Shown in pieces: positions 1-64,000 of a stretch of 64,000 nucleotides of DNA. Position 1 is the first letter of the stretch. Each line of letters opens with the position of its first letter. A model generated the notes under the pieces. It saw only the letters and a list, made by a program, of their open reading frames with translations. It did not search any database and was not told the origin of the DNA. A program made the translations under genes and the position numbers. The DNA comes from Actinacidiphila bryophytorum (GTDB taxonomy: Bacteria > Actinomycetota > Actinomycetes > Streptomycetales > Streptomycetaceae): NCBI RefSeq assembly GCF_016916835.1, contig NZ_JAFFIX010000009.1:186001-250000 (forward strand), written 5' to 3'.

Positions 1-1
1 G

Positions 2-2953
2 CTGCGGACCGGTGCCGTCGAGGACCGCATCGAGGCGGATCTCGCCCTGGGCCTGCACCGCTCCCTCGTCGCGGAAGTCGGCGAGCTGGTGACGGCCCAC
101 CCGCTGCGGGAGCGGCTGCGCGGCCAGTTGATGCGGGCGCTGTACGGCAGCGGACGGCAGAGCGAGGCCCTGGCGGCGTACGAAGACGCCCGGCGCGAGC
201 TGGCCGACTCCCTCGGCGCCGACCCGGGACCCGAGCTGGCCGCCGTCCACCTGGCCGTCCTGCGGGGCGAACCGTTGGCGGCCCCATGGGATGTTTCACG
301 TGAAACCGGACCTGGCGGGGATGTTCCACGTGAAACATCGTCAGATACGAGGCTTGGGACCAGGTCGGGTGCGAGGCCGGGAACGGGGCCACACACGCGG
401 TCGCACCCGGCTCAGCACAGCGCGCCGGGCAACGCGCCGGGCACGGCGACCCCCGACCCGCTCGCACCCGCCGCCCGCCACCAACTGCCCGCGCAGCTGA
501 CCAGCTTCATCGGCCGGGCCGACGAACTCGCGCTGCTCGCCGACCGATTGGCCCGGCAGCGGCTGGTGACCCTGATCGGACCCGGCGGCGCGGGCAAGAC
601 CCGCCTCGCCGTCGAGGCGGCGGGCCGCCATCCGCAGGACGCCTGCTTCGTGGCGCTGGCCGGGGTCACGGAAGGGGCCGGGATACCGCAGGCGGTGCTC
701 GGCGCGCTCGGCCTGCGCGACGGCGGGCTGCTGCCCGCGGCCGGCTCCGCCGCGGCCCCTGACCCCGTCGCCCGGATCGCGGCGGCGCTCGCCGACCGGC
801 CGCTGCTGCTGGTGCTCGACAACTGCGAGCACCTGGTAGCCGACGCGGCCGTACTGGCCGAACGGCTGCTCACCGGGTGCCCGCGGCTGCGCATCCTGGC
901 CACCAGCCGGGAGGCGCTCGGCATCACCGGCGAGGCGCTGTGCCCGGTGGCCACGCTCGGCCTGCCGAAGCCGGGCACAGAGCCCGCGCAGGTGCTCGCC
1001 TCCCCCGCCGTGCGGCTGTTCGCCGAGCGCGCCGCCGCCGTCAGCCCCGGCTTCGACCCGGCGGCCGACCGCGCCACCGCCGAGACCGTGCTGCGGCTGT
1101 GCTCCGTGCTCGACGGGCTGCCGCTGGCCATCGAACTGGCCGCGGCCCGGCTGCGGTCGCTGTCCGTGCACGACATCGCCGCCCGGCTCGGCGCGCTGCC
1201 GCGCGACGACACCGCCTACAGCCTCGGTGTGCGGCCCGACGCGCTCTTCCGGCTGCTGTCCCGCGGCAGCAGGACCGCCCAGCCGCGGCAGCGCACGCTG
1301 CGCGGGGTCGTCGACTGGAGCTGGGAGCTGCTGCCCGACGACGAGCGGGCGGTGCTGCGCAGGGCCGCGGTCTTCGCGGGCGGCTGGACACAGGCGGCGG
1401 CCGAGGCGGTGTGCGCGGACGGCGAGGCCATCGACGCGGACGACGTGCAGGACCTGATGTCCGCACTGGTCGAGAAGTCCCTGGTGGTCGCCGAGCACAC
1501 CGAGGGCGCGGGCCTGGTCCGCTACCGGATGCTGGAGTCCATCAGGGCCTACGGTGCCGAGCGCCTCGCCGAGGCAGGTGAGACCGAGCGCATGCACCAG
1601 GCCCACGCCGGCTACTTCCTGGACGTCGCGCTCACCGCCGACCCGCACCTGCGCAGCGCCGAGCAGCTGGAGTGGCTGCGGCTGCTGTCGGACGAGCGCG
1701 ACAACCTGCAGGCGGCGCTGCACCGTTCGCTCGACGCGGGCGACATCCACGGCGCCATGCGGCTGATCGCCGCACTGTCCTCCTACTGGCTGCTGCGCGG
1801 GGTGCGCTACGAGGGCGTCGGCCCCGCCCGCCAGGTGCTCGCGGCCCTCGGGCCTGCCGCGCCCCCCGGCCTTGAGGAGGAGTACGCGCTGTGCGTGCTC
1901 GCCGTGGTCAGCGCGCTGTCCGACCCGGCCGGCTACACCGCGCACGTGGCGGCGGCCACCGAGATCGTCGAGGGCATGGACCGCATCGCCCGGCGCTTCC
2001 CGGTGCTGACCCTGCTGTGGGCGCCCTTCGCCGGGGTGCCGCACGGCGACATGGACACCCTGGACGGCATCGAGGCACTGCTGGCCGGGCGCGACGACCC
2101 CTGGTACGACGCGCTGGTGCACCTCGGCTTCGGCTTCCAGGCCTGGATGGTGCACGGGGACGCCGGCACCGCGCAGCGCGAGTGCGAGCGGTCCCTCGCC
2201 GGCTTCCGCGGGCAGGGCGACCGCTGGGGTCTGATCACCTGCCTCAACGTGCTCGCCGACCTCGCCGACCACCGCGGCCGCCCCGACGAGGCGCTGGACT
2301 TCATCGGCCAGGCGCTGGTCCTGGCCGAGGAGCTGGACTCCGCGCTCGACGTGGCGGAACTGCTCACCAACCGTGCCCTCTACAGCCTGCGGGCCGGCGA
2401 CCTCGACGCGGCAGGCGCGTCCTGTGAGCGGGCGGTCGCGCTCTCCCGGCGGGCCGGGGCGCCCGAGACGCTGGCCCTCGCCCACCGCTGCCTCGCCGAC
2501 ACCGCCCGGCTGCGCCGCGACCTGCCGGCCGCCCGCGCGCTCGCCGAGCAGGCGCTCGCCGAATGCCCCACCGGCTGGTTCTCCAGCAACAGCACCCGGT
2601 CGACGGTGCTGACGTCGCTGGCACTCGTCGCCGTCGCGGAGGGCGACGCGCAGGCCGCCCGGGCCTGCCTCAAGGACGCCGTCACCTTCGACGCCGAGGT
2701 GCTGCAGCTGTCGATGCACGCCGCCCACATCGCCGGCGCCGCCGCCGCACTCGCCCTCCTGGAGGGCGACCCGCAGCAGGCCGCCGCACTGCTCGGCGCC
2801 GAGGAGGCGCTGCGCGGCACCCGGCCCACGGGACCTGACGCGGACGCCACAGCCGCGGCCGTACGGGCGGCGCTGGGCGACACCGCGGGCGCCGCCTGCC
2901 CGGACCGCGGCGCCGCCCTCGGCATGCTGACGGCGTACGTCACCGGGGGCTGA
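2..2953 (+). CDS. SARP/AfsR-type regulator, 5' partial (BTAD + NB-ARC ATPase + TPR)
   Basis: The frame is already open at the window edge, so the N-terminal winged-helix DNA-binding domain lies outside. The first ~90 codons form a bacterial transcriptional activator domain (motifs RIEADLALGLH, HPLRERLRGQLM, LYGSGRQSEALAAYEDAR). A low-complexity linker of about 60 residues follows, then an NB-ARC/AAA ATPase beginning QLTSFIGRADEL, with Walker A GPGGAGKT at 578-601, Walker B LLLVLDNCEHL and the TSREALG sensor. The C-terminal half is TPR-like, as in AfsR-family activators. The family regulates antibiotic or developmental genes; the target here is unknown, and the MFS exporter 70 bp downstream is the obvious candidate. 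The linker carries two parS-like sites, so its DNA sequence may be under non-coding selection. The GTG at 89 is internal to the BTAD and is not the real start. Confidence 0.88.
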   Translation: MRTGAVEDRIEADLALGLHRSLVAEVGELVTAHPLRERLRGQLMRALYGSGRQSEALAAYEDARRELADSLGADPGPELAAVHLAVLRGEPLAAPWDVSRETGPGGDVPRETSSDTRLGTRSGARPGTGPHTRSHPAQHSAPGNAPGTATPDPLAPAARHQLPAQLTSFIGRADELALLADRLARQRLVTLIGPGGAGKTRLAVEAAGRHPQDACFVALAGVTEGAGIPQAVLGALGLRDGGLLPAAGSAAAPDPVARIAAALADRPLLLVLDNCEHLVADAAVLAERLLTGCPRLRILATSREALGITGEALCPVATLGLPKPGTEPAQVLASPAVRLFAERAAAVSPGFDPAADRATAETVLRLCSVLDGLPLAIELAAARLRSLSVHDIAARLGALPRDDTAYSLGVRPDALFRLLSRGSRTAQPRQRTLRGVVDWSWELLPDDERAVLRRAAVFAGGWTQAAAEAVCADGEAIDADDVQDLMSALVEKSLVVAEHTEGAGLVRYRMLESIRAYGAERLAEAGETERMHQAHAGYFLDVALTADPHLRSAEQLEWLRLLSDERDNLQAALHRSLDAGDIHGAMRLIAALSSYWLLRGVRYEGVGPARQVLAALGPAAPPGLEEEYALCVLAVVSALSDPAGYTAHVAAATEIVEGMDRIARRFPVLTLLWAPFAGVPHGDMDTLDGIEALLAGRDDPWYDALVHLGFGFQAWMVHGDAGTAQRECERSLAGFRGQGDRWGLITCLNVLADLADHRGRPDEALDFIGQALVLAEELDSALDVAELLTNRALYSLRAGDLDAAGASCERAVALSRRAGAPETLALAHRCLADTARLRRDLPAARALAEQALAECPTGWFSSNSTRSTVLTSLALVAVAEGDAQAARACLKDAVTFDAEVLQLSMHAAHIAGAAAALALLEGDPQQAAALLGAEEALRGTRPTGPDADATAAAVRAALGDTAGAACPDRGAALGMLTAYVTGG
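292..307. promoter_or_regulatory. parS site 1 (ParB-binding palindrome)
   Basis: TGTTTCACGTGAAACC contains the perfect 14-bp palindrome GTTTCACGTGAAAC at 293-306, the core parS consensus of bacterial chromosomes. It lies in the coding linker of the SARP-type regulator. Streptomyces parS sites cluster around oriC, which fits the gene order in this window. Confidence 0.9.
322..337. promoter_or_regulatory. parS site 2 (one mismatch)
   Basis: TGTTCCACGTGAAACA matches the parS core with a single T-to-C change in the left half-site. It starts 30 bp after the first site, about three helical turns, so ParB dimers could load on the same DNA face. It is also inside the regulator's coding linker. Confidence 0.82.
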
Positions 2954-3022
2954 CAGCGCCGGTGTGCGGGCGGTCAGCGTGCGGTGCGCGGCCGGTCAGC
3001 GCCGCCCCGCACGCTGCTTCCC

Positions 3023-4603
3023 ATGACGAAGACAACCACCGCGTACGACACCACCGGCGGACCGGCCGCGCAGCAGAACGGACGGCGCTGGGCCGTACTC
3101 GCCATCTGCAGCATCGCCTCCGCGCTGCTGGGCATCGACACCAGCGTCCTGAACTACGCCGTCCCCTCGCTGTCCGCACAGCTCGCCCCGTCCGCCACCC
3201 AGTTGCTGTGGATCGTGGACGTCTACGGCTTCGTGCTCGGCGGTCTGCTGATCGTCGCGGGCAACATCGGCGACCGCATCGGGCGCAAGAAGCTGCTGCT
3301 GCTCGGGGTGGCCGGCTTCGGCGCCGCCTCCGCGGTGAGCGCCTACGCCGACAGCCCCGCCACCTTGATCGCCGCCCGCGCGCTGCTCGGGCTCGCCGGG
3401 GCGACGATCATGCCGTCCACGCTGTCGCTGGTGCGGGCCGCCTTCACCGACCCCAAGGAGCGCACCACCGCCGTCGGCATCAGCGGCGGCGTCGCCGCGG
3501 CCAGCTTCGCGCTCGGGCCGGTCGTCGGCGGGCTGCTGCTCGACCACTTCTGGTGGGGCTCGGTCTTCCTGGTCAACGTGCCGGTGATGGCGCTGGTCCT
3601 GGTGGCAGGTGCGGTGATCCTGCCGGAGACCCGCAACCCGCGGCCCGGCCGGCTCGACTGGGTCAGCGTGCCGCTGTCGGTGCTCGGGATGTTCGGCGTG
3701 ATCTACGCGATCAAGACGGCGGCCCGCGACGGGGTCGCGGAGCCCTCGGTGTGGATAGCCGCGGGCCTCGGGGCCGCGCTGCTCGCGGTCTTCCTGCGCC
3801 GTCAGACCACCCTGGACGAGCCGCTGCTCGACCTGCGGCTGTTCAAGAACGCAGCCTTCTCCGGGGCGATCAGCGCGAACGTCGTGACCATGTTCGCCGC
3901 CTCCGTGCTGTCGCTGGGCTTCTCGCTGTACTTCCAGGTGGTCCGCGGCTGGTCGCCGCTGACCGCGGGGCTCGCGGTGCTGCCCGGTCCGCTGGCGGCG
4001 GCCGTGACCGCACCGGCAGCGGGTGCGCTGATCCCGCTGATCGGCCGGGCGCGCACGGTGGCAGCCGGCCTCTTCCTGATGGGCCTGAGCACCGCGGGGC
4101 TCGGCATGTCCACCCCGCACACCGCCTACTGGCAGCTGCTGCCGGTGGTGGTCGTCAACGGTGCGGGTCTGATGCTCACCTTCGCCGTCACTGCCGACAC
4201 CATCCTGGCCAGCGCGCCCAGCACCAGGACCGGGGCCGCGGCGGCGATCTCGGAGACCGCGATGGAGCTGGGCGGCGCGCTCGGCATCGCCGTCCTCGGC
4301 TCGGTGCTCAGCGCGTACTACCGCAGCGACCTGAAGCTGCCCGGCGGGCTGACGGCGCAGCAGCGGGGCGCGGCACGCGAGTCGGTGAGCGGCGGCGTCG
4401 AGACCGGGCTGCACCTGCCGGGCGCCCTCGGGCGGCAGGTCGCCGACGCGGCCAGGCAGGGCTTCACCGACAGCCTGCACACCACGACGCTGATCGGGGC
4501 GGCGCTGATGGTGCTCGGCGCGGTCGCCGCGCTGATCACGCTGAAGGACGTCCCCGCGGTCCTGCACGACCCGGAGCCCGAGCCGGCGCCCGCGGCGAGC
4601 TGA
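3023..4603 (+). CDS. MFS drug-type exporter (DHA2/QacA-like, 14 TM)
   Basis: Major facilitator of about 526 residues, the usual length for 14-helix DHA2 proton antiporters. The opening segment WAVLAICSIASALLGIDTSV matches the family TM1 with its acidic residue. GDRIGRKKLLLLG is the signature loop between TM2 and TM3, and the antiporter motif C-like GGVAAASFALGPVVGGLL follows in TM5. I chose the ATG at 3023, where family similarity begins, rather than a frame-compatible upstream codon. The gene lies 70 bp after a SARP-type regulator in the same direction and ends at a strong bidirectional terminator. Substrate unknown; drug or secondary-metabolite export is a family-level inference. Confidence 0.9.
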   Translation: MTKTTTAYDTTGGPAAQQNGRRWAVLAICSIASALLGIDTSVLNYAVPSLSAQLAPSATQLLWIVDVYGFVLGGLLIVAGNIGDRIGRKKLLLLGVAGFGAASAVSAYADSPATLIAARALLGLAGATIMPSTLSLVRAAFTDPKERTTAVGISGGVAAASFALGPVVGGLLLDHFWWGSVFLVNVPVMALVLVAGAVILPETRNPRPGRLDWVSVPLSVLGMFGVIYAIKTAARDGVAEPSVWIAAGLGAALLAVFLRRQTTLDEPLLDLRLFKNAAFSGAISANVVTMFAASVLSLGFSLYFQVVRGWSPLTAGLAVLPGPLAAAVTAPAAGALIPLIGRARTVAAGLFLMGLSTAGLGMSTPHTAYWQLLPVVVVNGAGLMLTFAVTADTILASAPSTRTGAAAAISETAMELGGALGIAVLGSVLSAYYRSDLKLPGGLTAQQRGAARESVSGGVETGLHLPGALGRQVADAARQGFTDSLHTTTLIGAALMVLGAVAALITLKDVPAVLHDPEPEPAPAAS

Positions 4604-4615
4604 CGGCGGCAGGCA

Positions 4616-4663
4616 TGCGGCACCCCGTGCCCGGCGCGACTGCGCCGGGCACGGGGTGCCGCA
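4616..4663. terminator. Bidirectional terminator, 22-bp perfect stem
   Basis: Perfect 22-bp inverted repeat (4616-4637 and 4642-4663) with a GACT loop, lying between the convergent MFS gene and the DUF5324 gene. It has no T-tract, which is usual for Streptomyces terminators. Confidence 0.85.
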
Positions 4664-4682
4664 TACGGCGGTCTCGGGGAGT

Positions 4683-5459
4683 TCAGGCGCCGTCGCGCTT
4701 GTCGTCCTCCGAGGGGGCGGCCTCGATGTCGGAGTCGCCGGGGGAGCCGTCGACGCGGTCGACGTGCGCGCCGGAGCCGTTCACCGACGTCGGGGAGCCG
4801 TCGAGCGGGTCGACGACCGTCAGGGTGCTGGTGCCGGTCACGCGCTCTGCGGCCTCGTCCGACTCGGTGGGCTCGGTCGGCTCGACCAGCCAGTCCGGGT
4901 TGGCCTGCTTGCTCCACCAGCGCCAGGCCGCGAAGGCCGCACCGCCGACGATGCCCGCGAGCAGCACACCGCGGAAGGCGCGTCCGGTGCGCTCCCTGCG
5001 CACCCGCTTGCGCACCAGCCGGTCGATCTCCGCGGCCGTCACCTGGCCGCGCAGCGCGTGGATGGCGGCGGCGCCGCGCAGCAGCGCCTCGTTGGTCACC
5101 GGCACCGCGACCGCCCGGGTCGCCGCGACCGCGGAACCCACCCTGGGCACCGTGTAGTCGGCCGCCGTCCTGGCGGTCTGCCGGGTTTTGCGGGCCGCGT
5201 TCTCCACGGCGACCGCGGTCTTCGGCGGCACGGCGGCCCATGCCTGCTCGCGTGCCTGCCGCACCTGCGCGGCGAGCTTGGCGTCGTAGGTCGCCCTGGC
5301 GAGCGCGCCGGCCTGCTGCGCGTACGTACCGGCCTGTTGTGCGTAACGCGTTGCCTCATCCCGGGCGGTGCTCGCGTACGGCGCAGCCACCTCCGCGGCG
5401 TGCCGCACGCTGTCCTTCGTGATGTCGGCCGCGTTGCGCACGCTGTCGATGCGGGTCAC
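4683..5459 (-). CDS. DUF5324-family membrane-anchored protein
   Basis: A 258-residue protein that begins at GTG 5459, preceded by a strong GAGGAGGAGG ribosome site; an ATG further upstream in frame has no such site. The N-terminal 130 residues are Ala-rich, amphipathic and helical (repeats of the RNAADITKDSVRHAAE type). A basic stretch (RLVRKRVRRERTGR) precedes one membrane helix (GVLLAGIVGGAAFAAW), and the tail is acidic (PTEPTESDEAAE). I recognise the architecture as the Streptomyces DUF5324 family, which has no known function. It neighbours the cyclophilin and crgA block, as in other Streptomyces. A role in envelope or hyphal-tip structure is speculation. Confidence 0.8.
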   Translation of the reverse strand: MTRIDSVRNAADITKDSVRHAAEVAAPYASTARDEATRYAQQAGTYAQQAGALARATYDAKLAAQVRQAREQAWAAVPPKTAVAVENAARKTRQTARTAADYTVPRVGSAVAATRAVAVPVTNEALLRGAAAIHALRGQVTAAEIDRLVRKRVRRERTGRAFRGVLLAGIVGGAAFAAWRWWSKQANPDWLVEPTEPTESDEAAERVTGTSTLTVVDPLDGSPTSVNGSGAHVDRVDGSPGDSDIEAAPSEDDKRDGA

Positions 5460-5674
5460 AGGAACCTCCTCCTCGGTGGCGTACGGTTTTCGCCTTTCCA
5501 CCCGGTTTGAAATCATGCCCGGCTGCACGGCGTACGGCATGTGCGGACGGGCATACGGGTCAGTCGGCCCGGTTGCTGCGCAGTCGGGCAGGACGGAGGA
5601 GGACGGAAGCCCGCGGACGGGGCCGTGCCGTGCGAGGATCTGTGCCTGTCAGCGAAGACTATGGAAGGTAGACC

Positions 5675-6205
5675 GTGGCCGAGCAGCTCTACGCCACCTT
5701 GAAGACCACCCACGGCGACATCGTGATCCGGCTGCTGCCGAACCATGCCCCCAAGACGGTGGCGAACTTCGTCGGCCTCGCCGAGGGCACCCGGGAGTGG
5801 ACCGACCCGCGGACCGGCAGCGCCACCCACGCCAGGCTCTACGACGGTACGGTCTTCCACCGGGTCATCTCCGGTTTCATGATCCAGGGCGGCGACCCGC
5901 TGGGGAACGGCACCGGCGGCCCCGGCTACGAGTTCGCCGACGAGTTCCACCCCGACCTGGCCTTCGACAAGCCCTACCTGCTGGCGATGGCCAACGCGGG
6001 ACCGGGCACGAACGGCTCCCAGTTCTTCATCACGGTCGCCCCGACCACCTGGCTGACCCGCAAGCACACCATCTTCGGCGAGGTCGCCGACGACGCCAGC
6101 CGCAAGGTGGTGGACGCGATCATCAACAGCCCCGCCAACCCGCGCACCGACCGGCCGCTGGAGGACGTCGTCATCAAGTCCGTCGTCGTCGAGACCCGCG
6201 ACTGA
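5675..6205 (+). CDS. ppiA: Peptidyl-prolyl cis-trans isomerase, cyclophilin type
   Basis: Cytosolic cyclophilin of 176 residues with no signal peptide. It catalyses cis-trans isomerisation of X-Pro bonds in folding proteins. Signatures: FHRVISGFMIQGGDP with the catalytic Arg at residue 63, GTGGPGYEFADEF, and LAMANAGPGTNGSQFFIT. The position of the drug-contact Trp loop is TTWLTRKHTIFG. The start is GTG 5675 behind GGAAGG. The gene is upstream of the rhomboid and crgA, the arrangement seen near oriC in actinobacteria. It appears monocistronic, with a hairpin directly after the stop. Confidence 0.95.
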   Translation: MAEQLYATLKTTHGDIVIRLLPNHAPKTVANFVGLAEGTREWTDPRTGSATHARLYDGTVFHRVISGFMIQGGDPLGNGTGGPGYEFADEFHPDLAFDKPYLLAMANAGPGTNGSQFFITVAPTTWLTRKHTIFGEVADDASRKVVDAIINSPANPRTDRPLEDVVIKSVVVETRD

Positions 6206-6225
6206 CGTAGTCTTCGGGAACACCG

Positions 6226-6257
6226 CGCCCCGCCCGCACGTCCAAGTGGGCGGGGCG
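6226..6257. terminator. Hairpin after ppiA
   Basis: Inverted repeat CGCCCCGCCC (6226-6235) and GGGCGGGGCG (6248-6257) with a 12-nt loop, 20 bp after the cyclophilin stop. It is a likely intrinsic terminator. Confidence 0.6.
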
Positions 6258-6297
6258 TTCAGCGCGTCAGGGCGCCGTGACAGGGGAGTGCGTTTTC

Positions 6298-7152
6298 ATG
6301 GACCAGGCGGTCTGCTGCTACCGGCACCCGGACCGGGAGACCGGCATACGCTGCACGCGCTGCGACAAGCCGATCTGCCCGGAGTGCATGGTCAGCGCGT
6401 CGGTCGGCTTCCAGTGCCCGGACTGCGTCCGGCAGGGCTCGGGCCACATGCCCCGGCAGCGGACGGTGGCCGGCGGGGTGGTCGCGCACGACCCCTTCCT
6501 GATCACCAAGATCCTCATCGCGCTCAACATCGTGGTCTTCGTGATCGAGCTGGCGGTCGGCGACCGGGTGGTGCGCGACCTCGGCCTGTACGCGGCGTGC
6601 ACCCCCAAGCAGTTCCCGCCGCAGCAGTGCATCGGGGTGGCCGACGGCGAGTGGTACCGGGTCATCACCTCGGCCTTCCTGCACGACCGGAGCAACTTCG
6701 CCCACATCGGCTTCAACATGCTGTCGCTGTGGTGGATCGGCGGCCCGCTGGAGCGGCTGCTCGGCCGCAGCCGCTACATCGCGATCTACCTGGTCTCCGC
6801 GCTGGCCGGCAGTGCCGCTGTGCTGCTGATCACACCGGACTCGCTGACCCTGGGCGCCTCCGGCGCGATCTTCGGGCTGTTCGGTGCGACGGCGGTCTTC
6901 ATGCGGCGGCTGCGCTACGACATGCGGCCGATCCTGATCCTGCTGGTGCTCAACGTCGTCTTCAGCTTCACCTGGCCCAATGTCAGCTGGCAGGCGCATA
7001 TGGGCGGCCTGGTGGCCGGGACCGCGGTGGCCATAGCGATGGCGTACGCACCACGGGAGCGGCGGGACGCCGTGCAGTGGGGGACGGCCGCCGGTGTGCT
7101 GGTCCTGACGGTGGTGCTCTCGGTGATCGCTGTGGCACAGGTCACGTCCTGA
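6298..7152 (+). CDS. Rhomboid-family intramembrane serine protease with N-terminal zinc-binding domain
   Basis: A 284-residue polytopic membrane protein. The N-terminal ~45 residues carry a B-box-like Cys/His cluster (CCYRHPDRETGIRC, CTRCDKPICPEC, FQCPDC) likely to bind zinc. The rhomboid core follows: HIGFNMLSLWWIG (oxyanion Asn helix), GASGAIFG with nucleophile Ser188, and WQAHMGG with catalytic His234. Rhomboids cleave substrate membrane helices within the bilayer. I chose ATG 6298 over GTG 6277 because AGGGGAG sits about 10 bases before it. The family is syntenic with crgA in Streptomyces. Substrates are unknown. Confidence 0.93.
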   Translation: MDQAVCCYRHPDRETGIRCTRCDKPICPECMVSASVGFQCPDCVRQGSGHMPRQRTVAGGVVAHDPFLITKILIALNIVVFVIELAVGDRVVRDLGLYAACTPKQFPPQQCIGVADGEWYRVITSAFLHDRSNFAHIGFNMLSLWWIGGPLERLLGRSRYIAIYLVSALAGSAAVLLITPDSLTLGASGAIFGLFGATAVFMRRLRYDMRPILILLVLNVVFSFTWPNVSWQAHMGGLVAGTAVAIAMAYAPRERRDAVQWGTAAGVLVLTVVLSVIAVAQVTS

Positions 7153-7181
7153 GGGCCGTGACCCCTGGCGTTGATCACACG

Positions 7182-7421
7182 TTATCCACAGCGGGTAGGG
7201 GATCCTGTGCGACTTGTGCACAGCCGGGACGAACGGCGGTGCGGGTGGCCGTGTATCCGGATTGCCCCGGTTTTCCCGGCAAGATCAGGACAGTTCGGTG
7301 TCCGGACAGCAAACGACCGGTGGCCGTCGGCTCCGGCCACCGGTCGTACCGGCGTCAACCTCGTAGAGGTTATCCACAGATCTTCCGACCTTTTCCCCAC
7401 TGTGGATAACCGTGTGGACAA
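7182..7421. promoter_or_regulatory. Cluster of DnaA boxes between the rhomboid gene and crgA
   Basis: Within 240 bp are TTATCCACA at 7182-7190 and 7370-7378 (plus), the same 9-mer inverted at 7401-7409, and TTGTCCACA inverted at 7413-7421. A degenerate TTGTGCACA is at 7214-7222. The last three good boxes are head-to-head within 52 bp. This is a DnaA-binding cluster outside oriC, lying over the crgA 3' end and the convergent intergenic region. S. coelicolor has named extra-oriC clusters (H69, H24, D78) that titrate DnaA; this may be the counterpart of one of them, but I cannot say which. Confidence 0.85.
7313..7347. terminator. Bidirectional hairpin between rhomboid gene and crgA
   Basis: Perfect 14-bp inverted repeat (7313-7326 and 7334-7347) with a 7-nt loop, between the convergent rhomboid and crgA genes. 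It is embedded in the DnaA-box cluster. Confidence 0.75.
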
Positions 7422-7676
7422 CTACTTCCACTGCGTCGAGACGACGAACCCGCCCGCGATGAATCCGAAGCCCACCACGATGTTCCAGTTGCCGAACGCG
7501 TCCACCGGCAGACTGCCCTGCGTGACGTAGAACAGCACGATCCAGGCAAGGCCGACGATGAAGAAGGCCAGCATCAGCGGGGCCACCCAACTGCGGCCGC
7601 CGAGCTTTATGGCGGTGGCGGCCTTCGCCGGGGGCGGGGTGAAGTCGGCCTTCTTGCGGATCCGTGACTTCGGCAC
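7422..7676 (-). CDS. crgA: Cell division protein CrgA
   Basis: An 84-residue membrane protein with an N-terminal basic segment ([16 protein letters not shown]) and two membrane helices (about residues 29-51 and 61-80), ending VVSTQWK. Length and sequence match actinobacterial CrgA. CrgA localises to division sites, interacts with FtsZ and penicillin-binding proteins, and in Streptomyces coordinates sporulation septation. The 3' end abuts DnaA boxes, which links it physically to a replication-control element. It is divergent from the DUF881 gene across a 155-bp promoter region. Confidence 0.95.
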
Positions 7677-7831
7677 GAGGGAGTCTCCTGTCGATGCGCT
7701 GCGTAACCGCGGCGGATGTGCGGGGCGGTCTGGCGGATAGGGGGTGGCGGTCCGTTGCCGGCGAGGGGCGCTGCCGCCGCCGGGCGTCCGTTAGCGTAGT
7801 GCTTCCTCTGGTTGTAAGGAGACAGCGTACG

Positions 7832-8617
7832 GTGGCGACGGATAGCGGTGGAAGCGCACCCACCCCCTCCCCCCGTGCTGTCTCCCGCACCGTAGCGCTG
7901 CGAGTGCTCAGTGCGGGAGTCTTCGCGCTGGCCGGACTGATCTTCTGGATGAGTTTCGACACCGCCAAGGGCGTGGACATCCGCAGCGACGACCCGCTGC
8001 CGAAGCTGTCCGACACCATTCGCACCAAGAACACCCGCAATGGCCAGCTGGAGAACCAGCTCACCGGCGTCCGGCAGGACGTCGACCGGCTGACCCGGCA
8101 GGGCAGCGGGCTGAGTGCCGCGGAGCAGGCCAGGGCCGACGCCCTGGCCAGGGACGCGGGCACCGACCCGCTCACCGGACCCTCGATCGAGGTCACCCTC
8201 GACGACGCACCGCCCAACGCGACCGCCCTCGTCCCCGGCGTCCCCGACCCGCAGCCCAACGACCTGGTCATCCACCAGCAGGACCTGCAGGCCGTGGTCA
8301 ACGCGCTCTGGCAGGGCGGCGCCCAGGGCATCCGGGTGATGGACCAGCGGCTGATCTCCACCAGCGCCGTCCGCTGCGTCGGCAACACCCTGATCCTCCA
8401 GGGCCGCGTCTACTCGCCGCCCTACCGGATCACCGCAGTGGGTGACCAGGCGAAACTGCGCCAGGCGCTGAACGCCAGCCCGGCGATCCAGAACTACCTG
8501 CAGTACGTGTCGGCCTACGGCCTCGGCTGGAAGGTCTCGGCCGCGAAGAAGACCACGCTCCCGGGCTACACCGGCTCGACCGTCCTGCACTATGCGCAGC
8601 CTGTGAGCCGGCCCTGA
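7832..8617 (+). CDS. DUF881-family membrane protein
   Basis: A 261-residue protein. One N-terminal membrane helix (VLSAGVFALAGLIFWMSF) is followed by a heptad-like coiled segment (QLENQLTGVRQDVDRLTRQ). The extracellular DUF881 domain ends in GAQGIRVMDQRLISTSAVRC and YGLGWKV. GTG 7832 is chosen because AAGGAG lies 10 bases upstream and the helix follows at the usual distance. DUF881 proteins accompany division and wall genes in Gram-positive bacteria; their function is unsettled. It is probably co-directional with the small membrane protein, amidotransferase and sortase genes downstream. Confidence 0.88.
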   Translation: MATDSGGSAPTPSPRAVSRTVALRVLSAGVFALAGLIFWMSFDTAKGVDIRSDDPLPKLSDTIRTKNTRNGQLENQLTGVRQDVDRLTRQGSGLSAAEQARADALARDAGTDPLTGPSIEVTLDDAPPNATALVPGVPDPQPNDLVIHQQDLQAVVNALWQGGAQGIRVMDQRLISTSAVRCVGNTLILQGRVYSPPYRITAVGDQAKLRQALNASPAIQNYLQYVSAYGLGWKVSAAKKTTLPGYTGSTVLHYAQPVSRP

Positions 8618-8750
8618 GAAGCGGCCGGTCGGCGGCCCGGGAGCTGACGGACGCCCAGGTGAAGCCATGACGAAGCTTTGTCCGGCTACCAGGGCGCTCC
8701 GGGCGATCTCCCCTTACTCTGTTCCGGGGAGCCGGAAGGAAGGGACCGTG

Positions 8751-8927
8751 ATGTACGGCTGGATCTGGCGGCATCTGCCGGGCAACGCATGGGTGAGGGC
8801 GCTGATCTCCCTCGTGCTGGCCCTGATCGTCGTCTACGTCCTCTTCCAGTACGTCTTCCCCTGGGCGGAGCCGCTGCTGCCGTTCAACGACGTGACCGTC
8901 GACAACGGGATGGCCGCCGTCCGATGA
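8751..8927 (+). CDS. Small single-pass membrane protein
   Basis: A 58-residue protein, mostly one membrane helix (ALISLVLALIVVYVLFQYVF) followed by a short extracellular tail. ATG 8751 sits behind GGAAGGAAGGG; the frame remains open upstream but lacks a better start. Its stop overlaps the ATG of the amidotransferase (ATGA), so the two are translationally coupled. A small conserved protein occupies this place in Streptomyces between the DUF881 gene and the amidotransferase. Function unknown. Confidence 0.8.
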   Translation: MYGWIWRHLPGNAWVRALISLVLALIVVYVLFQYVFPWAEPLLPFNDVTVDNGMAAVR

Positions 8928-9562
8928 GCGCACGCATCCTCGTGGTGGACAACTACGACAGCTTCGTCTTCAACCTCGTCCAGTACCTCTACCAGCTCGG
9001 CGCCGAGTGCGAGGTGCTGCGCAACGACGAGGTGCGCCCCGAGCACGCGCAGGACGGCTTCGACGGGGTGCTGCTCTCCCCCGGCCCCGGCACACCGGAA
9101 GAGGCCGGGGTGTGCGTCGAGATGGTGCGGCACTGCGCGGAAACCGCGGTGCCGGTCTTCGGCGTCTGTCTGGGAGTGCAGTCGATCGCGGTGGCCTACG
9201 GCGGAGTCGTCGACCGCGCGCCCGAGCTGCTGCACGGCAAGACCTCACTGGTGACACACGAAGGGGTCGGCGTCTTCGCAGGACTGCCGACGCCCTTCAC
9301 CGCCACGCGTTACCACTCGCTCGCCGTCGAGGGCAGCACCCTCCCGGACGAACTCCAGGTCACCGCGTGGACGGACAACGGCATCATCATGGGGCTCAGG
9401 CACCGGGAGGCGGCCGTGGAGGGCGTGCAGTTCCATCCGGAGTCGGTGCTCACCGAATGGGGGCACAAGATGCTGGCGAACTGGCTCGCCGACTGCGGTG
9501 ACGGCGCCGCACGCGACCGGTCGCACGGACTCGCACCGGTCGTCGGGAGGGCGGGGGCGTGA
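8924..9562 (+). CDS. Anthranilate/aminodeoxychorismate synthase glutamine amidotransferase subunit
   Basis: Class I glutamine amidotransferase of 212 residues. It releases ammonia from glutamine for a chorismate-using partner (TrpE or PabB), which is not in this window. Motifs: ILVVDNYDSFVFNLVQYL, LLSPGPGTPEEAG, the nucleophile elbow GVCLGVQS, RYHSLAV, and the catalytic His-Glu in VQFHPESVLTEWG. Sequence alone does not tell the tryptophan subunit from the folate one, so I leave the symbol blank. It is coupled by overlap both to the small membrane protein upstream and to the sortase gene downstream (GTGA). Confidence 0.92.
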   Translation: MSARILVVDNYDSFVFNLVQYLYQLGAECEVLRNDEVRPEHAQDGFDGVLLSPGPGTPEEAGVCVEMVRHCAETAVPVFGVCLGVQSIAVAYGGVVDRAPELLHGKTSLVTHEGVGVFAGLPTPFTATRYHSLAVEGSTLPDELQVTAWTDNGIIMGLRHREAAVEGVQFHPESVLTEWGHKMLANWLADCGDGAARDRSHGLAPVVGRAGA

Positions 9563-10842
9563 CCACGCTCCGCCCGGAGCGCCCCGCGGACGGCCCGATG
9601 TCGTACGAGGACACCGGGCAGTTCAGAGCCGTCGTCGAGCAGCTGGACGACCCGCTGAACGACCCGCTGCCCGGTCGGCCCCCCGCGGTTCCGGAAGCGG
9701 ACCACCACCCCGAGCCGGTCTTCACCGAGCTGCCCTTCGAAGAACAGCCCTTCGCCGAACCGGAGCCGGAGCCCCGGCCCGTGTTCGCCGAGCCCCCCGT
9801 GTCCCCGTGGTTCCGCGCCCCGGAGTTCGAGGAGCAGGCGGCACCCGCGGAGCCGGAACCGCCCGACCCGGTGCCCGTCGCCGACGTGGCGCAGACAGCG
9901 CGGCTGCCCGTCGTGGAGGCACCCCCACCGGACGTCCCCGTCGAGGAGGCCGACGGCGTACCGTCGCTCGCGCCGCCCACCGCGCCGGCGGACGGGGGGC
10001 GGGCGGCACGGCGGAAGGCGGCGCGGCAGGGCGGTGGCGGCCACCGGGCCGGCGGGCGCGGCCAGGGCGCCCCCGCAGCGGCCCCTGACGCGGCCCAGGA
10101 GGCCGCCTCGGCGCCGCTCAGCCGGGTGGAGGCACGGCGGGCCGCCAAGGCCGCCAAGGACAGCCCCGCGGTCATCGCGAGCCGCATCGTCGGCGAGCTG
10201 TTCATCACCACCGGCGTCCTGATGCTGCTGTTCGTCACCTACCAGCTGTGGTGGACCAACGTCCGCGCCCACCAGCAGGCCAACGGCGCCGCGAACAACC
10301 TCCAGCACCAGTGGGACTCGGCATCCGCCGACCCGAACCGGGTGCCCGGCACCTTCTCGCCCGGCCAGGGCTTCGCGATCATGTACATCCCCAAGCTGGA
10401 CGTCAAGGCGCCCATCGCGCAGGGCGTCTCGAAGCACAACGTGCTCGACAAGGGCATGATCGGCCACTACGACGGCGCCCTGAACACCGCGATGCCCTGG
10501 GACAAGACCGGCAACTTCGCGGTCGCCGCCCACCGCAACACCCACGGCGAGCCCTTCCGCTACATCAACCACCTGGTGCCGGGCGACAAGGTCGTGGTCG
10601 AGACGGCCACCGAGTACTACACGTACCAGATCACCAGCTCGCTGCCGACCACCCCGCCGTCCAACACCAACGTGCTCAAGCCGATCCCGGCCGGCTCCGG
10701 CTTCACCGCGCCCGGCCGCTACCTCACCCTCACCACCTGCACCCCCGAGTTCACCAGCACCAACCGGCTGATCGTGTGGGGGAAACTGGTCGAGGAACGG
10801 CCGCGCAGCAAGGGCAAGCCCGACGCGCTGGTCAGCAGCTGA
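9559..10842 (+). CDS. srtE1: Class E sortase with long acidic N-terminal extension
   Basis: A 427-residue transpeptidase that anchors secreted proteins carrying an LAxTG-type signal to the peptidoglycan. The first ~190 residues are a Pro/Glu/Ala-rich cytoplasmic extension. A membrane helix (TTGVLMLLFVTYQLWW, about 215-234) precedes the sortase barrel. Catalytic residues are visible: His325 in VAAHRNTHGEPF, Cys394 in TLTTC, and Arg403 in NRLIVWG. The pair of sortases beside pknB matches srtE1/srtE2 of S. coelicolor, which are needed for chaplin display and aerial hyphae; the symbol rests on that synteny. GTG 9559 overlaps the preceding stop. No LAxTG substrate was noticed in the window. Confidence 0.9.
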   Translation: MTTLRPERPADGPMSYEDTGQFRAVVEQLDDPLNDPLPGRPPAVPEADHHPEPVFTELPFEEQPFAEPEPEPRPVFAEPPVSPWFRAPEFEEQAAPAEPEPPDPVPVADVAQTARLPVVEAPPPDVPVEEADGVPSLAPPTAPADGGRAARRKAARQGGGGHRAGGRGQGAPAAAPDAAQEAASAPLSRVEARRAAKAAKDSPAVIASRIVGELFITTGVLMLLFVTYQLWWTNVRAHQQANGAANNLQHQWDSASADPNRVPGTFSPGQGFAIMYIPKLDVKAPIAQGVSKHNVLDKGMIGHYDGALNTAMPWDKTGNFAVAAHRNTHGEPFRYINHLVPGDKVVVETATEYYTYQITSSLPTTPPSNTNVLKPIPAGSGFTAPGRYLTLTTCTPEFTSTNRLIVWGKLVEERPRSKGKPDALVSS

Positions 10843-10872
10843 AAGCTGATATTGGACGGAGAACCGAACAGC

Positions 10873-11586
10873 GTGTCGACCAGCAAGCCCAGCGGGCGGC
10901 GCAGGGCCGCCTCCGTCATCAGTGTCATAGGTGAGCTGCTCATCACCGGGGGGCTGGTCCTGGCCCTCTTCGTCGTCTACTCGCTGTGGTGGACCAACGT
11001 GCTGGCCGACCGGCACGCGGCCAAGGCGAGCCAGAAGGTGCGCCAGCAGTGGGCGCAGGACGGCGGCGGCAACAACGGGACGCCCGCGCTCGGCCTGGAC
11101 ACCAAGGACGGCATCGGCTTCCTGCACGTCCCGGCGATGGGCCGGAACTACCAGGTGCTGGTCAAGAAGGGCACCTCGACCAAGGTCCTCAACGAGGGCG
11201 TGGCCGGCTACTACACCGACCCGACCCCGGCGGCGATGCCCTGGGACAAGACCGGCAACTTCACCCTGGCCGCGCACCGCGACGGGCACGGCGCGAAGTT
11301 CCACAACATCAACAAGATCCACACCGGTGACGCGGTCGTCTTCGAGTCCAAGGACACCTGGTACGTCTACAAGGTCTACAAGGTCCTCGACCAGACCTCG
11401 AAGTACGACGTCGCCGTGACCGACCAGGTCCCCAAGGAGTCCGGCCGCACCAAGCCGGGCCGCTACATCACCCTGACGACCTGCACCCCGGTCTACACCT
11501 CGCGCTACCGCTACGTCGTGTGGGGCGAGCTGGTCCGCACCCAGAAGGTCGACGCACAAAGGACGCCGCCGCCCGAACTGCGGTAG
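10873..11586 (+). CDS. srtE2: Class E sortase, short form
   Basis: A 237-residue second sortase directly downstream of the first and clearly paralogous. It has one N-terminal helix (LLITGGLVLALFVVYSLWW) and an almost identical active-site layout: His135 in LAAHRDGHGAKF, Cys204 in TLTTC, Arg213 in YRYVVWG. It lacks the acidic extension of its partner. GTG 10873 is preferred over TTG 10852, since GGACGGAG sits upstream of it. The 3' end overlaps the terminator hairpin shared with the convergent pknB. Paralogous class E sortases are partly redundant in S. coelicolor. Confidence 0.9.
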   Translation: MSTSKPSGRRRAASVISVIGELLITGGLVLALFVVYSLWWTNVLADRHAAKASQKVRQQWAQDGGGNNGTPALGLDTKDGIGFLHVPAMGRNYQVLVKKGTSTKVLNEGVAGYYTDPTPAAMPWDKTGNFTLAAHRDGHGAKFHNINKIHTGDAVVFESKDTWYVYKVYKVLDQTSKYDVAVTDQVPKESGRTKPGRYITLTTCTPVYTSRYRYVVWGELVRTQKVDAQRTPPPELR

Positions 11587-11602
11587 TCCGGACGGCGGCG
11601 TC
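11562..11602. terminator. Hairpin shared by sortase and pknB 3' ends
   Basis: GACGCCGCCG (11562-11571) pairs with CGGCGGCGTC (11593-11602). The hairpin overlaps the last codons of the sortase gene and lies before the convergent pknB stop. Confidence 0.55.
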
Positions 11603-11633
11603 TGTGTCGCTGCTGGTGACGCGGTGCGGGCGG

Positions 11634-13619
<1,986 letters not shown>

Positions 13620-13832
13620 AGCTCTGCCCTCTCCTCAAACCCGTATCTTGACGTTCACGACCCGAATCCCGTCAGTGCTTGCCCTGCGCCTGCTCGGAGC
13701 TACGGTACCGGGCGTTCCGCGCCGATCCGTGCCCCGGACGGCCGCCGATACCCGACCGGTATGTGGACGGGCGCTGCGACGCGCGTGACGTTCGTCTCCT
13801 CGGCAGCCCCCCGGGCCGTGCTGCTGCACCGG

Positions 13833-15293
13833 TCACTTGTCGAGCACCGCCTGCATGACGCTCTTGGCGATCGGCGCCGCGAGGCCGCCGCCGCTGATGT
13901 CGTCGCGGTTGGCCGCACCGTCCTCGACGACCACGGCGACCGCGACCGGCGAGCCCTGGTCGGTCATCGCGTAGGAGACGAACCAGGCGTAGGGCGCCTT
14001 GTCGTTGTTGACGCCGTGCTGGGCGGTACCGGTCTTGCCGCCGACCTTGACCCCGGGGATCTTGGCGTTCTTGCCGGTGCCGTCGTTGACGACGGTCTCC
14101 ATCATCGACTGCAGCTTCTGCGCGTTCTCCGGCGACAGCGGCTTGCTCAGCTCGGTCGGGTCGGTCTGCGAGATGGTGCTCAGGTTGGGCGCCACCAGCT
14201 TCGCGACCTCGTAGGGCTTCATCAGCACCCCGTTGTTGGCGATGGCCGAGGCGACCATGGCCATCTGCAGCGGGGTCGCCGCGGTGTCGAACTGGCCGAT
14301 CGAGGACTGGGCGACCTGGTCGGGGCTCATCTTGGTGTCGAAGTTGCTGGCGTCGGCGCGGACCGGGACGAGCTGCTCCTTGTTGAAGCCGAACTTCTCG
14401 GCCTCGTCCACCATGCCCTGGAGCCCGATGTCGGCGCCGAGCTTGCCGAAGACGGTGTTGCAGGACTGCCGCAGCGCATCGCGCAGCGTGGCGTCCTTGC
14501 ACTTGATGCTGCCCTCGTTCTTCAGCGGCACGGAGGTGCCGGGCAGGACGTACGGGTCGGGCGAGGTCGTCTTCGCGTTGACGTCGGTGACCTTGCCGGA
14601 CTCCAGCGCCGCCGCCGCCGTGACCAGCTTGAACGTCGAGCCGGGCGGGTAGGTCTGGCGCAGCGCCCGGTTCAGCGACGGGTCGTCGGGGTCGTTCTTC
14701 TTGTCGAGCGCGATCCAGTTCTTCTCGTCGGTGCCGGAGTAGCCCGCGATGCCCGAGGGGTCGTACGACGGGGTGCTCGCCATCGCGAGGATCGCGCCGG
14801 TGCGCGGGTCGAGCGCGACGACCGCGCCCTTCTTGTTGCCGAGCCCGTCGAACGCGGCCTTCTGCGCCTTGGCGTTCAGCGTGGTCACCACGTTGCCGCC
14901 CTGCCGCTGCTTGCCGGTGAGCAGGTCGATGGTGCGGTTGAAGAACAGCCGGTCGTCGTTGCCGGTGAGGAACTTGTCCTCGACGCCCTCCAGCATCGTC
15001 GTGCCGTACGCCTGTGAGGCGTGGCCCGTCACCGGCGCCCACATCGGGCCGTCGGTGTAGGTGCGCTTGTACTTGAAGTCGCTGCCGTTGGTCTCGGTGT
15101 GACCTGTGATCGCCTTGTCGCCGACGATGATGTTGCCGCGCGGCTGTGCGTACTGGTTGATCGCGACCCGCCGGTTGTGCGGGTCGTTCTGCAGCTGGTC
15201 GGCCTGCACGAACTGCACGTAGTTGACGCGTATCAGCAGGGCGAGGACGAGGAGACCGCAGAAGACCGCGACCCTTCGTAGCGGCTTGTTCAC
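13833..15293 (-). CDS. pbpA: Class B penicillin-binding protein (transpeptidase) PbpA
   Basis: A 486-residue peptidoglycan transpeptidase. N-terminal membrane anchor (VAVFCGLLVLALLIRVNY), dimerisation domain beginning PRGNI, then the penicillin-fold domain with all three motifs: Ser219-x-x-Lys222 (STFK), Ser277-Cys-Asn279 (SCN) and Lys420-Thr-Gly (KTG). It works outside the membrane as partner of the SEDS polymerase encoded just upstream. Its GTG start overlaps the rodA stop by 4 bp (GTGA), so the pair is translationally coupled, which suits a 1:1 polymerase-transpeptidase complex. It is shorter than PBP2-type proteins of proteobacteria but normal for actinobacterial PbpA. Confidence 0.95.
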   Translation of the reverse strand: MNKPLRRVAVFCGLLVLALLIRVNYVQFVQADQLQNDPHNRRVAINQYAQPRGNIIVGDKAITGHTETNGSDFKYKRTYTDGPMWAPVTGHASQAYGTTMLEGVEDKFLTGNDDRLFFNRTIDLLTGKQRQGGNVVTTLNAKAQKAAFDGLGNKKGAVVALDPRTGAILAMASTPSYDPSGIAGYSGTDEKNWIALDKKNDPDDPSLNRALRQTYPPGSTFKLVTAAAALESGKVTDVNAKTTSPDPYVLPGTSVPLKNEGSIKCKDATLRDALRQSCNTVFGKLGADIGLQGMVDEAEKFGFNKEQLVPVRADASNFDTKMSPDQVAQSSIGQFDTAATPLQMAMVASAIANNGVLMKPYEVAKLVAPNLSTISQTDPTELSKPLSPENAQKLQSMMETVVNDGTGKNAKIPGVKVGGKTGTAQHGVNNDKAPYAWFVSYAMTDQGSPVAVAVVVEDGAANRDDISGGGLAAPIAKSVMQAVLDK

Positions 15294-16672
15294 TGGTTAC
15301 GCACCACCTGGGTCGCTTCGGCGTCGGGGGAGGGGGCGGGGCTGGGGGCCGGCCGCCGTGCGGTGTCGCTGATCCGCAGCAGGATCGCGACCAGCGCCCA
15401 GTTGGCGATCACCGAGGAACCGCCCTGGGCCATGAAGGGCATCGTCATACCGGTCAGCGGGATGAGGCCGGTCACACCGCCGGCCACCACGAAGACCTGC
15501 AGCGCGAAACCGCCGGACAGGCCGATCGCCAGCAGCTTCCCGAACGGGTCGCGGGCCGCGAGCGCGGTGCGTATGCCGCGCTCGATGAGCAGGCCGTACA
15601 GCAGCAGCACCGCCATCAGCCCTGCCAGGCCCAGCTCCTCGCCGACGGTGGCCAGGATGTAGTCGCTCTTGGGGGCGATGCCGTGGATCAGCCGCGAGTA
15701 CCCCTGGCCGAGCCCGGAGCCGAACAGCCCGCCGGAACCGAAGGCGTAGCGGGCCTGGGCCGTCTCCGTCACGGCGCCGTTCTCCAGCGCCAGCGGGTGC
15801 AGCCAGTCCTGCACACGGGTCTTCACGTGCGGCTCGGACGAGGCGACCGCGACCGCACCGGCCGAGCTGAGCAGCAGGCCGAAGACGATCCAGCTGGTGC
15901 GCTCGGTCGCCACGTAGAGCATGACCACGAACAGGCCGAAGAACAGCAGCGAGGTGCCCAGGTCGGTCTCGAAGACCAGGATCAGCAGGCTGACCGCCCA
16001 GATCACCAGGATCGGGCCGAGGTCGCGGCCGCGCGGCAGGTACAGGCCCATCACCCGGCGGCTGGCCAGTGCGAGCGCGTCCCGCTTGACCATCAGGTAG
16101 CCGGCGAAGAAGACCGTGATGATGATCTTCGCGAACTCCCCCGGCTGGAGCGAGCCGATGCCCGGCAGCGTGACCCAGATCCGGGCGCCGTAGACCGGCG
16201 GGAAGAACACCGGCAGCACCAGCAGGAACAGCGCGAGCACCATCGAGATGTAGGTGTAGCGCTGCAGGATGCGGTGGTCCTTGACGAAGACCAGTACCAG
16301 CACGAAGAGCACGACGCCGAAGGTGGACCACATCAGCTGCTTGGGCGCCATCGCGGCACCCAGGCTCGGCTCCTGGTCCAGCCGCCAGATCAGCACCAGG
16401 CCGAGGCCGTTGAGCAGCGTGGCGATCGGCAGCATCAGCGGGTCGGCATAGGGGGCGAACTTGCGCACCAGCAGGTGGGTCACCGTCGCCAGCAGGCCGA
16501 GCCCCACCCCGTATCCGAGCAGGCCGGCGGGGACCGAGCCGTTCTTGGCCAGGCCGACGTTCGCGTAGGCGAAGACCGGGATGGCGACGGCGAAGACCAG
16601 CAGGGCCAGTTCGGTGTTGCGGCGGTTGGGAGCGCCGATCGAGGTGATGGTGGTGGTGTTGCTGGCGCTCAT
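15290..16672 (-). CDS. rodA: SEDS-family peptidoglycan glycosyltransferase (FtsW/RodA type)
   Basis: A 460-residue polytopic membrane protein with about ten to twelve helices. SEDS signatures: IWVTLPGIGSLQPGEFAKI (the conserved GxxxQPSE-like loop), DLGTSLLFFGLF, and the C-terminal GLIPLTGMTMPFMAQGGSS, which includes the family GGSS motif. It polymerises glycan strands from lipid II. Position between pstP and pbpA is the conserved actinobacterial arrangement, where this member is usually called RodA; FtsW is an equally acceptable family name. ATG 16672 lies 22 bp after the pstP stop. Confidence 0.93.
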   Translation of the reverse strand: MSASNTTTITSIGAPNRRNTELALLVFAVAIPVFAYANVGLAKNGSVPAGLLGYGVGLGLLATVTHLLVRKFAPYADPLMLPIATLLNGLGLVLIWRLDQEPSLGAAMAPKQLMWSTFGVVLFVLVLVFVKDHRILQRYTYISMVLALFLLVLPVFFPPVYGARIWVTLPGIGSLQPGEFAKIIITVFFAGYLMVKRDALALASRRVMGLYLPRGRDLGPILVIWAVSLLILVFETDLGTSLLFFGLFVVMLYVATERTSWIVFGLLLSSAGAVAVASSEPHVKTRVQDWLHPLALENGAVTETAQARYAFGSGGLFGSGLGQGYSRLIHGIAPKSDYILATVGEELGLAGLMAVLLLYGLLIERGIRTALAARDPFGKLLAIGLSGGFALQVFVVAGGVTGLIPLTGMTMPFMAQGGSSVIANWALVAILLRISDTARRPAPSPAPSPDAEATQVVRNQ

Positions 16673-16694
16673 GACGAGCCGACCCCTCCTGGTC

Positions 16695-18254
16695 TTACGG
16701 CTGGCCCGACGTGCAGTTCCGGGCCAGGTTCTGCTCGTCCTGCGTCAGCGACAGCGCCGGCGGCGCGGCGGTGGTCGGTGTGGCGGTGGGCGTGGCGGTC
16801 GGGGTCGGGGGAGTGCTCTTCTGCGGCGTCGCGGAGGAGCCGCCGACGGGGCCGGTGGCAGAGCCGCCCGACTTCTTCGGGATCTGGTCCTCGGCCTTCT
16901 TCTTCGCCTCGGCCGTCTGGTCCTTCGCCGCCTTGGTGACCTTCTCGCACACCGCCGCCTGCTTGGCCAGCTCGTCGGCCTTGTCGTTCGCCTGGCCGAG
17001 GCTGCTGAGCGCGATGGTGTTCACGACCTGGTCCCGCTGGTACGACGGCAGGTACTTGAGTTCGATATCGGTGCGGTCCTTGTGCACCTTCGACAGGTTG
17101 ATCCAGGCCAGCTTCTGGTCGATGCCCTGGTAGACGGCCACGTGGTCACCCTTGGCGCCCACGTAGTACTGCGTCTGCGTCCAGGCGTACCCCACGTAGA
17201 GCAGACCGCCCACGACGGCGAGGGAGACCACGCCGATCAGGGTGCGCTTGGGCCACTTGCGGGCCTTGCCGGGCTTGTCGAAGTCCGAGCCGTCGTGGCT
17301 GCCGAAGCTGCCCAGCGGGGCGCCCGCGGCGCCCGGGACCGGGTCGCCGCTGCCGGGCGGGCCGAACGCGCCCGCGGGGCCGCTCTGCTGCTGCGGGGCG
17401 CGGCCCAGCTCCGAGGCGCGGCCGGCCGGGGTCTGCAGGTGGCGGGCGTCGCTGAGCGGCAGCTGCGTGTCGGCGACCGCGCCGACCACCACGGGGGTGT
17501 CGTTGAGCTGCGCGGCGAGCGTGTCGCCGTCGTCGGTGTCCAGGACGTCGGCGACGATGCAGGTGATGTTGTCGGGGCCGCCGCCGCGCAGCGCCAGCTG
17601 GATCAGCTCCTGCACCGTCTCGTGCGGCGCCTGGTAGCCGGCCAGGGTGTCTTCCAGCGTCTGGTGGCTGACCACGCCCGACAGGCCGTCGGAGCAGATC
17701 AGGTAGCGGTCGCCGACCCGGACCTCGCGGATCGACAGGTCGGGCTCGACCCGCTCGCCACTGCCCAGCGCGCGCATCAGCAGGGAGCGCTGCGGGTGGG
17801 TGGTGGCCTCCTCCTCGGTGATCCGGCCCTCGTCGACCAGCCGCTGCACCCACGTGTGGTCCTGGGTGATCTGGGTGAGGACGCCGTCGCGCAGCAGATA
17901 GGCGCGCGAGTCGCCGACGTGCACAAGGCCGAGCCGCTGGCCCGTCCACAGCAGGGCGGTCAGCGTCGTGCCCATGCCCTCCAGCTGCGGGTCCTCCTGG
18001 ACCATCTGCAGCAGCTGGTCGTTGGCGCGCTGCACGGCAGTACCCAGCGACGTCAGGATGTCGGAACCGGGAATGTCGTCGTCAAGCGTGACAATGGTGG
18101 AGATCACCTCGGAGGAGGCGACCTCGCCGGCGGCCTGGCCGCCCATGCCGTCGGCGATCGCGAGCAGACGGGGGCCGGCGTAGCCGGAGTCCTCGTTCCC
18201 CTCGCGGATCATGCCCTTGTGCGAACCGGCGGCGAAACGCAGGCTCAGAGACAT
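16695..18254 (-). CDS. pstP: PP2C-family Ser/Thr phosphatase PstP
   Basis: A 519-residue membrane-anchored protein phosphatase that reverses PknB phosphorylation. PP2C metal motifs are intact: EGNEDSG, AIADGMGG (Asp35), LCSDGLSG and GGPDNITCIV. After ~240 catalytic residues come a Pro/Gly-rich linker, one membrane helix (TLIGVVSLAVVGGLLYVGYAW), and a large extracellular part ending in a Pro/Thr-rich stretch. I chose ATG 18254 because GGGGAGG sits 5-6 bases upstream; a more distal in-frame codon would add 15 unlike residues. The extracellular segment has no repeat I recognise. Confidence 0.94.
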   Translation of the reverse strand: MSLSLRFAAGSHKGMIREGNEDSGYAGPRLLAIADGMGGQAAGEVASSEVISTIVTLDDDIPGSDILTSLGTAVQRANDQLLQMVQEDPQLEGMGTTLTALLWTGQRLGLVHVGDSRAYLLRDGVLTQITQDHTWVQRLVDEGRITEEEATTHPQRSLLMRALGSGERVEPDLSIREVRVGDRYLICSDGLSGVVSHQTLEDTLAGYQAPHETVQELIQLALRGGGPDNITCIVADVLDTDDGDTLAAQLNDTPVVVGAVADTQLPLSDARHLQTPAGRASELGRAPQQQSGPAGAFGPPGSGDPVPGAAGAPLGSFGSHDGSDFDKPGKARKWPKRTLIGVVSLAVVGGLLYVGYAWTQTQYYVGAKGDHVAVYQGIDQKLAWINLSKVHKDRTDIELKYLPSYQRDQVVNTIALSSLGQANDKADELAKQAAVCEKVTKAAKDQTAEAKKKAEDQIPKKSGGSATGPVGGSSATPQKSTPPTPTATPTATPTTAAPPALSLTQDEQNLARNCTSGQP

Positions 18255-18341
18255 GCGCACCTCCCCCGTCGGCTCCGGGTACATCCGCACGCTGCCCACC
18301 CTCTCGCTCGCGCGTCGTGGCTCCGCTCGCCCATTGTGCGA

Positions 18342-18866
18342 CTACTTCCGCAGCTCGATGACGGTCTTGCCGATGCGGATCGGCGCACCCAGCGGGACCG
18401 GCGTCGGCGTGGTCAGCCGGTTCCGGTCGAGATAGGTGCCGTTCGTCGATCCCAGGTCCTCCACGATCCACTGCCCGTCGCGGTCGGGGTAGATCCTGGC
18501 ATGCCTGCTGGACGCGTAGTCGTCATCGAGGACGATCGTCGAGTCGTGCGCCCTGCCCAGCGTGATGGTCTGACCCTGCAGCGCAACGGTGGTGCCTGCC
18601 AGTGAGCCCTCGGCCACCACCAGTTTGGTGGGGGCGCCCCTGCGCTGACGGGCGCTCGCCGCCGGCTGCTGGGCACGCCGGTCCTGCGCCGCGGCCTGCT
18701 GGCGCTGCTGCGGCGGGCGGGCGGCGGTCTCCCCGCGGCGGCCCGCGCGCTGGGTCACCCGGGTCCCGAACAGGTCGCTGCGGATGACCTGCACCGCGAC
18801 GATCACGAACAGCCACAGAACGGCGAGGAAACCCAACCGCATGACCGTCAGGGTCAGCTCTGACAT
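18342..18866 (-). CDS. fhaB: FHA-domain membrane protein FhaB (FipA-like)
   Basis: A 174-residue protein. The N-terminal helix (GFLAVLWLFVIVAVQVI) precedes a basic, Gln-rich linker and a C-terminal FHA domain (about 95-170) with TLGRAHDSTIVLDDDYASSR and GSTNGTYLDRNRL, which bind phosphothreonine. FhaB/FipA is a substrate and reader of the PknA/PknB system at division sites. ATG 18866 lies 10 bp after the fhaA stop. The pstP start codon is 87 bp downstream. Confidence 0.94.
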   Translation of the reverse strand: MSELTLTVMRLGFLAVLWLFVIVAVQVIRSDLFGTRVTQRAGRRGETAARPPQQRQQAAAQDRRAQQPAASARQRRGAPTKLVVAEGSLAGTTVALQGQTITLGRAHDSTIVLDDDYASSRHARIYPDRDGQWIVEDLGSTNGTYLDRNRLTTPTPVPLGAPIRIGKTVIELRK

Positions 18867-18876
18867 TGGCCCCGCT

Positions 18877-19836
18877 TCACCCTTCGGCTTGCCGGTAGAC
18901 GATGGTGGTGCTCCCCACGACAATGCGGGAGCCGTCGCGGAGCGTAGCGCGCTGGGTGTGCTGCCCGTCCACCACAATGCCGTTTGTCGACCCGAGGTCC
19001 TGCACCAGGGAGGGGGTGCCGACCCTGATCTCGCAGTGTTTGCGCGATACGCCCGGGTCGTCCACCCGCACGTCCGCCTCGGTGGAGCGGCCCAGGACGA
19101 GGGAGCCCCGGGTGATCTGGTGCCGGGTGCCGTTGATCTCGATCCAGCGCCGGGTGGCGGCCGCGGGCGACCCCGCGGGCACACCCGTTCCCGGCAGCCG
19201 GGTGACCGCGGCGGGCGGGCGGCCCGCACCGCCGGCGGGCGGCGGTGCCGCGGGCATCGGCGGCGGGCTGGACGGGCGCTGGGCGGCGCCGGACGCGGGG
19301 AAGGGTGCCTGGGGCGGCTGCTGGTAGCCCTGCGGGGGCTGCCGGTCCTGGGCCTGGTGGCCGTACGGGGACTGCGGGGCGCGGCCCTGCTGGCCGTACT
19401 GGCCTTGGCCGGGACCTTGGCCGGGTCCCTGGCCCTGGGGGAACTGGGGGTGCTGGGACTCGCTGGAGGCGAGGGTGCGGCTGCGGACCCGGTACAGGCC
19501 GGTGTCGAGGTCGGCCGCGCGCTCCAGGTGCACCTTGATGGTGCCCATGAAGGTGTAGCGCTGCTGCTTGGCGTAGTCGCGGACCATGCCGGCCAGCTCG
19601 TCGCCCAGCTGCACCGCGTACGGGCTCAGCCGCTCGAAGTCGGGGGTGCTCAGCTCCACGATGAAGTCGTTGGGGACGACGGTGCGGTCCCGGTTCCAGA
19701 TCGTGGCGTTGTTGTCGCACTCGCGCTGCAGCGCGCCCGCGATCTCGACGGGTTGCACCTCGCTCTTGAACACCTTGGCGAAGGTGCCGTTCACCAGGCC
19801 TTCGAGCCGCTGCTCAAAGCGCTTCAGTACTCCCAC
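18877..19836 (-). CDS. fhaA: FhaA: DUF3662 domain plus C-terminal FHA domain
   Basis: A 319-residue cytoplasmic protein. The N-terminal ~125 residues are the DUF3662/FhaA domain (GVLKRFEQRLEGLVNGTFAK, then EIAGALQREC). The middle is a Gly/Gln/Pro-rich linker (GQGPGQGPGQGQYGQQG). The C-terminal FHA domain (about 225-315) has LVLGRSTEADVRVDDPGVSR and GSTNGIVVDG. In mycobacteria FhaA binds phosphorylated MviN and modulates wall synthesis. The start is GTG 19836 with GGAGG about 6 bases upstream; upstream codons in frame do not look like protein. First gene of the minus-strand wall operon. Confidence 0.94.
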   Translation of the reverse strand: MGVLKRFEQRLEGLVNGTFAKVFKSEVQPVEIAGALQRECDNNATIWNRDRTVVPNDFIVELSTPDFERLSPYAVQLGDELAGMVRDYAKQQRYTFMGTIKVHLERAADLDTGLYRVRSRTLASSESQHPQFPQGQGPGQGPGQGQYGQQGRAPQSPYGHQAQDRQPPQGYQQPPQAPFPASGAAQRPSSPPPMPAAPPPAGGAGRPPAAVTRLPGTGVPAGSPAAATRRWIEINGTRHQITRGSLVLGRSTEADVRVDDPGVSRKHCEIRVGTPSLVQDLGSTNGIVVDGQHTQRATLRDGSRIVVGSTTIVYRQAEG

Positions 19837-20220
19837 GGGGCACCTCCCTCCTCGGGGCCTTCCTCCGAGTCGAATCCGATACTGCTTACTGATCGTATCC
19901 ACGCGCGGGAAAAACCTGTGGTTCCCCGATCGCGCTGGACAGCCGGGTGTCACCCCTCACACGGCCGTGCTTCCCCTCCCCCTGCCCACTGCGATGGTAG
20001 ATGCGACCGGATGCCGGCGTTCCCAGTGTCGCGCACGCCCCGCCGCCGCCGCGCCGTCTCCGGCATCCTGCCCCCGAGCGGGCGGCCCAGGCCCCGCCTC
20101 CCCAAACGGATGTGATTCCACCCCGCACCCCGTGCTAATCTTCTGCATGTCGGAAGGCACTCCCACTCCACAGGACCGACCGGTCCACCGGATGTGTGAG
20201 AATCGAACGGCAGCACCCAT
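19837..20220. other. Intergenic region between fhaA and tRNA-Leu
   Basis: 384 bp of divergent regulatory DNA. It must hold the promoter of the fhaA-to-pknB operon; the AT-richer stretch around 19875-19915 contains an imperfect GATAC...GTATC repeat and is the likely place. On the plus strand, TAATCT at 20136-20141 with TGATTC 17 bp upstream is a weak candidate promoter for the tRNA. I see no coding signal. Confidence 0.45.
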
Positions 20221-20304
20221 GCGCGGGTGGCGGAATAGGCAGACGCGCTGGATTCAGGTTCCAGTGCCCGAAAGGGCGTGGGGGTTCAACTCCCCCCTCG
20301 CGCA
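20221..20304 (+). tRNA. tRNA-Leu (anticodon CAG)
   Basis: The 84-nt gene folds as a class II tRNA. The acceptor GCGCGGG pairs with CTCGCGC, the anticodon arm CTGGA-TTCAGGT-TCCAG gives CAG (reads CUG), and the long variable arm TGCCCGAAAGGGCGT is typical of Leu. The T arm has loop TTCAACT, and the discriminator is A. CCA is not encoded. CUG is the main Leu codon in this DNA, so the gene is probably a major isoacceptor. It directly precedes an accessory-looking biosynthetic operon. Confidence 0.95.
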
Positions 20305-20320
20305 CAAGAGCAGTACCAGA

Positions 20321-20367
20321 GAAGGTGCCCCCCTCCGGTGACGGAAGTCATCGAGGGGGGCACCTTC
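20321..20367 (+). terminator. Terminator after tRNA-Leu
   Basis: Perfect 14-bp outer stem (20321-20334 with 20354-20367), extended inward by CGGTGAC/GTCATCG around a GGAA tetraloop. It starts 17 bp after the tRNA and insulates it from the aminotransferase operon. Confidence 0.85.
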
Positions 20368-20474
20368 CGTTGTGCCGGGGGTCGGCATGCGGTGCGGTGG
20401 CCAAGCTTCCACCAAGCGGGGCGACCTACAGTGGCCCACCACTTCGTGGCCCACCAGGACAGGAAAAATACCCC

Positions 20475-21866
20475 ATGATGGATAATGCGCACACTCTGGA
20501 CGATGTCGCCCGGCGCCACCTCTGGCTGCACTTCACGGACCATTCGGAATTCGCGGACTCCCCCGTTCCGATGATCGTGCGGGGGGAAGGCGCGTACATT
20601 TTCGACCAGAACGGCCGCAGGTACCTGGACGGGATATCGGGGCTCCTTGTCACACAACTGGGGCACGGCCGCACCGAGTTAGTGAGTGCCGCCGCGAAGC
20701 AGGCACAGGAGCTGGCCTTCTTTCCGTTGTGGTCGTTCGCGCACCCGACGGCCGTCGAGCTGGCCGGGAGAATCGCGGACGCGGCGCCGGGGGATCTGAA
20801 CCGGGTGTTCTTCACCAGCGGTGGAAGCGAGGCCGTCGAATCGGCCTGGAAGCTCGCCAAGCTCTATTTCAAGCTGACGGGCAAGCCCTCGAAGACGAAG
20901 GTGATCAGCCGTGCCGGCGCCTATCACGGCACCACCCACGGCGCCCTGTCGATCACCGGGATCCCCAGTTACCGGCAGCCGTACGAGCCGCTGGTGCCGG
21001 GTGTGGTCAGGGCGCCGAACACCGACTTCTACCGTTCGCAGCAGGTCACGGGGGACCTCGCCGTCTCCGGCGACGAGGAGGCCTTCGGGCGCTGGGCCGC
21101 GGAGGAGGTGGGGCGGCTGATCGAGCGGGAGGGTGCGGACACCGTTGCCGCCGTCTTCGTCGAACCCGTGCAGAACTCCGGCGGCTGCCTCACCCCGCCG
21201 CCGGGGTATTTCGCGCGGCTGCGGGAGATATGCGACACCTACGACGTACTGCTCGTCTCGGACGAGGTCATCTGCGGATACGGGCGGCTCGGCACGATGT
21301 TCGGCTGCCAGAAGTTCGGATACCTCCCCGACATCATCACCTCGGCCAAGGGACTCACCTCCGGCTACTCGCCCATCGGCGCGATGATCGCCTCCGACCG
21401 GCTGTTCGAGCCCTTTGCGAGCGACGGCACGATCTTCACCCACGGATACACCTTCGGCGGGCACCCGGTGTCGGCCGCCGTCGCGCTGGCGAATCTCGAC
21501 ATCTTCGAGCGCGAGGGAATTCTCGAACACGTGACGGAGAACGAGCCGGTCTTCCGCAGCATTCTGGAACGGCTTTACGACCTTCCCATCGTGGGCGACG
21601 TGCGGGGCGCCGGGTACTTCTTCGGCGTCGAACTCGTCAAGGACAAGGACAAGCGCACGGTTTTCACCGCGGAGGAGTGCGACACGGTACTCGGCGGGCG
21701 TTTCTCGCAGGCGCTGCTCGACGCGGGCCTGTATTGCAGGACCGCGGGCGACCAGGGCGACCGGGTGGTGCAGCTGGCCCCTCCGCTGATCTGCGGCGAG
21801 GAGCACTTCGAGGAGATCGAGGCAGCACTGCGGACGGTCCTGTCCGAAGCCTGGAAGATGCTCTAG
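20475..21866 (+). CDS. Class III PLP-dependent aminotransferase
   Basis: A 463-residue fold-type I aminotransferase. Typical omega-aminotransferase motifs: FTSGGSEAVESAWKLAK, RAGAYHGTTHGALS, LLVSDEVICGYGRLG (PLP-pyridine Asp), and the PLP lysine K292 in TSAKGLTSGYSPIG. Class III enzymes interconvert aldehydes or ketones and amines. First gene of a four-gene operon with a reductase-terminated NRPS-like enzyme that would release an aldehyde, so amination of that aldehyde is the natural inference. Codon 69 is TTA (20679-20681), rare in Streptomyces and read by bldA tRNA. ATG 20475 follows AGGAAA. Start-proximal codons are less GC-biased than neighbouring core genes. Confidence 0.9.
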   Translation: MMDNAHTLDDVARRHLWLHFTDHSEFADSPVPMIVRGEGAYIFDQNGRRYLDGISGLLVTQLGHGRTELVSAAAKQAQELAFFPLWSFAHPTAVELAGRIADAAPGDLNRVFFTSGGSEAVESAWKLAKLYFKLTGKPSKTKVISRAGAYHGTTHGALSITGIPSYRQPYEPLVPGVVRAPNTDFYRSQQVTGDLAVSGDEEAFGRWAAEEVGRLIEREGADTVAAVFVEPVQNSGGCLTPPPGYFARLREICDTYDVLLVSDEVICGYGRLGTMFGCQKFGYLPDIITSAKGLTSGYSPIGAMIASDRLFEPFASDGTIFTHGYTFGGHPVSAAVALANLDIFEREGILEHVTENEPVFRSILERLYDLPIVGDVRGAGYFFGVELVKDKDKRTVFTAEECDTVLGGRFSQALLDAGLYCRTAGDQGDRVVQLAPPLICGEEHFEEIEAALRTVLSEAWKML

Positions 21867-21868
21867 GG

Positions 21869-22939
21869 GTGGCGGCGACGAGTGCGCGGCCCGGCTGGGA
21901 GCTGAGCGGCACGCTCCCCGGGCGGGTGGCACCGACGTGCCTGTTCGACTCGGCCGGCTGGCTGGGGCGGTGGGCCACAGCGCAGATCGAGACCTTCGAC
22001 ACCGTCGACTACGTGGTGGAGCGCGCCGCCGGGGACCTGCCCCGGCAGGTGCTGCCGCTCTACACGGTCAAGTTCTCGCCCTTCTGGCAGGGCTACGAAC
22101 TGCAGACCGGGGTGGCACCGCTGTGCCCGGGGCCGATCGTCTTCGCCGGGTCCGTGTACTCGATGTACACCAAGCGCGGCCATGTGCCGGACGACCTGGT
22201 GGACGGCGCCTTCCAGGAGGCGGCAGGGCGGATCGCCCGGCAGGAGGCCAGCCTGCTGGTCGTCCCGAACCTGACGGACGAGGGCGTCGCCGACTGGGTG
22301 CGGAGGGCGGGCGAACCGGCCGGGCGGGTGCTGCTGGACCTGACCTACCACTGCGAACTCGCGGGCGGCTTCCAGGAGTACCTGCACCGCCTGGACACGA
22401 AAATCCGCAGGGACGTGGACCGGCGGCGGCGCCGGGCGCACGAGCGCGGGCTGCGCGTACGGCTGCTGGCACCGGACGAGGCCGAGCCGTACCTGGAGCG
22501 GGCGCTGCAGCTCACCGTCGGCACCTCCGACCACCACAGCTGGCCCGCGCTGTACGACCTGCCGACGCTGCGGCTGCTGCTGTCGGTGCCCGGCTCGGTC
22601 ACCGCGCTGGCCGAAGCGGACGGCGAGGTGCTGGGGGTCTTCTTCGGGTTCCGGCACGGCGACGAGGTCGTCTTCCTCACCGGCGGCGTCCAGTACGACA
22701 GCCTCGGCAGGTACAGCACCTACGTCGCCCTGATGTACCACTGCATCGAGTGGGCGCACCAGAACGGGGTGCGCCGCATCGAGTGGGGCCGCGACAACTA
22801 CCGCTTCAAGGAGCGGCACGGCCTGACCCCCGTGCAGCTGTGGGGCCTGGTCTACGCGCCCGAGGGCGACACGCGGACGGCGGGGAAGGCCGCGCACATG
22901 CACCGCTTCCTGTCCGACTACATGGAATCGTCCAGATGA
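21869..22939 (+). CDS. GNAT-fold protein of the CelD/FemAB-like type
   Basis: A 356-residue soluble protein. The C-terminal half carries the pattern of the CelD/BcsL/FemAB-like acetyltransferase group: GEVLGVFFGFRHGDEVVFLTGG, RYSTYVALMYHCIEWA, then IEWGRDNYRFKERHG. Members transfer acyl groups from CoA or, in Fem-type enzymes, amino acids from aminoacyl-tRNA; which applies is not decided by sequence. GTG 21869 lies 2 bp after the aminotransferase stop, so the genes are coupled. No TTA codon was seen. A likely job is N-acylation or aminoacylation of the pathway's amine. Confidence 0.7.
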   Translation: MAATSARPGWELSGTLPGRVAPTCLFDSAGWLGRWATAQIETFDTVDYVVERAAGDLPRQVLPLYTVKFSPFWQGYELQTGVAPLCPGPIVFAGSVYSMYTKRGHVPDDLVDGAFQEAAGRIARQEASLLVVPNLTDEGVADWVRRAGEPAGRVLLDLTYHCELAGGFQEYLHRLDTKIRRDVDRRRRRAHERGLRVRLLAPDEAEPYLERALQLTVGTSDHHSWPALYDLPTLRLLLSVPGSVTALAEADGEVLGVFFGFRHGDEVVFLTGGVQYDSLGRYSTYVALMYHCIEWAHQNGVRRIEWGRDNYRFKERHGLTPVQLWGLVYAPEGDTRTAGKAAHMHRFLSDYMESSR

Positions 22940-24135
22940 CGCGGGCCGCCCGGTTACGGGTCGGCCTGCTCCTGGCGGGCATCGTCAGTGCCAACGCCTC
23001 CTACACCGTCCTGATCCCCTTCGTTCCCGAACTGGAGCGCAGGGTCCACATGGACGGGCTCGGCCTGGCGCTCACCTTCGCGCTGTTCGCGGCGGCCAAG
23101 GCGCTCTTCCAGCCGGTCGGCGGGGCGTGGAGCGACCGGTGGCAGGCGCGTTCCGTGGCCTTCACCGGGCTCGGCGTGGTCGCGCTGTCGGTGACCTGGC
23201 TGGCCTTCTCCACCTCGCAGTGGGAGCTGCTGGGCGCACGCGTCGCCTGGGGGGCGGGCGAGGGGATCCTGACGCCTGCGCTCTACCACGGGGCGACGCT
23301 GCTGTGCGGTGAGCACCGCATCCCCGACCACCGGATGATGGGCTGGTTCGGGACGGCGTCGGTCACCGGTTTCCTGCTGGGCCCGGTCGTCGCCGGGTCG
23401 GGTTCCGCGCTCGGCCTCACCACGCTGTGCGTCCTGGGGGCCGCGGCGACCGTCGCCACCGCCTTCGGCGTCTTCCGCGCGATCCCGCGGGAGGCACGCG
23501 CGGGCGCCGTGGAAGGGGAGGCGGCGCCGGACCCTGCGGCGGGCGGCCGTGCGCCGCGGCACTGGATGATGCTGGTGCTGGTCTTCGGCGTGCTGGACCT
23601 GGTGGCCGGGCTCACCTCCTCGGCGCTGGAACCCACCATCCCGCTCTACATCGCCGCGGCGGGGGAGTCCACCGTGGTCATCTCCTCGGTCTTCACCGTC
23701 GGGATGGCCACCTTCGCGCTGGTCTCCACCGTCCTCGGCCGTGTCGCCGAGAAGTGGTCGGTGGAGACGCTGGTCACCGTCGGCCTGGTGACGGGGACGG
23801 TGGGCACCGCGGGGATCTCGCTGAGCAACCACCAGATCCCGCTGATGTGCTGCTTCGTCCTCATCATGACCGGCCAGCCCAGCGTGTACATCGCCGCCCG
23901 GAAGGGAGTCGCCGCGCTGCGGTCGGCGGGCGGGCGGCTGGGGATCTCCTTCGGGGTCTTCGGCGCCATATCGGATCTCGGCGAGGTCGTCGGCCCGCTG
24001 GCGGGGTCCGGGCTCTACGCGCTCGGCGGCCGCCAGGGCTTCATCTGGCTGGCGATCATCGGCATGACCCTTTTGACCGTTGTCCTAGGAATTTACCGAA
24101 GGTGGTCGGCGGTGGCCCGGCCGGTCACCGCCTGA
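22936..24135 (+). CDS. MFS exporter
   Basis: A 399-residue 12-helix major facilitator. TM1 reads LLLAGIVSANASYTVLIPFV, and the A-type loop between TM2 and TM3 is GGAWSDRWQARSV. GFLLGPVVAG in TM5 resembles an antiporter motif. The start overlaps the preceding stop (ATGA). Codon 7 is TTA (22954-22956), so translation should depend strongly on bldA tRNA. In this operon it most plausibly exports the product of the A-T-R/aminotransferase pathway. Confidence 0.88.
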   Translation: MTRAARLRVGLLLAGIVSANASYTVLIPFVPELERRVHMDGLGLALTFALFAAAKALFQPVGGAWSDRWQARSVAFTGLGVVALSVTWLAFSTSQWELLGARVAWGAGEGILTPALYHGATLLCGEHRIPDHRMMGWFGTASVTGFLLGPVVAGSGSALGLTTLCVLGAAATVATAFGVFRAIPREARAGAVEGEAAPDPAAGGRAPRHWMMLVLVFGVLDLVAGLTSSALEPTIPLYIAAAGESTVVISSVFTVGMATFALVSTVLGRVAEKWSVETLVTVGLVTGTVGTAGISLSNHQIPLMCCFVLIMTGQPSVYIAARKGVAALRSAGGRLGISFGVFGAISDLGEVVGPLAGSGLYALGGRQGFIWLAIIGMTLLTVVLGIYRRWSAVARPVTA

Positions 24136-24155
24136 ATCCAGAACGGGGTTCGAGA

Positions 24156-27100
24156 ATGCCGTCAGGACAGCAGGAACCAGGACTGCAGGAAGGGGACCGC
24201 CCCTCCTGTTTCAGGGGAAGGTCCGTTCCCTATCCGGTCGACAGTACGGTGCTGCAGCTCTTCGAGAGGCAGGCGGCCGGGGCTCCCGAGCGCCCCGCGC
24301 TGACCTTCGGCGGGGAGACGCTGACGTACGGCGAGCTGAACGGGCGGGCCAACCGGCTCGCCGAGCGATTACGCACCCTCGGCGTCCGGCGCGGCGACTT
24401 CGTACCGCTGGTCATGGGGAACTGCCTGGAACTGCCCTTGTCGATGATCGCCCTCATGAAGCTCGCGGCCCCCTTCGTCCCCGTGGACGACACCTGGCCC
24501 AGGGAGCGCTTCGAGGAGGTGATCGCCGCGCTGGACCCCCCGGTGGTCCTCACGGCGGGGAAGGTGGACCCGCCGGCGGAAGACGCCAGGTCCGTCCTGG
24601 TGGACGCGGCCTCCCTCGACGAACTGCACTCCAACCACCACGGACCCGCCGCCGGCCTCTCCGACCTCGCCTACGGCTTCTTCACCTCCGGCTCGACCGG
24701 TGTTCCCAAATGCGCTCTCAATATCCACCGCGGGCTGCTCAACCGCTTTGTCCACATGACGCGCCGCTTCGGCGGCGGCTCCGACGTCGTCCTGCAGAAC
24801 AGCAGGCACGTCTTCGACTCCTCCCTGTGGCAGCTGCTGTGGCCGCTGACCAACGGCAGCCGGGTGGTGATACCGGAGCGCTCGGGAATCCTGGACCTCA
24901 CCGCGACGGTGGAGGTGATCCGCCGCCACCAGGTGACGATGACCGACTTCGTGCCGTCCATCTTCAACGCGCTGGTGGACCTGCTGAGCGCCCGGCCCTC
25001 CTACGTCAGGGACCTGGCGTCGCTGCGCCGGCTGCTCGTCGGCGGCGAGGAGATCAGCGTGCCGGCCGTGCACGCCTTCCGCGCCATGCTGCCCGCGGTC
25101 GGCATCACCAACACCTACGGGCCGACCGAGGCCGCGATCGGCTCGGTCTTCCACGACGTCGGCGACGACGACGTCGAGACGATCCCGATCGGCCTCCCCA
25201 TCGACAACACCTACGCCGTCGTCGTGGACGACGACATGGCCCCGCTCGGCCCGACCGCCGTCGGCGAGATCTGCATCGGCGGCGACTGCCTGGGCCTGGG
25301 CTACCTCGACGACCCCGCGAAGACCGACGCGGCCTTCGTGCCCAACCCCTTCGCCGAGATCCCCGGTTCCCGCCTCTACCGCACCGGCGACCTGGGCTTC
25401 CTGCGCACCGACGGGCTCATCCACTTCGTGGGCCGCCGCGACCAGCAGGTCAAGATCGGCGGCGTCCGTATCGAACTGTCCGAGGTGGAAGGGGCGCTGG
25501 CCGCGCACCCCGGGGTGCGCGAGGCGCGGGTGATCGCCCTGGACACCGCGGGCGTCAAGGTGCTGGGCGCCTTCGTCACCGCCCGGTCGGTGCTCACCGC
25601 CGAGGAACTGCGGGCGCACGCCGAGACGGCCCTGGCCCCGGGGCTGCGGCCCAAGCGGTACTTCCTCGTCGACGCTTTCCCGCTGACGCCCAACGGCAAG
25701 CTCGACCGCAAGGCGCTCGCGGGACTGGCCGCACCGGCGAAGAAGCCGGCAGGGGCGGTGGCGCTCACCCCGGCGGAGCGCGCCGTCGCCGACATCTGGC
25801 TCAGCCTGCTGCCCTGCGACGAGGTGACCGCCGACGACGACTTCTTCGCCTGCGGCGGCGACTCGCTGGCCGCGCTGCGGCTGACCCTGGCCCTCGAAGT
25901 CGACTCCGGGGTCAAGCTCTCGGTCAAGGACATCGTCAACGCCCCGACGCTGCGCGGCCAGGCGGCCCTGGTGTCCGGGGCGGGCACTGCGACGACCGCG
26001 CCCGCCGCCCCGAGCCGCGACCTTTTCGCCCCCGACCTGGACCTGCCCGCCGACGTCCGCGTCAGCGGTGCAGTGCCGCGCGGCCCCGTCGAGAACGTCC
26101 TGCTGACCGGCGCCACCGGATTCATCGGCGCCCACCTGCTGCACGAACTGCTCGCGCGCACCTCGGCGACCGTCCACTGCCTGGTGCGCGGCACGGACCG
26201 GGCCTCGGCGTACGAGCGCCTCGTCGCGAACCTCAGGGAGCAGCGGCTGTGGGCCGAGGCCCACGCGGACCGCGTCGTCGTGGTCAACGGCGACCTCGCC
26301 GAGCCGCGCTTCGGGCTGTCGGACGCGGACTACGACGCGCTCGCCGACCGGGTCGACACCATCGTCCACAACGGCGCCCTGGTGAACCTGCTGCTCTCCT
26401 ACCAGGCCCACCGCGCGGTCAACGTGCTGAGCACCCGGCAGATCATCAGCTTCGCCGCCACCGGTCCCGTCAAGCGGCTGCACTACGTCTCGACGCTCGG
26501 GGTGTGCGTGCCGCAGCCGGACGCCGCGCCCGCCGCGTCCCCGGTCCGCGAGGCGTCCGTGCTGGGCACTCCACCGCCCGTGCGCGGCTACGACCAGTCC
26601 AAGTGGGTCGCCGAGCACCTGCTCGACGCGGCCGCAGAACGCGGACTGCCCACGGCCGTCTACCGGCTGGGCGAGGTGATGCCGCACTCGGTGCACGGCG
26701 TGCCCAGCCGGCGCGGGCTCGCCGACGGCCTGGTGAAGGCCTGCATCCGCACCGGTCTGGCCTTCAAGAGCCCGATCAGGATGGACTACACGCCGGTCGA
26801 CTACGTCAGCGGCTTCGTCGTGGCGTCCGTCCTGCGCTACGAGACCGGCTGCTTCCACGTCCTGCAGCCGCGTGCGGTGGACTTCGACGAGCTGCTGGCC
26901 GCCTTCGCCGGGCACTTCCCCCTGCAATGGGTGGACTACCGGGACTTCTGGTGCGCCCTCGACGACCTGCACGACCTGCACGACCTGCACGACGTGCACG
27001 GCCGGCACGAGGACGGCTCGGACCCGGACGGGCTGGTGCGGCTGCTGTCCGCCCTGCCCAGGCCCGACGCGGCCTTCGACCCCGCCGACCTGGCCTCGCT

Positions 27101-27227
27101 CTTCTCCGACAGCACGGCCCTGTTCGCCAGGGCGCGCACCCAGCGGTTCCTGGACCGGGAGCGGCTGGCCTGGCCCGAGGTGGGGCGGGAGGTGTTCGAG
27201 CGCTACGCGGCCTACTACCGGGCGTGA
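24156..27227 (+). CDS. NRPS-like A-T-R enzyme (adenylation, carrier protein, thioester reductase)
   Basis: A 1023-residue three-domain enzyme. The adenylation domain (about 25-515) has YGFFTSGSTGVPKC, FDSSLW, TNTYGPTEAAIG, YRTGDLG and the C-terminal PNGKLDRKAL lysine. The carrier protein shows GGDSLAAL with phosphopantetheine Ser570. The reductase (about 640-1023) has GATGFIGAHLL for NADPH binding and Y812/K816 in YDQSKW. There is no condensation domain, so one acid is activated, loaded and released as aldehyde or alcohol, as in Lys2 and carboxylate reductases. My by-eye binding-pocket reading is D-S-W-D-L-G-T-I-G, which I do not recognise. Codon 72 is TTA (24369-24371). Near the C-terminus is a 4x DLH/DVH repeat (26964-26999). 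Confidence 0.92.
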   Translation: MPSGQQEPGLQEGDRPSCFRGRSVPYPVDSTVLQLFERQAAGAPERPALTFGGETLTYGELNGRANRLAERLRTLGVRRGDFVPLVMGNCLELPLSMIALMKLAAPFVPVDDTWPRERFEEVIAALDPPVVLTAGKVDPPAEDARSVLVDAASLDELHSNHHGPAAGLSDLAYGFFTSGSTGVPKCALNIHRGLLNRFVHMTRRFGGGSDVVLQNSRHVFDSSLWQLLWPLTNGSRVVIPERSGILDLTATVEVIRRHQVTMTDFVPSIFNALVDLLSARPSYVRDLASLRRLLVGGEEISVPAVHAFRAMLPAVGITNTYGPTEAAIGSVFHDVGDDDVETIPIGLPIDNTYAVVVDDDMAPLGPTAVGEICIGGDCLGLGYLDDPAKTDAAFVPNPFAEIPGSRLYRTGDLGFLRTDGLIHFVGRRDQQVKIGGVRIELSEVEGALAAHPGVREARVIALDTAGVKVLGAFVTARSVLTAEELRAHAETALAPGLRPKRYFLVDAFPLTPNGKLDRKALAGLAAPAKKPAGAVALTPAERAVADIWLSLLPCDEVTADDDFFACGGDSLAALRLTLALEVDSGVKLSVKDIVNAPTLRGQAALVSGAGTATTAPAAPSRDLFAPDLDLPADVRVSGAVPRGPVENVLLTGATGFIGAHLLHELLARTSATVHCLVRGTDRASAYERLVANLREQRLWAEAHADRVVVVNGDLAEPRFGLSDADYDALADRVDTIVHNGALVNLLLSYQAHRAVNVLSTRQIISFAATGPVKRLHYVSTLGVCVPQPDAAPAASPVREASVLGTPPPVRGYDQSKWVAEHLLDAAAERGLPTAVYRLGEVMPHSVHGVPSRRGLADGLVKACIRTGLAFKSPIRMDYTPVDYVSGFVVASVLRYETGCFHVLQPRAVDFDELLAAFAGHFPLQWVDYRDFWCALDDLHDLHDLHDVHGRHEDGSDPDGLVRLLSALPRPDAAFDPADLASLFSDSTALFARARTQRFLDRERLAWPEVGREVFERYAAYYRA
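26964..26999 (+). repeat. 9-bp coding repeat (DLH x3, DVH) in the A-T-R gene
   Basis: Four tandem copies of GACCTGCAC, the last with one change (GACGTGCAC). They encode Asp-Leu-His repeats followed by GRHEDG in the reductase domain. The repeat is in-frame and slippage-prone, and gives a local His/Asp-rich patch. Confidence 0.85.
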
Positions 27228-27364
27228 AGGCGCGGTGTGAAGGCGGCGGCGTGGAGGAGTGGCACAGCGCCGGGAACCGGGGCAGGGTGGTGTCCGTTGG
27301 AGCCATTGGGCAAAGGAATCGTCAAGTGGCGCGGCCCGCGCCGGATTGAGCAGGGAGATCCACC

Positions 27365-27940
27365 ATGGGTGTCAGCCTCTCCAAGGGCGGCAATGTCTCA
27401 CTGACGAAGGAGGCCCCCGGACTGACGGCGGTCACCGTCGGCCTGGGCTGGGACGTCCGCACGACCACGGGTACGGACTTCGACCTCGACGCGAGCGCGC
27501 TGCTGCTCGACGCGGCGGGCAAGGTCGTCTCGGACAAGCACTTCGTGTTCTTCAACAACCTCAAGAGCCCCGACGGCTCGGTCGAGCACACCGGTGACAA
27601 CCTCACCGGTGAGGGCGAGGGCGACGACGAGGCCATCAAGGTGAATCTCGCCGGGGTGCCCGCCGAGGTGGACAAGATCGTCTTCCCGGTCTCGATCTAC
27701 GACGGCGAGACCCGCCAGCAGAGCTTCGGCCAGGTGCGCAACGCGTTCATCCGGGTCGTCAACCAGGCGGGCGGCACCGAGATCGCCCGCTACGACCTCA
27801 CCGAGGACGCCTCGACGGAGACCGCCATGGTCTTCGGCGAGCTGTACCGCAACGGGGCCGAGTGGAAGTTCCGCGCGGTCGGCCAGGGGTATGCCTCGGG
27901 CCTGCGCGGCATCGCCCAGGACTTCGGCGTCAACCTCTGA
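27365..27940 (+). CDS. TerD-family stress protein
   Basis: A 191-residue cytosolic protein of the TerD/TerZ/CABP family. Calcium-binding signature [13 protein letters not shown], the [21 protein letters not shown] loop split over two strands, and the duplicated acidic site near [10 protein letters not shown]. Such proteins are linked to tellurite and stress resistance and, in Streptomyces, to normal development. ATG 27365 has GGGAG upstream. It is the first conserved gene after the tRNA-associated operon, transcribed separately and convergent with marR. Confidence 0.93.
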
Positions 27941-27961
27941 CGCAGGAGTCCGCGCCGCGGC

Positions 27962-28396
27962 TCAGGGATGGGCCGCGGCGTCCGCGTTGTAGCGGACCAG
28001 GTAGCGGGCGAAGCGCTCCAGGTCCTCCGGGTCCCAGTCGGCCAGCCGGACCCGGATGGACTCCTGTCTGCGCGCACGGGCCGCGGCCAGGATCTCGACG
28101 CCGCCGGGCGCCAGGTGCAGCACCTGCACCCGGTGGTCGGCCTCGTCCACCCGCCGCTCGATGAAGCCGAGCCTCTCCAGCGACGCCACCTGCCGGCTGA
28201 CCGTGGACTTGTCCAGCAGGTAGTGCGCCGCCAGGTCGGTGGCGCGGCAGCCCTGCTGCTCCTCCAGGTGGGCCAGGATCGTGTAGGCCACGAGCGACAG
28301 TTCGGGGTGCATACGGGCGGCGGTGGCCCGCGCTCTGCGGGCGAACGCGGTCAGTTCCCGCTGGACGGTGTCCAGGGACGACTCCCGTGCGCTCAT
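27962..28396 (-). CDS. MarR-family transcriptional regulator
   Basis: A 144-residue winged-helix repressor type. The recognition region is CRATDLAAHYLLDKSTVSRQVASLERLGFIERR, and the wing holds DEADHRVQVLHLAPGG. ATG 28396 follows GAGGAG by 10 bases. A perfect palindrome 70-84 bp upstream is a likely autoregulatory operator. The gene is convergent with terD and in tandem behind the SpoIIE-type phosphatase gene. Ligand unknown. Confidence 0.9.
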   Translation of the reverse strand: MSARESSLDTVQRELTAFARRARATAARMHPELSLVAYTILAHLEEQQGCRATDLAAHYLLDKSTVSRQVASLERLGFIERRVDEADHRVQVLHLAPGGVEILAAARARRQESIRVRLADWDPEDLERFARYLVRYNADAAAHP

Positions 28397-28465
28397 GGCT
28401 GCGACTCCTCACGCCCGGCTCCCGGCCGACCGGTACGGGCCGACGGCCACCTGCGGAAACATGGT

Positions 28466-28480
28466 GTTGTAGAATACAAC
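28466..28480. promoter_or_regulatory. MarR-type operator upstream of the marR-family gene
   Basis: GTTGTA-GAA-TACAAC is a perfect 6-bp inverted repeat with a 3-nt centre, in an AT-rich patch in otherwise GC-rich DNA. It lies between the marR-family start and the 3' end of the SpoIIE gene, where a marR promoter -10 would be. Spacing and AT-rich half-sites resemble known MarR operators. Confidence 0.7.
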
Positions 28481-28484
28481 CATA

Positions 28485-31400
28485 TCAGCTGGGCAGCGGA
28501 AGTTCGAACCACACCACCTTGCCGACCGCCTTGCGGCTGGTCCCCCAGCGCCGCGACATGTGCGACACCAGCGCCAGGCCGCGCCCGCGTACGTCGTCGG
28601 CCTCGGCGCGCTGCAGCTGCGGCAGGTTGTGGTTGTCGTCGCTGACCTCGACCAGCAGCTTGCCGACCCGCATCAGCCGCAGCTCCACCTCGTAGGACGC
28701 CGCCCGGATCGCATTGGTGACGAGCTCGCTGACCAGCAGCTCCGTGGTGTCGCTCAGCCGGTCCAGGCCCCAGGCGGCGAGCTGCTGCCGGGTCAGGTCG
28801 CGGGCGCGGGCCACCTCGCTGTCGTCCACCCGCAGCCGCCACTGGGCCACGTCCTGCGGCGCGATGCCGTCGAAGCGCGCGACCAGCAGCGCCACGTCGT
28901 CCCGCCGGTCCTCGGAGTGCACCCTGCCGAGGATCTGCCCGCACACGTCCTCCGGCGTCTGCTGCGGCTCGATCACATGGGCGCACAGCGCCGCCAGCCC
29001 GGCGTCTATGCCCTGGCCGCGCACCTCCACCAGGCCGTCGGTGCACAGCACCAGCCAACTGCCGTCCGGCGCGGGGATCTCCACCGTCTCGAAGGGCACC
29101 CCGCCCACGCCGATCGGTGCGCCGCCGGGAATCTGCAGCAGCTCGCCGCGCCCGTCGTGCCCGGCCAGCACCGGCGGGATGTGGCCCGCGTTGGCGAGGG
29201 CCAGGGTGCGGTGGATCGGGTCGTAGACCGCGTAGACGCACGTGGCGAGGTGGTCGGTGCCCAGCCGCTGGGCCAGGTTGTCCAGATGCCGCAGCAGCTG
29301 GGCGGGCGGCAGGTCGAGCGCGGCCATGGTGATGACCGACGTGCGGAACTGGCCCATCACGGCCGCCGCCTGCAGACCGTGGCCCATCACGTCGCCGACG
29401 ATCAGCGCCACCCGGCCGCCGGGCAGCTGGATCGCGTCGAACCAGTCGCCGCCGACCTGCGCCTGCCGGTCCCCCGGCATGTAGTGGTGCGCGATCTGCA
29501 CACCCGGGATACGCGGCGGCCGGGTCGGCATCATCGAGCGCTGCAGCGTGGCGGCGGCGCGGGACTCCAGGCGGTGCAGCCGGGCGTTGTCCAGGTGGAC
29601 GGCGCCACGGGCGGCGACCTCGGCCGCGGTGGCGGCGTCCCTGGCGTCGAAGGGCCGGCGGCCAGGGCCGCGCAGGAAGCAGACCCGGCCGAGCACCGTG
29701 CCGCGGGCGGTGAGCGGCGCGAGGATCAGCGAATGTCCGGCCAGCAGCCCTCCGATCGCGGGGACGCCCAGGTCCGCGGCGATGTCGGGGCCCAGCGCCG
29801 GATCGACGACCGGCAGCAGGACCGGGTCGCCGAGCCGCGGCATCGTGTCCTGCGCGGGCAGCGTGAGCAGTTCGCCCTCGGGCAGCGCGGTGCTCCAGCC
29901 CGCCCCGCGTCCCGTGCGGTCGGCGACCGCGACCCTGCGGACCAGCACCGTGTCGGCGGCCCTGTCGTCCTTGGGCGGCTCGGTGTCGGAGAAGAGCTGG
30001 TCCACGACGAGGACGGTGGCGAGGTCGGCGAACCGCGGCACCGTGACCGCGCACAGCTCGCGGGCGGTCGTGTGCAGGTCGAGGGTCGAGCCGACCACGG
30101 AGCCGGTCTCGCGCAGCAGCGACAGCTGCTCGTCCAGCGCGCTGCCGGGCAGGGGGCTGCGGGAGCCGTGGGCCGGCCGCCAGGGGGATCCGGGCGCTGC
30201 CGGCGCTGTTGTTCCCGAGGGGGCGGGTGGCCCCGGTGGTGCGGGCGGGGCGGCTGCCGGGTGCGGCGGCGGGAACGTGCCGACCGGACCTGCGGGACCT
30301 GCGGGACCTGCGGGACCTGCGGTGGGGAAGGGGACGGCGGTCAGGGCGGACGCACTGGAGCGGTCGCCACCACGGATAGCTGAACCAACGCCGGGAGTGA
30401 GGGATTCCGGTACGGGTCGCTCGGCGGGACGGGCGGCCGGGGCGGAAGCGGGTCCGGGGAACGCGGCGGGGTCCGGGCGGGGACCCGGCAGCAGTTCACG
30501 GCGGGCGGAGCGGTCGGCGCGGGCGGCCGCGGCGACCTGGGCGTAGTCCTGCGGGGTGACGGGCAGCCGGGCGCTGCCCTCGACCTCCAGCGCGGGGTGG
30601 CCGAGCGGGGCGATCTGCCGCACGATGCGGTCGAGGCGGCCCGGGCTGACCCCGGGCAGTATCGTGCCCAGCCGCGCGGTCAGCGCATGCCCCTGCGCGG
30701 GATCGGGCGCCGGGCACAGCACCGCGGCGATCGCGATGTCCTGGCGCTGCGGCCCTTCCGCGGTGTACGGCAGCAGCCGGCCGCCCACCGCGATCCGCAG
30801 GCCGCCGGTGCGCAGCGGCCGGGCGTTCGCCGCGATGGCCAGCAGGCTACGCCCGCCGGGCTCGGCGATCCGGTAGGTCCACCACAGCACGTCTTTGACG
30901 GTGCCGTCGCGGTCGGTCGCGGCCAGCGCGCCGGCCCAGGCCGAGGTGGTCAGGTCGTCGAGGACGTCCAGGGTGTCCCGGTGTGCGGTGCCGGACGCGG
31001 TGGGGGCCGCACCGGCGGCCGCCCGGGTGGCGGTCAGCAGGCCGGAGGCGCGGTGGCCGAACACATGCTCCCAGCGGTGGCCGAAAAGCTCCTCGGCGCC
31101 GCGGTTCCAGTACGAGATCCGGCCGTCCGGGTCGACGCACAGCACCGCGAGGCGGAGCAGTGCGGTCATGCCGCTGCCGTCGAGCACGGCGGCGCCGCTC
31201 CCCGGGGCGGCGGGGCTGCCGAAGGGCGCGGCGGCCAGGCCTGAGGCGGCGGCGCGCGCGCCCGGACCGGCGTCGTGGTCTCCGGCTGCGGGACCGCCGC
31301 CGGCAGGACCCCCGCCGGCAGGGCGGTTGTCCGTTCGGCCCGGGTCCGTCCGTACGGTGTCCGCGCCCCCGGTGCCTGCACGGCCACCCTCAGGGCGGCC

Positions 31401-31616
31401 GTCGTCGGCTGACCGGGTGCGGTGCGCGGGACCGGACCCGGGTGTCTGCCGGGCCTTGCCGCGGACCTGCCCGTCGCGCTCCTCGTGCCCTTCTCCGGAG
31501 TCGGGACGGTCTGTGTGATCATCTGCGTCGGTGGCTGCGGGATGCCGGATGGTCTCGTCCAACGTCGTGCACCTGCGGTTCGCCGCTGAGTAGGGTCCTG
31601 GATTCAAGGCAAGCAC
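28485..31616 (-). CDS. PAS-GAF-SpoIIE phosphatase-HATPase sensor protein
   Basis: Up to 1043 residues. An Ala/Gly-rich N-terminus is followed by PAS (LAVLCVDPDGRISYWNRGAEELFG), a second PAS-like part, a Pro/Ala-rich linker, a GAF domain, and the PP2C-type SpoIIE domain (VGGDWFDAIQLPGGRVALIV, GDVMGHGLQAAA). A C-terminal histidine-kinase-like ATPase (LLVSELVTNAIRAASY, DVRGRGLALV) ends it. Such proteins act in sigma-factor/anti-sigma partner switching; no anti-sigma antagonist gene is adjacent. The start is uncertain: GTG 31616 has no clear ribosome site, and ATG 31169, just before the PAS motif, is possible. A GPA-repeat stretch is at 30286-30322. Confidence 0.88.
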   Translation of the reverse strand: MLALNPGPYSAANRRCTTLDETIRHPAATDADDHTDRPDSGEGHEERDGQVRGKARQTPGSGPAHRTRSADDGRPEGGRAGTGGADTVRTDPGRTDNRPAGGGPAGGGPAAGDHDAGPGARAAASGLAAAPFGSPAAPGSGAAVLDGSGMTALLRLAVLCVDPDGRISYWNRGAEELFGHRWEHVFGHRASGLLTATRAAAGAAPTASGTAHRDTLDVLDDLTTSAWAGALAATDRDGTVKDVLWWTYRIAEPGGRSLLAIAANARPLRTGGLRIAVGGRLLPYTAEGPQRQDIAIAAVLCPAPDPAQGHALTARLGTILPGVSPGRLDRIVRQIAPLGHPALEVEGSARLPVTPQDYAQVAAAARADRSARRELLPGPRPDPAAFPGPASAPAARPAERPVPESLTPGVGSAIRGGDRSSASALTAVPFPTAGPAGPAGPAGPVGTFPPPHPAAAPPAPPGPPAPSGTTAPAAPGSPWRPAHGSRSPLPGSALDEQLSLLRETGSVVGSTLDLHTTARELCAVTVPRFADLATVLVVDQLFSDTEPPKDDRAADTVLVRRVAVADRTGRGAGWSTALPEGELLTLPAQDTMPRLGDPVLLPVVDPALGPDIAADLGVPAIGGLLAGHSLILAPLTARGTVLGRVCFLRGPGRRPFDARDAATAAEVAARGAVHLDNARLHRLESRAAATLQRSMMPTRPPRIPGVQIAHHYMPGDRQAQVGGDWFDAIQLPGGRVALIVGDVMGHGLQAAAVMGQFRTSVITMAALDLPPAQLLRHLDNLAQRLGTDHLATCVYAVYDPIHRTLALANAGHIPPVLAGHDGRGELLQIPGGAPIGVGGVPFETVEIPAPDGSWLVLCTDGLVEVRGQGIDAGLAALCAHVIEPQQTPEDVCGQILGRVHSEDRRDDVALLVARFDGIAPQDVAQWRLRVDDSEVARARDLTRQQLAAWGLDRLSDTTELLVSELVTNAIRAASYEVELRLMRVGKLLVEVSDDNHNLPQLQRAEADDVRGRGLALVSHMSRRWGTSRKAVGKVVWFELPLPS
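30286..30322 (-). repeat. 9-bp repeat encoding Gly-Pro-Ala triplets
   Basis: About four tandem copies of GGACCTGCG (plus strand) give a collagen-like GPAGPAGPAGPVG linker between the PAS and GAF parts of the phosphatase. It is in frame, so copy-number changes would only alter linker length. Confidence 0.8.
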
Positions 31617-31718
31617 GAATAAGTCCGCGGGGGCGACCGAATAGCCGGATTAACCCCCGCAGCGGGGTACATGACGGGTTGTCCGCTGACGCGGACCCAG
31701 GGGATGGGGGGAACGACG

Positions 31719-33158
31719 GTGCACGCACGGGTGCCGCAGGTGGCGGGATTCGCCCGCTGGCCGCACGAGGGGTCGGCCAAGCAGTCGGGGCGGGCGCTGC
31801 GCGAGCAGGTGCCGCGGGCGGTCTTCGGCCGTCCCGAGACCTGGACCTGGCAGGACCGTGCCCGCCGCGACTCCGCGTCCGGTGCGGTGGCCTCGGCGGT
31901 CGCCGCCGTCGAGGAGTCCAACGCCGGCCGCCTGCAGGACCTGGTGCCGCTGCGGGTGGGGCGGATGGCGGCGAGCCCCTTCGCCTTCCTGCGCGGCTCG
32001 GCGGGCCTGATGGCCGCCGACCTCGCCGACCGCCCGGTGACCGGCATCGCCGCCCAGATATGCGGTGACGCGCACGCCGCCAACTTCGGCCTCTACGGCG
32101 ACGCCCGCGGCGGCCTGGTCATGGACATCAACGACTTCGACGAGACCGTGCGCGGCCCCTGGGAGTGGGACCTGCTGCGGCTGGCGGCCTCGCTGGTGCT
32201 GGCCGGGCGGGAGGCGGGCGCGGCGCAGGACGTGTGCCGGGCGGCGGCGTACGACGCGGTCGGCGCCTACCGGCGGACCGTGAGGCTGCTGGCGAAGCTC
32301 CCCGTGCACGAGGCGTGGAACGCCATCGCCGACGAGCAGCTGGTCGCGCATGCCGACGCGAGGGACCTGGCCGGCACGCTCGACCAGGTGTCGGCCAAGG
32401 CCCGGCGCAATACCAGTGCGAAGTTCGCGGCCCGCTCGACCGAGCCGATCGAGGGCGGTGCCCGGCGCTTCACCGACGTCCCGCCGGTGCTGCGGCGCAT
32501 CCCGGACGCGGAGGCCGCGGCGGTGGCGGGCGCGCTGGACGGCTACCTGGACACGGTCGGCGAGGACAGGCTGCCGCTGCTGGCGCGCTACGCCGTGCAC
32601 GACGTCGCCTTCCGGGTGGTCGGCACCGGCAGCGTGGGCACCAGGTCGTACGTGGTGCTGCTGCTCGACCACCTCGGGGAGCCGCTGGTGCTCCAGGTGA
32701 AGGAGGCGCGCGCGTCGGCGCTGCTGCCGTACGCCGCCAAGGCCGGTTTCCCCGCGGAGCCGGTGGAGCACGAGGGCCGCAGGGTGGTGCTCGGCCAGAA
32801 GCGGATGCAGGTGGTCAGCGACATCCTGCTCGGCTGGACCGACGTCGACGGGCTGCCGTTCCAGGTGCGGCAGTTCAGGAACCGCAAGGGCAGTGTGGAC
32901 CCGGCGACGCTGCCGCCCGGGCTGCTCGACGACTACGGGCGGATGACCGGCGCGCTGCTGGCCAGGGCGCACGCCCACAGCGCCGACCCGCGGCTGCTGG
33001 CCGGCTACTGCGGCAAGAACGAGGAGCTGGACGAGGCGATGGCCGCCTTCGCGGTGGCCTATGCCGACAGGACGGAGGCGGACCACGCCGACCTGCTGGC
33101 CGCGATACGGGCGGGGCGGCTGCCCGCGGACTTCGAGGGCCGCCCCACGGCGGCCTGA
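31719..33158 (+). CDS. DUF2252-family protein (kinase-like fold)
   Basis: About 479 residues. Family landmarks: RMAASPFAFLRGSAGLMAADL, then ICGDAHAANFGLYGDARGGLVMDINDFDE, in which GDAHxxN and DxNDFDE resemble the catalytic loop and metal-binding DFD of aminoglycoside-phosphotransferase-like kinases. VLQVKEARAS may supply the ATP lysine. A substrate has not been established for the family. I chose GTG 31719 because GGGGGGAA lies 5-6 bases upstream; ATG 31704 and ATG 31671 are in frame but lack good sites. Divergent from the SpoIIE-type gene and followed by a hairpin terminator. Confidence 0.87.
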   Translation: MHARVPQVAGFARWPHEGSAKQSGRALREQVPRAVFGRPETWTWQDRARRDSASGAVASAVAAVEESNAGRLQDLVPLRVGRMAASPFAFLRGSAGLMAADLADRPVTGIAAQICGDAHAANFGLYGDARGGLVMDINDFDETVRGPWEWDLLRLAASLVLAGREAGAAQDVCRAAAYDAVGAYRRTVRLLAKLPVHEAWNAIADEQLVAHADARDLAGTLDQVSAKARRNTSAKFAARSTEPIEGGARRFTDVPPVLRRIPDAEAAAVAGALDGYLDTVGEDRLPLLARYAVHDVAFRVVGTGSVGTRSYVVLLLDHLGEPLVLQVKEARASALLPYAAKAGFPAEPVEHEGRRVVLGQKRMQVVSDILLGWTDVDGLPFQVRQFRNRKGSVDPATLPPGLLDDYGRMTGALLARAHAHSADPRLLAGYCGKNEELDEAMAAFAVAYADRTEADHADLLAAIRAGRLPADFEGRPTAA

Positions 33159-33206
33159 CCCCTGCCGCGGCCCGCGACGCACGACGGGCCTTCGTACGGC
33201 CTGACG

Positions 33207-33235
33207 GCAGGCCGCGGGACCGCCCGCGGTCCTGC
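33207..33235 (+). terminator. Hairpin after the DUF2252 gene
   Basis: GCAGG/CCTGC outer stem (33207-33211, 33231-33235) and CGCGGG/CCCGCG inner stem (33213-33218, 33223-33228) around an ACCG loop, separated by a small internal bulge. Confidence 0.55.
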
Positions 33236-33274
33236 CTTCGGCGCGACCACCCGGACAGGCCCTAGGCTGTCCGG

Positions 33275-34105
33275 GTGACCAACACCTTCGGAACCGAGTC
33301 CGCCGCCGCGGCCGGCGCCGCCGCGGCCTCCGTGCCCGGTGCGCAGGAGCGGCTGGCGAACGCGGTGCGGGCGGCCGAGCAGGCACTGATCGAGTTCGAG
33401 ATCGCCGTGGAGACCTTCCGGGTCGAGGTGGAGAACTTCTCCCGGCTGCACCACCAGCGGCTCGGCCCGATGTACGCGCGGCTGGACGAGCTGGACGCCC
33501 TGGTCGCGGAGGCCGTCGCGGCGCACAGCGGCGACCGGGCGGACATCGAGCGGGCCTGGGAGGCCCGCGCCCTGGTCATGCCCATGCCGGGCATCGAGGA
33601 GCTGTTCGGCGGCCTGCTCGGCTCCGACGGCGTACGCCCCGTCGAGGACCCGAACCCGCCGCGCCGGGTCAGGCCGGGCAAGGAGGCCCAGCGCCTCTAC
33701 CGCGAGCTGGCCCGCAAGGCGCACCCCGACCTCGCCCAGGACGACGAGGAGAAGGAGCGGCGCAGCGCCTTCATCGCCCGGGTCAACGAGGCCTACGCCT
33801 ACGCGGACGAGGAAGCGCTGCGCGCCCTGGCCGCCGAGTGGGAGGCGGGTCCCGTGCCGCTCGCCGACCTGCCCAGCGAGGCCGAGGTGCTCTACGCCCG
33901 GCTGGAGTGGCTGGCGGACCGCAAGGAGAAGCTGTCGGCGATCGCCGCGGAGCTGGACGAGAGCGCGATCGGGCAGATGATGCGGCTGGCCCCGGACGAC
34001 CCGGACGCGCTGCTCAACGAGATCGCCGAGCAGCTGCTCACCCAGGTCGCCCAGCGGGAGGCGAGGCTGGCGGAACTGGTCAAGGACGCCGCGGACGGCG
34101 CCTGA
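33275..34105 (+). CDS. J-domain-like coiled-coil protein
   Basis: A 276-residue cytosolic protein. Residues ~20-75 are helical and acidic (coiled-coil-like). A J-domain-like segment (about 128-175) contains AQRLYRELARKAHPDLA, with the HPD tripeptide that stimulates Hsp70 ATPase, followed by RRSAFIARVNEAYAYADEEA. The C-terminal ~70 residues are again helical. There is no Gly/Phe or zinc-finger region, so it is a class C type J-protein. Start GTG 33275. The rhodanese gene follows at 72 bp in the same direction. Confidence 0.78.
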   Translation: MTNTFGTESAAAAGAAAASVPGAQERLANAVRAAEQALIEFEIAVETFRVEVENFSRLHHQRLGPMYARLDELDALVAEAVAAHSGDRADIERAWEARALVMPMPGIEELFGGLLGSDGVRPVEDPNPPRRVRPGKEAQRLYRELARKAHPDLAQDDEEKERRSAFIARVNEAYAYADEEALRALAAEWEAGPVPLADLPSEAEVLYARLEWLADRKEKLSAIAAELDESAIGQMMRLAPDDPDALLNEIAEQLLTQVAQREARLAELVKDAADGA

Positions 34106-34177
34106 GGTAGTTTTGCGGCAAGCGAGCGGCGCCGCGTCTGCGGGCCGCCTTCCCCGTGTCCCAGGAGGCCGCGCCCG

Positions 34178-34510
34178 ATGTTCCGTTCCCAGCTGCCCTC
34201 GGTGGACGCCACCGCCGTACCCGCCGACGCGATCCTGCTCGACGTACGGGAGCACGACGAGTGGGCGGCCGGGCACGCGGAGGGCGCGCTGCACATCCCG
34301 ATGGGCGAGGTCGTCGCCCGCATCGGTGAGCTGCCCGCGGACGGCACCGTCCACGTCGTCTGCCGGGTCGGCGGCCGGTCGGCGCAGGTCACGCAGTATC
34401 TGATCGCCCAGGGCAGGGACGCGGTCAACGTCAGCGGCGGCATGCTCGACTGGGAGGCCGCGGGACGTCCGGTCGTGGCCGGCGAGGGCGCCGAGGGCTA
34501 CGTCCTCTGA
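34178..34510 (+). CDS. Single-domain rhodanese-like protein
   Basis: A 110-residue protein comprising one rhodanese domain: LLDVREHDEWAAGHAEGALH, then the active loop VCRVGGRSAQ with the catalytic cysteine, and the C-terminal GGMLDWEAAG. It would transfer sulfane sulfur through a cysteine persulfide. ATG 34178 follows AGGAGG. No partner enzyme is adjacent. Confidence 0.93.
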   Translation: MFRSQLPSVDATAVPADAILLDVREHDEWAAGHAEGALHIPMGEVVARIGELPADGTVHVVCRVGGRSAQVTQYLIAQGRDAVNVSGGMLDWEAAGRPVVAGEGAEGYVL

Positions 34511-34671
34511 TCCGTCCCCGGGACCCGTCCGCTCCAGCCTCCCTCTTCCTCCTCTCCGGTCACGCGGGGCCATTCCTACAGCTGTGGGTAACTCGGTAAG
34601 GTCACCGCCGGACCCCGGCCGTGGGTAGCGTGCTGCCCTGCAGGCACGCCCGTGCTGAGAGCGGAGAGACG

Positions 34672-35337
34672 ATGCAGTCAGAGCAAGGCCCATCGCCCCA
34701 GGCGGCGACCTTGTCGCTGCCCGCCCGAATAGCGGTGGCCGTGACCGTGGGTGTGGTCGCCGTGGGAGCGCTCCTCCACCTCGGCATGGTCTTCCTGCAC
34801 GTCGCGCCGTCCAACACGCTCAGCAAGGAGCACGCCTCGGCGGTCAGCGACTACGTCTACCCCGAGTTCGAGCAGAACTGGAAGCTCTTCGCGCCCGACC
34901 CGCTGCAGCAGAACGTCCACGTCCAGGCGCGCGCCGAGGTCCGCAAGCCGGACGGCAGCACCGAGACCACCGGCTGGGTGGACCTGACGGCGATGGACGT
35001 GGCCGACATGCGGCACAACCCGCTGCCCAGCCACAGCCAGCAGAACGAACTGCGCCGCGCCTGGGGCTACTACAGCGACAACCACAGCGACCAGAACCAG
35101 ACGACCCCGATCAGCGCCAACGACCTGAGCGGCACCTACCTCAACACCATCCTGGCCAAGCGCCTCGGCACCCGGCTCAACGGCGGCACGGTCGTCCGCG
35201 TCCAGGGCAGGGCGGCGACCACCACGGTCGCCAGGCCGTCCTGGAGCGGCGAGTCGGTCGACACCACCACCCAATACCGCGAGCTGCCCTGGTGGACCGT
35301 TCCCACCGCGCCGGCAGGGCAGGAGAACGCGTCGTGA
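34672..35337 (+). CDS. DUF5819-family membrane protein (SdpA-like)
   Basis: A 221-residue protein with one N-terminal helix (IAVAVTVGVVAVGALLHLGMVFL) and an extracellular domain whose landmark is FEQNWKLFAPDPLQQNVHV, then DLTAMDVADMRHNPLPS. The FxxNWxxFAPDP signature is what I recognise as DUF5819, reminiscent of the single-pass SdpA proteins that pair with SdpB. ATG 34672 follows GCGGAGAG. It overlaps the HTTM gene by GTGA, so the two are translationally coupled and probably form a complex. Confidence 0.8.
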   Translation: MQSEQGPSPQAATLSLPARIAVAVTVGVVAVGALLHLGMVFLHVAPSNTLSKEHASAVSDYVYPEFEQNWKLFAPDPLQQNVHVQARAEVRKPDGSTETTGWVDLTAMDVADMRHNPLPSHSQQNELRRAWGYYSDNHSDQNQTTPISANDLSGTYLNTILAKRLGTRLNGGTVVRVQGRAATTTVARPSWSGESVDTTTQYRELPWWTVPTAPAGQENAS

Positions 35338-36764
35338 GCGACCCCCGCACCCCGGCCGCCCCCGCCGAGGACCCAGAGCCCGCCGCGGAACCGAACACCG
35401 CAGCGGAAGCCGGCGCCTCCGCGGAACCCTCCGCGCAGGCCCCCGCCGCCGCAGAACCCGCGCTCGCGCCCGCCCTCGCCGGCGGGAGCCATGCGCAGGA
35501 CGCCGGCCCCGCGCCCTTCCCCTTCGCCGGGCTCGGCCGCTCGCTCGACCGGGGCGTCAGCCGCGGCCTGGCCATGGTCACCGGCAGCGCCCTCGGCCCC
35601 TATCAGGCCGCGGTCATCCGCATCGGCTTCTCGCTGACCTGGCTGCTCTTCCTGCTGCGCGAGTGGCCGCACCGCTCCGAGCTGTACGGCCCCGACAGCC
35701 CGTGGACCGTCGCGCTGGCCAAGCGGCTGGTCGCCGGGAACCACGCCTTCACCGCGGTGCTGTGGAACGACAGCCGCGGCTGGTTCGAGCTGGTCTACGC
35801 GGTGGCCGTCGTCAGCAGCGCCCTGCTGATGGTCGGCTGGCGCACCAGGACCTCCTCCGTGCTGTTCATGCTGGGCGTGCTGTCCCTGCAGAACCGCAGC
35901 GTCTTCATGGGCGACGGCGGCGACAACGTCATCCACCTGATGGCGATCTACCTGGTCTTCACCCGCTGCGGGCAGGTCTGGTCGCTGGACCGTCGCCGCG
36001 CCGCCAAGGCGGAGGCCGAGGAGGCGGCGACAGGGGCTGGGGGGTCCGCGGGGTCCGACCCCGTGGGGATCGCGCTGTGGGTGGTGATGGGCGCCGCGCT
36101 CGTGGCCGCCACGGTCGCGGGCAAGCTCGCCACCGAGTGGAAGGTGGGCCTGTGGGCGGGCCTGCTGGTCCAGGCGGTGTGGTGGGCGGTACGCCGCTAC
36201 GCGCCAGGTGAGCCGCGCACCGTGCTCAACACCATGGCCGACATCATCCACAACGGCGCCATGCTGGTCGTCGTCGTGGAGGTCTGCCTCATCTACTCCA
36301 CGGCCGGCTGGTACAAGATCCAGGGCAGCCGCTGGGAGGACGGCACCGCGCTCTACTATCCGCTGCACCTGGACGACTTCACGCCGTGGCCGAGCCTGTC
36401 GCACGCGCTGGCGGGCAACGCGCTGATGGTCATGCTGATCACCTACGGCACGGTCATGGTGCAGGTCGCCTTCCCCTTCACCCTCTTCAACCGCAAGGTG
36501 AAGAACGTGCTGCTGGTGGCGATGATGCTGGAGCACGCCTCGATCGCGATCGTGCTGGGCCTGCCCTTCTTCTCGCTGGCGATGATCGCCGCCGACGCCG
36601 TCTTCCTGCCCACCGGTTTCCTGCGCTGGCTCGGCGAGCAGGTCGCCCGCCCGCTGCGGCGCCCCGCACCGCCCGCGCTCGCGGCCGTCCCCGGGCCGCG
36701 CCCCGCGGACACCGGCGCCGGGCAGGCCGCGGCGGGGCAGTCCGCGACGGAAGCCGTCACCTGA
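35334..36764 (+). CDS. HTTM-domain membrane protein (SdpB-like)
   Basis: A 476-residue polytopic protein. The first ~65 residues are an Ala/Pro/Glu-rich cytoplasmic tail. The HTTM domain (horizontally transferred transmembrane, related to vitamin-K-dependent carboxylase membrane parts) begins QAAVIRIGFSLTWLLFLLREW and includes LQNRSVFMGDGGDNVIHLMAIYLVF and STAGWYKIQGSRWEDGTALYYP. The DUF5819-HTTM order parallels sdpA-sdpB of Bacillus, whose products mature the SDP toxin; no toxin-like gene is visible here. Followed by a hairpin. Confidence 0.85.
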   Translation: MSDPRTPAAPAEDPEPAAEPNTAAEAGASAEPSAQAPAAAEPALAPALAGGSHAQDAGPAPFPFAGLGRSLDRGVSRGLAMVTGSALGPYQAAVIRIGFSLTWLLFLLREWPHRSELYGPDSPWTVALAKRLVAGNHAFTAVLWNDSRGWFELVYAVAVVSSALLMVGWRTRTSSVLFMLGVLSLQNRSVFMGDGGDNVIHLMAIYLVFTRCGQVWSLDRRRAAKAEAEEAATGAGGSAGSDPVGIALWVVMGAALVAATVAGKLATEWKVGLWAGLLVQAVWWAVRRYAPGEPRTVLNTMADIIHNGAMLVVVVEVCLIYSTAGWYKIQGSRWEDGTALYYPLHLDDFTPWPSLSHALAGNALMVMLITYGTVMVQVAFPFTLFNRKVKNVLLVAMMLEHASIAIVLGLPFFSLAMIAADAVFLPTGFLRWLGEQVARPLRRPAPPALAAVPGPRPADTGAGQAAAGQSATEAVT

Positions 36765-36770
36765 CCCCCT

Positions 36771-36789
36771 CCCGGGCCTGCGGCCCGGG
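36771..36789 (+). terminator. Short hairpin after the HTTM gene
   Basis: CCCGGGC (36771-36777) and GCCCGGG (36783-36789) around a 5-nt loop, just after the HTTM stop. Confidence 0.55.
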
Positions 36790-36816
36790 GCACGGCGCCG
36801 CCGTAGGGTAAGCGCC

Positions 36817-37623
36817 ATGAGCGATGAGCAGGCCGCACTCCGGCTGCCCGGGGTGCGGTCCGCCGTGCTGAGCTGGCACGAGCACGCCGCCGCGGCGGAC
36901 ACGGTGCTGCTCGACGGCTTCCACGCCCTCAAGCACGCGCTGCGCTTCGGCGCCGACGTCCATGTCGCGGTCAGCAGTGACAAGGACGCGGTGCTGCGGC
37001 TGGCCGCCGGCCTGGCGCCCGACCTGACCGCGGACCTGGCGTCCCGGGTCACCCAGGTCCCGGCCGCCGCGCTGCGCGAGCTGGTGGCCCGCGTCCACCC
37101 GACCGGGGTGGCCGCGCTCGCCGCCCGCCCCGACCGCGCGGGCCGCACCGCCGTGCTGGGCGCACGGCCGAGGCAGGCCCCGGTGGTGGTTCTCGACCGC
37201 CCGCGCAACCTCGGCAATGTCGGCGCCGTCGTCAGGCTCGCCGCCGGTTTCGGGGTCACCGGCGTGGTCACCACCGGCGACCTCGACCCCTGGCACCCCA
37301 ACGCGGTGCGCGCCGGCGCCGGGCTGCACTACGCGACGGCCGTGGACCGCACCGCCCCCGACGACCTGCCGCCGGGGCCGCTGTACGTCCTGGACCCCGA
37401 GGGCGCGGACATCCGTACCGCCGAGCTGCCCGACGACGCGCTGGTCGTCTTCGGCTCGGAGCGGCACGGGGTGTCCGACGAGCTGCGCGCCCGGGCCACG
37501 TCCCTGGTGTCGCTGCCGATGCGGCCCCAGGTGTCGAGCTACAACCTGGCCACCAGCGTCGGCATGACGCTCTACCACTGGTCGGCGACCTCCCGGTCGC
37601 CGCTGGTGCCGGGACGCCCCTGA
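36817..37623 (+). CDS. SpoU/TrmH-family RNA 2'-O-methyltransferase
   Basis: A 268-residue SAM-dependent methyltransferase of the trefoil-knot SPOUT class. It would methylate 2'-OH groups in rRNA or tRNA. The three family motifs are present: NLGNVGAVVRLAAGFG, VVFGSERHGVS and LPMRPQVSSYNLATSVGM. The N-terminal ~95 residues are a substrate-binding region. Target RNA not determinable. It is convergent with paaN, 42 bp apart. Confidence 0.9.
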   Translation: MSDEQAALRLPGVRSAVLSWHEHAAAADTVLLDGFHALKHALRFGADVHVAVSSDKDAVLRLAAGLAPDLTADLASRVTQVPAAALRELVARVHPTGVAALAARPDRAGRTAVLGARPRQAPVVVLDRPRNLGNVGAVVRLAAGFGVTGVVTTGDLDPWHPNAVRAGAGLHYATAVDRTAPDDLPPGPLYVLDPEGADIRTAELPDDALVVFGSERHGVSDELRARATSLVSLPMRPQVSSYNLATSVGMTLYHWSATSRSPLVPGRP

Positions 37624-37665
37624 CCGTGCCGCCCCGCGCGGCCATCGGGCGGGGCGGCCCACCGG

Positions 37666-39348
37666 TCAGGCCGGCCTGCGCACCTCCACCGTCCGGAAGC
37701 GGCTCGCGACGAAGGCCGCGTCGCACAGCGCCGCATTGGCCGCGGGATTGCCGCCCGAGCCGTGGAAGTCGGAGAAGGCGGCGGTCTGGTTGACGTACAC
37801 CCCGCCGGTCAGGTTGAGCGACAGCTGCGCGCACTCCTCCTGGCAGACCTCCACCAGCTGCCGCTCCACCTCGGGCGAGGTCGTGTAGCCGCCCACCGTC
37901 ATGGCGCCCTGCTCGCGGATCGTCCTGCCCAGCAGCCTGATCGCCGCGTCGGTGGAGTCCACTGCCACGGCGAAGGCGACCGGTCCGAAGCACTCGGCCA
38001 TCAGGGCCGCTTCCGCGTCCGGCTTGGCGGTGTCCAGCCTGACCAGGGCCGGGGTGCGGACGACGGCGTCGGGGAAGTCGGGGTGGGCCACCGCACGGGA
38101 GGCGAGCGCGACCTCGCCCATGCCGGGGGCGGCCTCCAGCCGCGCCTTGACGTCGGGATTGACCAGCGCCCCGAGCAGCGCGTTGGCCCGTGCGTCGTCG
38201 CCGAGCAGCTTGTCCACCGCGGCGGCGAGGTCGGCGACCACCTCGTCGTACGTCCGCGGCCCGGACTCGGTGCCGATGCCGCCCCGGGGGATCAGCAGAT
38301 TCTGCGGGGTGGTGCACATCTGCCCGCTGTAGAGCGACAGCGAGAAGGCCAGGTTGCCGAGCATGCCGCGGTAGTCGTCGGTGGAGTCCACGACCACCGT
38401 GTTGACCCCGGCCTTCTCGGTGAAGACCTGCGCCTGGCGGGCGTTGGCCTCCAGCCAGTCGCCGAACGCCGTCGAGCCGGTGTAGTCGACGATGCGGACC
38501 TCGGGGCGTACGGCCAGCGTCTTGGCCAGCCCCTCGCCCGGCCGGTCGACGGCCAGGCACACCAGGTCGGGGGAGAAGCCCGCCTCGGCCAGCACGTCGC
38601 GGGCCGCCGCGACGGTCATGGCCAGCGGCAGCACCGCCCGCGGGTGCGGCTTGACCAGCACGGCATTGCCGGTGGCCAGCGACGCGAACAGCCCCGGGTA
38701 GCCGTTCCAGGTCGGGAAGGTGTTGCAGCCGATGACCAGGCCGATGCCGCGCGGCACCGCGGTGAAGGCCTTGTGCAGGCCCAGCGGGTCCCGCTTGCCC
38801 TGCGGCTTGACCCACTCGGCGCTGCCGGGGGTGCGGACCTGCTCGGCGTACGCGTACGCCACCGCTTCCAGGCCGCGGTCCTGGGCGTGCGGGCCGCCCG
38901 CCTGGAAGGCCATCGTGAAGGCCTGGCCGGAGGTGTGCATGACCGCGTGCGCGAACTCGTGGGTGCGGGCGTTGATCCGCGCCAGGATCTCCAGGCACAC
39001 CATCGCGCGCGCCTCGGGTCCCGCGTCCCGCCAGGCGGGCATCGCGGCCCGCATCGCGGGCAGCAGCACGTCGGGGTCGGGGTGCGGATACTGCACGCCC
39101 AGCTCGATGCCGTACGGCGACTGCTCGCCGCCGGTCCACCCGTCCGTACCCGGCTGCTCGGAGGCGAAGGGGAAGCGCCCGCCGAGCAGCGCCTCGAAGG
39201 CGGCCCTGCCCTCCTCGGCGTCCCCGTACGCCTTCGGGTGCTCGGGGTAGGGGGACCAGTAGGCGCGGGTCCTTATGGTCTCCAGCGCCTGGTCGAGGGT
39301 GTCGCGGTGGCGCTCGGCCAGGGACAGGGGGGAGAGATCGGCGGACAA
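37666..39348 (-). CDS. paaN: PaaN-type aldehyde dehydrogenase (phenylacetic acid degradation)
   Basis: About 560 residues of the aldehyde dehydrogenase superfamily. Features: SRLxW-type start RHRDTLDQALETIRTRAYWS, NTFPTWNGYPGLFASLATGN, FTEKAGVNTVVV and catalytic Cys in LYSGQMCTTPQN. It matches the stand-alone PaaN group of actinobacteria, assigned to ring-opening or semialdehyde oxidation in phenylacetyl-CoA catabolism; other paa genes are absent here. I chose TTG 39348, which has GAGGAG 9 bases upstream, over TTG 39357, which abuts it. A TetR-type palindrome lies in the divergent promoter. Confidence 0.88.
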   Translation of the reverse strand: MSADLSPLSLAERHRDTLDQALETIRTRAYWSPYPEHPKAYGDAEEGRAAFEALLGGRFPFASEQPGTDGWTGGEQSPYGIELGVQYPHPDPDVLLPAMRAAMPAWRDAGPEARAMVCLEILARINARTHEFAHAVMHTSGQAFTMAFQAGGPHAQDRGLEAVAYAYAEQVRTPGSAEWVKPQGKRDPLGLHKAFTAVPRGIGLVIGCNTFPTWNGYPGLFASLATGNAVLVKPHPRAVLPLAMTVAAARDVLAEAGFSPDLVCLAVDRPGEGLAKTLAVRPEVRIVDYTGSTAFGDWLEANARQAQVFTEKAGVNTVVVDSTDDYRGMLGNLAFSLSLYSGQMCTTPQNLLIPRGGIGTESGPRTYDEVVADLAAAVDKLLGDDARANALLGALVNPDVKARLEAAPGMGEVALASRAVAHPDFPDAVVRTPALVRLDTAKPDAEAALMAECFGPVAFAVAVDSTDAAIRLLGRTIREQGAMTVGGYTTSPEVERQLVEVCQEECAQLSLNLTGGVYVNQTAAFSDFHGSGGNPAANAALCDAAFVASRFRTVEVRRPA

Positions 39349-39401
39349 TGGGACCAACTCCTCGTCGAGCTGGGCTGGGTGGAGGGAACACAGCTACATT
39401 A

Positions 39402-39415
39402 ACCGAATGTTCGGT
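39402..39415. promoter_or_regulatory. TetR-type operator between paaN and the 3-hydroxyacyl-CoA dehydrogenase gene
   Basis: ACCGAA-TG-TTCGGT, a 14-bp palindrome in an AT-rich patch of the divergent promoter region. ACCGAAC/GTTCGGT palindromes are common TetR-family operators in actinobacteria, and the TetR gene at 41072 closes the same operon. Confidence 0.72.
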
Positions 39416-39440
39416 CGGGACAAGGGCGGAAAACCCGGCC

Positions 39441-39449
39441 TGTGGACAA
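39441..39449 (-). promoter_or_regulatory. Isolated perfect DnaA box (paaN / dehydrogenase promoter)
   Basis: TGTGGACAA is the exact complement of the Streptomyces DnaA-box consensus TTGTCCACA, 26 bp from the TetR-type palindrome. Confidence 0.65.
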
Positions 39450-39530
39450 CTCCGCCGGACCGCCGCCAGGCCCGGCGGAAGCGGCGGGGCCACCAGGAAC
39501 CGCCGGCACCGGCAAGGAGTCGTGGACAGC

Positions 39531-41075
39531 GTGAGCGCACTTGACCGCACCAGCACCGTGGCCGTCGTCGGCGCCGGGACCATGGGCCAGGGCATCGCCC
39601 AGGTGGCCCTGCTCGCCGGGCACCGCGTGCTGCTGCACGACGCGGCGCCCGGCCGGGCGCAGGCCGCCGCCGAGGCGGTGGCCGGCCGCCTCGACCGGCT
39701 CGTGGCCAAGGGCCGGCTCGGCGCGGGCGACCTGAAGGACGCGGTGGCCCGGCTGGTCCCGGCGGAGGGCACCGCGGACCTGGCGGGGGCCTCGCTGGTG
39801 GTGGAGGCCGTCGTCGAGGACCTGGCCGCCAAGCAGGCGCTCTTCGCCGAGCTGGAGGCGGTCGTCGGCGACGGCTGCCTGCTGGCCACCAACACCTCCT
39901 CGCTGCCGGTGACAGCCGTCGCGGGCACGCTGCGGCTGCCGGGCCGCCTGGTCGGGCTGCACTTCTTCAACCCGGCCCCGCTGCTTCCGCTGGTCGAGGT
40001 GGTCGCGGGCGCCGCCACCTCCGCCGAGGCGGTGGCCACGGCCTACGACACGGCTGCCGCGTGGGGCAAGACGCCGGTGCGCTGCACCGACACCCCCGGT
40101 TTCGTCGTCAACCGCATCGCCCGGCCCTTCTACGCCGAGGCGCTGCGGGTGTACGAGGAGCGCGCCGCCGACCCGGCGACCGTCGACGCGGTGCTGCGGG
40201 AGAGCGGCGGCTTCGCCATGGGGCCGTTCGAGCTGATGGACCTGATCGGCCAGGACGTCAACGAGGCGGTCACGCGGTCGGTGTGGGAGGCCTTCTTCCA
40301 CGACCCGAAGTTCACCCCTTCGCTGGCCCAGCGCCGCCTGGTCGAGTCGGGCCGGCTCGGCCGCAAGTCGGGCCGCGGCTGGTTCGGCTATCCCCAGGGC
40401 AGCCAGGGCGGCGCCAGGCCGGGCCGCGGCGGCGTACAGAAGCCGGAGTTCCCGCCGCACACCGCGGCGCCCGCCGTCGCCCCGACGTCGGTGGTGCTGC
40501 GCGGCGACCTCGGCCCCGCGCGGGCGCTGCCCGGGCTGCTGCGGGAGTCGGGCATCGAGGTCCGCGAGACGGCGGCGGACGGCCCCGGCGCGCTCCTGCT
40601 GCCCGGCGGGGTGCCGCTGCGGCTCGCCGACGGGCACCCGATGCCCGCGCCCGGCGTCCGCTTCGACCTGGCCCTGGACTACCGCACCGCCACCCGTGTC
40701 GCCGTGGCCCCCTGCGACGGGGTGCACGCCGACGCCGTGGAGCAGGCGGTGGGGCTCTTCCAGGCGCTGGGCAAGGACGTCAGCGTCGTCGGGGAGGTGC
40801 CGGGCCTGATCGTGGCCCGTACCGTCGCGATGCTGGCGGACCTGGCGGCCGACGCGGTCGCCCGGCAGGTCGCCTCGGCCCGCGACATCGACACCGCGAT
40901 GCGGCGCGGCGTCAGCTATCCGCTGGGTCCGCTGGAGTGGTGCGAGCGGATTTCCGCCACATATGTGCGCGATCTGCTGGAGGCGCTGCACCGCGACTCC
41001 CCCACAGGACGCTATGCACCCTGCCGGGAGCTGAGGCGGCGTGCGGACGCCGAAGGAGGTGTGGTCTCCTCATGA
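39531..41075 (+). CDS. 3-Hydroxyacyl-CoA dehydrogenase (PaaH-like)
   Basis: A 514-residue NAD-dependent enzyme that oxidises 3-hydroxyacyl-CoA to 3-oxoacyl-CoA. Rossmann motif VVGAGTMGQGIAQVALLAGH at the N-terminus, the catalytic GLHFFNPAP, then a C-terminal domain with PGFVVNRIARPFYAEALR. A second, partial dehydrogenase C-terminal domain occupies ~410-500 (RRGVSYPLGPLEWCERI), as in the PaaH family. GTG 39531 follows AAGGAG by 11 bases; the GTG at 39522 is too close to it. The stop overlaps the TetR start (ATGA), so enzyme and regulator are co-translated. Confidence 0.9.
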   Translation: MSALDRTSTVAVVGAGTMGQGIAQVALLAGHRVLLHDAAPGRAQAAAEAVAGRLDRLVAKGRLGAGDLKDAVARLVPAEGTADLAGASLVVEAVVEDLAAKQALFAELEAVVGDGCLLATNTSSLPVTAVAGTLRLPGRLVGLHFFNPAPLLPLVEVVAGAATSAEAVATAYDTAAAWGKTPVRCTDTPGFVVNRIARPFYAEALRVYEERAADPATVDAVLRESGGFAMGPFELMDLIGQDVNEAVTRSVWEAFFHDPKFTPSLAQRRLVESGRLGRKSGRGWFGYPQGSQGGARPGRGGVQKPEFPPHTAAPAVAPTSVVLRGDLGPARALPGLLRESGIEVRETAADGPGALLLPGGVPLRLADGHPMPAPGVRFDLALDYRTATRVAVAPCDGVHADAVEQAVGLFQALGKDVSVVGEVPGLIVARTVAMLADLAADAVARQVASARDIDTAMRRGVSYPLGPLEWCERISATYVRDLLEALHRDSPTGRYAPCRELRRRADAEGGVVSS

Positions 41076-41659
41076 CCATGACCAAGCGCGACACCTATAC
41101 GCCGGACTCGCTGCTCGCCGTGGCCGTGGAGGTCTTCAACGAGCGCGGCTACGACGGCACGTCCATGGAGGACCTCTCGCGCGCGGCGGGCATCTCGAAA
41201 TCCTCGATCTACCACCATGTGCGCGGCAAGGAGGAACTCCTCAACCGGGCGGTCGGCCGCGCCCTCGACGGTCTGTTCGGCATCCTCGACCAGCCGGAGG
41301 CCGGAACCGGCCGTGCCGTGCAGCGGCTGGAGTACGTGATCCGGCGGACCGCCGTCGTGCTCATGGACGAACTCCCCTATGTCACGCTGCTGCTGCGGGT
41401 CCGCGGGAACACCAAGACCGAGCGCTGGGCGATGGAGCGCAGGCGGGAGTTCGACCAGCGGGTGGCGACGCTGCTCAAGGAGGCCGCCGCGGACGGCGAC
41501 CTGCGGGCGGACGTCGAGGTCAGGCTGGCGACCAGGCTGCTCTTCGGGATGATCAACTCGATAGTCGAGTGGTACCGCCCCGCCGTGAAGGGGGCGCTCG
41601 ACCGGGAGCAGGTCGCCGACGCGGTGCTGCGTCTGGCTTTCGACGGCCTGCGGGCCTAG
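41072..41659 (+). CDS. TetR-family regulator of the paa-type genes
   Basis: A 195-residue repressor. The N-terminal helix-turn-helix is YDGTSMEDLSRAAGISKSSI, followed by YHHVRGKEELLNRA, and the C-terminal ligand domain is all-helical. Overlap with the dehydrogenase gene and the palindrome at 39402 suggest feedback control of both divergent units, with an acyl- or phenylacetyl-CoA ligand as the usual inducer in this group. The TAG stop codon (41657-41659) is part of the CTAG target duplication of a MITE, so the original C-terminus may have been longer or different. Confidence 0.9.
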   Translation: MTMTKRDTYTPDSLLAVAVEVFNERGYDGTSMEDLSRAAGISKSSIYHHVRGKEELLNRAVGRALDGLFGILDQPEAGTGRAVQRLEYVIRRTAVVLMDELPYVTLLLRVRGNTKTERWAMERRREFDQRVATLLKEAAADGDLRADVEVRLATRLLFGMINSIVEWYRPAVKGALDREQVADAVLRLAFDGLRA

Positions 41660-41836
41660 GCCGTGTTTTGGAGGTCCCGCCTGCCCCGCGACGCCTGGCA
41701 CGCACGCTCGCTGCGTTGTCGGAGTCGTCCGAGCAGGCCCACTACGAGGACGACCCTCCGCCTTGCGATCGCACGCACCGGACGCCGCGGGGCCCGCCCT
41801 GTGGGCGGACGGCGCTACTTCCAAAACACGGCCTAG
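41656..41836. mobile_element. MITE-like element, 13-bp TIRs with CTAG target duplication
   Basis: Terminal inverted repeats GCCGTGTTTTGGA (41660-41672) and TCCAAAACACGGC (41820-41832) bound a non-coding 173-bp element flanked by CTAG on both sides (41656-41659, 41833-41836). YTAR-type 4-bp duplications are typical of the IS5 group, so this looks like an internally deleted IS5-family derivative mobilised in trans. It holds no transposase. It has landed exactly at the TetR stop codon. Confidence 0.85.
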
Positions 41837-41907
41837 GCCTGTCACCCGATCAGGCTAAGGCCGGCTGAGCGCGGCGGCTGACGGCGCAGCCGGCCCGGAC
41901 GGGGACG

Positions 41908-42390
41908 TCAGTCCCCCACGACCAGGTCGGTCTCCTCGAAGACCAGCAGCGTCCTGCTGCTGAGCACTTCCTCGATGGACTGCAGCCGGGTCAGGACCAG
42001 TTCGCGCAGGCTGCGGTTGTCCACGGTGTGCACCAGCAGCAGCACGTCGAAGTCACCGCTCACCAGTGCGATGTGCACGACACCCGGAAGGGTGACGAGC
42101 TTCTCCCGCACCGTCCGCCAGGAGTTCTGGACGATCTTGAGCGTGATGTACGCGGACGCGCCGTGCCCCGCCCGCTCGTGGTCCACCCGGGCGGTGAAAC
42201 CCCGGATCACCCCGTCCTCGATGAGGCGGTTGATCCGGGCGTAGGCGTTCGCCCGTGACACGTGCACCTGCTCGGCCACCGAGCGTATGGAAGCCCTGCC
42301 GTCCTCCTGCAGCAGCCGCAGGATGGTGCGGTCTATCGGGTCCAGCGGTCGGACCGTGGGCTCGTCTTCGGCCATCTGTTCTCTCGCCAT
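41908..42390 (-). CDS. bkdR: Lrp/AsnC-family regulator BkdR
   Basis: A 160-residue regulator with an N-terminal HTH (LDPIDRTILRLLQEDGRASI, VHVSRANAYARINRL) and a C-terminal RAM ligand domain (GVVHIALVSGDFDVLLLVHT). It is divergent from bkdABC, the arrangement of BkdR regulators that respond to branched-chain amino acids. I chose ATG 42390 (GGGAG 9-10 bases upstream); ATG 42411 and ATG 42375 are alternatives. Confidence 0.85.
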   Translation of the reverse strand: MAREQMAEDEPTVRPLDPIDRTILRLLQEDGRASIRSVAEQVHVSRANAYARINRLIEDGVIRGFTARVDHERAGHGASAYITLKIVQNSWRTVREKLVTLPGVVHIALVSGDFDVLLLVHTVDNRSLRELVLTRLQSIEEVLSSRTLLVFEETDLVVGD

Positions 42391-42448
42391 CCCCCGCAAG
42401 CTCCCTACCATGGACGTACTGGCTCCATCTCAGGCTGTGCAGAACCGT

Positions 42449-42457
42449 TTGTCCACA
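42449..42457 (+). promoter_or_regulatory. Isolated perfect DnaA box (bkdR/bkdA intergenic)
   Basis: TTGTCCACA, the exact Streptomyces consensus DnaA box, in the divergent bkdR-bkdA promoter region. Confidence 0.65.
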
Positions 42458-42568
42458 GGCAGAACCACCCCGTAGCCAAAATGCCTCCGGCGACCGAACA
42501 ATCGGTAGGGAGCGGAACCCGCTCGCCACCGATCGATTCAGGTCACCGACCACAAGGAGGTGCTCGCG

Positions 42569-43669
42569 ATGACCGTGCTGGACACCCCTGCCTGGCGGCC
42601 TCGCACCGACGCCGCTCCGCTGCTGCCCGATCCGGAGCCGTACCGGCTGCTCGGCACCCCCGCCGCCGCGGACCTGGACCCCGCGCTGCTCGGCCGCCTG
42701 CACGGCCAGCTCGTCCGCGGCCGCCGCTACAACGCGCAGGCCACCGCCCTGACCAAGCAGGGCCGGCTCGCCGTCTACCCGTCCAGCACCGGCCAGGAGG
42801 CCTGCGAGATCGCCGCCGCCCTCGCGCTGAGCCCCCGCGACTGGCTCTTTCCCAGCTACCGCGACACCCTTGCCGTCGTCGCCCGCGGAGTCGACCCGGT
42901 CGAGGCACTGACGCTGCTGCGCGGCGACTGGCACACCGGCTACGACCCCCGCGAGCACCGGATCGCACCGCTGAGCACCCCGCTGGCCACCCAGCTGCCG
43001 CACGCCGTGGGCCTGGCCCACGCGGCCCGGCTCTCCGGCGACCCCGTCGCCGCGCTTGCCATGGTCGGCGACGGCGGCACCAGCGAGGGCGACTTCCACG
43101 AGGCGCTCAACTTCGCCGCCGTCTGGCAGGCCCCCGTGGTCTTCCTGGTGCAGAACAACGGCTTCGCCATCTCCGTCCCGCTCGCCAAGCAGACCGCGGC
43201 CCCGACCCTCGCCCACAAGGCGGTCGGCTACGGCATGCCCGGCCGGCTGGTCGACGGCAACGACGTGGCGGCCGTCCACCAGGTCCTCAGCGAAGCGGTG
43301 GAGCGCGCCCGCGAAGGCGGCGGACCCACCCTGGTCGAGGCGGTCACCTACCGCATCGACGCGCACACCAACGCCGACGACGCCACCCGCTACCGCGAGG
43401 AGTCCGAGGTCGCCGCCTGGCGCGCGCACGACCCCGTCGAGCTGCTGGAGCGCGAGCTGACCGCCCGCGGGCTGCTGGACGACGCGGCAAGGCAGCGCGC
43501 CCTGGACGAGGCCGAGGCGATGGCCGCCGACCTGCGCGAGCGGATGCACGAGGACCCCGAGCTCGACCCGACGGAGCTTTTCGAGCACGTATATGCCGAG
43601 CCGACACAGCAGCTGCGCGAGCAGGCGGCGCAGCTGCGCGCGGAACTGGAAGCGGAGCGGCAGTCATGA
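42569..43669 (+). CDS. bkdA: Branched-chain 2-oxo acid dehydrogenase E1 alpha
   Basis: A 366-residue subunit of the thiamine-diphosphate-dependent E1. It decarboxylates 2-oxo acids derived from valine, leucine and isoleucine to feed branched fatty-acid and polyketide starters. The ThDP motif is VGDGGTSEGDFHEALNFAAV, with QNN 30 residues after the GDG. TALTKQGRLAVYPSSTGQEA is the typical start of the fold. ATG 42569 follows AAGGAGG by 8 bases. It overlaps bkdB by ATGA. Confidence 0.93.
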   Translation: MTVLDTPAWRPRTDAAPLLPDPEPYRLLGTPAAADLDPALLGRLHGQLVRGRRYNAQATALTKQGRLAVYPSSTGQEACEIAAALALSPRDWLFPSYRDTLAVVARGVDPVEALTLLRGDWHTGYDPREHRIAPLSTPLATQLPHAVGLAHAARLSGDPVAALAMVGDGGTSEGDFHEALNFAAVWQAPVVFLVQNNGFAISVPLAKQTAAPTLAHKAVGYGMPGRLVDGNDVAAVHQVLSEAVERAREGGGPTLVEAVTYRIDAHTNADDATRYREESEVAAWRAHDPVELLERELTARGLLDDAARQRALDEAEAMAADLRERMHEDPELDPTELFEHVYAEPTQQLREQAAQLRAELEAERQS

Positions 43670-44697
43670 CCACGGCCACCACCGCCGCCGACCGGGCCGA
43701 AGCCCCCTCCCGCAAACCGGCGACCATGGCGCAGGCGCTCAACCAGGCGCTGCGCGACAGCCTCGCCGCCGACCCCGCCGTGCACGTCATGGGCGAGGAC
43801 GTCGGCACCCTCGGCGGCGTCTTCCGCATCACCGACGGGCTGACCAGGGACTTCGGCGAGGACCGCTGCACCGACACCCCGCTGGCCGAGGCGGGCATCC
43901 TCGGCGCCGCGGTCGGCATGGCCATGTACGGGCTGCGGCCCGTGGTGGAGATGCAGTTCGACGCCTTCGCCTACCCGGCCTTCGAGCAGCTGGTCAGCCA
44001 TGTCGCCCGGATGCGGAACCGCACCAGGGGCGCACTGCCGCTGCCGATCACCGTGCGCATCCCCTACGGCGGCGGCATCGGCGGCGTCGAGCACCACAGC
44101 GACTCCTCGGAGGCGTACTACCTGCACACCCCGGGCCTGCACGTGGTCACCCCGGCCACCGTCGAGGACGCCTACGGGCTGCTGCGGGCGTCCATCGCCT
44201 CGGACGACCCGGTGATCTTCCTCGAACCCAAGCGGCTGTACTGGTCGAAGGCCGACTGGTCGCCCCAGGAGCCCTCCGCGGTGCCGCCGATCGGGCGGGC
44301 CGCGGTGCGCAGGACCGGGCGCACGGCGACGCTGGTCACCTACGGCCCCTCGCTGCCGGTGTGCCTGGAGGCGGCGGAGGCGGCCGAGGAGGAGGGCTGG
44401 GACCTGGGCGTTGTCGACCTGCGCAGCCTGGTGCCCTTCGACGAGGAGACCGTCGCCGCGGCCGTACGCGCCACCGGGCGGGCGGTCGTCGTCCACGAGT
44501 CGTCGGGCTTCGGCGGCGCAGGCGCGGAGATCGCGGCGCGCATCACCGAGCGCTGCTTCCACCACCTGGAGGCGCCCGTCCTGCGGGTCGCCGGATTCGA
44601 CATCCCCTACCCGCCGCCGATGCTGGAGCGGCACCACCTGCCCGGCGTCGACCGCATCCTCGACGCCGTCGGCCGGCTGCAGTGGGAGGAGCGCTGA
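43666..44697 (+). CDS. bkdB: Branched-chain 2-oxo acid dehydrogenase E1 beta
   Basis: A 343-residue transketolase-like subunit. Motifs: MAQALNQALRDSLAADPAVH, VMGEDVGTLGGVFRIT (conserved Glu near the ThDP), EMQFDAFAYPAFEQL and IGGVEHHSDSSEAYY. It pairs with BkdA in an alpha2beta2 tetramer. Start overlaps bkdA, and its stop overlaps the E2 start by one base (TGATG). Confidence 0.95.
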   Translation: MTTATTAADRAEAPSRKPATMAQALNQALRDSLAADPAVHVMGEDVGTLGGVFRITDGLTRDFGEDRCTDTPLAEAGILGAAVGMAMYGLRPVVEMQFDAFAYPAFEQLVSHVARMRNRTRGALPLPITVRIPYGGGIGGVEHHSDSSEAYYLHTPGLHVVTPATVEDAYGLLRASIASDDPVIFLEPKRLYWSKADWSPQEPSAVPPIGRAAVRRTGRTATLVTYGPSLPVCLEAAEAAEEEGWDLGVVDLRSLVPFDEETVAAAVRATGRAVVVHESSGFGGAGAEIAARITERCFHHLEAPVLRVAGFDIPYPPPMLERHHLPGVDRILDAVGRLQWEER

Positions 44698-46040
44698 TGG
44701 CCGTCGTGCGCGAATTCACCCTCCCCGACCTCGGGGAGGGCCTCACCGAGGCGGAGATCGTCCGCTGGCTGGTGGAGGTCGGCGAGGTCGTCGCCGTCGA
44801 CCAGCCGGTGGTCGAGATGGAGACGGCCAAGGCCGTCGTCGAGGTGCCGTGCCCCTACGGCGGCGTGGTGACCGCGCGCTTCGGCGAGGCGGGCGACTCC
44901 CTCGCGGTGGGCCGCCCGCTGGTCACGGTGGCCGTGGGCTCGGGCGCCGACAGCACGCACCCCGCGCGGGGCGGCGACGGCGGAGGTGACGGGCAGGGCT
45001 CGGGCAATGTGCTGGTCGGCTACGGCACCGGCGCGGCCTCCGGGCGGCGCCGGCGGCGTGTGGCGGCGACAAGCCCCGGCAGCGGCGGCCCCGCGGTGGC
45101 GGACGCGGTTCCCGCCGGGGCGGTCGCGCCGACGGACCTGCGTACGGTCGACGGCCGCGACAACGGCGACGCAGGTCCTGTGGCGGTCATCTCACCCCTG
45201 GTCAGGCGGCTGGCCAGGGAAAACGGCCTGGACCTGCGGCGGCTGGCGGGCAGCGGCCCTGAAGGCCTGATCATGCGCTCCGACGTGGAGCGCGCGATCG
45301 CCGCCCCCGCGCAGGTCGCGGAGCCGGCCGGGCCGGCGGACACCCTCGACGGCGCCGAGCGGGTGCCGCTGCGCGGGATCCGCCGGGCCGTCGCGGACAA
45401 GCTGACCCGCAGCCGCCGGGAGATCCCGGACGCCACCTGCTGGGTGGACGCCGACGCCACGGAACTGCTAGCCGCCCGGGCCGCGATGAACGCCTCGGGC
45501 GAGCGCCGCATCTCCGTGCTCGCACTGCTCGCCCGGGTGGTGACGGCGGCGCTGGCGCGCTACCCCGACCTCAACTCCCGGGTGGACACCGAGCGTTCCG
45601 AGATCGTCCGGCTGCCGGCCGTGCACCTCGGCTTCGCCGCCCAGACCGAAAGGGGCCTGGTCGTGCCGGTGCTGCGTGACGCGCACACCATGACCACGAC
45701 CGCGCTCGCCGCGGAGATGGCCAGGCTCACCGAGGCCGCGAGGACCGGGTCGCTGACCCCGGCCGAGCTGACCGGCGGCACCTTCACGCTGAACAACTAC
45801 GGGGTCTTCGGCGTGGACGGCTCCACGCCGATCATCAACCACCCCGAAGCGGCCATGCTCGGCGTCGGCCGGATCACGGCCAAGCCGTGGGTGCACGACG
45901 GCGAACTGGCCGTACGGCAGGTGGTGCAGCTGTCCTTCACCTTCGACCACCGGGTCTGCGACGGCGGCACCGCCGGCGGATTCCTGCGGCTGGTGGCGGA
46001 CTGCGTCGAACAGCCCGCGGTGCTGCTCGCCGCGGTGTGA
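44697..46040 (+). CDS. bkdC: Branched-chain 2-oxo acid dehydrogenase E2 (dihydrolipoyl acyltransferase)
   Basis: A 447-residue complex core. N-terminal lipoyl domain with lipoyl-Lys45 in EMETAKAVVEV, a Gly/Ala-rich linker, the E1/E3-binding domain (ISPLVRRLARENGLDLRRLA, then SGPEGLIMRSDV), and the catalytic domain ending in LSFTFDHRVCDGGTAGGFL with the active-site His. It transfers the acyl group from lipoyl to CoA. E3 (lipoamide dehydrogenase) is not in the window. Confidence 0.95.
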   Translation: MAVVREFTLPDLGEGLTEAEIVRWLVEVGEVVAVDQPVVEMETAKAVVEVPCPYGGVVTARFGEAGDSLAVGRPLVTVAVGSGADSTHPARGGDGGGDGQGSGNVLVGYGTGAASGRRRRRVAATSPGSGGPAVADAVPAGAVAPTDLRTVDGRDNGDAGPVAVISPLVRRLARENGLDLRRLAGSGPEGLIMRSDVERAIAAPAQVAEPAGPADTLDGAERVPLRGIRRAVADKLTRSRREIPDATCWVDADATELLAARAAMNASGERRISVLALLARVVTAALARYPDLNSRVDTERSEIVRLPAVHLGFAAQTERGLVVPVLRDAHTMTTTALAAEMARLTEAARTGSLTPAELTGGTFTLNNYGVFGVDGSTPIINHPEAAMLGVGRITAKPWVHDGELAVRQVVQLSFTFDHRVCDGGTAGGFLRLVADCVEQPAVLLAAV

Positions 46041-46088
46041 CCGCGGGCACCCGTCCCGCGGCCCGCCAGGCCGCGGGATACTCCGGGT

Positions 46089-46700
46089 ATGACGACGAGG
46101 TACGACGCGGTGGTGCTCGCGGGCGGCGCGGCCAGGAGGCTGGGCGGCACCGACAAGCCCGCGCTCCCGGTCGGCGGCCGGACGCTGCTCGACCGGGTGC
46201 TCGCCGCCTGCGCGGGGGCCGAGCGCACCGTCGTCGTCGGGCCGCGCCGCCCCACCGCCCTGCCGGTGCGGTGGACCAGGGAGCAGCCGGCCGGCGGCGG
46301 CCCGCTGCCCGCGCTCGCCGCGGGCCTCGGCGCGCTGGCCGGTCCCGGCGGCGCCGAGCAGGTCGTCGTCCTCGCCGCCGACCTGCCCTTCCTGACGGCG
46401 CCCACCGTGACGGCGCTGACCTCGGCGCTGTCCGGCGACGTCGAAGGCGTGCTGCTCACCGACGCCGGCGGGCGCGACCAGCCCCTGGCGGCGGCGTACC
46501 TGACGGAGCCGCTGCGCCGCGAGATCGCCCTGCTCGGCGCCGAACACGGCGGCCTGACCGGCCTCCCCCTCCGCCTGCTGACCGCCGAACTGGCCCTGAC
46601 CCACATCGCCGACCCGACGGGCGACGCGTCCTTCGACTGCGACACATGGGACGACGTCTCCGCCGCCCGAGCCCGCCTGGCCGGGACCCAGGAGCCCTGA
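46089..46700 (+). CDS. mobA: MobA-like molybdenum cofactor guanylyltransferase
   Basis: A 203-residue nucleotidyltransferase with the NTP-binding signature VVLAGGAARRLGGTDKPALP and AADLPFL as metal-binding site. It attaches GMP to molybdopterin-Mo to give the bis-MGD-type cofactor. Context supports this: DUF6457 and moeA follow, the usual actinobacterial Moco set. The 3' end is followed by degenerate 78-bp repeats that resemble its own last codons. Confidence 0.85.
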   Translation: MTTRYDAVVLAGGAARRLGGTDKPALPVGGRTLLDRVLAACAGAERTVVVGPRRPTALPVRWTREQPAGGGPLPALAAGLGALAGPGGAEQVVVLAADLPFLTAPTVTALTSALSGDVEGVLLTDAGGRDQPLAAAYLTEPLRREIALLGAEHGGLTGLPLRLLTAELALTHIADPTGDASFDCDTWDDVSAARARLAGTQEP

Positions 46701-47017
46701 CGGGCGGTCGCGTACGCGGCCGGGTGCGCGGAAGTCGGCCGCGTACGTCCAGCTCGTGGGGGCAGGCGGGGCGGTAGCCCGGGAGCTCTGACGGGCAGCC
46801 GGTGGGCGGAAGTCGGCCGCGTACGTTCAGCTCGTGGGGGCAGGCCGGATGGCGGCCCGGGAGCCCTGACGGTCGCCGCGTCGTCCGGAGTCGGGCCGGG
46901 TGGACGAAGCCGGCCGCGTACGTCGACGGCCGCCGCGTGCGTCCGCTTGTGCGGGTCGGGGGAGTTCGAGGGGTGAGCCTGGGTGGCTTGGGCGGGGGGA
47001 TCGGGGACGATGGGCGT
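46701..47017. repeat. Intergenic imperfect tandem repeats after mobA
   Basis: Two 78-bp units (46728-46805 and 46806-46883) share GCGGAAGTCGGCCGCGTACG, CAGCTCGTGGGGGCAGG and CCCGGGAGC(C/T)CTGACGG. A third decayed copy follows to about 46940. The GAGCCCTGACGG segment also matches the mobA stop region, as if the end of the gene had been copied. No convincing ORF is inside. Confidence 0.7.
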
Positions 47018-47263
47018 GTGGTGGACGAATGGATCGCAGCAGCCAAGACCGAACTGGGCATCGACCTCGACGTGGACACCGGGGTCCTGCTGGACCTGGC
47101 GCGTGACGCGGCGCACGGGGTCGCGCGCCCTGCCGCCCCGCTGACCACCTTCCTGGTGGGGTATGCGGCGGCGCAGGCGGGCGGCGGACCCGAGGCCGTG
47201 CGGGAGGCGGCGAGGAAGGCCGCCGACCTGGCCCTGCGCTGGACGCAGGAGTCGGGCGGATGA
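47018..47263 (+). CDS. DUF6457 small protein
   Basis: An 81-residue helical protein (VVDEWIAAAKTELGIDLDVD, LLDLARDAAHGVARPAAPLT). It matches the small DUF6457 protein found between mobA and moeA in actinobacteria. GTG 47018 is chosen; the frame upstream is repeat-derived and unlike protein. Its stop overlaps the moeA start (ATGA). Function unknown, presumably linked to molybdenum cofactor synthesis. Confidence 0.8.
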   Translation: MVDEWIAAAKTELGIDLDVDTGVLLDLARDAAHGVARPAAPLTTFLVGYAAAQAGGGPEAVREAARKAADLALRWTQESGG

Positions 47264-48666
47264 ACGGCCCGGGCAACGGCCCCCGGGAGCAGGGCCGTCC
47301 GGGAGCCGACGCGGCGGACCGGGCGCTCGACGACGCCCTCGCGCTGGCCAACGGCCCCGGCAGGTCCGGCTCCCGGCCCCGCCCGCCCGGCACCGACCCG
47401 CTGGCCGTCGCGCTGGCGCACGAGCAGGAGGAGGAGCGTCCCCGCGAGCACGGGGGTGCCGTCTCCTGGCCGGAGGCGCGGCGGATCGCGCGCAGGACCG
47501 GCAGGCGGCTCGACGCGCGGGCGCTGCCGCTCGGCGAGGACCTGCTGGGCATGGCGCTGGCGCGCTCCCTGGTGGCGCTGACGGACCTGCCGTCGTTCGA
47601 CTCCTCGGCCATGGACGGCTGGGCCGTGGCGGGCAGCGGCCCGTGGCGGCTCAAGGGCCAGGTGCTGGCGGGGCAGCGGCGTTCGGCCGAGGCGCTGCTC
47701 GGCGGCCACGCCGTACGTATCGCCACCGGGGCCGTGCTCCCGCCCGGGACCACGGCGGTGCTGCGCAGCGAGTACGGCGCCGTCCGGCGCAGGACCGACG
47801 GCGAGTGGCTGCACGTCCTGGCCCCGCACCCGGAGCCCAGGGCGGGGCAGGAGATACGGCGCAGGGGCCAGGAGTGCCGCGGCGGCGACGAGTTGCTGCC
47901 CGCGGGCACGGTGGTGACACCGGCGGTGCTCGGCCTGGCCGCGGCCGCGGGCTACGACGAACTGACCGTCACGTTGCGCCCCCGGGTGGAGATCCTGGTG
48001 CTCGGCGACGAGTTGCTCGACCATGGGCCGCCGCGGGCCGGAAGGGTGCGCGACGCGCTCGGCCCGATGCTGCCGTCCTGGCTGCGCGGGCTCGGCGCCG
48101 ACGTGACCTCGGTGCGGCGGCTGGCCGACGACGCCCAGGTGCTGCACGCCGCCGTGACCGCGAGCACCGCCGACCTGGTGGTGACCACCGGCGGAACAGC
48201 GGGCGGCCCGGTCGACCATGTGCACCCCGTGCTGGCGAAGTCCGGTGCGCGGCTGCTGGTCGACGGGGTCGCGGTACGCCCCGGCCACCCGATGCTGCTG
48301 GCGGAACTGCCCGCGGGCGGGCTGCTCGCCGGGCTGCCGGGCAATCCGCTCGCGGCCGTCTCCGGGGTGCTCACCCTGGTCGCGCCCGTGCTGCGGGCGC
48401 TCGCCGGCCGCCCGGCGCCCGCTCCTTACGCGGCCCCGCTGACCGCGGACGTGCAGGGGCACCCGGTGGACACCCGGCTGGTCCCGGTCGTCTTCGACGA
48501 CGAGTCGGCCGCGCGCCCGCTGCACTTCACCGGCCCCGCGATGCTGCGCGGCCTGGCCGCCGCCGACGGCATGGCGGTGATCCCGCCGGGCGGGGCGAAG
48601 GCGGGCCAGGAGACGGCGGTGCTGGACACCGGGGCACTGGCGCCGGCGTGGGGGAGCGGTACATGA
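47260..48666 (+). CDS. moeA: Molybdopterin molybdenumtransferase MoeA
   Basis: A 468-residue enzyme that inserts molybdate into molybdopterin-AMP. The first ~75 residues are a non-conserved extension. Core motifs: DLPSFDSSAMDGWAV, RIATGAVLPPGTTAVL, and the MPT-binding domain VVTTGGTAGGPVDHV, followed by LLAGLPGNPLAAV. In the usual MoeA family the TGG motif is followed by S-x-G-x-x-D; here it is AGGPVDH, a small deviation. Overlaps the channel gene by ATGA. Confidence 0.9.
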   Translation: MNGPGNGPREQGRPGADAADRALDDALALANGPGRSGSRPRPPGTDPLAVALAHEQEEERPREHGGAVSWPEARRIARRTGRRLDARALPLGEDLLGMALARSLVALTDLPSFDSSAMDGWAVAGSGPWRLKGQVLAGQRRSAEALLGGHAVRIATGAVLPPGTTAVLRSEYGAVRRRTDGEWLHVLAPHPEPRAGQEIRRRGQECRGGDELLPAGTVVTPAVLGLAAAAGYDELTVTLRPRVEILVLGDELLDHGPPRAGRVRDALGPMLPSWLRGLGADVTSVRRLADDAQVLHAAVTASTADLVVTTGGTAGGPVDHVHPVLAKSGARLLVDGVAVRPGHPMLLAELPAGGLLAGLPGNPLAAVSGVLTLVAPVLRALAGRPAPAPYAAPLTADVQGHPVDTRLVPVVFDDESAARPLHFTGPAMLRGLAAADGMAVIPPGGAKAGQETAVLDTGALAPAWGSGT

Positions 48667-49781
48667 GCCCGGGCGACGGCGGCGACGCCCAGCCCGCGGA
48701 CCACGCGGACCACCCGGACCCGGTGGCCGCCGAGGACCTGCCGCCGGACAGGCCCGGCGTGCACCGGGTCGCCTTCCCGCGCCCGGCTGCCGGCCCGCTG
48801 ATGCAGGTCACCCGGCGCCTGCTGCTGGCACTGCTGGTCCTGGCCCTCACCGTCGTGATCGTCTACGCGGACCGGGGCGGCTACCACGACAACGCCGACG
48901 ACTCGGTGTCCTTCCTCGACTCCCTCTACTACGCGACGGTGACGCTGTCGACGACCGGCTACGGCGACATCGTCCCGTACAGCACGGGCGCGCGGCTGAG
49001 CAACACCTTCCTTGTGACGCCGCTGCGGGTGATCTTCCTGATCATCCTGGTCGGCACCACGCTCGAAGTGCTGACGGAACGCACCAGGGAGCAGTTCCGG
49101 CTGACCCGTTGGAGGAGAACGTTGCGCGACCATGTGGTCATCGTGGGGTACGGCACCAAGGGCCGGTCCGCGGCGCGGACGCTGCTGGGGCGCGGGGTGC
49201 CGCAGCAGCGGATCGTGGTCGTCGACCCCAACCCGAAGGTGGTGAACGGCGCGACCGACGAGGGCTACGTGGCGGTCGTCGGCGACGCGACCGGCAGCGA
49301 CGTGCTGCGGCGGGCCGAGGCGCAGCGTGCGCGGCAGATCGTCGTGGCGGCCCAGCGCGACGACACCGCGGTCCTGGTCACCCTGACGGCGCGTCAGCTC
49401 AACCCGGACGCGCACATCGTGGCGTCGGTCCGCGAGGAGGAGAACGCGCCGCTGCTGCGCCAGTCCGGCGCCGACGCGGTCATCACCAGCTCGGGCGCCG
49501 CGGGCCGGCTGCTCGGGCTGTCCGTGCTCAGCCCCAGCGTGGGGCAGGTGATGGACGACCTGATCACGTACGGCAGCGGGCTCGACCTCATCGAACGGCC
49601 GGTCGGCGCGGCCGAGACGGGCAAGGCGCCGCGTGAGGTGCGCGACCTGGTGGTGTCGGTGATGCGGGACGCCAGGATGCTCGACCACGACGACCCCGAG
49701 GCGGCGCCGCTGCGGGCGGGGGACCGGCTGATCACGATCCGCCGCTCGACCGACGGCCCGGCGGCGGCCCCGCAGGGCTGA
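48663..49781 (+). CDS. Ion channel with TrkA-N/RCK domain (K+ channel)
   Basis: A 372-residue two-helix potassium channel. First helix (LLLALLVLALTVVIVYAD), pore loop with filter TLSTTGYGDIVP, second helix, then an RCK nucleotide-binding domain starting HVVIVGYGTKGRSAARTLL, with VVGDATGSDVLRRA. The C-terminal part resembles TrkA-C. Probably a tetrameric, ligand-gated K+ channel in the cytoplasmic membrane. Coupled to moeA by overlap, followed by a hairpin terminator. Confidence 0.92.
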   Translation: MSPGDGGDAQPADHADHPDPVAAEDLPPDRPGVHRVAFPRPAAGPLMQVTRRLLLALLVLALTVVIVYADRGGYHDNADDSVSFLDSLYYATVTLSTTGYGDIVPYSTGARLSNTFLVTPLRVIFLIILVGTTLEVLTERTREQFRLTRWRRTLRDHVVIVGYGTKGRSAARTLLGRGVPQQRIVVVDPNPKVVNGATDEGYVAVVGDATGSDVLRRAEAQRARQIVVAAQRDDTAVLVTLTARQLNPDAHIVASVREEENAPLLRQSGADAVITSSGAAGRLLGLSVLSPSVGQVMDDLITYGSGLDLIERPVGAAETGKAPREVRDLVVSVMRDARMLDHDDPEAAPLRAGDRLITIRRSTDGPAAAPQG

Positions 49782-49792
49782 ACCGGCCCCGC

Positions 49793-49832
49793 CGCAGAGA
49801 AGGGCACATACCGCCTTCGGCTGCCCTCTGCG
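49793..49832 (+). terminator. Hairpin after the K+ channel gene
   Basis: CGCAGA...GGGCA (49793-49806) pairs with TGCCC-TCTGCG (49822-49832) apart from a 3-nt bulge. It lies 12 bp after the channel stop. Confidence 0.7.
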
Positions 49833-49918
49833 ATCGAATCTGACACCCTGTGACCGACTGACGAGGCGTCATATCGCCACATGCCAACGATACTTGCTCG
49901 GCGCACGATCGATCGGTG

Positions 49919-49931
49919 GTGATATGATCAC
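49919..49931 (+). promoter_or_regulatory. Extended -10 promoter inside a palindrome, upstream of the conservon
   Basis: TGATATGAT (49920-49928) fits an extended -10 element (TGnTATGAT). It is embedded in the palindrome GTGAT-ATG-ATCAC (49919-49931), so a dimeric repressor could occlude it. No -35 at normal spacing is obvious, as expected for extended -10 promoters. It would start transcription about 80 bp before a small ORF and 270 bp before cvnA. Confidence 0.55.
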
Positions 49932-50009
49932 GCCGCTTGTCGGCGCCAGCCAAAGCGAGTAAGACGGACGGCAATCCGGTCGAGAGCGTTAACCACTCCG
50001 AGGAGCACC

Positions 50010-50144
50010 ATGCCGCAGTCGGGCATATGGAGCCGTTTCGATTTATCGACGCCTCGGTGCCGCTGCCGACAGGACGTGTGTGATGCCCCTGGACCCCGTG
50101 GGTGCCCTACGGCACCGTCGCTTCTCGGGACAATCCGGGCGTAA
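50010..50144 (+). CDS. Candidate small ORF (44 aa) in the conservon leader
   Basis: ATG 50010 has a well-placed GAGGAG 4-9 bases upstream and opens a 44-codon frame with four cysteines (RCRCRQDVC and GCP). Codon 12 is TTA (50043-50045). It ends 58 bp before cvnA. It could be a leader peptide, a real small protein, or chance. No homologue recognised. The rest of the 421-bp gap (49782-50202) holds the terminator and promoter listed separately. Confidence 0.4.
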   Translation: MPQSGIWSRFDLSTPRCRCRQDVCDAPGPRGCPTAPSLLGTIRA

Positions 50145-50202
50145 AAGCGCAGTACCCCGCATTCAGTCCCTGGCGGTCGTCTAGTCGTTTAAAGAGAGTC
50201 TC

Positions 50203-51309
50203 ATGACGCATTACATACAGGATCCAGCGCTCTGGGCTCTGATCGCTGGTACGCCGCTCGCCGCAACCGTCATACTCCGCGAGCGCAGAGCCCGAAGCAA
50301 GACACGCAGGGAAAAGGCGGCAATCGAGAGCCGCTACACGGAACTCGAAAGCAGCTACGCCAGCTCCGTGCATGAGGCAAGGATCCGTGCGGAGGACGCC
50401 ACCAAGAGTGCGCTGAAATCCGCGATGCGTACGCTGCAGGGTCTCGCCAACGAACAGCAGCTCGCCATTTCCAAGGCGCAGGGCAAATACGGCGAGCACT
50501 ATGTGCTCCAGGACCTCCTGGAGATCGACCACATGAACTCGCAGTTCGGCCGGCGTGCCCAGGCGATCGCCGTTCTGTGCGACGGGTGGCTCGGCAGGCA
50601 GCGGGCCGACGCCTCGGTCTACGACGTGGTGCGCAGCGCCAAGGGCAGGATCCGGCACTACACCAGGGTCGAGATCCGCTCGCAGAGCAACTTCGCGATG
50701 ACGGGCCGGGCAGTGGAGCCGGTCGCACTGGCACTCGCGGAACTGCTCGACAACGCGACCAGCTATTCGGCGCCCGACTCCCCCATCGACATCACCACCC
50801 GTACCGTGCCCAAGGGTGTCTGCATCATCATCGACGATGCCGGTGTCGGTATGAACGAGGAGGAGAAGAAGCGGGCCGACCATCTGCTGTCGCCGCAGGG
50901 TCCCACCGACATCACGGCACTGGGAAATCCGCCGCAGTTCGGTTTCGCGGTCATCGGGGTGCTCGCCGCACGTTACGGCTTCAGCGTCTCCGTCGACTCG
51001 TCCTCCCCGTACGGCGGTGTCCGCGCGGTGGTGCTGATTCCCGAGGAGCTTCTGACCAGCATGCCAGAGCCGGAAGAAGCGCCCACGCCCTCCCGTACGG
51101 CGGAGGCCGCAGCGCCAGTAGAGAGCACTTCCACCCCAGGTGGCCTGCCGAAACGTAGTCGAAAAGGCTCGATGTCCATCGTGCCGAGCGCAGATTCCAC
51201 TCGTGCCCCGGCCCGAACGGAAGAGGAAACTGCCTCGATTATGGCCGCCTTCCAGCTCGGCACACAGTCCGGGCGCTCCGCAAACACGGAAGGGCACGAT
51301 CCGCAGTGA
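50203..51309 (+). CDS. cvnA: Conservon CvnA: sensor-kinase-like protein (short form)
   Basis: A 368-residue protein with one N-terminal helix (LWALIAGTPLAATVIL), a coiled-coil stretch, a degenerate H-box region LLEIDHMNSQFGRR, and an ATPase domain with N-box LAELLDNATSYSAPDSPID and DDAGVGMN. It lacks the large extracellular sensor domain found in long CvnA proteins. In conservons CvnA forms a membrane complex with CvnB-D, by analogy to G-protein-coupled receptors. The C-terminal ~90 residues are Pro/Ser/Thr-rich. ATG 50203 follows AGAGAG. Overlaps cvnB (GTGA). Confidence 0.9.
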   Translation: MTHYIQDPALWALIAGTPLAATVILRERRARSKTRREKAAIESRYTELESSYASSVHEARIRAEDATKSALKSAMRTLQGLANEQQLAISKAQGKYGEHYVLQDLLEIDHMNSQFGRRAQAIAVLCDGWLGRQRADASVYDVVRSAKGRIRHYTRVEIRSQSNFAMTGRAVEPVALALAELLDNATSYSAPDSPIDITTRTVPKGVCIIIDDAGVGMNEEEKKRADHLLSPQGPTDITALGNPPQFGFAVIGVLAARYGFSVSVDSSSPYGGVRAVVLIPEELLTSMPEPEEAPTPSRTAEAAAPVESTSTPGGLPKRSRKGSMSIVPSADSTRAPARTEEETASIMAAFQLGTQSGRSANTEGHDPQ

Positions 51310-51707
51310 ACAACGACCTGTCATGGATGCTTGACAGCGCCCTGGAGGTACCAGGGGCACGTCATGCCATCCTGATCTCCGCCGACGGCCTTCTCATGGC
51401 AAGGTCCCAGGAGATCAGGAAGGACGACGCCGACACCGTCGCCGCTGCCATGAGCGGTATCCAGTCGCTGAGCCGCACCATGGCGAGTTTCTGCGGCGGC
51501 TCCCATATGCAATGGCGGCAGACGCTGGTCGAGTTCGACGGCGGATGGGTCTTCCTCATCGCCGCGGGGGCGGGTGCCTATCTGGCCGTCTCGTCCGCGC
51601 CCGACGTCGACATGGGCGCCATCACCTTCCGGATGCAGCAGCTCGTCGGGCAGCTCGGCAAGGCGCTGACGAGTCCGGTACGAGAAAACACGGGCACCCA
51701 GGCATGA
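51306..51707 (+). CDS. cvnB: Conservon CvnB: roadblock/LC7 protein
   Basis: A 133-residue roadblock/LC7 domain (LSWMLDSALEVPGARHAILI, SADGLLMARS, WVFLIAAGAGAYLAV). Such proteins dimerise and regulate small Ras-like GTPases, here CvnD. GTG 51306 overlaps the cvnA stop; its own stop overlaps cvnC (ATGA). Confidence 0.93.
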   Translation: MNNDLSWMLDSALEVPGARHAILISADGLLMARSQEIRKDDADTVAAAMSGIQSLSRTMASFCGGSHMQWRQTLVEFDGGWVFLIAAGAGAYLAVSSAPDVDMGAITFRMQQLVGQLGKALTSPVRENTGTQA

Positions 51708-52075
51708 ACACACCAGGGGAGCCCGAAGAACTGTCAGCGGATTTAGTGCGCCCGTACGTCATCACGAACGGGCGAGGGCTGCCGGACAACGACCAGTTCA
51801 ACCTCATCACCCTGGTCACCACGTCCGACCTGCCGCGTCCGAGCCAACTCGACCCCGAAAAGCGCGCTGTTCTCGACCTGTGCTCCGGCGGGCTGCTCTC
51901 GGTCGCCGAGATCGCCGGTCACATGAAACTCCCGATCGGCATTGTGAAGGTCCTGCTGTCCGACCTGTCGGCGGACGGATTCCTCGTCGTACGCGCCCCT
52001 GTGCCACCCGCCCAACTTGTCGACGTATCACTCCTCCAGGAGGTGCTGAATGGGCTCCAGGCCCGATTCGGCTGA
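51704..52075 (+). CDS. cvnC: Conservon CvnC: DUF742 protein
   Basis: A 123-residue DUF742 protein with a winged-helix-like core (RPYVITNGRGLPDNDQFNLI, LLSVAEIAGHMKLPIGIVKV, VLLSDLSADGFLVV). Codon 14 is TTA (51743-51745), so synthesis of this subunit, and possibly the downstream coupled genes, should depend on bldA tRNA. The gene overlaps cvnD by 26 bp. Confidence 0.92.
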   Translation: MNTPGEPEELSADLVRPYVITNGRGLPDNDQFNLITLVTTSDLPRPSQLDPEKRAVLDLCSGGLLSVAEIAGHMKLPIGIVKVLLSDLSADGFLVVRAPVPPAQLVDVSLLQEVLNGLQARFG

Positions 52076-52652
52076 GGGCGTCTATCTGGACGACGCGGTG
52101 CAGATCGCGGCCAAGATTCTGGTCGTGGGGCACTTCGCAGTCGGAAAGACGACGTTCATCGGCACCATGTCCGAGATTCCTCCGCTGCGCACCGAGGAGC
52201 AGATGACACAGGCCGGCGCCCATGTCGACGACCTCGCGGGAGTCCGCGGGAAGACCACCACGACGGTGGCCATGGACTTCGGACGTATCACCCTCAGTAG
52301 CAAGCTGGTCCTGTACCTGTTCGGAACACCGGGACAGGAGCGCTTCGTCCAGGTGTGGGAGGACATGACCAGGGGCGCCCTCGGTGCGCTGATCCTGGTC
52401 GACCCCGAGCGGCTCAAGGAGTCCTTCCCCGTCATCGACCTGGTGGAGCAGTACGGACTTCCCTATGCCATCTCCGTCAACCACTTCGACGACACACCGG
52501 TCCGCCCCGACAGCGAGCTGCGTGAGGCCCTCGATCTGCTGCCCGAAACCCCCATCGTCACCTGTGACGCCCGAGATCAGAAGTCATCCGCCGACGCGTT
52601 GATCGCTCTGGTCCGGTATCTGCAGACGCGTACCGATAGGAGCACGACGTGA
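52050..52652 (+). CDS. cvnD: Conservon CvnD: Ras-like GTPase
   Basis: A 200-residue small GTPase. G1 is GHFAVGKTT, G3 is LFGTPGQERF, and the G4 position reads VNHFDD rather than NKxD, which is normal for this family. ATG 52050 lies inside cvnC with AGGAGG 7 bases upstream, so cvnD has its own ribosome site. It is predicted to cycle GDP/GTP under control of CvnB and transmit the CvnA signal. Confidence 0.93.
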   Translation: MGSRPDSAEGVYLDDAVQIAAKILVVGHFAVGKTTFIGTMSEIPPLRTEEQMTQAGAHVDDLAGVRGKTTTTVAMDFGRITLSSKLVLYLFGTPGQERFVQVWEDMTRGALGALILVDPERLKESFPVIDLVEQYGLPYAISVNHFDDTPVRPDSELREALDLLPETPIVTCDARDQKSSADALIALVRYLQTRTDRSTT

Positions 52653-53989
52653 GCACCGAATCCGAGGTTCCCTCGCCGCCGCCCGGCTGCCCCGCCCATG
52701 GGCGGGTGCCGATGTACGGGCCTGAGTTCGCGGCGGACCCCAATTCCTACTACGAGTGGATGCGCAACTTCGGGGCGACCGCGCCCGTCGAGCTGGCGCC
52801 CGGCGTGAACGCGACGCTCGTCACGGACTATCTGGCGGCCCTTCAGCTGCTGCAGAATCCGGACACCTTCCGCAAGGACTCGCGCAACTGGCGTGATTTC
52901 AACCATGGGTTGATCAGTCCGACGAGCCCGGTGGTGCCGCTGCTCGCCTACCGGCCGAACTGCATGTTCAGCGACGGCTCCGACCACCTGAGGCTGCGTC
53001 AGGCAGTGACGGACACCATGGCCAGGGTGGACGCGCACCAGCTCAACAGGAACGTCGACCGCATATCGAGCTACCTCATCGAGCAGTTCAACTCCCGCGG
53101 CTCGGTCGACCTGCTCAACGACTACGCCAAGCTGCTGCCGCTCTTCGTCTTCAGCGAACTCTTCGGCTGCCCCGCCGACATCGGCGACCGGGTCATCTTC
53201 GGTATCAACGGCATTTTCGACGGCATCAACGCGGAAAAGGCCAACGAGGTGCTCGCACAAAGCGTAGCGGAACTCGTGGCGCTGCGTCGGGCGAAGCCGG
53301 GAGACGATGTCACGTCCTGGCTCATGCAGCACCCGGCGAAGCTCACCGACGAGGAAATGGCGCATCAACTCGTCCTGCTTCTGGGCGCCGGTGCGGAGCC
53401 GCTGCGCAACCTTATCGGGAACGGCCTCTACCTCATTCTTTCCGACGAGCGCTATTCGGGCGGCGGTCTGCTGGTCGAGGACGCCATCGACGAGGTGCTG
53501 TGGAACAACCCGCCCATGTCGAACTACGCGCCCCACTACCCGGTGGCCGACGTCGACTTCGCCGGGACCCGCCTGAACGCGGGTGACCTGGTTCTGGTCA
53601 GCTTCGCCGCGGCCAACCAGGACCCCTCCTTCTCGGGGTCCCGCCAGCTGCTCAGCAAGCGCGCCCACCTGGCCTGGAGCACGGGTCCGCACGGCTGCCC
53701 CGCCAAGGACCCCGCCCAGCTCATCACGGTCGCGGCCATCGAGAACCTGCTCAACCGGCTGCCCGACATCGAGCTCGCGGTGCCCGAGGACAGCCTCACC
53801 TGGCGCCCCGGCCCCTTCAACCGGGCGCTGGCCGCGCTGCCCGCGCGGTTCACCCCGGTGCGCACCGAGCGGGTGCAGGCAGCACAGGAGAAGCAGCAGC
53901 CCCAGCCGGCCACCCAGCAGGCCCGACCCCAGGGGAAGCAGGAGAAGGGCGGCTTGTGGAGTTCGTTCCTCGCCTGGTGGAAAGTGTGA
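52649..53989 (+). CDS. Conservon-linked cytochrome P450 lacking the ExxR arginine (CYP157-like)
   Basis: A 446-residue P450-fold protein coupled to cvnD (GTGA). The haem-ligand Cys350 is kept in WSTGPHGCPAKD, but the usual F-G at the start of that motif is W-S. The K-helix ExxR is E282-V-L-W285, so the otherwise invariant Arg is Trp. The I-helix reads GAGAE250-P251 where catalytic P450s have Thr. Loss of ExxR is known for the CYP157 family, whose members sit in conservons. After residue ~405 is a Gln/Pro-rich tail ending WSSFLAWWKV, possibly a membrane-associating end. It may be a non-catalytic haem protein or a P450 of unusual chemistry. Confidence 0.9.
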   Translation: MSTESEVPSPPPGCPAHGRVPMYGPEFAADPNSYYEWMRNFGATAPVELAPGVNATLVTDYLAALQLLQNPDTFRKDSRNWRDFNHGLISPTSPVVPLLAYRPNCMFSDGSDHLRLRQAVTDTMARVDAHQLNRNVDRISSYLIEQFNSRGSVDLLNDYAKLLPLFVFSELFGCPADIGDRVIFGINGIFDGINAEKANEVLAQSVAELVALRRAKPGDDVTSWLMQHPAKLTDEEMAHQLVLLLGAGAEPLRNLIGNGLYLILSDERYSGGGLLVEDAIDEVLWNNPPMSNYAPHYPVADVDFAGTRLNAGDLVLVSFAAANQDPSFSGSRQLLSKRAHLAWSTGPHGCPAKDPAQLITVAAIENLLNRLPDIELAVPEDSLTWRPGPFNRALAALPARFTPVRTERVQAAQEKQQPQPATQQARPQGKQEKGGLWSSFLAWWKV

Positions 53990-54003
53990 CCCAGGTCACA
54001 CTT
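53982..54003. promoter_or_regulatory. CRP-type palindrome before the prenyltransferase-tryptophanase operon
   Basis: AAGTGTGACC-CA-GGTCACACTT is a 22-bp palindrome containing TGTGA-N6-TCACA (53985-54000), the classical CRP consensus. It overlaps the P450 stop codon. It could bind Streptomyces Crp and regulate the next operon, or act as a weak terminator hairpin. Confidence 0.65.
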
Positions 54004-54309
54004 GGAATATGCCAGAGGACTGCATGACCGTCAGGTGGGACGGGTAGTCAACGGGGCGAAATTCGCGTTGGCCAAAAAACCATAAGGAGCTGTCGTGGTG
54101 CATGTCGCCCCCCTCGGCGCACCACCCGTCCACAGACGTTCCGCGGTTCCCCCAGCATCGCGACTACGCCATTTCTCCGCCAATTCGGACATTTTACTGA
54201 TAGGCGCGGCAGCACGAACTCGTGATTTCATACCCGCCCTTCGGGGCGGGTATCCGCACGCCCGTAGGCCGGGCAATCCGGCTTTCCGCGCCGCGGTGCG
54301 GGGGGTCCG
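54004..54309 (+). other. Leader region of the DMATS-tryptophanase operon with two candidate small ORFs
   Basis: Contains a 7-codon ORF at 54023-54047 (MTVRWDG, one Trp) behind AGAGGA, and a 72-codon frame GTG 54095 to TGA 54313 behind AAGGAG at good spacing. The longer frame overlaps the prenyltransferase start by 4 bp (GTGA) and has a TTA codon at 54194-54196, but its sequence is basic, unlike any family I know, and has no Trp. A perfect hairpin lies at 54230-54253. This arrangement suggests translation-coupled control; whether either peptide is made is unknown. Confidence 0.45.
54230..54253 (+). terminator. UUCG-capped hairpin in the DMATS leader (possible attenuator)
   Basis: ATACCCGCCC-TTCG-GGGCGGGTAT, a perfect 10-bp stem with the extra-stable UUCG tetraloop, 57 bp before the prenyltransferase start. 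No T-tract. It could terminate or attenuate transcription, or be opened by ribosomes translating the 72-codon frame that covers it. Confidence 0.6.
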
Positions 54310-55473
54310 GTGAGGAGCCGGATCCCGGAGGCAGCGGAGATCACCGGCCGCGCGGGACCACTGCTGCACGGCGGGCGGCTGGGCGACCTCGTCGGCGGGC
54401 AGCTGACCCGGCTGTGCGACGTGGCCGCGCTGGACAGAGCCGACGCCGAGACCTACGCGGCACTGCTGACGGGCAGTCTGGGACCGGTCGCCGACCGGTC
54501 GTTGCTGCTTCCGCCGCCCTCCCGGAGCTTCCTGTCCGACGACCACACCCCGGTCGAGTACTCCCTGGCCTTCCTGCCGGGCTCGGCCCCCACGCTGCGC
54601 GTGCTGTTCGAACCGGGCTGCGGCAGCGAGGACATGGCCGAGAACGGCCGCGCCGGGCTGCGAGCCGTCCGCGACATGGCCGAGCGCTGGCGCTTCGACA
54701 CCGACCACCTCGACCGGCTCGAAGACCTCTTCTTCCCCGCGTCCGCCGAAGGACCGCTGGCCCTGTGGTGCGCACTGGAGCTGCGGCCCGGCGGTGTCCC
54801 GAAGGTCAAGATCTATCTCAACCCGGCGGCCAACGGCCGGGACCGCTCCGCCGAGACCGTGCAGGAAGCGCTGGCCAGGCTCGGCCACCGCAGGGCCTTC
54901 GCCGCCCTCCCGGAAGCCGACGACATGCTCTTCGTCGGCCTGGACCTCGGCGACTGGAAGGCACCCCGGGTGAAGATCTACCTCACCCACCACGGCCTCA
55001 CCGCCGACGAGGCCGGCTCGATTCCCGCCATGACGCCCGCCGGGGGCCGCGAGCAGATGGCAGGATTCGTCCGCACCGCAGGCGGCTACACCGCCGAGGA
55101 GGACGGCGAACTCCCCTTCAGGCGCCGCACCCTGACCTGCCACTCCTTCACCGAGACCGCAACCGGCCTGCCCAGCGGCTACACCGTGCACGTGCCCGTA
55201 CGTGCCTACGTCCGGCACGACGGCCAGGCCCGCGACCGCGCCGCCGCCGTGCTGCGCAGCCACGGCATGGACAGCGCCGCCCTCGACCGGGCGCTCGCCG
55301 CGGTCACCCCGCGCCGGCTGGACGCCGGCCCCGGACTCATCGCCTATGTGTCGCTGGTCCACCAGCGAGGCCATCCGCCGCGGGTGACCGTCTACGTCTC
55401 CTCCGAGGCGTACCAGGTACAGCCGCCCCGCGACGTGCTGCCGGCCCGGTCGGCGCACGGGGCCGAGCGCTGA
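54310..55473 (+). CDS. Indole prenyltransferase (DMATS / tryptophan dimethylallyltransferase family)
   Basis: A 387-residue soluble ABBA-fold enzyme. Landmarks: PVEYSLAFLPGSAPTLRVLFEPG near the N-terminal third, two KIYL strands (VPKVKIYLNPAA, APRVKIYLTHHG) and TVYVSSEAYQ at the C-terminus, matching bacterial DMATS enzymes that attach a dimethylallyl group to the benzene ring of tryptophan or indole. Regiochemistry cannot be read from sequence. A tryptophanase follows at 51 bp. GTG 54310 overlaps the small upstream frame (GTGA). Confidence 0.9.
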   Translation: MRSRIPEAAEITGRAGPLLHGGRLGDLVGGQLTRLCDVAALDRADAETYAALLTGSLGPVADRSLLLPPPSRSFLSDDHTPVEYSLAFLPGSAPTLRVLFEPGCGSEDMAENGRAGLRAVRDMAERWRFDTDHLDRLEDLFFPASAEGPLALWCALELRPGGVPKVKIYLNPAANGRDRSAETVQEALARLGHRRAFAALPEADDMLFVGLDLGDWKAPRVKIYLTHHGLTADEAGSIPAMTPAGGREQMAGFVRTAGGYTAEEDGELPFRRRTLTCHSFTETATGLPSGYTVHVPVRAYVRHDGQARDRAAAVLRSHGMDSAALDRALAAVTPRRLDAGPGLIAYVSLVHQRGHPPRVTVYVSSEAYQVQPPRDVLPARSAHGAER

Positions 55474-55524
55474 GCACTTTCTCCGCGAGAGACCGCACCA
55501 AGGGAAGACAGGAGCACGGTCAGC

Positions 55525-56898
55525 ATGGAGCCGTACAGGATCAAGGTCGTCGAGCCGATCCCGCAGCCGACCCGGCAGCAGCGCGAGGAGGCGCTGAAAC
55601 GGGTGCACTACAACCTCTTCGACCTGCGGGCCGAGGAGGTGACCATCGACCTGCTCACCGACTCCGGCACCGGTGCGCTGTCGGCCGCCCAACTCGCCGC
55701 CGGCATGGCGGGTGACGAGTCCTACTCGGGCTCCCGCTCCTTCTACCGCTTCCACGAGGCGGTCACCGAGCTGACCGGCTACGCGCACATCCTGCCCGCC
55801 CACCAGGGACGCGCCGCAGAGCGCATCCTCTTCAGCACCCTGCTGGAGCCCGGCCGGATCGTCCTGGCCAACACCCACTTCGACACCACCCGGGCGAACG
55901 TGGAGCTGGCCGGCGCCGAGGCCCGCGACCTGCCCTGCGCCGAGGCGCGCAACCTCGACAGCCCCGCGCCCTTCAAGGGGAACATCGACCTGGACGCGCT
56001 GGCCGCGACGCTCGCAGGCCCCGACGGCTCCCGGGTCGCCATGGTCGTCATGACGATCACCAACAACGGCGGCGGCGGGCAGCCCGTCTCGATGGACAAC
56101 CTCAAGCGGACCTCCGCCCTGTGCCGCCGGTACGGCGTCCCCTTCTTCCTGGACGCCGCCCGCTTCGCGGAGAACGCCTGGCTGGTGACCCGGCACGAAG
56201 CCGCCTACCGCGACCGCACCCCCCGGCAGGTCGCGGAGGAGGCCTTCCGGCTGGCCGACGGCTGCATGATGAGCGCCAAGAAGGACGCCATCGTCCACAT
56301 CGGCGGCTTCATCGGGCTCAACGACCCCGAGCTCGCCCAGCGCTGCGAACTGCTGCTCATCGCCACCGAGGGCTTCGCGACCTACGGCGGCCTGGCCGGC
56401 CGCGACCTCGACATGATGGCGCAGGGCCTGACCGAGGTCACAGAGCCCGCCTACCTCGCGGAGCGGGCCGACGTGGCCGCCCACCTCGCCCAGCGGGTGC
56501 GCGCCGCCGGGGTCGACATCATCGAGCCGCCCGGGATGCACGCCCTCTACCTCAACGCCGGCCGCCTGCTGCCGCACATACCGCCGCACCACTTCCCCGG
56601 CCACGCCCTCGCCTGCCAGCTCTACCTGGAGGGCGGCATCAGGTCGGCGGAACTGGGCTCCCTCTACCTGGGCGAGGAGGACGAGCAGGGCAACCCGGTC
56701 AAGAGCGCGCCCTACGAGCTGGTCCGGCTCGCGCTGCCGCGCCGGGTCTACACGCGGAGCCACTACGACCACGTCGGCGACACCCTGGCGAGGATCGCCA
56801 AGCGGGCCGACAGCGTCCACGGCTTCCGCATCGTCGAGCAGTCGCCGATCCTGCGTCACTTCCGCGCCACGCTCGCCCCGGTGCCCGTCGAGAGCTGA
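55525..56898 (+). CDS. tnaA: Tryptophanase (beta-eliminating lyase)
   Basis: A 457-residue PLP enzyme that splits tryptophan to indole, pyruvate and ammonia. Motifs: IDLLTDSGTGALSAAQLAA, GDESYSGSRSFYRF, LPAHQGRAAERILF, the ITNNGGGGQPVSMDN loop, FFLDAARFAENAWL, and the PLP lysine in SAKKDAIVHIGGF (K252 or K253). Tyrosine phenol-lyase is the main alternative; the DMATS neighbour favours tryptophan. ATG 55525 follows AGGAG. A DMATS-tryptophanase pair would give prenylated indoles. Confidence 0.9.
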   Translation: MEPYRIKVVEPIPQPTRQQREEALKRVHYNLFDLRAEEVTIDLLTDSGTGALSAAQLAAGMAGDESYSGSRSFYRFHEAVTELTGYAHILPAHQGRAAERILFSTLLEPGRIVLANTHFDTTRANVELAGAEARDLPCAEARNLDSPAPFKGNIDLDALAATLAGPDGSRVAMVVMTITNNGGGGQPVSMDNLKRTSALCRRYGVPFFLDAARFAENAWLVTRHEAAYRDRTPRQVAEEAFRLADGCMMSAKKDAIVHIGGFIGLNDPELAQRCELLLIATEGFATYGGLAGRDLDMMAQGLTEVTEPAYLAERADVAAHLAQRVRAAGVDIIEPPGMHALYLNAGRLLPHIPPHHFPGHALACQLYLEGGIRSAELGSLYLGEEDEQGNPVKSAPYELVRLALPRRVYTRSHYDHVGDTLARIAKRADSVHGFRIVEQSPILRHFRATLAPVPVES

Positions 56899-56908
56899 CC
56901 GCACCCCT

Positions 56909-56957
56909 CGGTGCCCCGCCCGCCCCCGGCCCCGCCGGGGGACCGGGCGGGGCACCG
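56909..56957 (+). terminator. Terminator after tryptophanase
   Basis: Perfect 14-bp stem CGGTGCCCCGCCCG (56909-56922) and CGGGCGGGGCACCG (56944-56957), with an additional inner CCCCGG/CCGGGG pairing. Confidence 0.85.
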
Positions 56958-56979
56958 GCGCGTCCCTTAGGGTCGTGCC

Positions 56980-57945
56980 ATGCGTGCGATCACGATTGCC
57001 GAACCCGGCGGCCCCGACGCCCTGGTCCTGGCGGACGTCCCCGATCCCGTGCCGTCCGCGGGTGAAGTGCTGGTCGAGGTCGCCGCCTCGGCCGTGAACC
57101 GCGCCGACGTCCTCCAGCGGATGGGCTTCTACGACCCGCCGCCCGGCGCCTCCCCCTATCCCGGCCTCGAGTGCTCCGGGCGGATCGCCGCCCTCGGCCC
57201 CGGCGTCAGCGGCTGGGAGGTCGGCGCCGAGGTCTGCGCCCTGCTGTCCGGCGGCGGCTACGCGGAGAAGGTCGCCGTCCCCGTCGGCCAACTGCTGCGC
57301 GTCCCCAAGGGCGTCGACCTCGTGACGGCGGCGGCACTGCCCGAGGTCACGGCGACCGTGTGGTCCAACGTCTTCCAAGTCGCCCATCTGCGGCCGGGCG
57401 AGACGCTGCTGGTGCACGGCGGGTCCAGCGGCATCGGGACCATGGCGATCCAGCTGGGCAAGGCGGTCGGTGCGAAGGTCGTCACGACCGCGGGCAGCGA
57501 GCGGAAGCTGGCCGCCTGCCGCGACCTGGGCGCCGACGTCCTGGTCAACTACCGCGAGCAGGACTTCGTGGCGGAAGTGGGCAGCGGCGGCGCCGACGTC
57601 ATCCTCGACGTGGTGGGCGCCGCCTACCTGGACCGCAACGTCGACGCCCTTGCCGTCAACGGCCGGCTCGTCGTCATCGGCATGCAGGGCGGGGTGAAGG
57701 CCGAACTCAACCTCGGCAAACTGCTCGCCAAGCGTGCCGCGGTCGTGGCGACCAGCCTGCGGGCCAGGCCCGCGGAGGAGAAGGCGGCGATCATCGCCGC
57801 CGTCGCGGAACACGTCTGGCCGCTCGTCGAGGCCGGTGCGGTGCGCCCCATCGTCGACCGGGCGCTGCCGCTGGGCGACGCCGCCGACGCCCACCGCCTC
57901 ATGGAGAGCAGCGAGCACATCGGCAAGATCCTGCTGACCCTCTGA
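56980..57945 (+). CDS. Zinc-free quinone oxidoreductase (MDR superfamily, PIG3-like)
   Basis: A 321-residue NADPH-dependent reductase. Features: AASAVNRADVLQRMGFYDPP, GLECSGRIAALGPGVSGW, nucleotide-binding LVHGGSSGIGTMAIQLGKAVG, and a C-terminal HIGKILLTL. Structural zinc cysteines are absent, as in the quinone-reductase branch. It is monocistronic and probably reduces quinones or enoyl-type electrophiles. Confidence 0.92.
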   Translation: MRAITIAEPGGPDALVLADVPDPVPSAGEVLVEVAASAVNRADVLQRMGFYDPPPGASPYPGLECSGRIAALGPGVSGWEVGAEVCALLSGGGYAEKVAVPVGQLLRVPKGVDLVTAAALPEVTATVWSNVFQVAHLRPGETLLVHGGSSGIGTMAIQLGKAVGAKVVTTAGSERKLAACRDLGADVLVNYREQDFVAEVGSGGADVILDVVGAAYLDRNVDALAVNGRLVVIGMQGGVKAELNLGKLLAKRAAVVATSLRARPAEEKAAIIAAVAEHVWPLVEAGAVRPIVDRALPLGDAADAHRLMESSEHIGKILLTL

Positions 57946-58045
57946 CCTCGGACGCTGTGCTGCCGCACCGCTCGGGCCGGGATGCCGGACATGCCGCTTC
58001 GTGTGACGCTGGGAGCACCGAGAGTCCGGCGGAGAGGCGACGCGC

Positions 58046-58486
58046 GTGCGGTGGGCGAAGGGCAGGTGGGCCGGACTGCGGACCGCGGCACACCCCGCCC
58101 GGCGGAGCCGGTCCACCGCGGCCCGCATCGCCGCCCCCGCCGTCCTCGCGGCAGCACTGATCGCACCGCCCGCAGCTGCTGCACCCATCGAACCCCGTCC
58201 TCCCGTCCATCCCGGCATGCCCTACGAACAGCGGCACCCCGTACGCCACTACGGCCGCTCGTACGACACCGACCGGGCACCGTCGCTCGTGCCCGGGGCG
58301 CAGGAGCAGGGACCCGCATCGGCCCCGCCCGCGCCCACCGCCTCGGGGGTGGGGCGGCAGGAGCCGTCCGACCCCTCCTACGCGCCCGCGCGGGTACGCA
58401 GGGTGCTCCCGCTCGGCGTGGGAATGCTGCTGACGGGTCTGGGTCTGGGTCTGGGATTCATCGGTCTGCGCCTCCGCCGTTCGTGA
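58046..58486 (+). CDS. Small exported or membrane-anchored protein
   Basis: A 146-residue protein. An N-terminal signal-like segment (RIAAPAVLAAALIAPPAAAA) is followed by a Pro-rich region (about 50-115) and a C-terminal helix (LPLGVGMLLTGLGLGLGFIG) ending in LRLRRS. Hydrophobic helix plus Arg-rich tail resembles a membrane-retention or sortase-like end, but no LAxTG motif is present. GTG 58046 follows GGAGAGGCG. No family recognised. Confidence 0.65.
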   Translation: MRWAKGRWAGLRTAAHPARRSRSTAARIAAPAVLAAALIAPPAAAAPIEPRPPVHPGMPYEQRHPVRHYGRSYDTDRAPSLVPGAQEQGPASAPPAPTASGVGRQEPSDPSYAPARVRRVLPLGVGMLLTGLGLGLGFIGLRLRRS

Positions 58487-58596
58487 CTGTGTGTGACTGC
58501 TCTCCTCCATGATTGCCTGCCGCGAGCCGTCTCGAACCCCCTGAGGGATTCGCTCACCCGTTCGAGTGAAGTCCCCGGCGAGCCCGCCGATCGGGC

Positions 58597-58636
58597 TTGC
58601 CTGCTCCGACCTTACTGGGTATACATACTGAGTATG
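58597..58636 (+). promoter_or_regulatory. Promoter and PadR operator for a leaderless transcript
   Basis: TTGCCT (58597-58602), 17-bp spacer, TATACA (58620-58625) fits a housekeeping promoter. The predicted start point is within a few bases of the PadR gene ATG (58634), so the mRNA should be leaderless; no ribosome site exists. The palindrome CATACT-G-AGTATG (58624-58636) overlaps the -10 and the start codon and is a likely autoregulatory operator. Confidence 0.75.
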
Positions 58637-59323
58637 TCGATCCGTCACGGCCTGCTGGCCCTCCTCGAACGGGGTCCGCGCTACGGCTACCAGCTGCGCA
58701 CCGAGTTCGAGACGCGTACCGGTTCCACCTGGCCGCTCAACGTCGGGCAGGTGTACACGACCGTCGCCCGGCTGGAGCGGGACGGCCTGGTCGTCCCCGC
58801 GGGCGAGGACGAAGGGGGCCACGCCCTCTACGCCATCACCGAGGACGGCAGGGACGAGCTGAAGCAGTGGTTCGCCACCCCTGTCGACCGGGCCAACCCG
58901 CCGCGGAACGAGCTGGCGATCAAGCTCGCGATGGCGGTGGGCTCGCCCGAGGTGGACGTGCGCGCGGTCATCCAGGCTCAGCGCACCCACACCATCCGGG
59001 CGATGCAGGACTACACGCGGTTGAAGGGCCAGGCGCTGGAGGCGGCGTCCCGCAGACCGGGGGAGTTCGATCCGGACGACGTGGCCTGGCAGTTGGTCCT
59101 CGACCAGCTGATCTTCCAGGCCGAGGCGGAGGCGCGCTGGCTCGACCACTGCGAGACCAGGCTCGTACGGATGGCCCCGCAGGCCGCTGCCGCCGAGGAC
59201 AGCCAGGCCCCGGCCGGCGGCCCCGCCGACCAGGACGCCCCGGCCGACGGCGATCGGCAACAGGGCACCGTGCAGGACGGAGGGCTGCGCGGCGCCCTGA
59301 GACGGTCCCGCTCCCGGCGCTGA
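58634..59323 (+). CDS. PadR-family transcriptional regulator
   Basis: A 229-residue regulator. The winged helix is typical of PadR (SIRHGLLALLERGPRYGYQL, VGQVYTTVARLERDGLVV, HALYAITEDGRDELKQWF), and the C-terminal helical domain (Vir_act_alpha_C-like) is followed by an Ala/Asp/Gln-rich tail. It precedes a MacB-type ABC exporter, the common PadR target. ATG 58634 is the start by promoter geometry and family similarity. Confidence 0.92.
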   Translation: MSIRHGLLALLERGPRYGYQLRTEFETRTGSTWPLNVGQVYTTVARLERDGLVVPAGEDEGGHALYAITEDGRDELKQWFATPVDRANPPRNELAIKLAMAVGSPEVDVRAVIQAQRTHTIRAMQDYTRLKGQALEAASRRPGEFDPDDVAWQLVLDQLIFQAEAEARWLDHCETRLVRMAPQAAAAEDSQAPAGGPADQDAPADGDRQQGTVQDGGLRGALRRSRSRR

Positions 59324-59380
59324 CCAGCCGGAAGACGACGACCAGCAGCACCAGCAGTACATGCGGGACCAGCACGGCCG

Positions 59381-59460
59381 CACCAGACAGCACCAGACAG
59401 CACAAGACAGCACAAGACAGCACAAGACAGCACCGACGGCACAAGACAGCACCGACGGCA
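59381..59460. repeat. 10-bp minisatellite between the PadR and ABC genes
   Basis: Five direct 10-bp units CAC(C/A)AGACAG at 59381-59430, then degenerate copies (CACCGACGGCACAAGACAG) to about 59460. The period is close to one DNA helical turn. Non-coding, immediately before the ABC transporter start region. Confidence 0.9.
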
Positions 59461-59521
59461 CACGCAGCGCGAACAGTCCGGACCGGCCGGCCCGGGCCTG
59501 AAACAGGGGGAAGCAGTCCTG

Positions 59522-60349
59522 ATGTCCAGTCAGCCCACACCACAGGAAGAGCCGTCAGAACGGCCCCAGCGGTCCCAGCGGTCCGAGCCGAAGCGGCCTG
59601 CGGGCGCGGCGGAGCCCGACCGCACCGGTGAACCCGTCCTCAGCCTCGAAGAGCTGACCCGGGTGCACGGGACCGGTGCGGCCGAGGTGCACGCGCTGCG
59701 CGGTATCGACCTGGACGTGCACGCGGGGGAGCTGGTCGCGGTGATGGGGCCTTCGGGGTCGGGGAAGTCCACCCTGCTGACCATCGCCGGCGGCCTCGAC
59801 CTGCCGACGTCCGGCCGGGTCGTGGTGGAGGGCACCGATCTGACCACCGCGGGCCGCAAGGCCATAGCGGCCCTGCGGCGGCGGAGCATCGGCTATGTCT
59901 TCCAGGACTACAACCTGATCCCGGCGCTCACGGCGGCGGAGAACGTCGCACTCCCCCGCGAGCTGGACGGCGTCCGCAGCCGCAGGGCGCGCAGGGAAGC
60001 CGTCGCCGCGCTGGAGGAGTTCGGGCTGGCGCAGCTCGCGGACCGCTTCCCCGACGAGATGTCGGGCGGTCAGCAGCAGCGGGTGGCCATCGCCCGGGCG
60101 CTGGTGGGGGACCGCCGCCTGGTGCTCGCCGACGAGCCGACCGGTGCGCTGGACTCCGAGACCGGTGACGCGGTGCTCGCGCTGCTGCGGTCCCGCTGCG
60201 ACGCGGGGGCGGCGGGGGTCCTGGTCACCCACGAGCCGCGGTTCGCCGCCTGGGCGGACCGGGTGGTCTTCCTGCGGGACGGCTCAGTCGTGGACATGAC
60301 CCTGCGCTCCTCCGCGGAGTCGCTGCTCGCGGGCGGAGCGGCCCAGTGA
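59522..60349 (+). CDS. ABC transporter ATPase (MacB/LolD type)
   Basis: A 275-residue ATPase. Walker A GPSGSGKST, Q-loop VFQDYNLIPALTA, signature MSGGQQQRVAIARAL, Walker B LVLADEPTGALD, and H-loop VTHEP. A ~35-residue polar N-terminal extension precedes the domain. It would power the FtsX-type permease encoded downstream (overlap GTGA). Likely efflux of a peptide, antibiotic or lipid under PadR control. Confidence 0.95.
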   Translation: MSSQPTPQEEPSERPQRSQRSEPKRPAGAAEPDRTGEPVLSLEELTRVHGTGAAEVHALRGIDLDVHAGELVAVMGPSGSGKSTLLTIAGGLDLPTSGRVVVEGTDLTTAGRKAIAALRRRSIGYVFQDYNLIPALTAAENVALPRELDGVRSRRARREAVAALEEFGLAQLADRFPDEMSGGQQQRVAIARALVGDRRLVLADEPTGALDSETGDAVLALLRSRCDAGAAGVLVTHEPRFAAWADRVVFLRDGSVVDMTLRSSAESLLAGGAAQ

Positions 60350-63261
60350 GCGGGCGGGCGGCACCCTCGGTGCCGGGCGTGGGGCGGCTGCACGCCTGGC
60401 GGGCGGCGATCAGGATCGCCCGCAGGGACGCCGTGCGGTACAAGGGGCGCAGCCTGCTGGTGCTGGCGATGATCGCACTGCCGATCATGGGTGTGACCGC
60501 GGCCGACGTGACCATCCGCAGCTCGCAGCTGACGACGGCGCAGAAGGCCACCCGCGACCTCGGCGCGGCGGACGCCCGGCTCAGGGACGCGGGCCAGGGT
60601 CCGCAGCCGGTGTACCAGGCGCCGGTGGACGGCGGTGTCGTGGCGGTGGACGACGATCCGCAGGGGAGGTCGGCGGGCGAGGCCGGCGTCACGCAGGAGG
60701 ACGGTTCCGTCGTCACCTCGGACGGGGTGCCGGCGCCGGTCGATCCGCTGGTAGCGGCGCCGCCCGGCGCCCGGGTGCTCAGCGACACCTCCGGCTATGC
60801 ACCGGTCAGGACGAAGTTCGGGCTGCTGGACGTCGAGGTGCGGGAGCTGAAGGCCGCGGACCCGCTGGCAGCGGGGATCACCGAGCTGGTCAGGGGCCGC
60901 TTCCCGACCGCGCAGGACGAGATGGCCGCGACGACCGGCTTCCTCAAGAACAGCGGGCTGCACGTGGGTTCACAGGTGCTGGTCCGCGGGTTCGACCGCA
61001 CCTACACGGTCGTCGGCGCCTACGACCTGCCCAGCCAGCTGGACGCGGAGCAGCTCAACGCGCTGCCGGGGGCCTTCCTCGCGCCCTACGACGCGACGCG
61101 CAGCCAGGTGGACAAGCTGATGCAGCCCGCCACCCCGACCTATCTGGTCGCGGTGCGGGGCGACTTCACCTGGGACATGGTCAAGCAGGCCAACACCCGT
61201 GGCGTCTACGTCGATTCGCGGGAGGTGCGGCTGCACCTGCCGGCCAGGTCGGACGTGCCGATCTACACGACGGCCTTCGGCCGGTCGTCGGTGCTCTACG
61301 ACAGCGGAGGCAAAGCGCAGGCCATCGCCGCCGGGGTGACGATAGGGGGCTTGAGCATGCTGGAGATCTGCCTGCTGGCAGGTCCGGCCTTCGCCGTCGG
61401 AGCACGCCGCTCGCGGCGACAGCTGGGCCTGGTGGGCGCCAACGGCGGCGACCGCAGGCACATCAGGGCGATCGTGCTCTCCAGCGGCCTGGTGATCGGG
61501 GCGGCCGCGGCCATGGTGGGCACGCTGCTCGGGGTGGTGGTCACGGTGCTGCTGCGCGGGACGCTGGAGGGCTATGTCGGCCAGCGGTTCGGCGGGTTGA
61601 CGCTGCGGCCGCTGGAGCTGGCGGGGGCCGGCGCGCTCGCGGTGCTGACCGGGGTGCTGGCGGCCATAGTGCCGGCGGTCACCGCATCGCGGCAGAGCGT
61701 GCTGGCCTCGCTGACCGGGCGGCGCGGAATGCGCCGGGCGAACCGTGTGCTGCCGATCGTGGGGTTCTACCTGCTGGCCCTCGGCGTCGGGGTGGTCTTC
61801 TACGCGACGATGCACAGCGACACCAGCTACACGGCGGCGGGCGGGGCGGCGCTGGCGGAGTCCGGTCTTGTGATGATGACCTCGGCGATCATCGGGGCCT
61901 TCGGCAGGCTCGGCCGGTGGCTGCCGCTGGCACCGCGGCTGGCGCTGCGGGACGCGGTGCGCAACCGGGGGCGTACGGCTCCTGCGGTGGCGGCGGTGCT
62001 CGCCGCGGTGGCCGGGTCCGTGGCGGTGGCGACCTACTCGGCCAGCTCGGCGCAGGAGGAACGCCAGGCGTACATCGCGCAGTTGCCGCGCGGGGAGGTC
62101 GCGGTCGGGGCGGTGGGCGAGACGGCCGGGGACCTGGGGCAGGTGCGGGCAGCGGTGGAGAAGAACTACCCGGTCAGCGGCCGGGTGGACGTCTCCCGGC
62201 TGTACGTGGGGCCGGATTCCTGCACCAGGCAGGTGGCCGAGCCCGGCTGCGGGCGGGTGGACCTGGTGATGCCGCAGCGGAACAAGTGCCCCAGCGACAG
62301 CGATCCGGGCGTCACGGGGATGACCCCGGAGCAGCGGGAGGCGATGGCGTACGACTGGCGCTGCAGGGGACCGGCCAGCCTGTCGGCACTGCCGCTCGAC
62401 AACGGTGTGGTGGTGGGCGGCCCCGCGGTGCTGCATGTGCTGGGGGTCCGCGACGGCGCAGCCGAGCAGGCGCTGGCCCGCGGCGAGACGGTGCTCTTCG
62501 ACCGGGGTTACGAGGACCACGGCAGCCTGAAATTGATGGTGATAGCCGATGTGACGAAGGAGCCGCAGGACGGATCCGATCCGACCGGGCCGGTCAAGGC
62601 GGTGCCCGTGCACCTGGCAGCGGCGAGGGTCCCCTACGGGGTGACGGCCGTCGTACCGCAGAAGGCGGCGGCTTCGCTGGGCCTGCGGACCACACCGCTG
62701 GGCTCGTACTACACGACGACGCAGATGCCGACCGGGAAGCAGCGGCAGGCGCTGAACTCCGACGTGGCCAAGATCGGCACCGAGACGACGGTGTATCTGG
62801 AGCGCGGCTACATCAGCGACGGCAATCTGATCCTGCTGGCGCTCACGCTCTTCGCAGGCGTGATCACGATCGGTGCCGCCGGGATCTCCACGGGACTGGC
62901 GCAGACCGACGCCGAGCCGGACCTGAGGACGCTCGCGGCGATAGGCGCGGCGGGGCAGGTGCGGCGGACGCTGTCCGGCTTCCAGTGCGCGGCGGTCGCG
63001 GCGATGGGGGTGGTGCTGGGCTCCGTGGCGGGGGTGCTGCCGGCCGTGGCGCTGCGGCGGGCCGACCTGCACCGGCGGCTGGACGAGTACCACCGGGCGC
63101 TCAGGAGCGGGTGGGGCGACGTCATGGTGCCGCATGTACCGGTGGTGGTGCCGTGGGGGACGCTGGCGCTGCTGGTCGTGGCGGTGCCGTTGGGTGCGGG
63201 TCTGCTGGCGGCGGCGGTCACCAGGTCCCGTCCGGAGCTGGGCAGGCGGGCCGAGGGATGA
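60346..63261 (+). CDS. FtsX/MacB-type ABC permease with two FtsX units
   Basis: A 971-residue membrane protein. An N-terminal helix (SLLVLAMIALPIMGVTAADV), a large extracellular domain, then three-helix FtsX blocks around 325-500 and near the C-terminus (LILLALTLFAGVITIGAAGI), with a second extracellular domain between. This is the duplicated FtsX layout common in actinobacteria. GTG 60346 overlaps the ATPase stop. Substrate unknown. Confidence 0.92.
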   Translation: MSGRAAPSVPGVGRLHAWRAAIRIARRDAVRYKGRSLLVLAMIALPIMGVTAADVTIRSSQLTTAQKATRDLGAADARLRDAGQGPQPVYQAPVDGGVVAVDDDPQGRSAGEAGVTQEDGSVVTSDGVPAPVDPLVAAPPGARVLSDTSGYAPVRTKFGLLDVEVRELKAADPLAAGITELVRGRFPTAQDEMAATTGFLKNSGLHVGSQVLVRGFDRTYTVVGAYDLPSQLDAEQLNALPGAFLAPYDATRSQVDKLMQPATPTYLVAVRGDFTWDMVKQANTRGVYVDSREVRLHLPARSDVPIYTTAFGRSSVLYDSGGKAQAIAAGVTIGGLSMLEICLLAGPAFAVGARRSRRQLGLVGANGGDRRHIRAIVLSSGLVIGAAAAMVGTLLGVVVTVLLRGTLEGYVGQRFGGLTLRPLELAGAGALAVLTGVLAAIVPAVTASRQSVLASLTGRRGMRRANRVLPIVGFYLLALGVGVVFYATMHSDTSYTAAGGAALAESGLVMMTSAIIGAFGRLGRWLPLAPRLALRDAVRNRGRTAPAVAAVLAAVAGSVAVATYSASSAQEERQAYIAQLPRGEVAVGAVGETAGDLGQVRAAVEKNYPVSGRVDVSRLYVGPDSCTRQVAEPGCGRVDLVMPQRNKCPSDSDPGVTGMTPEQREAMAYDWRCRGPASLSALPLDNGVVVGGPAVLHVLGVRDGAAEQALARGETVLFDRGYEDHGSLKLMVIADVTKEPQDGSDPTGPVKAVPVHLAAARVPYGVTAVVPQKAAASLGLRTTPLGSYYTTTQMPTGKQRQALNSDVAKIGTETTVYLERGYISDGNLILLALTLFAGVITIGAAGISTGLAQTDAEPDLRTLAAIGAAGQVRRTLSGFQCAAVAAMGVVLGSVAGVLPAVALRRADLHRRLDEYHRALRSGWGDVMVPHVPVVVPWGTLALLVVAVPLGAGLLAAAVTRSRPELGRRAEG

Positions 63262-63306
63262 GGGGGCACGGACCCGGCGGGGACGGGGGTGCGGGACAAT
63301 GGCCAT

Positions 63307-63870
63307 ATGGAGATGCCGATGAACGAACGGTCGCCGGATAGCTCACAGAATCAGCAGGTCCTGGTCGTCGGACCGGACGGGATGTCCCTGGGGGGTGCGC
63401 TGGGGGGCGACGGCGAGGAGGGTCGTGAGATCCCGGTGACGGAGATGGTCGAGCAGCCGGCGAAGGTGATGCGGATCGGCAGCATGATCAAGCAGCTCCT
63501 GGAGGAGGTGCGGGCGGCACCTCTGGACGAGGCCAGCCGGGTGCGGCTCAAGGAGATCCACGCCAGCTCGGTGAAGGAGCTGGAGGCGGGTCTCGCGCCG
63601 GAGCTGGTCGAGGAGCTGGAGCGGCTGTCGCTGCCCTTCACCGACGACAGTGTGCCGAGCGAGGCGGAGCTGCGGATCGCGCAGGCGCAGCTGGTGGGAT
63701 GGCTGGAAGGGCTCTTCCACGGTATCCAGACCGCGCTGTTCGCCCAGCAGATGGCGGCCAGGGCGCAGCTCGAGCAGATGCGCCGGGCGCTGCCGCCCGG
63801 CGCGCTCGGCCATGACGAGGAGCAGGAGGCCGGGCACCCGGGTTCCCGCTCGGGCGGCCCGTACCTCTAG
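63307..63870 (+). CDS. bpa: Bacterial proteasome activator Bpa (PafE)
   Basis: About 187 residues. The central helical domain (PAKVMRIGSMIKQLLEEVRA, LKEIHASSVKELEAGLAPEL, AQLVGWLEGLFHGIQTALFA) is the DUF2587 family. The protein ends GPYL, a C-terminal Tyr-x motif like the GQYL tail of the mycobacterial activator, which docks into 20S proteasome pockets and opens the gate without ATP. ATG 63307 is my choice; ATG 63319 has the better-spaced GGAG and is a real alternative. Confidence 0.92.
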   Translation: MEMPMNERSPDSSQNQQVLVVGPDGMSLGGALGGDGEEGREIPVTEMVEQPAKVMRIGSMIKQLLEEVRAAPLDEASRVRLKEIHASSVKELEAGLAPELVEELERLSLPFTDDSVPSEAELRIAQAQLVGWLEGLFHGIQTALFAQQMAARAQLEQMRRALPPGALGHDEEQEAGHPGSRSGGPYL

Positions 63871-63914
63871 CCCGTACGTCTAGCCCCTGCCTCCCGCCCG
63901 TACCACCAGCGAGA

Positions 63915-64000
63915 TCAGCTGGCGCCCTTGCCCGTGGACACCCAGATGGTGATCTTCTGGCCGGAGTGGATGTCGAAGTCCTCCAGGGACTTCGGCGTCT
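63915..64000 (-). CDS. C-terminal end of a PASTA-domain protein (partial)
   Basis: The minus frame ending at TGA 63917-63915 reads TPKSLEDFDIHSGQKI, then TIWVSTGKGAS, the last strand of a PASTA domain. The rest lies beyond the window. It could be a second PASTA kinase or a PASTA-only envelope protein; this fragment does not decide. Convergent with bpa. Confidence 0.65.
   Translation of the reverse strand, partial: TPKSLEDFDIHSGQKITIWVSTGKGAS

Follow-up and report, generated by a model that had tools for sequence, protein, structure and literature searches.

A four-gene operon next to a tRNA-Leu gene of Actinacidiphila as a candidate condensation-free route to an aminoacylated amine

The analyzed stretch of DNA (the window, 64,000 nucleotides) contains an operon of four genes, all present and open, on the forward strand at positions 20475–27227. 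In order after a tRNA-Leu gene, the operon encodes a class III aminotransferase, a GNAT-fold protein, an MFS transporter, and an A-T-R enzyme, which is composed of adenylation, thiolation, and NAD(P)-dependent reductase domains without a condensation domain. These gene roles and the condensation-free logic, put forward in a first-pass annotation of the sequence, are supported by the Pfam domains of the proteins. The four genes may form a complete pathway of predicted chemistry and substrates, to which we assign a probability of about 0.5. The adenylation domain would activate an amino acid whose side chain may be basic, and the reductase domain would free the corresponding amino aldehyde. The aminotransferase would then convert the CHO group to CH2NH2, yielding a diamine. 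Subsequently, the GNAT-fold protein, as a Fem-type enzyme, would take an amino acid from a charged tRNA and couple it to an amino group of the diamine, and the aminoacyl amine would be exported by the MFS transporter. It is also conceivable that the Fem-type enzyme aminoacylates the carrier-bound amino acid prior to its release, as proposed for livipeptin. If the pathway is correct, four genes suffice for a full route from an amino acid to an aminoacyl amine, and such a set would be easy to move and reconstitute.

Table 1 Features of the tRNA-Leu locus, with positions numbered from the first nucleotide of the window
Feature	Position	Strand	Characteristics
tRNA-Leu(CAG)	20221..20305	+	left boundary of variable interval; not operon-specific
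Class III aminotransferase, amine-transaminase type	20475..21866	+	PF00202; NF005102; TTA codon 69 at 20679
Double-GNAT protein, putative Fem-type transferase	21869..22939	+	PF13480; N310-Y-R-F313-K314 motif; model and fold matches
MFS transporter, likely exporter	22936..24135	+	PF07690 (MFS_1); TTA codon 7 at 22954
A-T-R enzyme	24156..27227	+	Pfam AMP-binding, PP-binding, NAD_binding_4; adenylation code DSWDLGTIGK; TTA codon 72 at 24369
TerD gene	27365..27940	+	PF02342; right neighbour of variable interval, outside pathway

The operon and its genomic site

The tight spacing of the four genes noted in the first-pass annotation is confirmed, with a 2-nt gap, a 4-nt overlap, and a 20-nt gap at the successive junctions. 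Scans for promoter-like and terminator-like sequences found none; such scans say little for organisms of this kind. The entire operon is present at the same location in Actinacidiphila cocklensis (locus L039). The dN/dS values of 0.08–0.32 relative to the A. cocklensis genes indicate that the operon is under purifying selection. TTA codons (bldA-type) occur in three of the 54 genes called in the window, and all three of these genes belong to the operon (probability by chance 1.6e-4). The TTA codons of the MFS and A-T-R genes are retained in A. cocklensis. These sequence features are those of what is probably a small specialised-metabolite operon under bldA control, positioned at a variable tRNA site.

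The site directly 3' of the conserved tRNA-Leu gene is variable in gene content across the 20 relatives compared. The gene, which is the sole tRNA gene found in the window, is common to all 20 relatives with an identity of 98.8–100%, and TerD was found downstream of it, within the compared stretch, in 18 of them. The site is empty in nine relatives, contains one or two short genes in five, and holds other, larger cargo in six. The homology of the relatives to the window ends at the 3' end of the tRNA gene. The tRNA was rejected as a member of the operon, because it is also present in all 20 relatives that lack the operon. The earlier proposal that the tRNA gene served as an insertion site agrees with the variable content and with the point at which the homology ends. 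However, the interval is not a classical island with an integrase and an attachment repeat: Pfam searches identified no integrase among the four genes between the tRNA and TerD, and the sequence as far as position 28500 contains no repeat of the tRNA of 12 nt or longer.

The four-gene set is rare and was seen in two species, that of the window and A. cocklensis. The GNAT gene was detected in 2 of 35 genomes of the genus and, in mutually overlapping samples of larger groups, in 2 of 391 genomes of the order, 3 of 394 of the class, and 1 of 396 of the phylum, each count including the genome of the window. Matches to the A-T-R enzyme with an E value of 1e-160 or better are present in six of the 121 family genomes sampled, two of which are the genome of the window and A. 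cocklensis. The genus count and the absence of the operon from the tRNA site in all 20 relatives exclude a core operon, which the first-pass annotation had named as a finding that would contradict its proposal of an acquired operon. The annotation referred to Streptomyces; among named genomes, the closest that carries the operon is from Actinacidiphila, itself a streptomycete. It recognised no described pathway in the exact gene set, in line with the open-licence literature, where none was found.

The GNAT-fold protein and its MFS partner

The model of the GNAT-fold protein has a pLDDT of 85, and its best structural matches are Sba18/Sbb17, FemX, and MprF. The first 22 of 50 structural matches are aminoacyl-tRNA-dependent transferases or MprF/PGS domains with Z-scores of 16.0–19.9; the superposition onto Sbb17 has a Z-score of 19.9 and an rmsd of 3.3 for 274 aligned residues. 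The sequence identity to solved Fem-type structures is 15–16%. An N-x-x-F-K motif is kept in all 14 GNAT homologues, with the same spacing as Asn325, Phe328, and Lys329, the named residues of DhpH-C (PMC12945691). Searches of PDB sequences with phmmer and a profile gave no significant match, and the score of 20.9 bits against the FemAB_like Pfam family is under the cut-off of 27, so the charged-tRNA reading rests on the fold and the motif. Judged by its sequence and model, the protein is more probably an amide-forming enzyme of the Fem type, dependent on aminoacyl-tRNA, than one that uses acyl-CoA.

The first-pass annotation proposed that the GNAT-fold protein acylates or aminoacylates the amine. 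The aminoacylation part is favored by the Fem-type fold and motif. An ordinary acyltransferase with an acyl-CoA or acyl carrier donor, the product of which would be an N-acyl amine, would fit the naming of PF13480 as an acetyltransferase domain and the matches of some acyl-CoA-dependent tandem GNATs to the model, with Z-scores of 15.4 and lower. However, the closest folds are tRNA-dependent, and the pattern [QR]xxGx[GA] of the acyl-CoA loop is missing from the expected place in all 14 homologues, with two chance matches elsewhere. The acyltransferase alternative is therefore unlikely.

The GNAT gene adjoins an MFS gene in all 14 loci, and the remaining genes differ between the loci. Since the homologues outside Actinacidiphila adjoin other genes, the pair need not act on the product of an A-T-R enzyme. 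The constancy of the pair would also suit a portable cassette for self-resistance and export, in which the GNAT-fold protein inactivates a toxic amine, the transporter removes it, and only the A-T-R enzyme and the aminotransferase are biosynthetic. Nevertheless, the fold and motif are those of amide-forming aminoacyl-tRNA enzymes. Furthermore, none of the genes listed for the loci with LysW and transketolase genes, a set also carried by Streptomyces sp. TP-A0356, stood out as NRPS-like, which leaves the GNAT-fold protein as the likeliest amide former there. The self-resistance explanation is unlikely.

The Fem-type reading allows a broader, tentative proposal: the GNAT–MFS pair could be a portable unit, used in at least four different gene settings, for attaching the amino acid of a tRNA to small molecules with an amine and for exporting them. 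Here, combined with reductive release and transamination, the module would give a complete peptide-like route without a condensation domain or the ribosome, and the product would be an aminoacylated diamine. The available part of the amino-group carrier and vazabitide literature (PMC9570651) gave no lead. If the proposal is true, a PF13480 double-GNAT with N-Y-R-F-K adjoining an MFS gene would be a signature for tRNA-dependent small-molecule clusters without NRPS condensation genes, and the LysW/transketolase sets would exemplify the clusters that it finds.

The A-T-R enzyme and the aminotransferase

The A-T-R enzyme has the core motifs TSGSTG, YGPTE, YRTGD, NGKLD, GGDS, GATGFIG, and YDQSK. 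The positions of its adenylation code were assigned by visual comparison with landmarks of GrsA. The Asp at the fourth code position weakly hints that the amino acid activated by the domain may have a basic side chain. No paper with this code was found in the open-licence literature. Relatives of the A-T-R enzyme that share its code have other genes as neighbors, which counts against the proposed pathway.

The aminotransferase scores 750.5 bits against NF005102 (cut-off 574). The nearest solved chain is 9gh9, the Streptomyces amine transaminase Sbv333-ATA (686 bits, nearly full length), with which the AKG motif, containing the lysine in the region of residue 292, is aligned. The donors of Sbv333-ATA include cadaverine and propylamine (PMC12343752). 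The pocket residue Phe61 of Sbv333-ATA is replaced by leucine in both operon copies and is phenylalanine in a 66% paralogue from the genome of the window. From the sequence, the replacement suggests a changed substrate without indicating which. The paralogue is near a gene the start of which looks like an aldehyde dehydrogenase.

This neighbor could favor a role of the operon aminotransferase in supplying or modifying the A-T-R substrate or its side chain, with a peptide aldehyde or cyclic imine as the product. For livipeptin, too, the proposed end product is an aldehyde, made by an A-T-R enzyme without a condensation domain and a tRNA-utilising enzyme (PMC10548850). However, this alternative is unlikely: the simplest role for a reductase paired with an amine transaminase is conversion of an aldehyde to an amine, as in PtTamH (PMC9594044), and the change of Phe61 does not point to a particular substrate.

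Comparison with known systems

Sbv333-ATA (PDB 9GH9) is the closest solved relative of the operon aminotransferase and differs from it in the residue at position 61. The operon GNAT-fold protein shares the double-GNAT fold and the lysine in the N-x-x-F-K context with VlmA, DhpH-C, DhpK, PacB, BD-12 Orf11, Sba18/Sbb17, and FemX (PMC12945691). DhpH differs in being a two-domain protein, the C-terminal domain of which performs the transfer (PMC12945691). In the available part of the same source, none of VlmA, DhpH-C, DhpK, PacB, and BD-12 Orf11 is described with an A-T-R enzyme and an amine transaminase (PMC12945691), and the open-licence literature on Sba18/Sbb17 gave no lead.

The reductive half of the proposed pathway resembles that of tambjamine YP1, where, with PtTamA and PtTamH, a carrier-bound thioester is reduced to an aldehyde, to which a class III transaminase then adds an amino group (PMC9594044). 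In contrast to the operon, the substrate is fatty acyl, PtTamH is a fusion of a thioester reductase and a transaminase that aminates aldehydes, and no Fem-type enzyme is named in the available part of the source (PMC9594044).

The livipeptin system of Streptomyces lividans (Sli0883-0885) also combines an A-T-R enzyme lacking a condensation domain with an enzyme thought to form an amide from charged tRNA (PMC10548850). Pfam searches detected no enzyme of the leucyl/phenylalanyl-transferase family among the four operon proteins and identified PF13480 instead. Whereas livipeptin employs a tRNA enzyme of that family and an N-acyltransferase, the operon has a Fem-type GNAT, an amine transaminase, and an MFS transporter (PMC10548850). 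By analogy, the operon may be a variation on the logic of livipeptin, in which a condensation-minus NRPS is paired with a tRNA-utilising enzyme.

Variable gene content at the tRNA-Leu gene

The host genome of the window (G000, contig C88) is 8.05 Mb, and Actinacidiphila cocklensis is the nearest named genome carrying the operon. Within the operon, 2 nt separate the first gene from the second, the second and third overlap by 4 nt, and the third and fourth are 20 nt apart. FhaA and PP2C phosphatase, preceding the tRNA gene, were assigned by domain scan.

Features of the operon region, in window positions, and of loci fetched from other genomes, in positions of each locus
Feature	Position	Strand	Placement
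Genes presumably for FtsW, PBP, and PknB, from start sequences	11634-16672		
FhaA, PP2C phosphatase		-	preceding tRNA-Leu
tRNA-Leu(CAG)	20221-20305		left side of operon
Aminotransferase, GNAT, MFS, A-T-R, in this order	20475-27227	+	3' of tRNA-Leu
TerD		+	after A-T-R
SpoIIE-type gene		-	beyond TerD
Class I LysRS-like gene, L040	4963-6486		near GNAT-MFS pair
Kynurenine-like set, L041	5806-11887		
Kynurenine-like set, L044	14515-20679		
LysW-like set, L045	2464-12347		adjoins GNAT-MFS pair
A-T-R relative and neighbours, L052	6588-12668		
A-T-R relative and neighbours, L053	8171-15045		

The first-pass annotation regarded the operon as acquired rather than core. Two of the 35 genus genomes encode the GNAT protein, and none of the four genes occurs at tRNA-Leu in the 20 of 34 relatives from which the site was fetched (~14 kb each), so the operon is not core. 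TerD directly follows tRNA-Leu in nine of these loci (L061, L062, L066, L069, L071, L072, L073, L076, L080), and in five the two are separated by one or two short genes (L065, L068, L070, L074, L079). Different, larger cargo follows the tRNA in the remaining six, from other species of the genus (L063, L064, L067, L075, L077, L078); in L063 and L064, TerD was not reached within the fetched stretch. The region is otherwise conserved, and gene content at the tRNA-Leu site varies recurrently.

The 3' end of tRNA-Leu is common to all 22 sequences compared. Just past it, no match to the window was seen by eye in the other 21, and downstream sequence is shared between L063 and L064, between L075 and L077, and partly between L061 and L062. 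The A. cocklensis operon has the tRNA on one side and, on the other, a 184-aa gene with a PadR gene, two genes that several relatives also have there. The proposal of a tRNA insertion site stands as to variable content 3' of a conserved tRNA, but neither an integrase among the four genes nor a repeat of the tRNA end was found. At synonymous sites the two operon copies diverge by 0.31–0.41. Among 35 neighbouring genes the median is 0.204 and the highest value 0.332, and three of the operon's four genes lie above every one of these neighbours. This divergence fits exchange at a variable site, and the two copies possibly represent separate arrivals; codon bias could contribute to the divergence.

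TTA codons are a mark of bldA-dependent, often specialised-metabolite genes. Among 54 window genes, called with a simple purpose-made caller, three contain TTA, all within the operon (chance 1.6e-4). Those in the MFS and A-T-R genes are TTA at the same codon in A. cocklensis, and that of the aminotransferase is TTG there.

The GNAT-MFS pair

The AlphaFold2 model of the GNAT protein (pLDDT 85.0) best matches Sbb17 (Z 19.9, rmsd 3.3, 274 residues aligned). The first 22 of 50 structural matches are Sbb17/Sba18, FemX, FemA, and MprF/PGS-type proteins, several being entries of the same few proteins; the 23rd is a protein of unknown function, and later ones, from Z 15.4 down, are other GNATs, some CoA-dependent. 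The first nine Foldseek matches are of the same tRNA-dependent/MprF kind, and the tenth is an acetyltransferase. The predicted fold points to a Fem-type GNAT, as far as a shared fold, which does not prove function, can indicate. The motif N-Y-R-F-K is present in all 14 GNAT homologues; the acyl-CoA loop pattern is absent from 12 and outside its expected place in two. The Asn, Phe, and Lys of N-Y-R-F-K have the spacing of Asn325, Phe328, and Lys329 of DhpH-C, which a review describes as important (PMC12945691).

The 14 homologues comprise the window protein, those of genomes G252 and G953, and 11 loci found by pattern scanning in genomes from 84,980 species, a method limited to close relatives. 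The next downstream gene is a same-strand MFS gene in 14/14. An A-T-R and an aminotransferase of the operon type, which with the GNAT-MFS pair make up the four-gene set that the first-pass annotation proposed to seek elsewhere, adjoin the GNAT in A. cocklensis only, among the genes listed for the 13 other loci. TTA occurs in the GNAT or MFS gene of 2/12 partner loci (L040, L043, both in the GNAT), so it is not a general mark of the pair.

In the three Saccharothrix loci the MFS gene is larger, and the scanned L040 copy is fused to an alpha/beta-hydrolase domain. Partners there (L040 scanned) are methyltransferase, aldehyde-dehydrogenase-like, and class I LysRS-like genes. The last, near the pair in L040, L043, and L047, is in all three cases the sole PF01921 match over cut-off in its genome. 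Among 14 control genomes, 13 have a match to this family, over cut-off in nine. The gene may encode a resistant target or supply charged tRNA.

Microbispora partners (L044 scanned; L041 and L086 by similarity) are an Asp/Arg hydroxylase, a further GNAT, and a kynurenine-like set of two short tryptophan-dioxygenase-like genes, a class V aminotransferase, an FAD monooxygenase, and a cyclase-family gene. L042 and L046 resemble these loci in start sequences.

In Streptomyces sp. TP-A0356 (L045, scanned), L085, and Actinophytocola L048 and L049 (by similarity), the neighbours of the pair, LysX/Y/Z/K-like genes among them, are M20 peptidase, amino-acid kinase, semialdehyde dehydrogenase, LysX-like, split transketolase, and DegT genes; a LysW-like carrier was read in L045, L048, and L049. 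These genes may form a small pathway whose product is an aminoacylated lysine-like amino acid. Amide formation in this group is most likely carried out by the GNAT, since no NRPS-like gene was noticed among the listed genes.

The A-T-R enzyme and the aminotransferase

The A-T-R has its domains and core motifs. Its ten-residue code, DSWDLGTIGK, is identical in relatives from A. cocklensis (87% identity) and genomes G038 (52%) and G021 (48%). The code is DSWD[IV]G[GA]IGK in G073, G065, G053, and a second G038 copy (43% each), and other codes occur in 23 less similar NRPS proteins of the same alignment.

Neighbours of the relatives include a sulfotransferase and an argininosuccinate-synthase-like gene in G021, a Cys/Met PLP enzyme and a DAP-epimerase-like gene in G073, and, by start sequence only, aldo/keto-reductase-like genes. 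G038, G1159, and G1164 have a multi-domain GNAT and a DegT aminotransferase (both scanned in G038) and a further neighbour 28–33% alike to class III aminotransferases. Their loci (L051, L094, L095) hold a larger conserved set with radical-SAM and glycosyltransferase-like genes, several labelled by start sequence. In L052, L053, and L054, same-code relatives lie next to aldo/keto-reductase-like genes, labelled by start sequence, and a sulfotransferase, which a scan of L052 assigned to PF19798. By analogy with azinomycin, these genes could perhaps convert an amino acid via an amino alcohol and its O-sulfate to an aziridine; PMC9570651 describes azinomycin aziridine formation by sulfate elimination.

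The aminotransferase is a member of NF005102. A paralogue in the same genome has 66% identity and lies near what we take, by start sequence, to be Lrp regulator and aldehyde dehydrogenase genes. The closest solved relative is Sbv333-ATA. Its pocket residue Phe61 is retained in the paralogue and replaced by Leu in the two operon copies, and Trp89 is conserved. Sbv333-ATA is an (S)-selective amine transaminase accepting amines including propylamine and cadaverine, according to PMC12343752.

Proposed route and known systems

The domain content, motifs, conservation, rarity, and TTA codons of the operon are observed, together with a predicted fold; we infer all chemical steps. In the most economical reading, the A-T-R would convert an amino acid to an amino aldehyde, the aminotransferase would turn this into a diamine, and Fem-type transfer from aminoacyl-tRNA would precede export. 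Alternatively, aminoacylation could come first, while the amino acid is still carrier-bound, which is the order proposed for livipeptin. The earlier impression that no described pathway has this exact gene set agrees with the literature searched, open-licence papers, in which the four-gene combination was not found. The parts of the operon are of known kinds, and their combination can be read as a variation on the pairing of condensation-minus NRPSs with tRNA-utilising enzymes.
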